A DNA stretch of 37,222 bases from an uncultured Clostridia bacterium (GTDB lineage Bacteria > Bacillota > Clostridia > Oscillospirales > UBA644): positions 1-37,222 of the forward strand of contig CAOJUB010000019.1 of assembly GCA_948443805.1 (NCBI GenBank), written 5' to 3'. A model generated the notes under the pieces. It saw only the letters and a list, made by a program, of their open reading frames with translations. It was not told the DNA's origin and searched no databases. Below are positions 1-37,222 of the stretch, piece by piece (position 1 is the first letter of the stretch; every line of letters begins with the position of its first letter). The position numbers and the translations under genes are program-made.

Positions 1-35
1 ACATCCGAAGCTTTATATGGTCTTATTCTAATCAT
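1..35 (-). CDS. Probable GNAT-family protein, N-terminal codons only (cut by window edge)
   Basis: An ATG at 35 (minus strand) follows a GAGG box with an 8-base spacer and opens a frame reading MIRIRPYKASD before the window ends. This start resembles many GNAT acetyltransferases, which often begin M-I-R-I-R-P-Y or similar, but eleven residues cannot prove the family. It starts 39 bases beyond the stop of the GyrI-like gene, on the same strand, so it would be the next gene of that run (GNAT, GyrI-like, this gene). What is seen is the start codon, ribosome binding site and open frame. The family is inference. Confidence 0.45.
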   Translation of the reverse strand, partial: MIRIRPYKASD

Positions 36-74
36 ACATTTTTCCTCGCAAATCTGGAATTTGTGTTTTTATTT

Positions 75-710
75 TCATTTCTTAATTGGATGTCTTATCG
101 CTGTCTTTAATTTACTTACATCACATTTTCTTGGGTCGCTCAAATATATTTCGTGGTGTCGCCGTTTATCTGTTATATCTAGTTTATATCCATTTTCTTC
201 GGCAAATTGGTGCATTAAATCAATTGTTATCGGTTCGTCATCATAAGGACCTAAATGCATACATTGAACACATACCCCTTCATCATACGTTAAAAATTCA
301 ACTCTTGAAAAGTTTTGTTTCTTTTTCTTTGTTGCTTCTTCAATAGCCCAGTCAAAATCTTCTCTTGTTACAAAGTCTGGCAATCTTATAATAGATATAA
401 AGTGCATTGCGCCTTTATTATGATAATCAATAGCGCCATTCCTACCATCTTGCCACCAAAATCCCTCAAGTGGCGGAACAACATATTCAAAAAAACCATC
501 TATTTTATGAGTTCCTTTATAACTCATTTTTATGGTATAAGCAATACCATATAATAATCCTATTGTATTTTGATAATCTCCATTTTCTTCATTCGGATTT
601 CCTGTTCCACTAACGGCTATATAATTCATTCTTGGTATTTCTACAATACTAGGTTTATTCTTTGGCATATAAAACTCTTTGTATTCTTTCTTAAAATCAA
701 AAGTCATCAT
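75..710 (-). CDS. GyrI-like small-molecule-binding domain protein
   Basis: A stand-alone protein of 211 residues with the GyrI-like/AraC effector-binding fold. Features seen include an early IPRMNYIAVSGTGNP stretch, the EYVVPPLEGFWW segment, and a late YDEGVCVQCMHLGPYDDEP stretch followed by HHEIYLSDPRKC near the C-terminus, as in single-domain members of the family. These proteins bind hydrophobic or cationic ligands and some hydrolyse or sequester them; no DNA-binding domain is present here. The start at 710 is chosen because GGAG lies 6 bases upstream; an upstream in-frame ATG at 767 would overlap the preceding gene and has no clear site. It lies 32 bases after the GNAT gene on the same strand, so the two are probably co-transcribed. 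The ligand is unknown. The window holds two more GyrI-like domains, both inside MerR regulators (15259-17994 and 19476-20465). Confidence 0.8.
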   Translation of the reverse strand: MMTFDFKKEYKEFYMPKNKPSIVEIPRMNYIAVSGTGNPNEENGDYQNTIGLLYGIAYTIKMSYKGTHKIDGFFEYVVPPLEGFWWQDGRNGAIDYHNKGAMHFISIIRLPDFVTREDFDWAIEEATKKKKQNFSRVEFLTYDEGVCVQCMHLGPYDDEPITIDLMHQFAEENGYKLDITDKRRHHEIYLSDPRKCDVSKLKTAIRHPIKK

Positions 711-742
711 GAACATCTCCAATTGAAACAAAAAATGATGAT

Positions 743-1273
743 TTAGAGTGCACATTCCATCTGGCAATCAAACGGCTCTTTTTTAACATGCAATTGATGA
801 TACTCTTTTGCTTCTATACATCCCATACTTCTGTAAAACGCCTGACTTTCTATTGCGGAATGAGCGGAAATATATAGCTTTTTTGCTGCGTGACTTTTTG
901 CCCAGCCTTTTGCTGCATTAAAAAGCACCCTGCCAATTCCTTGCCTTCTCATATCTTCTGAAACATAGATATTTGTCAAATCAAGATACTGCCATGCGGA
1001 ACCGAACAAATTTCTTTCCACAGAAACAAATCCTTTGAGCTGATTATGATAAAGGGCAGCATAAACAAATCCGCCATTGCAAATCGTTTTCTGTAAATTG
1101 AAGATCAGTTCTTCATAGTCAGCTTCCGTCCATTCATCAATAAAGGGATCGTTCTCCACGGTCCATTGTCCATTGTGCTTGCGCAGGCACTTCGTGACTT
1201 TTTGGCGGCGGATAAAAGGAAGAAAGAGCTCCCTGCAAATCTCATTTTTCAATAAACTTCGATATGTTAACAT
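743..1273 (-). CDS. GNAT family N-acetyltransferase
   Basis: Predicted acetyl-CoA-dependent N-acyltransferase of 176 residues. The acetyl-CoA pyrophosphate-binding motif is RRQGIGR at residues 109-115, preceded by the beta-4 strand LDLTNIYVSEDM. The typical closing AFYRSMGC (145-152) follows, where the Tyr usually acts as general acid. The first 60 or so residues are basic and less typical. The start at 1273 (MLTYRS) is preferred over the in-frame ATG at 1309 because a GGAGAGAAGA site sits directly in front of it. The substrate cannot be told; family members modify small molecules, antibiotics or protein N-termini. It is followed by the GyrI-like gene on the same strand. Confidence 0.85.
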   Translation of the reverse strand: MLTYRSLLKNEICRELFLPFIRRQKVTKCLRKHNGQWTVENDPFIDEWTEADYEELIFNLQKTICNGGFVYAALYHNQLKGFVSVERNLFGSAWQYLDLTNIYVSEDMRRQGIGRVLFNAAKGWAKSHAAKKLYISAHSAIESQAFYRSMGCIEAKEYHQLHVKKEPFDCQMECAL

Positions 1274-1386
1274 TCTTCTCTCCAGAATAAATCCCAATTT
1301 TTCTATCAAACACTTGGAATGCAGCGGTTTGGTGAAATTGCCCTTTATTCATTACATCTTATCAATATATTATTTTTGCAGGCCGG

Positions 1387-2313
1387 TTATATTTTTCCCA
1401 TATTTTTCAGATAAAGCATATTGACCAATGCGTTATTGCTTTTCCACCAGTTTTTTGCGATCGCCCATTGTTCGGGGTACGCATTCCAGTCCCATGTAAC
1501 AGCCCATGAGCCGTCGGAAAGCTGTGTTTTTACGATAAAGTCACACTCATAGTCGGCAATTTCTTGATTGTCCGGATAAAAGACCGATTCTTTGCTGTTA
1601 AAAAACTGCGATGGTTTACAGGCGTAACAAGTTTCCCATTCTGATTTATTCTGCGTAATGTTGTTTTTTACCTGTTCAATCAGCTTTGCTTTACATGCGG
1701 ATAGGTCAATGAGATCCGTTTGACCGGATTCTTCGATATATTCTGCCATTCTGATATAGCAAAGCGCCGTATGCATATCATTCTGATCATTCGGGTAACT
1801 TTCCGCCAAATAAGCATCGCACGCTTCTTTTGCGATTCGGCAGCCAAGGTGATACCATTCACTGTCTTTTACAGAAAATCGGATAAGAAATCCTGCAAGA
1901 CAAGCCGTCGGGTTATAGGTATTCCGGCCGGGACTTTCGCTTTCGCTGTGCCACCAAGGAGCATGAGGATACTCGTTATTGTTTTTCACCGTATTCGCCC
2001 AAAAGTTATCTTCGAAGTCTTTCCCGCTTGTAAGATATTGAAGTATGCCCTGCACCATAGGATGGGTACGGTCCTGAAAGTCTATTTCATGTAAGATTTC
2101 CGTTGCGCACCATGTTTGTATGGGGGAGGAATTCGGATTCCAGGCGTCGGCTTCCAATGCGTGTCCGAAACCGCCGTCTTCATTTTGATAATGGGAGAGC
2201 GCATGCAATACCGCCTCTTTGCTTCCGTTTTCAAAATGATACTGCCACCGGGCACAATCAAGAGGTCTTGCGTTTCGGTAGATAAAATCCGCTGCTTTTT
2301 TGAATGTTTTCAT
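1387..2313 (-). CDS. Prenyltransferase/squalene-cyclase-fold (alpha-alpha toroid) protein
   Basis: A 308-residue protein of the terpenoid cyclase/protein prenyltransferase alpha-alpha toroid superfamily. QW-like repeats are visible: QNEDGGFG at residues 43-50 and QLSDGSWAVTWDW at 264-276, with Trp-rich segments between them (PWWHSE, PEQWAIAKNWW). The family's catalytic DxDD motif of squalene-hopene cyclases is not seen. It may therefore be one of the many short bacterial toroid proteins of unknown role rather than a cyclase. There is no signal peptide. The ATG at 2313 has AAGGTG a few bases upstream. The gene lies 61 bases after the FemAB gene on the same strand with no obvious terminator between them, so they may share a transcript. 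Fold confidence is good; function is unknown. Confidence 0.7.
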   Translation of the reverse strand: MKTFKKAADFIYRNARPLDCARWQYHFENGSKEAVLHALSHYQNEDGGFGHALEADAWNPNSSPIQTWCATEILHEIDFQDRTHPMVQGILQYLTSGKDFEDNFWANTVKNNNEYPHAPWWHSESESPGRNTYNPTACLAGFLIRFSVKDSEWYHLGCRIAKEACDAYLAESYPNDQNDMHTALCYIRMAEYIEESGQTDLIDLSACKAKLIEQVKNNITQNKSEWETCYACKPSQFFNSKESVFYPDNQEIADYECDFIVKTQLSDGSWAVTWDWNAYPEQWAIAKNWWKSNNALVNMLYLKNMGKI

Positions 2314-2374
2314 GTTATCACCTTTTTTCCTTATTCGAGTAGCCTGGCTTTCAGCAATTGTTCCATCGGGGAAT

Positions 2375-3664
2375 TTATTTTTTGCGGAAAATAATCCGTC
2401 TGAAATATTTCAGCTTGTTATGCAGCAGATCAAACAGTTTCGGATAAGTTACCAGCAGGTATTCTCCGGGCATTTCAACGAATTCTCCGTTGTGTTTCTG
2501 TTTGTGCAGATAAACGTCGTACATGGGGTCGTCTTTGATTTCTTTGGTTGAAAGTTTCAGGCTTCCGCCCATATTCATGGATTCCGCGCCGCACAGAATG
2601 CTGTCCCTGACCATGTCGTGATAGGTGGAGGTCAGTTTCAGGTCGCGCAGAAAAACCGAATTGGCGCCGTAAAGATAATGCGTTTTGTTTCCGAGGCTGA
2701 TGAAAAACCAGGCGGAAAGATAGGGGTCGTCGCGGTGTTTTTCGGCGGTCTGAATTCGTTTTTGTTTGGCTGCCAGCTGGCTTTCCAGCTCCCGTTTTGT
2801 CGGAAGAAGCCGGTTTTTTCTTTTTTCTGCCGTTTCGGGATTGTTCAGCTCTTTTTGGATCGCCTCCAGACGGCTTTCCAGTCCGCTGATCGCCTCCTGC
2901 GTCAGCGCGATATCTTTTTTGTGATCGTATTTATAGAGATAAAGGGTAACGAAATCCTTCAGATTTTCAGCGAACCGCAGGTAATAATCCCGGTCTCTGA
3001 CGCCGAATCCTTTTTTCTCATTGGTTTCTACCAGCAGCCGATGAAAGATATCAATGGCAAACGGCAGATTGTCTTTGTGATATTTTTCCAGCGTTGTTCC
3101 CCGGGTCTGCGCGTTCTGAATATCGGTTTTGAGGCCCTGCGTATAGTTTTGATAGACGCGCTGTTCTTCTTTGGTTGGATCGTTTTCCGGGTGAAAGCAG
3201 AGCCGGTAATTATTGGAGGGCTGAAGGGGAGGGAGTGGATTCCGGAACAAACCGGCCTGTTCCATGATTTTCCGGGGATCGGGGGATTCCGGTTCTCCGA
3301 ATTCGATTCGGTAATCGGCGTCGGGATCAAAGATGGTATAAACAATTTTTTTCTTTTTGGCAAATTCTTTGTAGTAGGTGAAAAATTCCTGCAGCAGGGT
3401 TTCGTTTTTCCAGTCGCAGACGCATCCTCTTGTTGCATAGCCGATACTGAACGGCGTAAGGAAAACGCCGAGACGGTAAACAATGCAGGATAAAACCGGC
3501 TTCTCCTGGCAAAACCCCATGATGGCGGAGGTCTTGTAAAAACTGCGGAAGGCTGCCCATTGTTCGGTTTGCTGAAAAATTCCGTTTTTTTCTCCGAAAG
3601 CGCTTGCTTCTTCTATCGGGACTTCCCGGAAAATATACGTTTTTGCTGTTGTGTTTTCGCTCAT
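2375..3664 (-). CDS. FemAB-family peptidoglycan bridge aminoacyltransferase (lipid II:glycine glycyltransferase type)
   Basis: Predicted non-ribosomal peptidyltransferase that moves amino acids from aminoacyl-tRNA onto the stem peptide of lipid II at the inner face of the membrane. It has 429 residues: an N-terminal GNAT-like subdomain (EQWAAFRSFY; LGVFLTPFSIGYATRG at 65-80), a long charged coiled-coil arm at about 255-312 that matches the antiparallel helical arm of FemA/FemX, and the C-terminal GNAT-like core with HYLYGANSVFLRDLKLTSTY and an E-S-M-N-M-G-G segment. The family's usual length is near 340-430. The start at 3664 has AAAGGA 9 bases upstream and a strong promoter at 3724-3752. It is divergent from proC. 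The amino acid added and the number of residues cannot be deduced. Confidence 0.9.
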   Translation of the reverse strand: MSENTTAKTYIFREVPIEEASAFGEKNGIFQQTEQWAAFRSFYKTSAIMGFCQEKPVLSCIVYRLGVFLTPFSIGYATRGCVCDWKNETLLQEFFTYYKEFAKKKKIVYTIFDPDADYRIEFGEPESPDPRKIMEQAGLFRNPLPPLQPSNNYRLCFHPENDPTKEEQRVYQNYTQGLKTDIQNAQTRGTTLEKYHKDNLPFAIDIFHRLLVETNEKKGFGVRDRDYYLRFAENLKDFVTLYLYKYDHKKDIALTQEAISGLESRLEAIQKELNNPETAEKRKNRLLPTKRELESQLAAKQKRIQTAEKHRDDPYLSAWFFISLGNKTHYLYGANSVFLRDLKLTSTYHDMVRDSILCGAESMNMGGSLKLSTKEIKDDPMYDVYLHKQKHNGEFVEMPGEYLLVTYPKLFDLLHNKLKYFRRIIFRKK

Positions 3665-3723
3665 ATTTTGGCGTCCTTTTCTCCGAATTCCAGCCGGTTT
3701 TTGTGATCCCGGCCATTTACTCT

Positions 3724-3752
3724 ATTATAGCATTATATCCCGGAAAAGTCAA
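3724..3752 (-). promoter_or_regulatory. Sigma-A-type promoter for the FemAB gene
   Basis: On the minus strand TTGACT (3752-3747) and TATAAT (3729-3724) are separated by exactly 17 bases and lie about 60 bases before the FemAB start codon. It is divergent from the proC promoter. Confidence 0.8.
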
Positions 3753-3817
3753 GAAATAACAGAGGCGAGGGGGACGGGCGGGAAAAATAAAAAAAAATCA
3801 AAATCTTTTTTTTTCGC

Positions 3818-3846
3818 TTTACAATTTCAGGGATGTATGGTATACT
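3818..3846 (+). promoter_or_regulatory. Sigma-A-type promoter for proC
   Basis: TTTACA (3818-3823) and TATACT (3841-3846) are separated by 17 bases, some 50 bases before the proC start. A run of A and T bases lies immediately upstream, which could act as an UP element. Confidence 0.75.
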
Positions 3847-3893
3847 ATAAATATATTGTCAGTTCATGTCAGAAAAACAGAAGGGGGATTCGT

Positions 3894-4709
3894 ATGGGTT
3901 ACAGAATCGGGTTTATCGGCGCGGGCAACATGGCGTCGGCTATCATCGTTTCGCTTCCGGGGAACGGATATGCCAAAGAGGATATCTACATTTATGATAT
4001 AGACGAGAAAAAGCAGGCGGAATTTGCCGCCGAAGGGTATCACACCGTTTCGGGCGCCGCAGATGTCGTCAATTTTGCCGATATTATTTTTCTCGCTGTC
4101 CGGCCGGCCGAAATGAAATCGGTTATTACCCTGATCAAACCGTTTATTACCAACCGTAAGGTTCTTGTTTCCGTTGCGGCCGGCGTTCCGATCGCTGCAG
4201 TCAAAAAATGGGCGGGAAAAGAATGTAAGGTCATTCGCGTTATGCCGAATATTGCCATGTCGGTTGGCTGCGGTGCCGCGGCGCTGAGTTATGAAATGCC
4301 GATTACCTACAATGAATTTATGGCGGTTCGGGGGATTTTTGAACTTTCGGGCATTGTTGAGGTTATTCCCGAAACCCGGATGAATGAAATTGTTGCGGTG
4401 AACGGTTCCGGCGCGGTTTATCTTTACAGCCTTGCCAACAGCATGATTAAGGGGGCGGTGAATCAGGGGATTGAACCGGATATCGCAAAGCGCCTGACAT
4501 TTCAGACGCTTCTTGGGGCAACGCAGATGATGATTACCAAGGACGACGACGTCGATACGTTGATTCGCAAGGTATGTTCCCCGAACGGAACAACGGCGAA
4601 AATTGTCGATATCCTTGAAAAAAGGGGAATGGAACAGATTATTTCTGATTCCATGCTGTCCTGCACCAAGCGCGCTGCGGAATTGGAACGGGAGGCCGAC
4701 CTGAAATAA
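3894..4709 (+). CDS. proC: Pyrroline-5-carboxylate reductase
   Basis: Last step of proline synthesis: NAD(P)H-dependent reduction of 1-pyrroline-5-carboxylate to L-proline in the cytoplasm. The protein has 271 residues, the normal size. The N-terminal Rossmann motif is GFIGAGNMASAI at 6-17. The nucleotide-binding sheet continues with IFLAVRPAEM, and VIRVMPNIAMSVGCGA follows, where P5C reductases have the VMPN segment. The C-terminal dimerisation helices carry NGSGAVYLYSLANSM and VCSPNGTTAKIV, which correspond to the family signature, although the usual Pro of GSGPAY is replaced by Val. The start at 3894 has AAGGGGG 6 bases upstream; upstream in-frame codons are part of the leader. It stands alone with its own promoter and no other proline genes nearby. 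Confidence 0.95.
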   Translation: MGYRIGFIGAGNMASAIIVSLPGNGYAKEDIYIYDIDEKKQAEFAAEGYHTVSGAADVVNFADIIFLAVRPAEMKSVITLIKPFITNRKVLVSVAAGVPIAAVKKWAGKECKVIRVMPNIAMSVGCGAAALSYEMPITYNEFMAVRGIFELSGIVEVIPETRMNEIVAVNGSGAVYLYSLANSMIKGAVNQGIEPDIAKRLTFQTLLGATQMMITKDDDVDTLIRKVCSPNGTTAKIVDILEKRGMEQIISDSMLSCTKRAAELEREADLK

Positions 4710-4882
4710 CCGGGGAAACAGTCGATGATTCTTCGTATAAAAGTTTCTTTTTCTTAATAAGTATCAGTGAAAAATTACGATATCGATAAAATTGTATGAC
4801 GAATACGTGTCGCCTTGCCGTGAAAATGAAGAATGAAGAGGTATAAGTCCGTATTTTTGTACTTTTCGTTTTCATTTGGTAA

Positions 4883-4918
4883 ATATCTACAAAAAGAAAA
4901 AATCTTTTTTGTAGATAT
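4883..4918. repeat. Perfect AT-rich inverted repeat in the ugpC leader
   Basis: A 13-base arm ATATCTACAAAAA (4883-4895) is repeated inverted at 4906-4918 with a 10-base centre. It lies 90-130 bases before the ABC ATPase start and about 30 bases before a TATAAT at 4949-4954. It could be an operator or an AT-rich terminator for proC; its weak stem makes operator the better guess. The remainder of 4710-5011 shows no gene. I could not find a well-spaced -35 box for the TATAAT. Confidence 0.5.
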
Positions 4919-5011
4919 ATGACCCTATATTTTTTCACAATTTTATTGTATAATAATTGCAATGAACAAATATGGCTTTGCTGCCGTACATCATTTCATG
5001 GAGGTTTTATA

Positions 5012-6133
5012 ATGGCCGGAGTAGTATTGAAAAATATTGGTAAGGTTTATCAGGGCGGTGTTCGCGCCGTTACCGATTTTAACCTTAAAATAAAAGATAA
5101 GGAATTTATTATTCTCGTTGGTCCTTCCGGTTGCGGAAAGTCTACGACGCTGAGAATGATCGCCGGGCTGGAAGAGATCAGCGAAGGCGAACTTTATATT
5201 GATGAAAGATTGGTTAACGATATCGCGCCGAAGGACAGAGACATCGCAATGGTGTTCCAGAACTATGCGCTGTATCCGCATATGACGGTTTATGAAAATA
5301 TGGCTTTCGGTTTGAAACTCCGTAAAGTTTCGAAAGAGGAAATCAAGAGAAGAGTTGACGAAGCAGCCCGGATTCTTGATATCTCGCACCTTCTTGACAG
5401 ACGTCCGAAGGCTCTGTCGGGCGGTCAGAGACAGCGTGTTGCGCTGGGTCGTGCAATCGTCCGTGAACCGAAGGTCTTCCTTCTTGACGAACCGCTTTCC
5501 AACCTGGACGCAAAACTTCGTGCGCAGATGAGAACGGAGCTTTCTAAACTGCATCTTAGACTTGGCACTACCTTTATTTACGTAACGCATGACCAGACTG
5601 AGGCTATGACGATGGCTGACCGGATCGTTGTTATGAAAGACGGATTTATTCAGCAGGTCGATACGCCGCAGAATCTGTATGAAGAGCCCTGCAACCTCTT
5701 CGTTGCCGGCTTTATCGGTTCTCCGCAGATGAACTTTGTCGAAGCCAAACTGACCAAGAGAGGCGACGATATGTTTGTTAATTTCGCAGACTTCTCGCTG
5801 AAACTGCCGAAAGAAAAGATTATGACCGAGCGGTATGACAAACTGATGTCTTATGGCGGAAAGCAGGTCGTTATGGGTGTCCGTCCTGAGAATATTCATG
5901 ATGAAGAGGAAGATCTTGCGAAATATCCCGACAGCATTATTACCGTTAATGTCGAGGTTACCGAGCTGATGGGCGCTGAAACTTTCCTGTATCTTGATGC
6001 AAAAGAGAATAAGCTGACGGCGAGAGTTTCTCCCTATACCAAAGCAAAACCCGGCGATACGATCAATGTTGCAATCGATATGTCCAGAATTCATCTGTTC
6101 GACATCGACACCGAGGAAACAATTATCAACTAA
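5012..6133 (+). CDS. ugpC: Sugar ABC transporter ATP-binding protein, MsmK/UgpC/MalK type
   Basis: ATPase subunit that powers carbohydrate importers of the CUT1 class at the cytoplasmic face of the membrane. The protein has 373 residues with all ABC motifs intact: Walker [10 protein letters not shown] (37-45), Q-loop Gln84, signature LSGGQ (136-140), Walker B VFLLDEP (near 155-161) and the switch His in [15 protein letters not shown] (near 193). The C-terminal 130 or so residues form the TOBE/OB regulatory domain typical of MalK relatives ([14 protein letters not shown]). The start at 5012 has GGAGG 7 bases upstream; the longer upstream frame is leader sequence. No permease or binding-protein gene is adjacent, and the gene has its own terminator. 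In Firmicutes such orphan ATPases (MsmX/MsmK) serve several sugar importers encoded elsewhere; that role is inferred here. Confidence 0.93.
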
Positions 6134-6176
6134 CGTGGTATGAAAATGTTTAAAATCTCCTTTCGATATTGAATAT

Positions 6177-6224
6177 CAGACCCATTCGGCTTGAGAAATC
6201 GAGTCGAATGGGTCTGTTGTTTTA
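6177..6224 (+). terminator. Rho-independent terminator after ugpC
   Basis: CAGACCCATTCG (6177-6188) pairs perfectly with CGAATGGGTCTG (6205-6216) and is followed by TTGTTTTA. It ends the ABC ATPase transcript and lies only about 30 bases before the sigma-factor start, so read-through could still feed that gene. Confidence 0.85.
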
Positions 6225-6249
6225 TCTTTCGTTTTACGGAGGTTCTGTT

Positions 6250-6738
6250 TTGTCTCTTTCCCGTTCGTTTGAAGAATTATTGAATGAATATCTTCCGATG
6301 ATCCGCAGTATCGCTTCCTCTTTTCCCGCGTATTACCGGGAAGATTTGATGCAGGAGGGGAGTTTCGGCCTGAGCAAGGCGTTGAATTCCTATAAAGAAT
6401 CGCTGGGCGTTCCGTTTAAATTTTATGCCCGCGCCTGTATCAAAAACAGCGTTTACTCGGCTTACCGTAGGCTTTGCCGCAACGAAGCGCTGGATCGGAT
6501 TGACGACCGGCAGCAGTCTTCAGACGAAATGCTGGAAGATACGGTAATTGAGCAGAAGGATATCGAGGCGTTTTTTCATCGTCTGCGGGAGAATCTTTCT
6601 GAGATGGAAACCAAAATTCTTTCGGAGTATTTGCAGGATAAAAGTTACGAGGAAATCGCGCTGTCCCTGCATGTTTCTCCGAAAACTGTGGATAATTCAC
6701 TGTTCCGCATTAAAGCAAAAATAAAAAAATTATATTAA
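6250..6738 (+). CDS. Short sigma-70 family RNA polymerase sigma factor (SigH-like)
   Basis: Predicted sigma factor of 162 residues that would direct RNA polymerase to its own promoter class. Region 2 is visible at about 31-75 (EDLMQEGSFGLSKALNSY, then FKFYARACIKNSVYSAYRR, the 2.3/2.4 DNA-melting and -10 recognition segment). Region 4 is visible at about 115-160 (LSEMETKILSEYLQDKSYEEIA, followed by the helix-turn-helix HVSPKTVDNSLFRIKAKIKK). There is no region 1 or 3. The start is a TTG at 6250 with GGAGG 7 bases upstream; an ATG frame beginning at 6169 would be translated through the preceding terminator hairpin and is unlikely. No anti-sigma factor gene is adjacent. Region 2 resembles sporulation/stationary-phase SigH more than ECF factors, but the target regulon is unknown. 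Confidence 0.8.
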   Translation: MSLSRSFEELLNEYLPMIRSIASSFPAYYREDLMQEGSFGLSKALNSYKESLGVPFKFYARACIKNSVYSAYRRLCRNEALDRIDDRQQSSDEMLEDTVIEQKDIEAFFHRLRENLSEMETKILSEYLQDKSYEEIALSLHVSPKTVDNSLFRIKAKIKKLY

Positions 6739-6832
6739 ATCTGCCCTAATAGAGAAATAAAGTCCGGCAACGCACAGACAATTGGCATTTTTAAGGCGCT
6801 TCTACATGAACCTTTCGCACGGATGAGGGGAA

Positions 6833-6964
6833 ATGGAAGAACTGCTTGAAAACATACGTTTCATGTTAGAAATGGCTTTTTACGGTGTTCTTAAGGCTTT
6901 TACAAGGCGGTGCAAATCCTCCGGGGGCGAAAAATCAGCCGATTATCGGCAATATATTAAGTGA
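6833..6964 (+). CDS. Possible small protein, 43 residues
   Basis: A short frame starts at an ATG with GAGGGGAA directly upstream and codes for MEELLENIRFMLEMAFYGVL followed by a basic, Gly/Ser-containing tail (KAFTRRCKSSGGEK). The first half could form an amphipathic helix with a hydrophobic centre. It ends 11 bases before the zinc-ribbon start, and its last codons contain part of that gene's ribosome binding site, so translation may be coupled. I recognise no family. The support is the ribosome binding site and the tight spacing; a chance frame of this length is quite possible. The rest of 6739-6960 shows no clear terminator or promoter. Confidence 0.35.
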   Translation: MEELLENIRFMLEMAFYGVLKAFTRRCKSSGGEKSADYRQYIK

Positions 6965-6975
6965 GGTATATACAC

Positions 6976-7245
6976 ATGTATCAGGACAAAGAAATAGTAT
7001 GTAAAGACTGTGGCAACACGTTTGTTTTCACGGCCGGCGAGCAGGAATTCTATGCAGAGAAAGGTTTCCAGAATGAGCCGAAAAGCTGCAAAGAGTGCAG
7101 AGCTGCGAAAAAAAGAGGCAATAAGGAATATTTTGTAGGCGTTTGCTCCGGTTGCGGCGGCGAAGCGAAAGTTCCCTTCAAGCCCACGGAAGACAGACCG
7201 ATTTACTGCAGCGAATGTTTCGCTAAAATGAAGGAAGCTGAATAA
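6976..7245 (+). CDS. Zinc-ribbon domain protein (double CxxC ribbon)
   Basis: An 89-residue protein made of two treble-Cys-pair modules. The first is the probable zinc-binding domain with Cys9/Cys12 and Cys38/Cys41 (VCKDCGNTFVFTAGEQEFYAEKG, then KSCKECRAAKK). The second has CSGCGGEAKVPFKPTEDRPIYCSEC with Cys57/Cys60 and Cys78/Cys81. Both are widespread in Firmicutes and other bacteria as small cytoplasmic proteins of unknown role, presumed to bind nucleic acid or protein. The ATG at 6976 is preferred over the GTG at 6961 because GAGG lies upstream of the ATG. A good terminator follows at 7283-7325. Confidence 0.85.
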   Translation: MYQDKEIVCKDCGNTFVFTAGEQEFYAEKGFQNEPKSCKECRAAKKRGNKEYFVGVCSGCGGEAKVPFKPTEDRPIYCSECFAKMKEAE

Positions 7246-7282
7246 GTTTCCGGCCTGAAAAGGTTATAATCCGTGCCGTAGG

Positions 7283-7325
7283 GAGAGGTCGGGCAAGTTT
7301 GTCCGCCCTCTCTTTTGATTTTTCC
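7283..7325 (+). terminator. Rho-independent terminator after the zinc-ribbon gene
   Basis: GAGAGG (7283-7288) pairs with CCTCTC (7307-7312), with further CGG/CCG pairing inside after one mismatch. It is followed by TTTTGATTTTT. It separates the zinc-ribbon gene from the rsuA transcript. Confidence 0.75.
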
Positions 7326-7343
7326 GAATGGAAAGGATTTTTT

Positions 7344-8030
7344 ATGAGATTGGACGCTTATCTGTGCCGGGGCGGCTATTCCCGCAGGGAAGCGCAGAAG
7401 ATGATCAAAATAAAATCAGTTACCGTCAACGGGATTGTTCAGAATAATCTTTCTTTTCCGGTAAAAGAAGGAGATTTGGTTTTGGCAGCTGGCGAAGAAG
7501 TCTGGGGACAGGAATGGATTTATCTGGTTTTGAATAAACCTGCCGGATATATTTGCACCACAGATCCCGGCACGCAGTGCGTATTGAACCTGATTCCGAA
7601 AAAATACCGGATTAAGGGGCTTTCTCCCGTCGGACGGCTGGATAAAGAGACTACCGGTCTTTTATTCCTGTCAAATGACGGACAATTAATTCACCGGATG
7701 ATTTCTCCCGGAAAACACCTTTCCAAAGAATATGCCGCGCTGCTCCGCGATCCGTTAACAGAAGAACAGGCGGGTCGGATTTCTTCCGGTCTTACCCTGG
7801 CGGACGGGACGGTCTGCCGCCCTGCGGAAGTGACCGGCCTTGGGGAAAAACAGGTTTCGATTGTTCTGACCGAAGGTAAATATCATCAGGTTCGGCGGAT
7901 GTTTGCCGCCGTTGGAAATTATGTTTGCGAACTGCGGCGGACGCGGGTGGGAAATTTCCGCCTGGAGGAACTGAAAGAAGGCGAGTGCCGGTTGCTTTCC
8001 GCAGATACAGTCCGGAGGATTTTTGAATGA
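7344..8030 (+). CDS. rsuA: RsuA-family 16S rRNA pseudouridine synthase
   Basis: Predicted rRNA pseudouridine synthase of the RsuA/RluB/E/F family, isomerising a uridine in ribosomal RNA (U516 of 16S rRNA if it is true RsuA). The 228 residues fit this family. An S4 RNA-binding domain occupies about 1-60 (MRLDAYLCRGGYSRREAQKM). The catalytic domain follows with LVLNKPAGYICT and the active-site motif GRLDKETTGLLFLSNDG, whose Asp100 is the expected catalytic residue. The closing EGKYHQVRRMFAAVGNYV is also typical. The ATG at 7344 has GAAAGGA 6 bases upstream. Its stop overlaps the next start (ATGA), so the GH42-like gene downstream is translationally coupled. The exact rRNA target is inferred from size only. 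Confidence 0.9.
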   Translation: MRLDAYLCRGGYSRREAQKMIKIKSVTVNGIVQNNLSFPVKEGDLVLAAGEEVWGQEWIYLVLNKPAGYICTTDPGTQCVLNLIPKKYRIKGLSPVGRLDKETTGLLFLSNDGQLIHRMISPGKHLSKEYAALLRDPLTEEQAGRISSGLTLADGTVCRPAEVTGLGEKQVSIVLTEGKYHQVRRMFAAVGNYVCELRRTRVGNFRLEELKEGECRLLSADTVRRIFE

Positions 8031-9475
8031 ACGGTTCGGTTTGCCTGGGCGTTACGGCCGAATACCCCTCTCTGGAATGTATTTCCGATTGCTTTCGGCG
8101 GTCGGAAAACCTGAATGCGGCTGAAATTTTTTTGGACGAAACTTTTTGTTCGGACTTTTTGCCGCTGTATCAGTTTGCTGAAAACCTTTGGCGGCAGAAA
8201 AAGCGCGTGGCTTTTACCTTTGTTCTAGGAAACAGAAAAAAAGGTTTTTTTCAAAATCCGGCAAGGCAAACGGTTTTTCTTCATCATTTGGAAGCTTTTT
8301 GCCGGGATTTTTCGGGTTTGGGAAATCTTGTCGGTCTGAATTTCCATTTTCCATCGGAAGACTTTATTCCGGCGGAATTTCCCGGTTTTTGTTCTTTGGT
8401 TTCCTCTATTTGCTCTGGTTTTCCCGTTTCTCCGGATCTTTATTATTTTTCAAAACGGACTGTGAAAAAATACTTGAGCCATACCTGGGAGGAGCAGCTT
8501 TTTTATCTCGATTTTCTTCGCGGTCTGCAATGGCGCCGTTTTTTTCTCCGGGATTTTTCTAATCTTTCTCTTGCCTTTCTTTCCGGTGCGGGCGGCGTGT
8601 TTACTTCACCGGAGATTTTATGCTCTTATGGAGATCAGCCTCTTCCGTTTCCCGAAAAGGCGTTGCATCTTTTTGGCTCGGCGCGGAGATCCGGGAAAGC
8701 GGCGATTCTGTTTTCTCCGGATTTTATTCAAAATAATGAAGTTTTGCCGGAGAGTGATGTGATTTCTGCGGTATTCTCTCTTTATCGCGATCTTTTGTTT
8801 TACGGGGTTCGGCCGGATGTGACGCCCTCGTTGGGGCAAGGAGATTATTCGGTGGTTTTTTCGCCTTTTTGTTTCGGTTTTTCCCCTGAATTTGATTTTT
8901 CCCAGATGGTTTCTTTTGTTGAAAACGGCGGCGTTTGGGTCTCCGGGCCGTTTACCTATGCCAGCAACAGAGGAAAAAATTCTTCCCGCAGTGTGATGGA
9001 ACGGTTGGCAGAGGTTTTTGTCCGGAGGGCGTTTTTATCAAAGGAGTCGGTTTTGGGCCATTGGAACAGCGGGGAAATTTTTGAAGGCGCTTTTGCTTCC
9101 GAGGGCTATTACCGGGATTCGGATGATTGGGCGTTCGGTGACGATTGTTCGTATATGGTTTGCCGGAAAATCGGCCGGGGCAGGCTGATTTTACTGGGCG
9201 TCATGCCGGTGGGAAAAAGCAGAAAAAAATGGATTGAAACCGTGTTTTCTTTGGGCGGGCTGCGGCCGTCTTTTTCTTTCCCTGCGCTTTGTGAAGCTTT
9301 TTCCGGTACGGAACAAAACGGAGAACCCCTTTGTTTTGACGCGGTGTATTCTCCCGGAAAGAATGGGGAATTTTTTTCGGAAAGCGGAACGATCGATCTT
9401 CTTTCTGGACAGGCCGTTTTCGGCCGACGTTTTGTTGAAAAAGATCGTTTATATCTCTATAAAAAAATGCGCTGA
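8027..9475 (+). CDS. Unrecognised protein with a GH42 beta-galactosidase-like trimerisation domain
   Basis: A 482-residue cytoplasmic protein without signal peptide or clear membrane segment. Residues about 223-345 look like the glutamine-amidotransferase-like trimerisation domain of GH42 beta-galactosidases: AAILFSPDFIQNN, a helix SLYRDLLFYGVRPDV, then YSVVFSPFCFGFS and VSFVENGGVWVSGP. The first 220 residues could be a reduced, divergent barrel, but I cannot see the NE-type acid/base or the nucleophile Glu motifs of GH42. The C-terminal 100 residues form a beta-rich tail. The protein is strikingly rich in Phe, and the coding strand is rich in T runs. Its ATG overlaps the rsuA stop (ATGA). 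The pairing of a pseudouridine synthase with a glycosidase-like protein is unexplained. It may be a non-catalytic or highly divergent GH42 relative; the function is unknown. Confidence 0.6.
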   Translation: MNGSVCLGVTAEYPSLECISDCFRRSENLNAAEIFLDETFCSDFLPLYQFAENLWRQKKRVAFTFVLGNRKKGFFQNPARQTVFLHHLEAFCRDFSGLGNLVGLNFHFPSEDFIPAEFPGFCSLVSSICSGFPVSPDLYYFSKRTVKKYLSHTWEEQLFYLDFLRGLQWRRFFLRDFSNLSLAFLSGAGGVFTSPEILCSYGDQPLPFPEKALHLFGSARRSGKAAILFSPDFIQNNEVLPESDVISAVFSLYRDLLFYGVRPDVTPSLGQGDYSVVFSPFCFGFSPEFDFSQMVSFVENGGVWVSGPFTYASNRGKNSSRSVMERLAEVFVRRAFLSKESVLGHWNSGEIFEGAFASEGYYRDSDDWAFGDDCSYMVCRKIGRGRLILLGVMPVGKSRKKWIETVFSLGGLRPSFSFPALCEAFSGTEQNGEPLCFDAVYSPGKNGEFFSESGTIDLLSGQAVFGRRFVEKDRLYLYKKMR

Positions 9476-9508
9476 AAATGTGTAATATTTCCGGCAGAAA
9501 GGAATCCC

Positions 9509-9665
9509 GTGACCGAAGAGATCAAAAAATATAGCGCTTTGGTATATGGGAAAAAGTATAAATAACGGCAGTCCGGAGGTTTTTCGTTTGAAAAGCCGGG
9601 AGATTCTCTTCTCAGATGAAAACGGCCGGAAATTTTTGTGTTTCTATAAAATAAGGAGGGGTTAA
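9509..9665 (+). other. Two mini-frames with ribosome binding sites in the DUF2461 leader
   Basis: A GTG at 9509 with AAAGGA 5 bases upstream opens an 18-codon frame ending at 9565 (TEEIKKYSALVYGKKYK). A TTG at 9588 with GGAGG 8 bases upstream opens a 25-codon frame ending at 9665, 2 bases before the DUF2461 start. Either could be a leader peptide or chance. No hairpin-plus-T-run was seen in 9476-9667. Confidence 0.25.
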
Positions 9666-9667
9666 CA

Positions 9668-10363
9668 ATGGCTTTTCAGGGATTTTCAAAAAAAGCGGTT
9701 CAATATCTTCATGATGTTTATCAGAATAACAGCAAAGCGTGGTATGAGGCGCATAAAAAGGATTTTGAAGCATATCTGAAAGAACCTTTTTATGAAATGA
9801 TTCTGGAGCTGACGCCGCAGATGAAAAAAATCGACCCTGATTTTATTCTTGAGCCGAAGCGCTGTCTGGCACGGATCTACCGCGACGTTCGCTTTTCCAG
9901 AGACGGTTCTCTGTACCGGAACCGGTTGTGGCTGACTTTTAAGCGCCCGGCTGAAAACTGGCTTGAAATCCCCGCATTTTTCTTCGAACTGACCGAGTCC
10001 GACTGTTCATACGGTATGGGGTATTATACGGCGAAGGCCTCGGATATGGCTGATTTCCGGGATTATATTTCGCAGAATCCGAAATCTTTTCAGGCAGCTG
10101 TCCGGCCGATTGCTGAAAGCGATAGCCTGAGGATTCATGGGGAGACTTATAAAAAGGAAAAACCCGGTGCACCCGCCGGACTGGAAGACTGGTTCCGGTT
10201 GAAAAATTTTTATGTCGGCGCCGTTTCGCCGCTCCAGCAGGCCATGTCTCCCGGGATTGTAAAAACCGTTTCTTCGGCGTTTGACAAGATGAAAGAACTT
10301 TACCGGGTGTTGGCTTTTGATATTCCTGAAATGAAGGCGGAAAAACAAAATGAGTGGTATTGA
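9668..10363 (+). CDS. DUF2461 (TIGR02453) family protein
   Basis: A 231-residue protein of the DUF2461 family, widespread in bacteria and without an assigned reaction. The family hallmarks are present: FSKKAVQYLHDVYQNNSKAWYEAHK near the N-terminus, the motif RIYRDVRFSRD (69-79) followed by SLYRNRLWLTF, and the GYYTAKASDMADFRDYI region. The ATG at 9668 has AAGGAGG 11 bases before it. Its last 14 bases overlap the start of rsmG in another frame, so translation of the two is probably coupled. No ligand can be proposed from sequence. Confidence 0.88.
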   Translation: MAFQGFSKKAVQYLHDVYQNNSKAWYEAHKKDFEAYLKEPFYEMILELTPQMKKIDPDFILEPKRCLARIYRDVRFSRDGSLYRNRLWLTFKRPAENWLEIPAFFFELTESDCSYGMGYYTAKASDMADFRDYISQNPKSFQAAVRPIAESDSLRIHGETYKKEKPGAPAGLEDWFRLKNFYVGAVSPLQQAMSPGIVKTVSSAFDKMKELYRVLAFDIPEMKAEKQNEWY

Positions 10364-11048
10364 AAAAGAAACATTTTTCCGGCTTCTTCGGGAACAGTGC
10401 GTACTTCCGGTAAACGATTGTCAGGCGGAACAGTTTTATCGGTATTACGGTGAACTTTGCCGGGTAAATGCTTATATGAATCTGACGGCGATTACCGAAC
10501 CGGAAGCGGTTATAAAAAAGCATTTCTGCGACAGCCTTCTGCCGCTTTCGCTGCCGCATCTTACAGAAGGCCGTTGCTGCGTTGACGTTGGTTCCGGCGC
10601 CGGGTTTCCCGGGATTCCGATCGGGATCATGCGTCCGGACTTACAGATCACGCTGTTGGATTCTCTGGGAAAAAGAGTGGAATTCCTTTCGATGATCTGC
10701 CGCGAACTTTCGCTTGAAAACTGCCGTGCGGTCAAAAGCCGCGCCGAAGATGCAAAAGAATACAGAGAATCTTTTGACGTTGCCTTTTCCCGGGGGGTGG
10801 CGCGTCTTTCGGTTCTTTCGGAATACTGTCTTCCTTTGGTTAAAAAGGGCGGTGTGATGATCGCTCTGAAATCCCTTTCCGCCCGGGATGAGGCGGCCGA
10901 AGCAACGCATGCGGCGGAAGTTCTCGGCGGACGGATCTGCGGCGTATTCGGAGGGGAAGAACGCAATGCGGTAGTGATTGAAAAGGTTTTGCCAACGCCT
11001 GAAAAGTATCCGCGCAGAGCCGGAATTCCGGAAAAGAGGCCTCTCTGA
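10350..11048 (+). CDS. rsmG: 16S rRNA m7G527 methyltransferase
   Basis: Methylates N7 of G527 in 16S rRNA using S-adenosylmethionine; loss in other bacteria gives low-level streptomycin resistance. The 232 residues match the family. The N-terminal MNLTAITEPEAVIKKHFCDSLL is typical. The SAM-binding motif CVDVGSGAGFPGIP lies at about 77-90, followed by LLDSLGKRVEFL and the later DVAFSRGVA and LVKKGGVMIALKS segments. It overlaps the DUF2461 gene by 14 bases. In many Firmicutes rsmG lies near the origin beside mnmG and parA; here it does not, since those genes are absent from the neighbourhood. Confidence 0.95.
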   Translation: MSGIEKETFFRLLREQCVLPVNDCQAEQFYRYYGELCRVNAYMNLTAITEPEAVIKKHFCDSLLPLSLPHLTEGRCCVDVGSGAGFPGIPIGIMRPDLQITLLDSLGKRVEFLSMICRELSLENCRAVKSRAEDAKEYRESFDVAFSRGVARLSVLSEYCLPLVKKGGVMIALKSLSARDEAAEATHAAEVLGGRICGVFGGEERNAVVIEKVLPTPEKYPRRAGIPEKRPL

Positions 11049-11088
11049 TTTTTTTCATTTATTATTTGAGAGAAGAAAGGAGAACGCC

Positions 11089-11625
11089 GTGAAATATGCA
11101 ATAGAATTATATTTTGACAAGGAAACCGAAAAGAAACTTTATCATTATGCCAAAAGAATTGCTGAGGAAAAAATCAGCACAAAGTTTTTGGAATGGAAGA
11201 CCCGGCCGCACCTTACATTGGCTTGTTTTCAGGAGGTTGATGAGCCGCTGTGCATAGAGCGGTTAAAGGTTTTTGCACAGGATCATCAAGCGATGCCTGC
11301 TTTTCTCGGCTCTGTCGGAATGTTTACCGATACGAAAACAATCTTTCTTTCTCCGGTAATGAATCATAGTATGTATCGGTTTCAGCGGGAATTATATGAG
11401 TCTTTTGGCGATTTTGACGCCGGCGGCTTTGCGTGGTATTGTCCGGATCGGTGGACGCCGCACTGTACGGTCGCCCTTACCGGTGAGGATAACGATGATG
11501 CTTTTTTTCAGGCAAGCGATTTATTGCTGCATGAATTTGAGAAAATAAGCGGTGTATTTACAGAGATCGGCTTGGTTAAAATAACGTTTCCGGTAGAAGA
11601 GATTTTTACGATACATTTAAGTTGA
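11089..11625 (+). CDS. 2H phosphoesterase (2'-5' RNA ligase-like) protein
   Basis: A 178-residue protein with two spaced His motifs, HLTL at 41-44 and HCTV at 125-128, the hallmark of the 2H phosphoesterase superfamily. This superfamily includes 2'-5' RNA ligases/ThpR and cyclic phosphodiesterases that act on 2',3'-cyclic phosphates. The Thr before His in the first motif is replaced by Arg-Pro and the second reads TPHCTV, within the range of the family. It starts at a GTG at 11089 with AAAGGAG 6 bases upstream; the in-frame ATG at 10978 lies inside rsmG. The gap to rsmG is 40 bases, so it probably shares that transcript. Ligase versus cyclic phosphodiesterase activity cannot be decided. Confidence 0.8.
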   Translation: MKYAIELYFDKETEKKLYHYAKRIAEEKISTKFLEWKTRPHLTLACFQEVDEPLCIERLKVFAQDHQAMPAFLGSVGMFTDTKTIFLSPVMNHSMYRFQRELYESFGDFDAGGFAWYCPDRWTPHCTVALTGEDNDDAFFQASDLLLHEFEKISGVFTEIGLVKITFPVEEIFTIHLS

Positions 11626-11734
11626 TTTTAACACGGAAGCAAGGTTTGCTGAAAAAGAACCGTTTACATGCAATAATACGGTCTGTTTGTCATACAGGAA
11701 AAGGGTATGGCCCGGTAATTGAATTTTTCCCAAG

Positions 11735-11764
11735 AAAAAAGGCGGAAAATTTTCCGCCTTTTTT
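11735..11764. terminator. Perfect bidirectional rho-independent terminator
   Basis: A perfect 30-base palindrome, six A's then GGCGGAAAATTTTCCGCC then six T's, lies between converging genes. It can stop the rsmG/2H transcript from the left and the symporter transcript from the right, whose stop codon is 1 base away. Confidence 0.92.
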
Positions 11765-11765
11765 C

Positions 11766-13382
11766 TTATTGTTCGTTTTTGATCGCTTCTTCCTGTTCCT
11801 GCTGAATTGCCGGATCGTAAGAAAGCATCGGTTTGATGTCTGTTTTCTTTTTCAGTTTTCTGTCGACGTAGTTTTTGGTGATCCGGTAAACCAGTGCGGA
11901 AAGCGAGATTACGCCAATCAGGTTGGGAATCATCATCATTCCGTTAAAGGTGTCGGATATATCCCAGGCAAGGGAGGAGGTCATGACCGCGCCGCTCATG
12001 ATCATCAAGACAAAGAAAACCTTATAGATCATGGTATATTTGGTTCCAAACAGGTATTCCCACGCTTTGGTTCCGTAATGCGACCAGCCGAGAACGGTTG
12101 TAAAAGCAAAAAGGAGAAGTGCAATGGCAATGAAAATACTGCCCAGATGAATTTCCCCGACAGCAAAAACACTGTCAAAGGCTTTGGCTACCAGCGTTGC
12201 GTCACCGGAGGTTCCTTCGGCAAGAAGACCGGTATTCAGATCAATAACGCCGGAGGTCAGAATTACGAGAGCCGTCATGGTGCATACGATTATCGTATCG
12301 GCAAAAACTTCGAAAATTCCCCACATACCCTGAACGACAGGTTCTTTTACATTGGAGTTTGAATGAACCATGACCGAGGAGCCAAGCCCCGCTTCGTTAG
12401 AAAATACGCCTCGTTTAAAGCCCCAGGTAATAACACTTGACAGGGCGATTCCCGTTGCGCCGCCCCATGCCGCTTTCGCGGTGAACGCGCTTTGGAAGAT
12501 CGAGGCGAACGCTGCGCCGACGGCTTGATAATTGACCCCGATAATAACAAGGGAACCGAGAATAAAGGCGCAGACCATAAACGGAACAACCTTTTCCGCA
12601 AAGTTTGCAATTCGCTGGATTCCGCCGATGATAATCAGCGCAGCGAAAATCATCAGAACGATTCCGATTAATATTTTGTACAGATCAATCCCAAAAATCA
12701 TAGTTTCCGACAGGGCGGGAATGACAAACGCGCCCTCAATATTGGCGACAATTTTATTGACCTGACCCATATTTCCGATACCGAAAGAGGCCAGCAGGGT
12801 AAAGAGTGAAAAGAATACGGCAAGTATTTTTCCGACGGTTTTGAATCCCTTTTTTCTGCCGAGTCCGTCCTGCAAATAATACATGGCGCCGCCCGACCAT
12901 TCTCCCTTGCTGTTTTTTCTCCGGTAATAGATGCCAAGAACGTTTTCCGAGTAGTTTGTCATCATGCCGAAAAAGGCTGCCAGCCACATCCAGAACACCG
13001 CGCCCGGTCCGCCGGAAACAATCGCCGCTGCAACGCCGGCAATATTGCCTACGCCGATTGTCGCTGCAAGCGCTGTGCAGAGCGCCTGGAACTGAGAAAT
13101 TGCCGATTTATCCTTGACATGCCCGGACACCTGTTTTTTAAAAACGCTTCCGATTGTTTGCCGGAACCAGTGGCCGATATGGGTAATCTGGAAAAACCGG
13201 GTGAGGATTGTCATCAGGATTCCTGTTCCCAGCAGCAGAACCAACCCGATTTTGACCCAGACAAAATCATTGATCGCATTGTTTACATCGGTAATTGTCT
13301 GCACAATTCCGTTTTCTTTGCAGCCGGAAAACAGCAGCAGAAAACAGGAAAGCAGAGCGATAAAGGGGAGTTTCTTTTTCAT
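11766..13382 (-). CDS. Sodium:alanine/glycine symporter (AGCS family) with an unusual lipobox-like N-terminus
   Basis: Membrane carrier that takes up alanine or glycine with Na+ or H+. The protein has 538 residues with many hydrophobic helices. The AGCS family signature region is present (AAIVSGGPGAVFWMWLAAFFGM; GNIAGVAAAI; GGAMYYLQDGLG; GVFSNEAGLGSS). The C-terminal tail is hydrophilic. Unlike typical AGCS proteins, it begins with MKKKLPFIALLSCFLLLFSGC, which looks like a lipoprotein signal peptide with an LFSGC lipobox, about 20 residues before the usual family start. There is no later Met near that position and AAAGGA precedes this ATG by 10 bases. A tandem glycine riboswitch and terminator lie in its leader, so glycine is a probable substrate and effector. 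Confidence 0.92.
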   Translation of the reverse strand: MKKKLPFIALLSCFLLLFSGCKENGIVQTITDVNNAINDFVWVKIGLVLLLGTGILMTILTRFFQITHIGHWFRQTIGSVFKKQVSGHVKDKSAISQFQALCTALAATIGVGNIAGVAAAIVSGGPGAVFWMWLAAFFGMMTNYSENVLGIYYRRKNSKGEWSGGAMYYLQDGLGRKKGFKTVGKILAVFFSLFTLLASFGIGNMGQVNKIVANIEGAFVIPALSETMIFGIDLYKILIGIVLMIFAALIIIGGIQRIANFAEKVVPFMVCAFILGSLVIIGVNYQAVGAAFASIFQSAFTAKAAWGGATGIALSSVITWGFKRGVFSNEAGLGSSVMVHSNSNVKEPVVQGMWGIFEVFADTIIVCTMTALVILTSGVIDLNTGLLAEGTSGDATLVAKAFDSVFAVGEIHLGSIFIAIALLLFAFTTVLGWSHYGTKAWEYLFGTKYTMIYKVFFVLMIMSGAVMTSSLAWDISDTFNGMMMIPNLIGVISLSALVYRITKNYVDRKLKKKTDIKPMLSYDPAIQQEQEEAIKNEQ

Positions 13383-13433
13383 TTCAGACCATTCCTTTCT
13401 GATTCTTCTTCAAACTGTCCGGAAAAGCTGGAT

Positions 13434-13468
13434 AAAAAAACAGAGTATTGCTTTGTAACAATACTCTG
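13434..13468 (-). terminator. Riboswitch expression-platform terminator
   Basis: On the minus strand CAGAGTATTG and CAATACTCTG form a perfect 10-bp stem with an 8-base loop, followed by seven T's. It sits directly after the second glycine aptamer and before the symporter ribosome binding site, so it is the likely switch point of the leader. Confidence 0.88.
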
Positions 13469-13493
13469 CCAATTTAAGCGCGTAGGTTTTTTC

Positions 13494-13651
13494 CATCTGT
13501 CCTTTTGCCTGAGAGTTTTGGGTTTCCCCTTGCACCTTCGGCCCCTGCGTAAAGCAGACTTCTCCAGAGTACTATCTGTTATCAGTCGTGTTAAAAAACT
13601 ACCTGAGAGCGTTACTCCTTCGGTCGCCAAAAACGGCGGTTTCCTGATAAC
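13494..13651 (-). promoter_or_regulatory. Tandem glycine riboswitch
   Basis: Reading the minus strand, aptamer 1 is closed by an 8-bp P1 stem (GTTATCAG at 13651-13644 with CTGATAAC at 13585-13578). It holds the core CCGAAGGAGTAACGCTCTCAGG. Aptamer 2 (about 13577-13494) holds GGGGCCGAAGGTGCAAGGGG and the textbook ending AACTCTCAGGCAAAAGGACA. The short linker and two CTCTCAGG cores mark the cooperative tandem arrangement. An intrinsic terminator follows. Because the controlled gene is an amino-acid importer, glycine is more likely to turn it off than on, but the direction needs folding of the alternative structures. Confidence 0.93.
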
Positions 13652-13680
13652 TTCATATAGTTTTATTCAGTTTATACCTT

Positions 13681-13709
13681 ATTTTACCATTTTTTTTGCA
13701 TAATTGCAA
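13681..13709 (-). promoter_or_regulatory. Promoter of the glycine riboswitch/symporter transcript
   Basis: TTGCAA (13709-13704) and TAAAAT (13686-13681) on the minus strand are separated by 17 bases, placing transcription start some 25 bases before aptamer 1. Confidence 0.7.
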
Positions 13710-13792
13710 GAGACTTCCGCTATCTGTCAATTTTATTTTGCAAAAAATTCTTTTTTGTTTTTCTGAGCGAACTGGAAAGGGGGTTCATTGCT

Positions 13793-15031
13793 TTACAGTT
13801 CCGTTACGTCTTTTCGTTTCCGGGTCTGCCAGTTTCCGGAGGTGAAATCGGGCATTGCCTGCGGCATTCCGCCCTGAAGAATCGACTGTTCGGAAAGTAC
13901 CGAGACGGCCATCCAGCTTGCGGCGTCGTAGACATCGATCGGCATATCGCTTTTGGTTTTCAGCGCTTCAATAAACGCGCGGTAGGCGAAATAGTCCATG
14001 CCGCCGTGGCCGGTGGACATTTCTTCGGGCGTGATTTTTTTCCATAATTCCGGCAGATAGTCTTTTTCGTATTCGGTCGCGTTGTTAATCAGTTCCTGAT
14101 AGCTGCGGACCGGATCGAAATATTTCTCCGGATGAACGCCTTCCAGAAAAACCGTGTTGGTTGCCTGCTCATACATGCCTTTGGTTCCGCGGACGGTGAA
14201 ATCACGGGAATAGAAGCGGGGGAGGGTGGTGTCAAGCTTGAGGGTAATGGTTTCTCCGCCGGCGCATTTAAGGATGGTTGTAACGATATCTCCCTGTGCA
14301 AATTCCGCATTCTGCATATAATCCGGGACGGTTTTACTTTTCTTTTGTTCCTGGATATAGTCGTGCAGTCCCGCTGCTTTCGAGGCGACCGAGGTTACCG
14401 AAACGATCCGGTTTCCGCGGTTGATATCCAGCAGCTTCGCAATCGGGCCCAGTTCATGGGTGGGATAGTTTTCGCAGCAGCGGTGCAGATAGTTCCGGTA
14501 GCGGTAATGCCGGTTTTCTATGCCCCAGGCAACCTCGCTGCGCAGATCATGCGCATAAGCCCCGGCACAGTGCACAATCTGGCCGAAAAGGCCGCGCCGC
14601 GCCATCGCTGTGGCCAGCAGCTCATCTTTGCCGTAACAGCAATTTTCCAGAAACATATATGGGGTTTTGGTCTGTTCGTAAACAGATACCAGCCTGCGGC
14701 AGTTGTCCATGGCGTATTCACCGCCGACTTCGCTGCCGACCGGAATGCCTTTTTGCATGGCGTATACGGCAATTTCGGTATGTGATTCCCAGGAAGTAAA
14801 GATCACGACGGCGTCGATTCCCTTGACTTCCAGCGCTTTTTTATAGTCGGTAAAAACCGGGGGCGTTTCTCCCCGTTTTTCGGCAATTTCTTTTGCGATT
14901 TCCTGCGCGCGGTCTTCATAGCTGTCACAGACCGAGACGATGTTGACGTCGTCCATTTTCAGAAGCGTTCCCTTTGTTACGTCCCGGCCCCTGTTTCCCA
15001 GACCGATAACGGCAAGATTGATTGTTTTCAT
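13793..15031 (-). CDS. Gfo/Idh/MocA oxidoreductase-fold protein, GH109 (alpha-N-acetylgalactosaminidase)-like
   Basis: A 412-residue protein with an N-terminal NAD(P)-binding motif (VIGLGNRG at 8-15) and acidic strand end (VSVCDSYED). The rest resembles family GH109, which cleaves glycosides through an NAD-dependent oxidation-elimination mechanism. Seen are SEVGGEYAMDNC (100-111), FLENCCYG (127-134), GAYAHDLR with Tyr159/His161 (157-164), YPTHELGP with Tyr189/His192, INRGNR, RFYSRD with Tyr274, GGMDYFAYRAFIEAL, and PDFTSGNW near the end. The Tyr/His positions match the active-site residues described for GH109. The start at 15031 has AGGA 9 bases upstream. It has its own promoter (15074-15102). 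It could instead be an ordinary sugar dehydrogenase, but the GH109-like signature is extensive. No signal peptide, so it would act on imported sugars. Confidence 0.82.
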   Translation of the reverse strand: MKTINLAVIGLGNRGRDVTKGTLLKMDDVNIVSVCDSYEDRAQEIAKEIAEKRGETPPVFTDYKKALEVKGIDAVVIFTSWESHTEIAVYAMQKGIPVGSEVGGEYAMDNCRRLVSVYEQTKTPYMFLENCCYGKDELLATAMARRGLFGQIVHCAGAYAHDLRSEVAWGIENRHYRYRNYLHRCCENYPTHELGPIAKLLDINRGNRIVSVTSVASKAAGLHDYIQEQKKSKTVPDYMQNAEFAQGDIVTTILKCAGGETITLKLDTTLPRFYSRDFTVRGTKGMYEQATNTVFLEGVHPEKYFDPVRSYQELINNATEYEKDYLPELWKKITPEEMSTGHGGMDYFAYRAFIEALKTKSDMPIDVYDAASWMAVSVLSEQSILQGGMPQAMPDFTSGNWQTRKRKDVTEL

Positions 15032-15073
15032 TTTCTTTTTTCCTTTCGATTCCTGCTGCGTTTTCTTACTGTT

Positions 15074-15102
15074 ACAATAGCACATTTGGCAGAATTTGTC
15101 AA
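15074..15102 (-). promoter_or_regulatory. Promoter for the GH109-like gene
   Basis: TTGACA (15102-15097) and TATTGT (15079-15074) on the minus strand are separated by 17 bases, about 45 bases before the start codon. Confidence 0.72.
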
Positions 15103-15150
15103 TAGTTTTTTCTGTTTTTTTATAAAATTCCGAGTTTGTTTTTTTTCCGG

Positions 15151-15212
15151 CAGGAGCCCCCCTTGCTGACCAGACAAGGGGGGGCTCCTGTTCGATCCGC
15201 TGATCGCGGATC
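15151..15212. repeat. Two adjacent hairpins without T-tracts, between the MerR-fusion and GH109-like genes
   Basis: CAGGAGCCCCCCTTG (15151-15165) pairs with CAAGGGGGGGCTCCTG (15175-15190) with one bulged G. Next to it GATCCGC (15194-15200) pairs with GCGGATC (15206-15212). Neither strand has a run of T's after the first stem: the minus strand runs into A's and the plus strand into TTCGATCC. They may still end or stabilise the MerR-fusion transcript, whose stop codon is about 45 bases away, or be a REP-like repeat unit. Confidence 0.6.
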
Positions 15213-15258
15213 CGATTCGTGCTATTTGGAGGAACGATTATTCGCTATATAAATTCGG

Positions 15259-16350
15259 TTAGGGTCTACAATTTTTGCTTCCATCGTCTATAACCCGGAC
15301 GATTTCATCGGTCACTTCGGCAAACTGCCGGAGTTTGGCGGCAATTTTTTCTCTTCTGCCTTTGTCCTGCAGCGCACCGAGGGTTACGTTAAAACCGCCG
15401 CCGAGAGCTTCCAGGTTTTCCGGCGCACTGTTCCACATGGCTACATACTGTTCATACAGGCGGCTGACTTCATTCAAGAAGGTCAGATCGGGATTGAGCT
15501 GAAGCGCTTTTTCTAGAAATTCATGGTAACAGCTTCCAATGGTTGCTAAGGTGCAGACATAGTCGGTATGAGCCATCCAGGGATCAAATTCTTCCGGTTT
15601 TACGCTGTCATATTTTCCGTTTTCAATCTCGTCCGCCCATACGCGGAAGGCCTTTGCGCCTAAATAAAAACTGTCTCCTTCGGCCGTCATCAACTTTGGC
15701 AGATCAAGAATCGCTTTCCGATAAATTTCCGCAAGGTTCCGGGTTTCTTTCTTTTCTCCGACAAACAGCCAGCCGTATTTATCAATGAAATCCGGTTCTG
15801 AAATGTCGATTGCCCGGTCTAAATCAACGCTGCTCGGCTGATCGTTGTTTCCGGTAATATACAACAGCTTTTTCCCGTTTTCTTCATAACCGACAAATAC
15901 GCCGATAACCGGCCCGTCAATGCCCTCATAGAAAATAACGGGCAATCCTTTATCGATATAGGAAATAAGGGTATTGACATACATTTCCGTATTTTTTTTC
16001 AGCATTTTATTGGAAACAAAGGTGCTCGCATAGCCGCATTTTTCAAAGACCTGTTCGATAAACCGGCTGTCTCCCTCACAATATTCCAAAGAATCGCCGC
16101 GGTCGCACATCGTTTTGGTGCTGTGGAGCATATATTCGCTCAGACTGCTCCCCATATAACCGTTTTTCGGATACCGCTGTACAAATTGATCCCCGGTAAT
16201 TCCTGCAAAGAAAGAATAATCAAACTCTTTTTCGCCCAGGCACTCCATGACATAGCGGGCGCAGCCGTTGAACCAGAAGTTTTCACCGCGTTCATCGGTA
16301 ACAAGGCGGTGAAGGGTGGGAATGAGGTTATTGCTCTGTTTCGTAATCAT
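15259..16350 (-). CDS. Alternative product: stand-alone C39/BtrH-like domain protein from internal start
   Basis: The same frame as the C-terminal part of the MerR fusion, starting at the ATG at 16350 with AAAAGGAG 6 bases upstream, a site as good as those of single genes here. The 363-residue product begins MITKQSNNLIPTLHRLV. It contains the candidate nucleophile Cys30 in FNGCARYVME and a helical second half rich in Tyr, Trp and Asp. It may be the real second gene of a two-gene unit, with the fusion arising from the eight-A run, or an extra product of the fused gene. No signal peptide is present. Confidence 0.5.
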   Translation of the reverse strand: MITKQSNNLIPTLHRLVTDERGENFWFNGCARYVMECLGEKEFDYSFFAGITGDQFVQRYPKNGYMGSSLSEYMLHSTKTMCDRGDSLEYCEGDSRFIEQVFEKCGYASTFVSNKMLKKNTEMYVNTLISYIDKGLPVIFYEGIDGPVIGVFVGYEENGKKLLYITGNNDQPSSVDLDRAIDISEPDFIDKYGWLFVGEKKETRNLAEIYRKAILDLPKLMTAEGDSFYLGAKAFRVWADEIENGKYDSVKPEEFDPWMAHTDYVCTLATIGSCYHEFLEKALQLNPDLTFLNEVSRLYEQYVAMWNSAPENLEALGGGFNVTLGALQDKGRREKIAAKLRQFAEVTDEIVRVIDDGSKNCRP

Positions 16351-17994
16351 AAGAAGCTCCTTTTTTTTGAATCTATTTTTTTGCCTGCATGCAAGCTGGG
16401 ATACCGAAATGGAACGGAAATATTTTGCCCATTGGCCGTTTGAGCCAATATAAATATTTTTGGCTTCGTCCCGGCTCAGATCAAGCGTCATATACGGAAA
16501 ATGAACGCCGCAATATCGGATTTCGTCGTTCAGAATCACGGCCAGATGTTTTTCGCCGACAATGAGCGTCAGGTCGTTGTATTCCTTTTCCCGGATTTTT
16601 CCCCGGCCGGGAAAGAAATAACGGTTCAGAAAAACCGGCTGGCGGAATTCGATTGCTTCCTGCCGGGCGGGATCTTTTTCCCAGACGCCGTCGGACGCTT
16701 CGTTTTCCATATTGACGCCGAAATATTCGCCGGACATCGACATCGTTACGCCCGGATCGCCGCGGTAGCAGATTAAACTGCCTTCCTCGGCGCCGTACTG
16801 AAAACCGCCGCTGCCTTCGATTTTAAATGTAATATCGACCCGGTACGGTAGCTTGACCGAAACGTTGGTATCCAGAACCCGCGTCCGGATCCATCCGATA
16901 TATTTCGCTTCGCCGTTTTCGAGTATTTGGTAATGCGGACCGTTGACCGGTGTGATACTGTCGAGCGGCACGTCTTTTTTCCATAGAACGGGATTGTCTT
17001 TTTCGATTTCTTCTATCGAGACGGAATGGGGATCCACTTCTTTTTCCTTCTCGAAAAGGTCTGCGTTGGCGATGCGTTTTTTTACCGGAATATACATGCA
17101 TAAAAGGTCTCTGCGCTCATCCGGTGAAATCAGCTCTTCCATAAGCACCGGCTGACGGAGCTCTTCATGGCTGCTGTAATCAATCTGGTAAAATTGGTTT
17201 TCGTCTAAACTGGCAACAAGTGTTTGTAGCCGTTCGCCCAAATCTTCGTCGGCATAGACATTGGTGGCGGCATAGAGCCCGCCGGGGAATACGGCGTCGG
17301 TGAATTCGCTTTGATTCGGATAGTCTTCTGCAATGCGGAGAAGAAATGCATCGCCAGAGTTTGTCTGGCATTCAAACATTTCATGGCTTCCGGGCTTTCC
17401 CGGTTTCAGCCCTTTTTCCTGAATGAAACGCCAGAATCCGTCGGCATCCGAAACGCCGGGCGGTGTTTTCCGGATGGAGGATAACATTCGCATGGAAGGC
17501 AGCGATACAATTGCCGCATCAACCGGTTTTGTCAGTTTTTTGCTGACCGCTTCCAGCTGCGCATAGGTAACCGGTTTTTGCTGCTCCATTAACTGAAACT
17601 GGTTTTCCATTTCTTCATAGAGCAGGGGCATTGCGGTAACGGATTTGATTCCGTGTTCTTCCATTTTCTGCAAAAAAGTGTTGATGATATTCTTTAATTC
17701 GGAAAGCGCGGTGACTTCCTTGTTGATTTCATCGATTTTCCGGCAGAACACATTGACGATTTCAGATATTTCATTGCTTTGATAAATTTGAAGAATATCT
17801 TTTATCGGGATTTGCATTTTACGCAGGATTTTGATCTGTTCAAGCCGGTTGACGGTTTCATCGTCATAATAGCGGTACGCCTCAAACTGCGGCCGGACGC
17901 TCCGGATCAGACCTACCTGTTCATAATAACGCAGGGTTCGCGAGGATAGTCCTGTTTTTTTCGTCAGTTCCGTGATTTTTATGAAATTTTCCAA
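15259..17994 (-). CDS. MerR regulator fused to GyrI-like, jelly-roll and cysteine peptidase-like domains
   Basis: A continuous 911-residue frame. In order: MerR helix-turn-helix (about 1-70, ITELTKKTGLSSRTLRYYEQVGLI), dimerisation coiled coil (75-125), GyrI-like effector domain (about 155-315, ending MYIPVKKR), a beta-rich concanavalin-like jelly roll (about 335-540, with GGFQYGAEEGSLICYRG, YNDLTLIVGEKHLAVILNDEI and IYIGSNGQWAKYF), and a C-terminal domain (549-911) resembling C39/BtrH-type papain-fold proteins (FWFNGCARYVMECLG with a candidate nucleophile Cys, DKGLPVIFYEG, GKKLLYITGNND). The TTG at 17994 is chosen as start because AAAGGAG lies 9 bases upstream, while the ATG at 18015 contains that site. 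Residues 543-545 are coded by eight A's directly before a strong internal ribosome binding site and ATG at 16350, so it may be made as one or two proteins. The ligand is unknown. Confidence 0.75.
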   Translation of the reverse strand: MENFIKITELTKKTGLSSRTLRYYEQVGLIRSVRPQFEAYRYYDDETVNRLEQIKILRKMQIPIKDILQIYQSNEISEIVNVFCRKIDEINKEVTALSELKNIINTFLQKMEEHGIKSVTAMPLLYEEMENQFQLMEQQKPVTYAQLEAVSKKLTKPVDAAIVSLPSMRMLSSIRKTPPGVSDADGFWRFIQEKGLKPGKPGSHEMFECQTNSGDAFLLRIAEDYPNQSEFTDAVFPGGLYAATNVYADEDLGERLQTLVASLDENQFYQIDYSSHEELRQPVLMEELISPDERRDLLCMYIPVKKRIANADLFEKEKEVDPHSVSIEEIEKDNPVLWKKDVPLDSITPVNGPHYQILENGEAKYIGWIRTRVLDTNVSVKLPYRVDITFKIEGSGGFQYGAEEGSLICYRGDPGVTMSMSGEYFGVNMENEASDGVWEKDPARQEAIEFRQPVFLNRYFFPGRGKIREKEYNDLTLIVGEKHLAVILNDEIRYCGVHFPYMTLDLSRDEAKNIYIGSNGQWAKYFRSISVSQLACRQKNRFKKKELLMITKQSNNLIPTLHRLVTDERGENFWFNGCARYVMECLGEKEFDYSFFAGITGDQFVQRYPKNGYMGSSLSEYMLHSTKTMCDRGDSLEYCEGDSRFIEQVFEKCGYASTFVSNKMLKKNTEMYVNTLISYIDKGLPVIFYEGIDGPVIGVFVGYEENGKKLLYITGNNDQPSSVDLDRAIDISEPDFIDKYGWLFVGEKKETRNLAEIYRKAILDLPKLMTAEGDSFYLGAKAFRVWADEIENGKYDSVKPEEFDPWMAHTDYVCTLATIGSCYHEFLEKALQLNPDLTFLNEVSRLYEQYVAMWNSAPENLEALGGGFNVTLGALQDKGRREKIAAKLRQFAEVTDEIVRVIDDGSKNCRP
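16348..16368 (-). promoter_or_regulatory. A8 run, internal ribosome binding site and start codon at the fusion junction
   Basis: On the minus strand eight A's (16368-16361) run into GGAGCTTCTT and ATG (16350-16348). In the genome frame this reads through as K-K-K-E-L-L-M. With one A fewer the upstream frame ends at the TGA within ATGA, the standard stop/start overlap of coupled genes. Runs of this length are known sites of polymerase slippage. Confidence 0.7.
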
Positions 17995-18167
17995 GGGGTG
18001 ACACTCCTTTCCCATTTGCTGGTTATTTTTTTTCTCTATGAACTTGGTATTTTTATCCTGAAGTAAAAATCCGGCATGCCGGCAAGAATCTTTTTGCCAT
18101 TTAATTCGAAGGCTCGTCCGATTCTTTCACCGGGCGGTTGCACCGAAACCTCTTACTCTCTGCCTAT

Positions 18168-18198
18168 AGTATACCACTTGACCTAACGTCAATGTCAA
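18168..18198 (-). promoter_or_regulatory. MerR-type promoter/operator for the MerR fusion gene
   Basis: TTGACA (18198-18193) and TATACT (18173-18168) on the minus strand are separated by 19 bases. The spacer contains the perfect dyad TTGAC-GTTAG-GTCAA. An over-long spacer with a central dyad is the hallmark of promoters activated by MerR proteins. It lies about 175 bases before the start codon. The 17995-18273 gap holds no other feature I can name. Confidence 0.8.
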
Positions 18199-18273
18199 CC
18201 CTTTTTTTATAAAAAAGTGAAATTTTTTTCATATTTCCGGGAGGTTTCTGAGAAAGGAGCGGCTAGAAACCGT

Positions 18274-19374
18274 TCAGGCGGGAAATTCCTGTATTTTTTC
18301 GATCAGTTGACATATCGCTTCTGCTTCCTCTTTGTTTGTCAGCCAAAACTGAATCATCCGGGAGGATTCGGTTATAAAATTTTTGTATGGCAGACGGCAC
18401 AGACTAAAACCGCTGTAGGTTTCCAGATTGCTTTGGTTTGCACATTTCCCGCAGGATACGCAACCGAAATTTTGTATCGCTTTTTGAATCGTTTCCGGCA
18501 GGCTGTTCCTCTTGTCAATGACAACTTTTGCCGCTTCGTAGGAGAGCGGAAGGCAGAGGTATATTTGATTGTATTGAATGTGGAAAGTACAAATGGTTTT
18601 CTTTTTCTGGGTGAATTTGACAATCCAGTTTGGAAAAACATAAGTATTTACAGAAATGTTTGTTTGCAGATGCCTTTCCTGGCAAAGTTTGCCGACCAGA
18701 TTCTTCCACAGCGTTTGCTGATCGGGAATCAGCCCTAATAGGTTCGGATGCAGCGGGGAAAATGCTTCACGGCTCGGGCTGTTTTTTCCGATAATGGTTT
18801 CAAAATCGGCCATTAAAAAGATCGTTGCCGGCGGGGCGTAATCTTTTTTTACTTCCGTTTGGGGGAGTCTGTCGGTCAGATATTTGATTGCCGGCAGCAA
18901 TTGACTGTTCCTTTCATAGAATACCTGGAAAGTATCGCAGGTAGCATAGGTTTTGGCCGGTTGCCCCTGCTTGAAAAAATGAAAATAAAATGCGTGGTTC
19001 GCCAGAAATGGAAGATACTTATTTATTGGTTTTTTAAAGATTTGCTTGAATTTTTGTTTCTCAACAACAAGAGAACCGGTATCTCCGTCCTTTTTTACCG
19101 TTCCGGCAGCGGCGAAGGCATACAGACAAAACGCGGTGTCGGTCAGATAATGGTAGTCTTCCAGATCATTTTGCAGAATGCCGATTTTTGTTTTTATTTT
19201 TTCGGCGGTGGAAATTTTAAATGTTTTATAATCTGCATACAGCGTCCGAAAACATTCTGAAAAAGCGCGCAGACCGGATGTCAGCTCTTCCAGAAGCGAA
19301 AAATTTTTTATCCGTTCATCCGAGATATCGCAAACGCTTCTTTCCCAAAATATGGCTTGGTTTTGAATCGACAT
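18274..19374 (-). CDS. Unrecognised protein with CxxCxxC motif and DUF3788-like C-terminal part
   Basis: A 366-residue protein without signal peptide or membrane helix. The last 150 residues resemble DUF3788 proteins: NWIVKFTQKKKTICTFHIQ, a strand-rich YLCLPLSYEAAKVV, then the FGCVSCGKC motif (three Cys spaced CxxCxxC) and ESSRMIQFWLTNKEEAEAICQLIEKI at the end. The Cys cluster could hold zinc or an iron-sulphur cluster. The N-terminal 200 residues are basic and helical and match nothing I recognise. AAGGG lies 8 bases before the ATG at 19374. It sits between two MerR-GyrI regulators on the same strand and may be a target of either. Family assignment is tentative. Confidence 0.6.
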   Translation of the reverse strand: MSIQNQAIFWERSVCDISDERIKNFSLLEELTSGLRAFSECFRTLYADYKTFKISTAEKIKTKIGILQNDLEDYHYLTDTAFCLYAFAAAGTVKKDGDTGSLVVEKQKFKQIFKKPINKYLPFLANHAFYFHFFKQGQPAKTYATCDTFQVFYERNSQLLPAIKYLTDRLPQTEVKKDYAPPATIFLMADFETIIGKNSPSREAFSPLHPNLLGLIPDQQTLWKNLVGKLCQERHLQTNISVNTYVFPNWIVKFTQKKKTICTFHIQYNQIYLCLPLSYEAAKVVIDKRNSLPETIQKAIQNFGCVSCGKCANQSNLETYSGFSLCRLPYKNFITESSRMIQFWLTNKEEAEAICQLIEKIQEFPA

Positions 19375-19398
19375 CGAACCATCCCTTTTCTCTTAATT

Positions 19399-19428
19399 TT
19401 TATGGTTTTGGCTGGAACTTTGTGTCAA
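19399..19428 (-). promoter_or_regulatory. Possible promoter for the CxxCxxC protein gene
   Basis: TTGACA (19428-19423) on the minus strand is followed after 18 bases by CATAAA (19404-19399), a weak -10 box, 25 bases before the start codon. Confidence 0.4.
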
Positions 19429-19475
19429 AGTCTGTTTGCCTGAACCATGTTACGGAGTTTCTGTGGCATGATTTA

Positions 19476-20465
19476 CTATTTTTCCCTGATCGGAACAAGC
19501 AGATCGATTTGCTGAAGTTTTCCGGATTCTTCGGGAGACAGGTTCTTGTTATACAGATTGATGTAATTCAGGTGTTCTTCCAGCAGCCCGTTCATGCATT
19601 CTCCGCCGTCATCAACGAGCACGGCTTCGTATTTTTCGTTATTGCAGGCCCATTGCACGATCCACGGCCATTCTTCAAATGCGCCCATGGGAATCATATG
19701 CGCGCAGTACAGGCCGCCGGGAAAGGTCTTTTTGACATAGGGTTCCCTGACCGGCAGGTCGTCCGGAATGGTCAGCCATCTTTCGTAGCCATGGTCATTG
19801 TCGTTGTCCGAGGTTCCGTTCGGATGATTGAAGCCGTAGTGTCTGAAATCCGGTTTGATTTCGGCCAGGCGATATTCTTTGATGAATTCCTTTGCCAGCC
19901 GGTCGGTTTCGTCTTCCGGCGAACCTCCGATACAGTGAATGCTGGCAACAGTTGCCGGCGGAAGATAGAGAATCCGTACGTCGCGGTCGTTTAATTGGCT
20001 GATTTTCTGGCTGGCCTGATTTAAGTCTTCCATTGTTTTTTCTTCTCTGAAGTATTTTTTTGTTACGGCAAGCGTATGAAAAAGGTCTTCGCTTTCCCAG
20101 GTCTCCATGTTTAATTGCAGTTGCATATTGCTGTTCAGCTGATCGATGAACCTCTGTAAGATAGAACGAATTGTTGATAACGCGGTGATTTCTTCATCCA
20201 CTTCATTCATGCTTTCTTCAAATACTTGCAGCGCCAGCAGCGCGTCGTTGTTTTTCAGAATTTCCGCAATTTTTTTGAGCGGAATCCGGAGTTTTCTCAA
20301 AATAAGGATTTGCCGCAGCCGTTTTATGGTGTCTTCCGAATAGACACGGTAGGCATAACCGGCTTTTCTTTCACTCTGTATTAAGCCGAGTTCTTCATAA
20401 TACCGCAAAGTTCTTGTCGATAGATTCAATCCTTTGGAGATTTGGCTGATAGTTTGTTTTTCCAT
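19476..20465 (-). CDS. MerR family transcriptional regulator with GyrI-like effector domain
   Basis: A 329-residue ligand-responsive regulator. The N-terminal winged helix is clear (ISQISKGLNLSTRTLRYYEELGLI, then YRVYSEDTIKRLRQILILRKLRIPLKKIAEIL). A coiled coil follows at about 80-125, then a GyrI-like effector-binding domain at about 165-329 (RILYLPPATVASIHCIGG; KKTFPGGLYCAHMIPMG; LVPIREK end). It shares domain order and several segments (PPATVAS/LPSMRMLS, FPGGLYAA/FPGGLYCA) with the first half of the MerR fusion, so the two are paralogues. The ATG at 20465 has AAAGGGGG 8 bases upstream. A promoter with a 19-bp spacer lies just upstream, suggesting it controls its own transcription. The inducer is unknown; this class often senses hydrophobic or cationic drugs. 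Confidence 0.9.
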   Translation of the reverse strand: MEKQTISQISKGLNLSTRTLRYYEELGLIQSERKAGYAYRVYSEDTIKRLRQILILRKLRIPLKKIAEILKNNDALLALQVFEESMNEVDEEITALSTIRSILQRFIDQLNSNMQLQLNMETWESEDLFHTLAVTKKYFREEKTMEDLNQASQKISQLNDRDVRILYLPPATVASIHCIGGSPEDETDRLAKEFIKEYRLAEIKPDFRHYGFNHPNGTSDNDNDHGYERWLTIPDDLPVREPYVKKTFPGGLYCAHMIPMGAFEEWPWIVQWACNNEKYEAVLVDDGGECMNGLLEEHLNYINLYNKNLSPEESGKLQQIDLLVPIREK

Positions 20466-20547
20466 GTTTTATACCCCCTTTGAACGCCCGTCTGTAAGGG
20501 AAAGGTTTCTGGTGCGTATCCGCAGAGAAACGGCTTGCCCTGCTTTG

Positions 20548-20578
20548 ATTATAAACTGTTACGTCGCGGAAGAGTCAA
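20548..20578 (-). promoter_or_regulatory. MerR-type promoter/operator for the second MerR gene
   Basis: TTGACT (20578-20573) and TATAAT (20553-20548) on the minus strand are 19 bases apart. The spacer region holds an imperfect dyad, ACTCTTCCG against CGTAACAGT (7 of 9 positions match). This points to autoregulation by the MerR protein encoded 80 bases downstream. Confidence 0.78.
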
Positions 20579-20627
20579 GTTGTTTATCCTAAAGTTTGAT
20601 TATTTTTCACATTTTACCGCGGCAATA

Positions 20628-20651
20628 TAAAAAACAAAGCCGCTGACGGCT
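20628..20651 (-). terminator. Weak rho-independent terminator after the APH-type kinase gene
   Basis: On the minus strand AGCCG (20651-20647) pairs with CGGCT (20642-20638) over a four-base loop and is followed by TTGTTTTTT. The stem is short, so termination may be partial. It lies between the kinase gene and the MerR promoter. Confidence 0.6.
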
Positions 20652-20744
20652 GCGGACTTCCGGCGGTCGTTTGCTAAGTGCAGACTGAATATCCGACGGG
20701 AGATCGGCTTTTGTATGGTCGCTGCACGGATTACTGTAAAAAAC

Positions 20745-21659
20745 TTACAACACTTCTTTCAGCTTTTCCGCCAGTTTTTCAGCCGATTCCTGATGTACGG
20801 GAACCTGCGCGTCGTGATAATGAGCGATTTCTGTATAGTATTCATAGAATCGTCTCTTTTTTTCAAAGTTTTTGCTGAGCGGAACTTTTTTTGCGTAGCG
20901 GTCGAGCAAACCGTATTCTTTTCCGTTGGCGTTGTCAAGCTGATAAAGGTCAAGTTCACTGTCTGCCCAGCGGCAGCCAAAGGGATCGATTACGGCGGCG
21001 GCTTCGGTTTTCTCTTCGTTGAGCAGGATATTCCAGGTGTTATAGTCTCCGTGTATCAGCCTGGCTCGGGGAATCGGCTGATCGAAAAGATCATCGAATT
21101 TTCGGAGGGAAGTTTCAAAAACTGATAAAGCCGCGGCGGAAAGCTGCCCTTTGTCAAACAGCTTTTTTGCTTTACCAACGGTTTCTTTTGCGGTAGGATA
21201 ATAGCAGTCCTGCCATTGGGCGAAAGTTTTTCCGCCGGATATTTCGCCGAAACCTTCCGAACGGGTAGTATTATGGAGGGCGATCAGATTATCAACGATC
21301 TGCTGGCCGATTTTTTCCTTTGCGCCGGGTGGCAGGGCAGATACGTCCAGAAATCCGGCGTTTACGCCGGGGAGATATTCCATCAGAAGAAGATCGTATG
21401 AAAAGCCGGTTTGCTCTTTTTCCGACAGATGATACAGAGCCGGCATTTTCAGCAGGGAATGAGCTGTCAGTACGGTTATTTGTTCCGCTTCTTTTCGGGC
21501 AAGTCCGGGAAACAGATAAACTTTGCAGACTACGGAAAAAGGGGAAACGGGGAGTGAAACATGAAAAACCCTTCCGTAAAATCCGCCGCCCAGCGGTTCA
21601 ATTTTTTGGAGAGAGACGCCATAATGACCGATGATTGTTTTTTCAATTGAATCCTGCAT
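20745..21659 (-). CDS. Aminoglycoside phosphotransferase (APH)-fold kinase
   Basis: Predicted small-molecule kinase of 304 residues. The catalytic loop HGDYNTWNIL lies at 203-212 (Asp205 as base, Asn208 and Asn210 for metal) and the DPFG metal-binding motif has Asp225. The N-terminal lobe has a glycine-rich loop (PLGGGFYGRVFHV) and an ATP-anchoring Lys in VVCKVYLF. The hinge reads LLMEYLPG. The APH family includes antibiotic kinases, choline and homoserine kinases; the substrate cannot be told and no resistance claim is justified. AAGGAG lies 8 bases before the ATG at 21659. A consensus promoter with an embedded palindrome precedes it. It is followed by a weak terminator and then the MerR gene. 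Confidence 0.85.
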   Translation of the reverse strand: MQDSIEKTIIGHYGVSLQKIEPLGGGFYGRVFHVSLPVSPFSVVCKVYLFPGLARKEAEQITVLTAHSLLKMPALYHLSEKEQTGFSYDLLLMEYLPGVNAGFLDVSALPPGAKEKIGQQIVDNLIALHNTTRSEGFGEISGGKTFAQWQDCYYPTAKETVGKAKKLFDKGQLSAAALSVFETSLRKFDDLFDQPIPRARLIHGDYNTWNILLNEEKTEAAAVIDPFGCRWADSELDLYQLDNANGKEYGLLDRYAKKVPLSKNFEKKRRFYEYYTEIAHYHDAQVPVHQESAEKLAEKLKEVL

Positions 21660-21736
21660 AAAAAGATCTCCTTTTTCAGAAATAGAATACGGTTTGAATG
21701 TTTTGGCTGTAGGGCAGAAGAAAACCCCTTTTCCTT

Positions 21737-21776
21737 ATTATAATAAAAAACAACGGATTTGTCAAAATCCGTTGTT
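21737..21776 (-). promoter_or_regulatory. Consensus promoter overlapped by a perfect 28-base palindrome, before the APH-type kinase gene
   Basis: On the minus strand TTGACA (21765-21760), a 17-base spacer and TATAAT (21742-21737) match the sigma-A consensus exactly. The palindrome AACAACGGATTT-TGAC-AAATCCGTTGTT (21776-21749) covers the -35 box and half the spacer. This fits a repressor operator; as RNA it could also be a terminator, since runs of T's flank it on both strands. The rest of 21660-21966 shows no gene. Confidence 0.75.
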
Positions 21777-21966
21777 TGTTTTTTTGATTTTATGAAAAAA
21801 AAGAGGATAGCAATTGAAAAAGAAATATGTAAAATAGGTGATGTCCTTGTTTTTTTCAGAGTGGCTTCGGCAGTTTGAGAATTTCCTTGTTTTTTAACAG
21901 AAAGCTGTTTGTGAAATAGAAAAGACTTGTTCCTTGCCGGAATTTTTGTTTTGATAGGTTTTCAAT

Positions 21967-21999
21967 AAAAAAACGGAACGAGTATCACTCGTTCCGTTT
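21967..21999 (-). terminator. Rho-independent terminator of the tRNA-Thr/tRNA-Tyr transcript
   Basis: AAACGGAACGAG and CTCGTTCCGTTT form a perfect 12-bp stem with a five-base loop, followed by seven T's on the minus strand. It begins immediately after the CCA end of tRNA-Tyr. Confidence 0.92.
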
Positions 22000-22084
22000 T
22001 GGTGGGAGAGGGTGGGTTCGAACCACCGAAGTCAGTGACAACAGATTTACAGTCTGCCCCCTTTGGCCGCTCGGGAACTCTCCC
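22000..22084 (-). tRNA. tRNA-Tyr (GUA anticodon)
   Basis: A class II tRNA of 85 bases. The acceptor arms GGGAGAG (22084-22078) and CTCTCCC (22010-22004) pair perfectly, the 3' A-CCA is encoded, the anticodon loop reads CUGUAAAUC with GUA, the long variable arm follows, and the T loop is GGTTCGAACC. It lies 3 bases after tRNA-Thr in the same transcript. Confidence 0.97.
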
Positions 22085-22087
22085 ATA

Positions 22088-22162
22088 TGGAGCTGGTGAT
22101 CGGAGTCGAACCAACAACCTGCTGATTACAAATCAGCTGCTCTGCCATTGAGCCACACCAGC
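22088..22162 (-). tRNA. tRNA-Thr (UGU anticodon)
   Basis: A 75-base cloverleaf. The acceptor arm GCTGGTG (22162-22156) pairs with CACCAGC, the anticodon stem-loop CTGATTTGTAATCAG gives UGU, the T loop is GGTTCGACTCC, and CCA is encoded at 22090-22088. It is first in the tRNA pair. Confidence 0.97.
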
Positions 22163-22208
22163 ATTTTATTGCTTTGACCGAAGGTTCGCTATGTCAACCG
22201 ACCTGATT

Positions 22209-22237
22209 ATTATATCACAAACCCCCGGTAAAAGCAA
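22209..22237 (-). promoter_or_regulatory. Promoter of the tRNA pair
   Basis: TTGCTT (22237-22232) and TATAAT (22214-22209) on the minus strand are 17 bases apart, about 45 bases before tRNA-Thr. The tRNAs therefore need not depend on read-through from ftsH. Confidence 0.75.
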
Positions 22238-22274
22238 TGGATTATTTGTAACTATATTGTAAATTTTATTTGAA

Positions 22275-24146
22275 TCACTCTTTGTTTTCTGTCTTTTCCT
22301 CTTCTGCGGAATCTTCTGTTTTTTCTCCGAGAATCTGAAGAAATTCCTGTCCGGTTATTTTTTCTTTTTCCAGCAGCAATTTGGCTACGCCGTGCAGTTC
22401 TTCCATATTTTTGGTCAGAATTTCTTTGGCGCGGGCGTAGGACTGATCGATAAAGCTTTTGATTTCCTGGTCAATCTCAAAAGCGACTTCATCGGAATAG
22501 TTTTTCTGGGTCCCGAAATCTCTGCCGAGGAAAACTTCTTCGTTGTCTTTTCCAAAAACGATCGGCCCCAGTTTCTCGCTCATACCGTAGCGGGTGATCA
22601 TCTTATTGGCAATTGACGTTGCCCGTTCGATATCGTTGGACGCGCCGGTAGAAATATCGTCGAGACAGAGGTCTTCCGCCGCTCTTCCGCCGAGCAGCGA
22701 GACAATCCGATCCAGCATTTCATTTTTGGAATGATAGCTTTTGTCTTCCTTTGGTTTATAATAGGTATATCCGCCCGCCATTCCTCGGGGAATGATCGAA
22801 ATTTCATGCACGTCGTCGTGAGACCCCAGTTTGTGACCGACGATGGCATGCCCGGCTTCATGATAGGCGGTGAGTTTCTTTTCTTTTTCGGAAACGGTTC
22901 GGGTTTTCTTTTCGATACCCAGTTCCACTTTCATGATAGCGTCCTGAATATCCTGCATATTAATGGCTTTTCTGCCTGCGCGGATGGCGAGCAGCGCCGC
23001 TTCGTTCAAGAGGTTTTCAAGGTCTGCCGGAGCAAATCCCGCCGTGGTTTTTGCCACGGTTTCCAGATCGATTTCCGGGTCGGCCTTTTTATTTTTCATA
23101 TGAACGGCGAGAATTTCTTTTCTTGCCTTCAGGTCGGGAAGATTGATGACGATCTGCCGGTCGAAACGGCCGGGGCGGAGCAGGGCATTGTCCAGAATAT
23201 CGGGCCGGTTTGTCGCCGCCATTACGATAACGCCTTCGTTTTCTTCAAAACCGTCCATTTCTACCAGCAACTGGTTGAGGGTTTGCTCTCTTTCGTCATG
23301 GCCGCCGCCCAATCCTGCGCCTCTCTGGCGGCCTACGGCGTCGATTTCGTCAATAAATACGATACAGGGCGAGTTTTTCTTTGCCTGCTCAAAGGTATCC
23401 CGGACGCGGGAAGCGCCGACGCCGACATACAGCTCAACAAAGTCGGAACCGGAAATGCTGAAGAAGGGAACGCCCGCTTCGCCGGACGCGGCCTTGGCCA
23501 GATAGGTTTTTCCGGTGCCCGGTGCGCCGACAAGCAGAACTCCTCGGGGAATTCTTGCGCCGATTTCGGTAAATTTGCTCGGGTTTTTAAGAAATTCCAC
23601 GATTTCGGTAAATTCTTCTTTTTCCTCTTCTGCGCCGGCAACATCGGCAAAGGTGATTTTCTTTTTGGAATTGACATTCATTTTCAGTTTTGCGCGTCCA
23701 AAGTTCATTGCCCGTGAGTTTCCGCCGTTCATCTGGTTTACCATAAAGAAACCGAGGAATACAATGACTGCGCCGAACAGCAGATAGGGGATAAAGGAAA
23801 CCCAGAACGGGGTAGGCGTTGCCGGAACAAGATCATACCATAGAAGCGTTCCCGCAGATTTCTGTTCTTCTACATAAGGCATGATCTCATCCATGAACCA
23901 GGAGGGACTGTAAAGCGAAAAGGTCTGGGTCTTCTGCGCCTTGCCGTCTTTGATATCTTCGGTAAAGGCAAATTCCAGAACCGAGTCCTTAATTGTGAAC
24001 TGTGCGACCTTTCCTTCTTTAAAATAATCTATAACTTCCGAGTATTTCATTCTTTTCTGATTGGTCTGCCCGAAAAAAACCGACACTCCTATAATCAGCG
24101 CAAGCAGTATAACGGCATAGAAGCAAATGCTTTTCAATCCTTTCAA
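22275..24146 (-). CDS. ftsH: ATP-dependent zinc metalloprotease FtsH
   Basis: Membrane-anchored AAA+ protease that degrades membrane and regulatory proteins. The protein has 623 residues. It has two membrane helices (about 5-25 and 114-136) bracketing an extracytoplasmic domain. The AAA+ module follows with Walker A GAPGTGKT (207-214), Walker B FIDEID (264-269) and the second region of homology [17 protein letters not shown]. The zinc site is HEAGH (429-433), with the third ligand in the later [18 protein letters not shown] region. The acidic tail is typical. The start is a TTG at 24146 with AGGAGG 8 bases upstream; no ATG lies nearby in frame. It is the last protein gene of the run, 27 bases after hpt. 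Confidence 0.97.
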
Positions 24147-24173
24147 AATATGAATCCTCCTTGTTGTTTTGTG

Positions 24174-24722
24174 TTATTTGTCATTTTGTTCGGGACTGAG
24201 AAACAAATTCCCGATATATGGCAGATTCCGGTATCTTTCATCATAATCCAGCCCGTAGCCGACAACAAATTCATCGGGGATTTCAAACCCCCGGTAATCC
24301 AGCTCGACCGGCGCCTGACGCCTTTCCGGTTTGTCCAGCAGCGCGCAGACTTTCAGTGATTTCGGCTGCCGTGTTTTCAGAATTTCGATCACCTTTGAAA
24401 GCGTTTTCCCGCTGTCGAGAATATCTTCAACGATCAGCAGATCATATTTCGATACATTCACATCGAGGTCTTTGACAATTTTCACATTGCCGCTGGAAAC
24501 GGTGTCGCTGCCATAACTGGAGGTGACCATAAAATCAATGGCCAGCTGACAGTCGATGTTCCGCATCAGGTCGGAAAGAAAAACGACCGAACCTTTCAGA
24601 ATTGCGATCAGCAGCAGATTTTTATCATTTCCTGCGTAATCTTTCGTAATTTCTTCGCCTAACTGCCGAACCCGTTTTTGCAGCGCTTCGGCTGAAATAT
24701 AGGTTTCAATCTTTTCGCTCAT
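24174..24722 (-). CDS. hpt: Hypoxanthine phosphoribosyltransferase
   Basis: Purine salvage enzyme that joins PRPP to hypoxanthine or guanine in the cytoplasm. The 182 residues fit. The PRPP-binding motif LLIVEDILDSGKTLSKV, the early AILKGSVVFLSDLMRNI loop, the FMVTSSYGSDTVSSG flexible loop and the closing DEFVVGYGLDYDERYRNLPYIG are all classic. In Firmicutes hpt usually lies between tilS and ftsH, as here. The AGGAAGG before the ATG at 24722 is spaced rather far (over 10 bases), so translation may lean on coupling to tilS, which ends 26 bases upstream. Confidence 0.97.
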   Translation of the reverse strand: MSEKIETYISAEALQKRVRQLGEEITKDYAGNDKNLLLIAILKGSVVFLSDLMRNIDCQLAIDFMVTSSYGSDTVSSGNVKIVKDLDVNVSKYDLLIVEDILDSGKTLSKVIEILKTRQPKSLKVCALLDKPERRQAPVELDYRGFEIPDEFVVGYGLDYDERYRNLPYIGNLFLSPEQNDK

Positions 24723-24748
24723 AATATTGTACGGCCTTCCTGTTCTTT

Positions 24749-26110
24749 TTATTCAGAACTTCTGCGCTCTGTATGAAGAAGTTCTATCCGGATCGCTTTT
24801 TCGCCTTCTTTCGGGATTGCTGTCCGTTCCCTTCCGGAAAGCGCCGTCCAGAGAATATTGTTTTTTTCTGAAACGATCAAGGGGATTTGATCCCGCTTTG
24901 ACGCATCGATTTTTCGGTCGCAAAGCAGTTTTTTGAAAAGCCTTCCGCCGGCCGGCCGGTTTTCCGGCTGCACATAGTCCTTTTCCTGCCGGGGACGAAT
25001 CCATAGCTGGGAAAAGGGAAGATAGGGAATGCAATTTTTATTTTTTCCGTCATAAAAACAGACGGCCAGCCGCAGAACAGCCCCGGTTTCCCCGATCGGA
25101 TTGTCGCCTTCCTGAGGGATGAAAGGAGCGAAGGTTTTTATTTTTTCGGTATTCGCGTGAAACACCAACCGGCCGAACGATATCTCTGCATAGCCGCCGA
25201 AAAAATCTGTCCGGGAGGCGGGCAGCCCGTTTCTGATCAAAGCGGTCAGATGTTCCGTCATAGAAAAGGTAATGGTTTTCCCTCCGGTCTGCCTGGCTTT
25301 TTCCCGGAGAAACCGGGACAGCGGAGCCGGGTGCGCCTGCTGCAGAACCGACAGGGAAAAGGTGGAAGGATTTTGCTGTTCCGCCGCTTTTTTTTCAAGG
25401 ATTTCTGCCTGTTGGCGGATAAAATCATTGGTCGTTCCGGCCGCATCGGCCAGCCGTTGCAGCGCTTCGGGAAATTCCGGATTCAGTTCTTGTATGGTAG
25501 GCAATATCTGATTGCGGATAATATTTCTCCGGTAAATATTTTCGGCGTTGGATGCGTCTGTGCAATAGGAAAGTTTCTGTTTTTTGCAGTAAGCGATCAA
25601 TTCTTCTTTTTTGCAGCAGAGAAGCGGCCGTGCCGTCTGTGTGTCGTTCCGGAGCGGCGCTATTCCCTCTAATCCGTCAAGGCCGCAGCCCCGGATCAGA
25701 TTCAGCATCCGGCTTTCGCAGGTATCATCGGCGGTGTGCGCGGTGGCGGAATGGGAAAATCCGTATTTTTTCTTTAGCTGACTGAAAAATTCGTAGCGAA
25801 CCTGCCGGGCGTATTCTTCGGTAGAGAGGCCGGCGGGGCGGTCATTTGGAATATCGGCAAACAAAAGTTCGAATGGAATTTGGTTTTTTTCGCAGTATGA
25901 ACGAACCGCTTCCGCTTCTTTTGCTGCTTCCGGCCGAAGGTTATGGTTGACTGTTGCGCAGACCAGCCGAAAAGGGAAAAGGGTTTTGTTCTTTGCCAGG
26001 ATATCAAGCATGGCCATTGAGTCGGGTCCGCCCGATACGCCTGCTATAATGCCGGTGCAGTCGCGGAACATTCCGGTTTCCTGGGTAAAACGGTAAATTT
26101 TATCAAGCAT
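24749..26110 (-). CDS. tilS: tRNA(Ile)-lysidine synthase
   Basis: Attaches lysine to C34 of the CAU-anticodon tRNA-Ile so that it reads AUA instead of AUG; usually essential. The protein has 453 residues. The PP-loop ATPase motif SGGPDS is at 26-31. Family segments CATVNHNLRPEAAKEAEAV, ATAHTADDTCESRMLNLIRG and CTDASNAENIYRRNIIR follow, then the helical and C-terminal tRNA-binding domains. In the NLRP segment the usual His-Leu-Arg reads HNLRPEA. The start at 26110 lies 2 bases after the dnaB stop, which fits coupled translation; the longer upstream frame lies inside dnaB. It sits in the standard tilS-hpt-ftsH order. Confidence 0.95.
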   Translation of the reverse strand: MLDKIYRFTQETGMFRDCTGIIAGVSGGPDSMAMLDILAKNKTLFPFRLVCATVNHNLRPEAAKEAEAVRSYCEKNQIPFELLFADIPNDRPAGLSTEEYARQVRYEFFSQLKKKYGFSHSATAHTADDTCESRMLNLIRGCGLDGLEGIAPLRNDTQTARPLLCCKKEELIAYCKKQKLSYCTDASNAENIYRRNIIRNQILPTIQELNPEFPEALQRLADAAGTTNDFIRQQAEILEKKAAEQQNPSTFSLSVLQQAHPAPLSRFLREKARQTGGKTITFSMTEHLTALIRNGLPASRTDFFGGYAEISFGRLVFHANTEKIKTFAPFIPQEGDNPIGETGAVLRLAVCFYDGKNKNCIPYLPFSQLWIRPRQEKDYVQPENRPAGGRLFKKLLCDRKIDASKRDQIPLIVSEKNNILWTALSGRERTAIPKEGEKAIRIELLHTERRSSE

Positions 26111-26112
26111 CT

Positions 26113-27507
26113 TTATGATTCCGGTACGTTTTCGTACGACATGGTTGAAAAATTGGTATGTGCGCCGTCCCAATGCAGGCGTACCGTTCCGGTTTGTCCA
26201 TGTCGGTTTTTGGCAATGTAAACATCGCAGATATTGGACTGTGCGGCGTCTTCTCCGTCGGAAAGATCCGGCCGGCTTAAGAAAATGACGATGTCTGCGT
26301 CCTGCTCGATAGAACCCGCGTCCCGAAGGTCGGACAGGCGGGGGACCTTTTCTTCTTTTTTCCGCTGTTCCACGCCTCGGTTCAGCTGGGAAAGCAGTAT
26401 GACCGGCACATTCAGTTCCTTTGCCATGATTTTCAGCGACCGCGTCATTTCCGAAACTTCCTGAACCCGTCCTTCATAGTTCTTTTTTCCGCTGTCGATG
26501 AGCTGCAGATAGTCGATAACCACAAGACCGAGGTTTTTTACTTTCCGGAGGTTCGATTTGATTTCCATTACGGTGATATTCGGCGTATCGTCCATTAGAA
26601 AGCTGACGTGGGGCAGGGTGTCGTGCCAGAATTCATACAGGTCTTTCCATTCGCCGTCATCCAGGTCTCCGAGACGGAGTTTGGCGTTGTCTATATGCAG
26701 CTGGGAGGAAATAATACGTTTGGCCAGCTGTGCGTTTGCCATTTCCAAAGAGAAAAACACCACGGTTTTTTTCGGCGAATAATTTTCCGATTCGGCAATG
26801 TTGTAGGCAACGTTAAGGGCAAATGCCGTTTTTCCCACGCCGGGACGCGCCGCGAGAATAACAAGGTCGCTGTTGTTAAACCCCCCGAGGAAGTTATCAA
26901 AAGCGCTGATATTTGCCTTGACCGGCTGATATTTTCCGGTTTCGTCTTTGGACATTTCGTCCATGACTTCCATGGTTTCTTTCACAACGTCCCGCAGGGT
27001 GTGAAGACTGCCGGTATTTTTCCCGTTTTTAATGGCGTAGATTTCCCGTTCTGCGATATCAAGGACATTGGTGATTTCATTGTTTTCATAACTGAGCCCC
27101 ATCACTTTTCCGCAGGCGGTAATGACGCGCCGGAGCATGGCTTTTTCTTTCAGAATATCTACGTAATACCGAATATTTCCGATTCCCGACGCCGCTTCCG
27201 CCAGAGAGAGAATATAGGTCTTGTCTTCATCGCCGGCATAGTATGCCTTCTCTTTCATCCGCTCTAAAAGCAGCAGCCCTTCAATTGGCTGAGAAAGATT
27301 GTACATATCGGTCATACACTCATAGATCTGCCGGTGTTTTTCAATATAAAAACATTCTTCGTCCAGGTTGGAAAGGGCATAGGAGATACTTTCCGGGTCA
27401 ATCAGGATCGTGCCTAAGACGGCCTGTTCCGATTCCTGACTGTAGGGGATTTTTTTCTGGTCAAAGAGAAGCGCCTCTTCTGCCGAAAAATTATTTTTTC
27501 TTGCCAT
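26113..27507 (-). CDS. dnaB: Replicative DNA helicase
   Basis: Hexameric helicase that unwinds DNA at the replication fork, moving 5' to 3' and loading primase. The protein has 464 residues. The N-terminal collar domain (about 20-125, YSQESEQAVLGTILIDP) is followed by a linker and the RecA-like core. Walker A is ARPGVGKTA (220-228), Walker B LVVIDYLQLI, then LSQLNRGVEQR and LRDAGSIEQDADIVIFLSRP as in all DnaB proteins. No intein is present. Located between rplI and tilS, with 63 bases to rplI. The ribosome binding site before the ATG at 27507 is weak (GAGCGG). Confidence 0.97.
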   Translation of the reverse strand: MARKNNFSAEEALLFDQKKIPYSQESEQAVLGTILIDPESISYALSNLDEECFYIEKHRQIYECMTDMYNLSQPIEGLLLLERMKEKAYYAGDEDKTYILSLAEAASGIGNIRYYVDILKEKAMLRRVITACGKVMGLSYENNEITNVLDIAEREIYAIKNGKNTGSLHTLRDVVKETMEVMDEMSKDETGKYQPVKANISAFDNFLGGFNNSDLVILAARPGVGKTAFALNVAYNIAESENYSPKKTVVFFSLEMANAQLAKRIISSQLHIDNAKLRLGDLDDGEWKDLYEFWHDTLPHVSFLMDDTPNITVMEIKSNLRKVKNLGLVVIDYLQLIDSGKKNYEGRVQEVSEMTRSLKIMAKELNVPVILLSQLNRGVEQRKKEEKVPRLSDLRDAGSIEQDADIVIFLSRPDLSDGEDAAQSNICDVYIAKNRHGQTGTVRLHWDGAHTNFSTMSYENVPES

Positions 27508-27570
27508 ATCTGGTATCCGCTCTTTCTGTTATCTGTTTTCTTGCCGGTTTTTCCGGCCGGAGAGAGGTGG

Positions 27571-28017
27571 TTATTCTTCCGGGATGACGGCAACGGTTAT
27601 TTTGGCGGAGATTCCGGGGTGTAGTTTGATTTCCGCCGTATACTCGCCGAAATTTTTGATCGCGTCTACGGCGACCTTTTTCTTATCGGCGGGGTAGCCG
27701 AGTTGTTTTTCGATTTCTTCTGCAATTTCTTTGACGGTGATTGCACCGAAGAGTTTTCCGCTGGCGCCGCCTTTTACCCTGAGCGTCAGTTTCTTTCCGT
27801 CCAATTCTTTTTTCTTTGCTAAGGCCGCGTCTTTTTCCACTTGTTTTTTATGGTTTTGCGCTTCTTCTGCGATTTTAACGGAATTTAGGTTTCCTTTATT
27901 GGCTTCAACCGCTAAATTTTTGGGGAAAAGGAAGTTCCGGGCATATCCATCGGAAACATTGACGGCCTGTCCTTTTTTCCCTACTGATTTTACGTCTTCT
28001 GTTAAAATAACTTTCAT
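27571..28017 (-). CDS. rplI: Large ribosomal subunit protein bL9
   Basis: Binds domain V of 23S rRNA at the base of the L1 stalk. The 148 residues and domain plan match: N-terminal rRNA-binding domain (MKVILTEDVKSVGKKGQAVNVSDGYARNFLFPKNLA), a long charged connecting helix and the C-terminal domain (GKLFGAITVKEIAEEIEKQ; HPGISAKITVAVI). GGAG lies 8 bases before the ATG at 28017. It follows gdpP by 89 bases. Confidence 0.98.
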   Translation of the reverse strand: MKVILTEDVKSVGKKGQAVNVSDGYARNFLFPKNLAVEANKGNLNSVKIAEEAQNHKKQVEKDAALAKKKELDGKKLTLRVKGGASGKLFGAITVKEIAEEIEKQLGYPADKKKVAVDAIKNFGEYTAEIKLHPGISAKITVAVIPEE

Positions 28018-28106
28018 TATTTTGTCTCCGTTCTGCCGCCTTTCTGGACGGCGGTAATTGTGTATAAAAGTATTTTTATCTGGAAAAGGCTGTTTGTCCG
28101 TATCGG

Positions 28107-30080
28107 TCAGCGGGTTTTGACATTGACCTCCCGGAGATACCGATCGATGGCTTCTTTTAGTTTTTCCATCACGCTTTCTTCGGTTTCTTTTTCAAACTGT
28201 GCGCCGGCCATTGTTTGGTGACCGCCGCCGCCAAGCCATTCCATAATAATCTGTACGTTGATTGAGCCGAAAGAACGCGCTGAAATATTCAGCGTGCCGT
28301 CTTTATTCCGGAAAAGGGTGAACGATGCCAGGATACCCTCCATATTCAGCAGATCGTCTGCCGCCTGAGAGGCTGCAATTTTGATATTGTCGCTGCTTGC
28401 GGAACAGCGGGCAATTGCCGTTACGTCGCGGTAAACGCTGGCGCCGGTTACAAGAGCGGTTTTGTCTCTATAAATTTCTTTATCGGTCTGGAAAAGCCGT
28501 TTGACGTTAATGGTGCTTGCACCGGCTTTCCGGAGATAGGAAGAGGTTTCGAAGGTGAGCGCAGTGGTTCGGATTGAATAGGATTTCGTGTCCAGAACAA
28601 TGCCGGCCAGCAGACTGTCGGCTTCTATTTTCGAGAGGGTACCGTCGGCCATATACTGGACTAGCTCTGCGGTCATTTCGCAGGAAGATGAAGCGTTGGA
28701 ATCATGAAAGAACAGGGCGGTGTCCCGGATATAATCGGGGCTTTTCCGGTGATGGTCGATCACGACGGTGTTTTTTACCTTCTCAATCAGCTCCGGCGCA
28801 GGCAGCATGCTTTTCCGGTGCGTATCGGTAATCACAAGCAGACTGTGCGCGGGCTGCGCCACTTTGATGTTGGCCGGGGAGAGAAAGACGCCGTCGTAGT
28901 CCGGTATCTGGCGAATCTGATCCAACAGGGATTTCCCGAGAGAGGTGTCGTCGTCCATAATTATGAACGCATTTTTGCCTGCCGATTTGGCAATGCGGTA
29001 TATTCCCATGCAGGAGCCGATACTGTCGAAATCGGAGAATCGGTGTCCCATAATATAAACCGTCTCGGTGTTTTTCAGAATTTCATTGAAAGCCGAGGCA
29101 ACCACTCTTGCTTTTACCTTTGTCCGGCCTTCGCCGTTCTTGGTGCTTCCTCCGAAAAATTCGTAGTCCGACAGGTTCCTGACAACGGCCTGATCGCCGC
29201 CTCGGCTCAGCGCCATATCCAGCGCTTTTCGTGCAAAGGCTTCATTTTGTTCAAAACTGCCGCCGCCCATGCCCATTCCGATAGAAAAAGTCGGAAAAGT
29301 TTTTTCCGAAACTTTCAGATGTTTGACCCGGTTGAGAATCGCGAACTGATTTTTTGCCATCCGGAGAAAGTCCCGGTTCTCGCAAATCAGCATGTATCTG
29401 TCACGTTCGATTTTCCGCAGGATCCCTTTAACATCGGAAAGCCATGCCGAAACCGCTTCGTCAATTTGTGCCATGGCGTGGTTTTTTTCCCCTTCGCTCG
29501 CCATGGAAAACAGCTCATCATAGTTGTCGATCAGCAGATAACTGACTACCGGCGCCGACATTTCATGTTCATGAATCAAGTTATTGTAATCGGTGGTGTC
29601 GAAAAGATAATAGATATACATTTCCCGGCCGTTCATATCGCTCTTGTCGGTATAGATGGAGAAGGACCGTCCGCCGAAAAGCACATTTGCGAGATTTCTG
29701 TGATCCGGAAGCCGTTCGTCAATCGCCTGAACGGATTTTAAGGTGACGGCAACGTCTTCGCCGATACAGTCGGCAAACAGTTCGCTGAACCAGATAATTT
29801 CGCCGTTGTTGTCCGAAATGATAACCGGAATCGGGAATTCCGTCAGCCTTTTTCTGGCAGTGATGTCCAGGAACGAAAGAATATTTTCCGAAGTGATTTT
29901 CAGATTTCGGTTGTGCAGATATAGAAAAATCTCAAAAAGAATAATGTAAAGCGCAGTCGCCGCAATGATAATATAGGAGACCGGATGCCCGGACGATGAG
30001 AGATAGAGGCAAACGGCAAGCAGCACTAAAATAATATACTGCAGGCGGTAAAAAAACTTCTCAAAATTTTTGTTTCTCAA
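28107..30080 (-). CDS. gdpP: Cyclic-di-AMP phosphodiesterase, GdpP type
   Basis: Membrane-bound enzyme that hydrolyses c-di-AMP and so affects wall homeostasis, osmotic balance and beta-lactam tolerance in Firmicutes. The protein has 657 residues: two membrane helices (about 13-55), a PAS-like domain (about 75-160), a degenerate GGDEF domain (about 175-300) and the DHH-DHHA1 module. Metal-binding motifs are seen at GHRFSDFDSIG (Asp350, Asp352), VITDTH (Asp419) and IDHHRKSP (Asp442-His-His). GGGGHQTMAGAQFE closes DHHA1. The first motif reads DFDSIG rather than the usual DADAIG. The TTG start at 30080 has AGGAGG 10 bases upstream and overlaps the upstream stop as TTGA, so expression is coupled to DUF2232. 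Confidence 0.95.
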   Translation of the reverse strand: MRNKNFEKFFYRLQYIILVLLAVCLYLSSSGHPVSYIIIAATALYIILFEIFLYLHNRNLKITSENILSFLDITARKRLTEFPIPVIISDNNGEIIWFSELFADCIGEDVAVTLKSVQAIDERLPDHRNLANVLFGGRSFSIYTDKSDMNGREMYIYYLFDTTDYNNLIHEHEMSAPVVSYLLIDNYDELFSMASEGEKNHAMAQIDEAVSAWLSDVKGILRKIERDRYMLICENRDFLRMAKNQFAILNRVKHLKVSEKTFPTFSIGMGMGGGSFEQNEAFARKALDMALSRGGDQAVVRNLSDYEFFGGSTKNGEGRTKVKARVVASAFNEILKNTETVYIMGHRFSDFDSIGSCMGIYRIAKSAGKNAFIIMDDDTSLGKSLLDQIRQIPDYDGVFLSPANIKVAQPAHSLLVITDTHRKSMLPAPELIEKVKNTVVIDHHRKSPDYIRDTALFFHDSNASSSCEMTAELVQYMADGTLSKIEADSLLAGIVLDTKSYSIRTTALTFETSSYLRKAGASTINVKRLFQTDKEIYRDKTALVTGASVYRDVTAIARCSASSDNIKIAASQAADDLLNMEGILASFTLFRNKDGTLNISARSFGSINVQIIMEWLGGGGHQTMAGAQFEKETEESVMEKLKEAIDRYLREVNVKTR

Positions 30081-31150
30081 AGAACGGTTCCCTCCTTTGC
30101 CGAGATAAATCTGCGGAGATTCCAGCAGGCGTCAGCCAACCCCGCGAAAGAGATGATATAACAGAAGCCGAACGGAAGAACACAGAGCCCTGCGAGAAAA
30201 ATTCCGACCGTGACGCGGACTGCCGGATGCGCTTTGATCCGCCGGTAAAGAAAATAATCAACCAGCGCGATTCCCGCATAGGCAAAGACGTAGGAGAATA
30301 TGGTTGAGAGGTTGGAAAAAAACATCGCGTCTTCGTTTTCCAGCGAGAAAAACATCGGCAGGCAGCTAAACATATAAATAACGGATGAGAGCGTCGAGAC
30401 CCGGAAAAGGCAGAATTTCCCCATAAAGAAATAGGAATCCCGCGCCTGCGGGGTGTCGGAACGCACACAAAGCGCTTTAAAAATCCAGTATGCCCCGGAA
30501 AAAATGGCCAGGAAGAACAGACAGAGATGGCTGGGAAGGGAATAGGCCGTCTGGGCATAGATCATATCGGTAAATTCAGAAACATTCTGAAACCCCAGCA
30601 GCGGAAATAGGGTGGAAAGCAGTTCTTCCGGAAGGTTTTGAAAAACGGAAAAAAGAATATTTTTAAAAATGTCGCGGAAATGATTCAGCAATTCAGCCAG
30701 AGAAAAAGAAGACGTGAATTCGGCCATGGCAAGGCAGGCCAGTGGAATCATGAAAACGGCGGAAAAAACAAGTGACGATGCCATTGCGGTTGCAAAACCG
30801 CCGCGCTGACGAAAGGAAACGGCAAACCCAAGCCCGGCCGGAAGAAACAGAAAAGAGAAGAAGAACGCCACGGTAAAACTTTGCGTCACCGGCCATAACA
30901 ATAGGATGACTGCGGTTCCCAGCAGTTTGGAAACGATTTCTCCGCTTCTCAGCAACAGTACCGCATACAGAGCGGAGGCCAGTACTCCGCAGACCGGGAA
31001 CAGAAGCCCCCCGGTGAAATAGGCCGCCAGACAGAGCAGCCAGATCGCCGCAGTGTAGACGGCGGCGCGGAAAGGCGGTATTTTGCTTTCTGCTGCCAGA
31101 GAAATTTCCGGCGCATCGGTTTCGTTTTTGTGGGATATGGGAAAATTCAT
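30077..31150 (-). CDS. DUF2232 (YybS-like) membrane protein
   Basis: An integral membrane protein of about 357 residues with roughly eight hydrophobic segments (AAIWLLCLAAYFTGGLLF; AVILLLWPVTQSFTVAFFF; IFLAGLCVLPFGFCYIISF and others). DUF2232/YybS proteins stand directly before gdpP in many Firmicutes; their role is unknown, and the constant pairing suggests a link to GdpP or its signal. The ATG at 31150 is chosen since AAAGGA lies 11 bases upstream. An earlier in-frame ATG at 31195 has only a weak site, and the longest frame (31252) begins inside the promoter. It is the first gene of the run, behind the promoter at 31243-31271. Confidence 0.82.
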   Translation of the reverse strand: MNFPISHKNETDAPEISLAAESKIPPFRAAVYTAAIWLLCLAAYFTGGLLFPVCGVLASALYAVLLLRSGEIVSKLLGTAVILLLWPVTQSFTVAFFFSFLFLPAGLGFAVSFRQRGGFATAMASSLVFSAVFMIPLACLAMAEFTSSFSLAELLNHFRDIFKNILFSVFQNLPEELLSTLFPLLGFQNVSEFTDMIYAQTAYSLPSHLCLFFLAIFSGAYWIFKALCVRSDTPQARDSYFFMGKFCLFRVSTLSSVIYMFSCLPMFFSLENEDAMFFSNLSTIFSYVFAYAGIALVDYFLYRRIKAHPAVRVTVGIFLAGLCVLPFGFCYIISFAGLADACWNLRRFISAKEGTVL

Positions 31151-31242
31151 GCTTGGCTTCGTCCTTTCAGGCGGCTTCGGAAATGCGGCGTTCATTCTGT
31201 TTTCCAAAAAAGGTTTTATTTTCCTGTTTTTATTTAATATAC

Positions 31243-31271
31243 AGTATACCATATAATATCAAAAAAAGCAA
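31243..31271 (-). promoter_or_regulatory. Promoter for DUF2232-gdpP-rplI-dnaB-tilS-hpt-ftsH
   Basis: TTGCTT (31271-31266) and TATACT (31248-31243) on the minus strand are 17 bases apart, about 90 bases before DUF2232. It is divergent from the groES promoter. Confidence 0.75.
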
Positions 31272-31417
31272 GTGATTTTTCAAAAAAGTCTGTATTTCTG
31301 TCCCATAACGGAAAATCCGGGCAAAAATTTTAGCTTTTGCTGTTGGAAAATGAGGGAATTGTATAATATATCCAAAAAGACAAAAAAAATTCACGGGATT
31401 CTTGGTTGATGTTGGTA

Positions 31418-31446
31418 TTGAAAATTCTGGTAATTCTGAGTATAAT
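31418..31446 (+). promoter_or_regulatory. groES-groEL promoter
   Basis: TTGAAA (31418-31423) and TATAAT (31441-31446) are 17 bases apart and end 4 bases before the CIRCE element, so bound HrcA would cover the transcription start. Confidence 0.88.
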
Positions 31447-31450
31447 AATT

Positions 31451-31477
31451 TTAGCACTCCGATATGATGAGTGCTAA
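31451..31477 (+). promoter_or_regulatory. CIRCE heat-shock operator
   Basis: TTAGCACTC, nine bases, GAGTGCTAA: an exact match to the CIRCE consensus bound by the repressor HrcA. It lies just after the groES -10 box, as in other Firmicutes. HrcA is not encoded in this window. Confidence 0.98.
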
Positions 31478-31528
31478 AAGCGTTAAAAAACACTATGATA
31501 CATTTTAGAAAAACGGAGGGAAAAGAGT

Positions 31529-31813
31529 ATGAACATGAAACCGTTGGCAGACAGAGTTGTTGTGAAATTGCTGGAAGCCGAGGAAAAGACGCAGAGCGGT
31601 ATTATTCTGACGGGAGCCGCGAAGGAAAAACCCCAGGTCGCGGAGATTGTTGCCGTAGGGCCGGGCGGAATAATTGACGGAAATGAAGTAAAAATGTACG
31701 TCAAGGTCGGGGATAAGGTGATTACCAGTAAATATTCCGGCACAGAAGTAAAAATTGACGGCGTTGAGTATACCATAGTAAAACAGAGCGATATTCTCGC
31801 GATTGTTGAATGA
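31529..31813 (+). CDS. groES: Co-chaperonin GroES
   Basis: Heptameric lid of the GroEL folding chamber. The 94 residues carry the family pattern MNMKPLADRVVVKLLEAEEKTQSG, the mobile loop around GIILTGAAKEKPQ, and YSGTEVKIDGVEYTIVKQSDILAIVE at the end. GGAGG lies 9 bases before the ATG. It is 18 bases before groEL under one CIRCE-controlled promoter. Confidence 0.98.
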   Translation: MNMKPLADRVVVKLLEAEEKTQSGIILTGAAKEKPQVAEIVAVGPGGIIDGNEVKMYVKVGDKVITSKYSGTEVKIDGVEYTIVKQSDILAIVE

Positions 31814-31819
31814 GAGTAG

Positions 31820-33463
<1,644 letters not shown>

Positions 33464-33525
33464 TTCAGCCCGTTTTTACGAAAAACGAAAAGGTGGCCTA
33501 AGGACGGCGTTCCAAATTATAATAG

Positions 33526-33568
33526 AAAAAAGCGTCTGCACAGAATTTTCTGCCCGGACGCTTTTTTT
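33526..33568 (+). terminator. Rho-independent terminator after groEL
   Basis: GCGTCTG (33532-33538) pairs with CGGACGC (33555-33561), one G-T pair included, with an inner CAGAA/TTCTG stem. A's precede it and seven T's follow. The rest of 33569-33776 is AT-rich and holds no gene. Confidence 0.9.
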
Positions 33569-33776
33569 GCCGAAAACAGCATTTTGCTGAAAAAGTGTAA
33601 ATTAAAATATTTATTTCATAAAAAATAGAAAGAAAAAAAGAATTTTTTCTTTTTCCTTTTTTAAAGCCTTTCAGCAGCAGGGGGAATTCGGCTGCCGGGC
33701 GCTTCTTCCTCTTATGGGGAATTTTGAAATTTTTGTAGATTTTTCACATTTCAGCCTTGCAAAATTGGGGAAATAC

Positions 33777-33805
33777 TTGACAAATTTTGCAAAATACGCT
33801 ATACT
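33777..33805 (+). promoter_or_regulatory. Promoter for the large surface protein
   Basis: TTGACA (33777-33782) and TATACT (33800-33805) are 17 bases apart, about 65 bases before the start codon; the region just upstream is A/T-rich. Confidence 0.85.
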
Positions 33806-33870
33806 ATTTTATAAACCTAAACATTTTCTATCTTTGAATTTTTAGGGAATTTGAAGAAGGAGGCAAATTT

Positions 33871-36800
33871 ATGAAAAAATTCCTATCTTTTCTGATGGCT
33901 GTTTTCATGGTCGCCGGCTTTCTGCCTGTGTTCTCTCCTGCAATTTCTGCGGAAGACCTGACCGGCGGCGAACCGACGGTAACGGCCGATCATTCATCAA
34001 AACCGGCAGATTATGTACCGCCGGAGCAGGAGGAGGGTAAGATCCATCTGAACGGGTATTATACCGTAGCCAACGACGGGCAGTTGATGGCGAATCTGGA
34101 ATGGACCTATCCTTTTACCAATCCTTTGACCGGCGTAGGGGTCGACCCCGGCCGTCCGTATTGGTATAAAATGTGGCAGGCCAAGAAAAACAAGGACGGA
34201 ACCTGGACACAGTGGGAAACCCGTTCTCCGGTTGATTTGGATAAGGCTGACGGACAGGTTCGCGTGCTGAACGTTTGCCCGAACAGCGCTTCCATGGCTT
34301 ATCTGAAGGACTGGATGAACCGTGAGGTTCTTGACCGCGACAATACGAGGACAACGATCGGCCGCGGTATTATTAAGGTAACGCCGGTATTGCTGGATAC
34401 CTTTAATCAGCCCGGTCAGGCAGAAAAACTGCTGAAAACCGATCCGGATACCGGAGAGCTGACGACCGAGTATCAGTACAGCGTTATTATGTTCGGCACA
34501 TACGACGCGAACTCCAACAAAGACCTGACGGCCGATTCTCGCGATGCGACTCTCGCTTTTGCGCGGGCCGGCGGCGGTTTGATGTTTGGTCATGACACGC
34601 TGACCGGTTATACCAGCGTAGGTGTCCGGCCGTATTTCAGCCGTTTTGCCGAGTCGGATTTTATGGATCTGACCCTGCTGAACGAAGCGACGACTCACGT
34701 TTCTAATTATATTAAAGTGGTTGATACCGGTTTTCTGACCAGCCGTCCCTGGGACTTGGAAGGAAAAACGCTGAATATTCCGACGACGCATATGCTGGGG
34801 CAGAAGGTCCCTGTTTCCAGTTCTGCGACCGTATGGATGCAGTTCTCCGACGCATCCGGAAATGTTCTGGGCGGCATTACACCGACTTATGCGCAGCAGA
34901 ATAATGTGACGATGGATAACTTTTATCTGGCGACAAACGGCGCTACCGCGATGATTCAGACAGGTCATACCAGCGGCGGCGCGACGGATGACGAGGCAAA
35001 GGTTTTTGCCAATACGCTGCTGTATTTGTCGCAGTCTACTGTTACTACAACGGCTCGCGATTCTTCGTTTATTGACGAAGCAGCGCCCAACCGTCCGGAT
35101 GGCGCCGTTACCTCAGTGGTTCCTGCCTCGGATCTGACCAATTATGTCGCAACGGTAGAACTTTCCGGCGGCGCCGACAACGGAACCGATTATTCGTATC
35201 GGATTCAGGGAATTCCCCAGACGAGTCTGGAAGGCGATGAGGACTATAAGGAAATGTGGTCTTCGACAGCGACGGATCCGGAGGACGATTCGGTTCTTCA
35301 GCTGACGGCTTTGTCCGGGCTGAAGGGATATTATGTAAAAGCGGTCAATAACAATCCTGACGCCGAAATGGCGGATTCTGCAACGGCGAAAGCCAATTTG
35401 ATTCCTTTAACCGGCGATAAAACGGCATACACGACGCCGGCGCTCGTTCCCGGCGGCACCTATTATGTCCATGTTTTTGCGGTGGATTATGCAGGCAATG
35501 TCAGTGAAGATTTGGTTTTGCCGATCAGTGTTAGTGGTCGGAAAGCGATTTTCCATTATAATGACGGAACCGGTGTGGAGGAGCAAACGCTTCTGACCAG
35601 TATCGGAACGCTTGCAACCATGCCGGAAAAAATGACGCGGGACGGCTATGCGTTCCTTGGTTGGTTCGAAAATGCCGACGGCAGCGGTGAAATGATATCG
35701 AAAGATTCAGTATTCAGTGACGCGGCTTATCCTGACGGCGTAGATTTATATGCAAAGTGGATTGAAGTATATACGGTTACCATTGGCCAGCGGGGCGAAG
35801 GCGAAGTTTCGCTTTCTTCTGCGGACGGGCAGGTAAATCCCTTCCGAAAGGGTACCGATGTTCTTGTTTCCTATCAGCCCGCTTCCGGTTATCGGGTTGC
35901 CGGCGTATGGCTGGATGAACAGTATCTGGAGCCTGCGGCTAACGGTACGCTGACCATTCCGGCGCTGGATCGGGAATATTTTGTTCTGGTTGAGTTTGAA
36001 CCGGTTGATCCGGACGAACCGCCTGTTGGCGACGACGGGATTTTTTACCGGGTTGATACGGCTTTGAACGGCGGTGCAGGCAGCACAATCACCCCGAGTG
36101 TTTGCCTGGCGGCCGACGATGCAAAAACGGAAAATTATACGGTCCGTTGGCAGGCTGCGCCGGGTTACCGGGTCAAGATGGTGAAGGTTGACGGAATCGT
36201 TCGTTCCGACCTGATCGGAAAGACTTCAGTGACCTTTGCGAAAATAGCGGCGGATCATTCGGTTGAAGTTACTTTTGTGACGGAAGAGGAATTTGCCCGC
36301 AAGGACACCTATTGGGTTCAGACAAAACTGACCGGCGGCCCCGGTACGATTTCTCCCTCTTTAGAAGTTGCTCCTGGCTCGGATTATTCCGTTCAGGCAG
36401 CGGTCGGTGACAGCCGGAATTATGAAATTGCCTCTGTAAAAGTTTATGATGCGGAAGGGAATCCGGTAACGGGCGTCAGCACGGATGCGGCTGCCGGAAA
36501 AGCTGACCTTCGGAATATTATGCAGGATTATCTGGTGGAAGTTCAGCTGCAGCCAAAAAAACAGGCCGGTACGGTAACAGTGGCCGAAGATGATTTGCTT
36601 CGCGTGGATACGTCGATCATCGGCCGCGGTTCGATTACTTCCTCTAAAATTGTAAAACGCGGAGAGAATGCGGAGGTTACCTGGACGGTCGAAACTGGCT
36701 GGCATATCCGCGAAGTCCTGATTGACGGTGAACGGATTTATTATCCGGAAAAAGGTACGGTCACCGCGGCGGGGAACGGAAGCTATTCTTTTGAAGATAT

Positions 36801-37222
36801 TGAAAAACATCATTCGGTTCGTGTTGTTCTGGAAAAGAGCGAACCGGAACCCGAAATCGGTTTCTTTGCCGTTGATACAAAAATAACAAGTGTTCCCGGT
36901 GCGGTCATTACTTCCGGAAACAGCATGCTTCCTGCCGGTTCTGATTATACCGTAGAGTGGTCTGTCGGTGATCGGTATGTTGTCGGTGATGTTTTGATTA
37001 ACGGTGTTTCTCATCCGGATCTTGTGGCGGCGAAAAGTTATCAGTTCTCTGATCTGCAGGAAGATTCTTCGGTGGAAGTCGTTGTGAAACGTTCCTTTGA
37101 ATTACTGACGGTTGCGGCAATTCCGGATCAGATATATAATGGAGAAGGTCTGGAACCTACAGTAGAGGTTCGCGACGGAGACCGCGTACTGACGGAAGGC
37201 ATAGATTATGAGGTAGAATACC
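33871..37222 (+). CDS. Large secreted/cell-surface repeat protein (DUF5057-like, InlB B-repeat, tandem domains), partial
   Basis: The frame is open from the ATG at 33871, with AAGGAGG 7 bases upstream, to the window end (1117 codons seen; the C-terminus and any anchor lie outside). A signal peptide is clear: KK, hydrophobic FLSFLMAVFMVAGFLPVF, then AISA-E cleavage near 27. Residues about 125-400 resemble DUF5057 (VRVLNVCP; YSVIMFGTYDANSNKDL; GGGLMFGHDTL). A Fn3-like part follows (about 405-557). An InlB B/Listeria-Bacteroides repeat lies at 558-630 (GYAFLGWFENADGSG to LYAKW). Five related domains of 75-95 residues then run to about 1073. The last residues (IPDQIYNGEGLEPTVEV) begin a MBG/YDG-like domain. 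The protein probably acts outside the cell in adhesion or polymer binding. The domain names are by eye. Confidence 0.85.
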   Translation, partial: MKKFLSFLMAVFMVAGFLPVFSPAISAEDLTGGEPTVTADHSSKPADYVPPEQEEGKIHLNGYYTVANDGQLMANLEWTYPFTNPLTGVGVDPGRPYWYKMWQAKKNKDGTWTQWETRSPVDLDKADGQVRVLNVCPNSASMAYLKDWMNREVLDRDNTRTTIGRGIIKVTPVLLDTFNQPGQAEKLLKTDPDTGELTTEYQYSVIMFGTYDANSNKDLTADSRDATLAFARAGGGLMFGHDTLTGYTSVGVRPYFSRFAESDFMDLTLLNEATTHVSNYIKVVDTGFLTSRPWDLEGKTLNIPTTHMLGQKVPVSSSATVWMQFSDASGNVLGGITPTYAQQNNVTMDNFYLATNGATAMIQTGHTSGGATDDEAKVFANTLLYLSQSTVTTTARDSSFIDEAAPNRPDGAVTSVVPASDLTNYVATVELSGGADNGTDYSYRIQGIPQTSLEGDEDYKEMWSSTATDPEDDSVLQLTALSGLKGYYVKAVNNNPDAEMADSATAKANLIPLTGDKTAYTTPALVPGGTYYVHVFAVDYAGNVSEDLVLPISVSGRKAIFHYNDGTGVEEQTLLTSIGTLATMPEKMTRDGYAFLGWFENADGSGEMISKDSVFSDAAYPDGVDLYAKWIEVYTVTIGQRGEGEVSLSSADGQVNPFRKGTDVLVSYQPASGYRVAGVWLDEQYLEPAANGTLTIPALDREYFVLVEFEPVDPDEPPVGDDGIFYRVDTALNGGAGSTITPSVCLAADDAKTENYTVRWQAAPGYRVKMVKVDGIVRSDLIGKTSVTFAKIAADHSVEVTFVTEEEFARKDTYWVQTKLTGGPGTISPSLEVAPGSDYSVQAAVGDSRNYEIASVKVYDAEGNPVTGVSTDAAAGKADLRNIMQDYLVEVQLQPKKQAGTVTVAEDDLLRVDTSIIGRGSITSSKIVKRGENAEVTWTVETGWHIREVLIDGERIYYPEKGTVTAAGNGSYSFEDIEKHHSVRVVLEKSEPEPEIGFFAVDTKITSVPGAVITSGNSMLPAGSDYTVEWSVGDRYVVGDVLINGVSHPDLVAAKSYQFSDLQEDSSVEVVVKRSFELLTVAAIPDQIYNGEGLEPTVEVRDGDRVLTEGIDYEVEY
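35761..37090 (+). repeat. Five divergent tandem domains in the surface protein
   Basis: Units begin near 35767, 36040, 36307, 36597 and 36863. Four of the five open with a pattern like [FWLR]-x-V-x-T-x-[ILN]-x-G-x-G-x-I-[TS] (YRVDTALNGG, YWVQTKLTGG, LRVDTSIIGRG, FAVDTKITSVPG). All have a middle V-x-[VI]-[DN]-G-like strand and end in [HY/S]-x-V-x-V-x-[FVL]. They are diverged at DNA level, so they are old duplications, not recent copies. Confidence 0.75.

Follow-up and report, generated by a model that had tools for sequence, protein, structure and literature searches.

A putative GH42-derived pseudoenzyme encoded beside rsuA in two genera of Clostridia

The analyzed window, a stretch of 37,222 nucleotides, is contig C19 of a 35-contig, 1.81-Mb genome (98.85% complete; hereafter G000, genus g1 of family f1). 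On its forward strand, positions 7344–8030 carry an rsuA-type gene encoding a 16S rRNA pseudouridine synthase of 228 aa. The translation contains S4 and PseudoU_synth_2 domains (Pfam: PF00849, 1.1e-20; PF01479, 7.3e-11) and a GRLD motif, the Asp of which we take to be the catalytic residue. Among the NCBIfam models, TIGR00093 was matched above its cut-off (144.2 bits), and the RsuA equivalog was matched with 158.5 bits, under its cut-off of 275. The protein is an ordinary member of the RsuA-type 16S rRNA pseudouridine synthases. The following gene (8027–9475, same strand) starts with ATG and encodes a protein of 482 aa, P0001, assigned as GH42-derived and lacking the catalytic Glu residues on the basis of Pfam, hhalign, fold comparison and alignment. 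As described in the earlier note, its start and the rsuA stop codon (TGA, 8028–8030) overlap in the tetranucleotide ATGA (8027–8030). A Shine-Dalgarno-like sequence, GGAGGA (8014–8019, forward strand), is located 7 nt ahead of the ATG. On the 3′ side there are a DUF2461 gene and then rsmG (Pfam). Promoter and terminator scans deviated from chance by no more than about 1.3 standard deviations, and no PHROGs match indicative of a phage origin was found.

P0001 appears to share the three-domain plan of GH42 beta-galactosidases (3TTS, 4OIF, 5E9A, 1KWG, 6LVW), with homologous trimerisation (M) and C-terminal (C) domains and a matching predicted fold; as in those proteins, no signal sequence is visible at its start (by eye). 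It differs from them in the absence of both catalytic Glu residues, in a putative barrel that spans about 222 residues as opposed to about 370, in its Phe/Ser-rich composition and in its position adjoining rsuA. The M and C domains occupy residues 223–482 (8693–9472, forward strand) and include a GG.W..GP motif at residues 301–308. Residues 215–472 aligned with 17 GH42-type proteins at an hhalign probability of 98.8% (E=1e-16), and the Pfam match to the trimerisation domain PF08532 (E=0.0046, 16.9 bits) was below the cut-off of 25.8. A tblastn search of 99 relatives yielded matches in 14 genomes, including the window’s own; in the other 13 the match starts only at residue 195 or later, within the GH42 M+C region, and is placed in a frame of 656–717 codons (12 cases) or in a contig-end fragment (one case). 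These results bear out the previously noted likeness of the middle of the protein to the GH42 trimerisation domain, and the alignments indicate that the last ~260 residues are genuine, very diverged GH42 M and C domains. Amidotransferase-like structures also appeared among the VIA-align matches of the M domain, which reflects a known relation of that fold. No close relative of P0001 was present in the genome collection, sequence searches against solved structures gave chance-level matches only, and the window’s genome contains no second GH42 with a recognisable trimerisation domain at E <= 0.001.

The front half of P0001 (residues 1–222; 8027–8692, forward strand) is short in comparison with the ~360-residue Pfam barrel match of ordinary relatives, and the whole protein is about 170 residues shorter than an ordinary GH42. 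Against the GH42 barrel, hhalign gave this segment a probability of 0.2, which is not significant, and Pfam returned no match to PF02449, in agreement with the earlier view that the 220 residues before the trimerisation-like part are too short and too diverged for a normal barrel. Because piecewise schemes for aligning the barrel failed, the AlphaFold2 model of P0001 was built with homologous rows from residue ~187 on only. Its mean pLDDT is 67.6, with values mostly of 40–70 in the front half and below 50 at residues 1–13, 132–150 and 165–207, among other parts. The modelled front half has strands at 31–36, 60–66 and 101–107 between helices at 16–25, 44–56, 78–96 and 121–130. When the model was compared with known structures by VIA-align, GH42 chains ranked first (6lvw: Z 18.7, rmsd 5.2, 424 residues aligned over model residues 3–480), and the Z score against 1kwg was 16.8. 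On account of the alternation of helices and strands in this moderate-confidence model and its superposition on GH42 structures, residues 1–222 are most likely a reduced, Phe-rich remnant of the GH42 barrel, the register of which was unstable between alignments. The fold comparison that had been proposed as a check thus returned GH42 for a model with neither catalytic Glu and with a weakly aligned barrel.

GH42 enzymes use two Glu residues, the acid/base and the nucleophile, as well as a conserved Arg of the −1 subsite, according to a published account (PMC12887932). Both Glu residues were found in 38 of 40 aligned GH42-type proteins, the exceptions being P0001 and a protein of Candidatus Geddesella stercoravicola (G002), which represents genus g3 of the same family. 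In a second set, 87 of 93 proteins had both; the remaining six were P0001, the G002 protein and four incomplete frames (L012, L106, L109 and L143), among which the nucleophile Glu is present in L109 and L143. The statement that P0001 has no visible catalytic Glu motifs therefore held in both alignments, and the Asn-Glu motif of the acid/base is absent from its sequence altogether. In the most plausible register, based on piecewise alignment, this motif would be replaced by Phe108-Pro109 (8348–8353, forward strand) at the end of strand 4 (predicted at residues 101–107). The same pair is found in the G002 protein, but since the P0001 alignments are unstable there, a common Phe-Pro is put forward as a suggestion only. 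The nucleophile position of P0001 weakly aligns with Asp176 (8552–8554, forward strand) or with no residue, depending on the alignment. The GH42 of genome G003, also considered as a motif-less candidate, is intact, since inspection by eye shows it to have the motifs of a different GH42 branch, ISNEY and MES.

The gene of G002 encodes 649 aa and lies on an 8,942-base contig, where rsuA ends at position 742 and the GH42-like frame starts with an ATG at 1138, preceded by AGGAGG. Judging from its sequence, it appears to be a second catalytically dead GH42-like gene after rsuA, full-length and in a related genus, which is reported here for the first time. In a phmmer alignment, gap-free through the Cys cluster, the acid/base Asn-Glu of the solved 3TTS meets Phe137-Pro138 of the G002 protein. 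In place of the nucleophile motif FWNTETS, the G002 protein has YFSCPAFDS; a gap-free reading replaces the Glu with Ala284, and aligners open a gap at this place. The barrel of this protein is recognized by PF02449 with 103.6 bits, as compared with 340.4 and 312.7 in two intact relatives, and its predicted structure (pLDDT 84.5) superimposes on GH42 5e9a with Z 37.1 and rmsd 2.6 over 627 residues. Annotation by GH42 family matches alone would count it as a beta-galactosidase.

The extent of the loss was estimated from invariant columns, a column being counted as invariant if 28 or more of the 29 intact GH42 rows agree. Of these positions, 34 of 64 in the barrel and 22 of 23 in M+C have been retained by the G002 protein, and 21 of 30 in residues 187–482 by P0001. 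In a leave-one-out control with six intact clostridial rows, 80–87 of 87–95 invariant positions were kept. The barrel positions lost in G002 comprise EFA of EFAW, both Glu residues, an Arg near a conserved Cys (in our reading the Arg of the subsite) and E, H and G near strand 8. All four invariant Cys residues of the GH42 alignment, presumably the zinc site of GH42 structures, are preserved in the G002 protein, and P0001 has no C.C..C cluster.

To place the gene pair in context, rsuA was searched for in family f1 and matched in 20 of 20 genomes. The neighbourhood of rsuA, taken at the closer copy, was inspected in 19 of them (the window genome, G002 and 17 others); G004, with a distant match only, was left out, and in two contexts the downstream stretch was short (about 1.6 kb in L052 and about 2.3 kb in L062). 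A GH42-like gene follows rsuA in two of the 19 contexts, those of G000 and G002. The pair, the conservation of which the earlier note had proposed to survey, is thus not unique to the window strain. Of the coupling to RsuA that was implied there, the adjacency is shared by these two contexts, but the overlap is not conserved: a 4-nt overlap in the window genome corresponds to a 395-nt gap in G002. In genus g6 (G005, L047:3558-4622) the gene just after rsuA resembles, by its start (by eye), a Gfo/Idh/MocA-type oxidoreductase, and the other f1 genera have still other genes directly after rsuA.

Beyond the family, a GH42 M+C match was obtained in 64 of 295 genomes of the order (even draw). From these 64, 21 GH42-bearing genomes of other families were chosen, and none of the 19 with an rsuA-type match has rsuA beside GH42; the only contig shared by both genes, C13 of G055, holds them more than 60 kb apart. 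In the genome collection, 80 GH42 loci were examined with their fetched flanks, and one of them showed an rsuA match, namely G002 itself. A general rsuA-GH42 link was therefore rejected. An acceleration of rsuA evolution alongside its partner was not seen either, as by identity the rsuA sequences of G000 and G002 are about as distant from those of genera g2 and g7 as the latter are from each other.

We propose, with a probability of roughly two in three, that P0001 and the G002 protein are GH42-derived pseudoenzymes, probably of single origin, retained as an oligomeric scaffold and preserved at two stages of erosion beside rsuA in two genera. In the common ancestor of g1 and g3, a GH42 beta-galactosidase gene would have been placed after rsuA and would have lost its sugar-cutting site. 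A folded, probably trimeric, cytosolic body may then have been kept for a non-glycosidase role, most likely that of a scaffold or binding partner. In the window lineage about 145 residues of the barrel would then have disappeared, and the gene would have come to overlap rsuA; as a result of this overlap, rsuA and the GH42-like gene are probably translationally coupled. Of the two possibilities raised earlier, a repurposed glycosidase scaffold is better supported than a divergent enzyme by the GH42-like fold, the loss of both Glu residues and the dead copy in G002. Binding of galactose as a lectin is an unlikely role, since G002 has lost positions that we tentatively ascribe to the sugar subsite.

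Glycoside hydrolase-derived pseudoenzymes are known among animal secreted or membrane proteins, such as the chitinase-like lectins and Klotho, in which the fold was kept and the catalytic acids were lost. The proteins described here share this retention of a hydrolase fold with lost catalytic acids; they differ in that the gene is bacterial and of GH42 type, the sugar subsite seems to be lost too and the product is not evidently a lectin. To our knowledge, well-documented pseudoenzymes of glycosidase origin are rare in bacteria. Among the matches listed from the open-licence literature, nothing was evidently concerned with a GH42 pseudoenzyme or a GH42 lacking its catalytic Glu, or with bacterial glycoside hydrolase or TIM barrel pseudoenzymes. 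These genomes offer two stages of the same erosion for comparison, one with the active site lost and M+C near-perfect (G002) and one with much of the barrel lost too (the window), which makes it directly testable why a sugar-cutting enzyme is kept after losing the ability to cut.

Composition links the two genes as well. Phe accounts for 11.2% of P0001 and 8.3% of the G002 protein, versus 4.3 ± 0.5% among 101 other GH42-type proteins, none of which exceeds 6.2%; Ser accounts for 10.6% and 10.5%, respectively, versus 5.7 ± 0.9% (maximum 7.4; n=101). Each gene contains 48 TTT and 6 TTC codons. The P0001 gene has 40% T at codon position 3, and T at first codon positions reaches 29–32% in both GH42-like genes versus 18% in the rsuA and rsmG genes of the window. 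The earlier description of the gene as Phe-rich with T-rich codons, unlike its neighbours, agrees with the Phe content of the immediate neighbours (2.2% in rsuA, 6.9% in the other), but such a Phe content is not unique in the window, as values of 12.0% (a DUF2232 membrane protein) and 11.1% are reached by two more of the 27 ORFs examined. One may speculate that the Phe/Ser richness reflects a barrel filled with bulky residues. Foreign DNA was rejected on base composition, the G+C content of 8001–10000 being like that of the rest, and the gene is not read as a recent import because the T excess sits within the gene and is common to the G002 copy. A Phe/Ser-rich ORF of 124 aa (8188–8562, forward strand), overlapping inside the GH42-like gene, is read as a by-product of T-rich sequence.

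A gene in decay, that is an unneeded GH42 drifting with its frame open by luck or recency, would account for the shrunken barrel, the patchy presence, the loss of 9 of 30 invariant positions even in residues 187–482 of P0001 and the very long branch of P0001 in the M+C tree (3.47 changes per column). However, 482 codons remain open behind a good Shine-Dalgarno sequence. Shuffled sequences of the same composition contained on average 22.8 in-frame stops and were stop-free in 0 of 2000 cases; when substitutions were introduced at random in 500 simulations per rate, an open frame survived in 32 at 0.05 changes per site, in 4 at 0.1 and in 0 at 0.2, a value far below the observed divergence. The equally dead copy in the other genus is intact over 649 codons, with all but one of its invariant M+C positions. 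Decay is thus an unlikely explanation, and as the proteins have changed fast and yet the frames are open, we read the gene as retained under altered, looser constraint.

According to another explanation, which we likewise hold to be improbable, the protein is not dead but a divergent enzyme with an active site rebuilt for another reaction. The folded barrel retained in G002, the Asp176 that may occupy the place of the nucleophile in P0001, and the occurrence of a glucosyltransferase and mannosidases among the GH42-like folds in the PDB lists are consistent with such a change. The loss of 30 of 64 invariant barrel positions in G002, both catalytic Glu residues among them, argues against it.

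A more specific form of the scaffold reading, in which one clade of gut Clostridia would have turned the dead GH42-derived trimer into a partner that is co-translated with RsuA and dedicated to it, a glycosidase scaffold thereby being recruited into ribosome biogenesis or its regulation, is tentative and rather unlikely. We know of no link between RsuA and a partner derived from a glycosidase, and none of the papers listed from the open-licence literature was evidently on an rsuA gene paired with a beta-galactosidase-type gene.

Catalysis could also have been lost twice, in two GH42 genes that merely happen to adjoin rsuA. One copy is truncated and the other full-length, and in the M+C tree the proteins stay apart, standing on very long branches and grouping together in 8% of bootstrap trees; their M+C identity is about 20%, as compared with 36–59% for intact GH42s of g2 versus g7 (9 pairs). 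Such a separation can be expected with two very long branches, yet it lends no support to a common origin. Because of the M+C tree and the 20% identity, the single origin of our preferred reading rests on synteny and species relationship. G000 and G002 are joined in the rsuA tree (85/89) and likewise in the GroEL tree (89/88), and are not grouped in the RsmG tree; support for their kinship from rsuA and GroEL is moderate, owing to the long rsuA branches in both genomes. Against independent losses, no intact GH42 examined adjoins rsuA, be it in the f1 contexts, the 19 genomes of other families or the 80 loci with G002 as sole match, and chance adjacency of a given pair is estimated at about 1 in 1,000 (for roughly 2,000 genes), so that two separate losses seem quite improbable. 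That an ordinary, active GH42 was misread through bad alignment, for which the unstable barrel alignments of P0001 would speak, is hardly credible in view of its missing ~170 residues and Asn-Glu motif and of the full-length, well-aligned G002 copy without both Glu residues.

Elsewhere in the window, two reverse-strand genes (1387–2313 and 18274–19374) encode proteins of 308 and 366 aa, respectively, without a Pfam match at E <= 1e-5. A glycine riboswitch (13487–13577, reverse strand) is located upstream of a gene encoding a sodium:alanine symporter (11766–13382, reverse strand), which is a sensible pairing.
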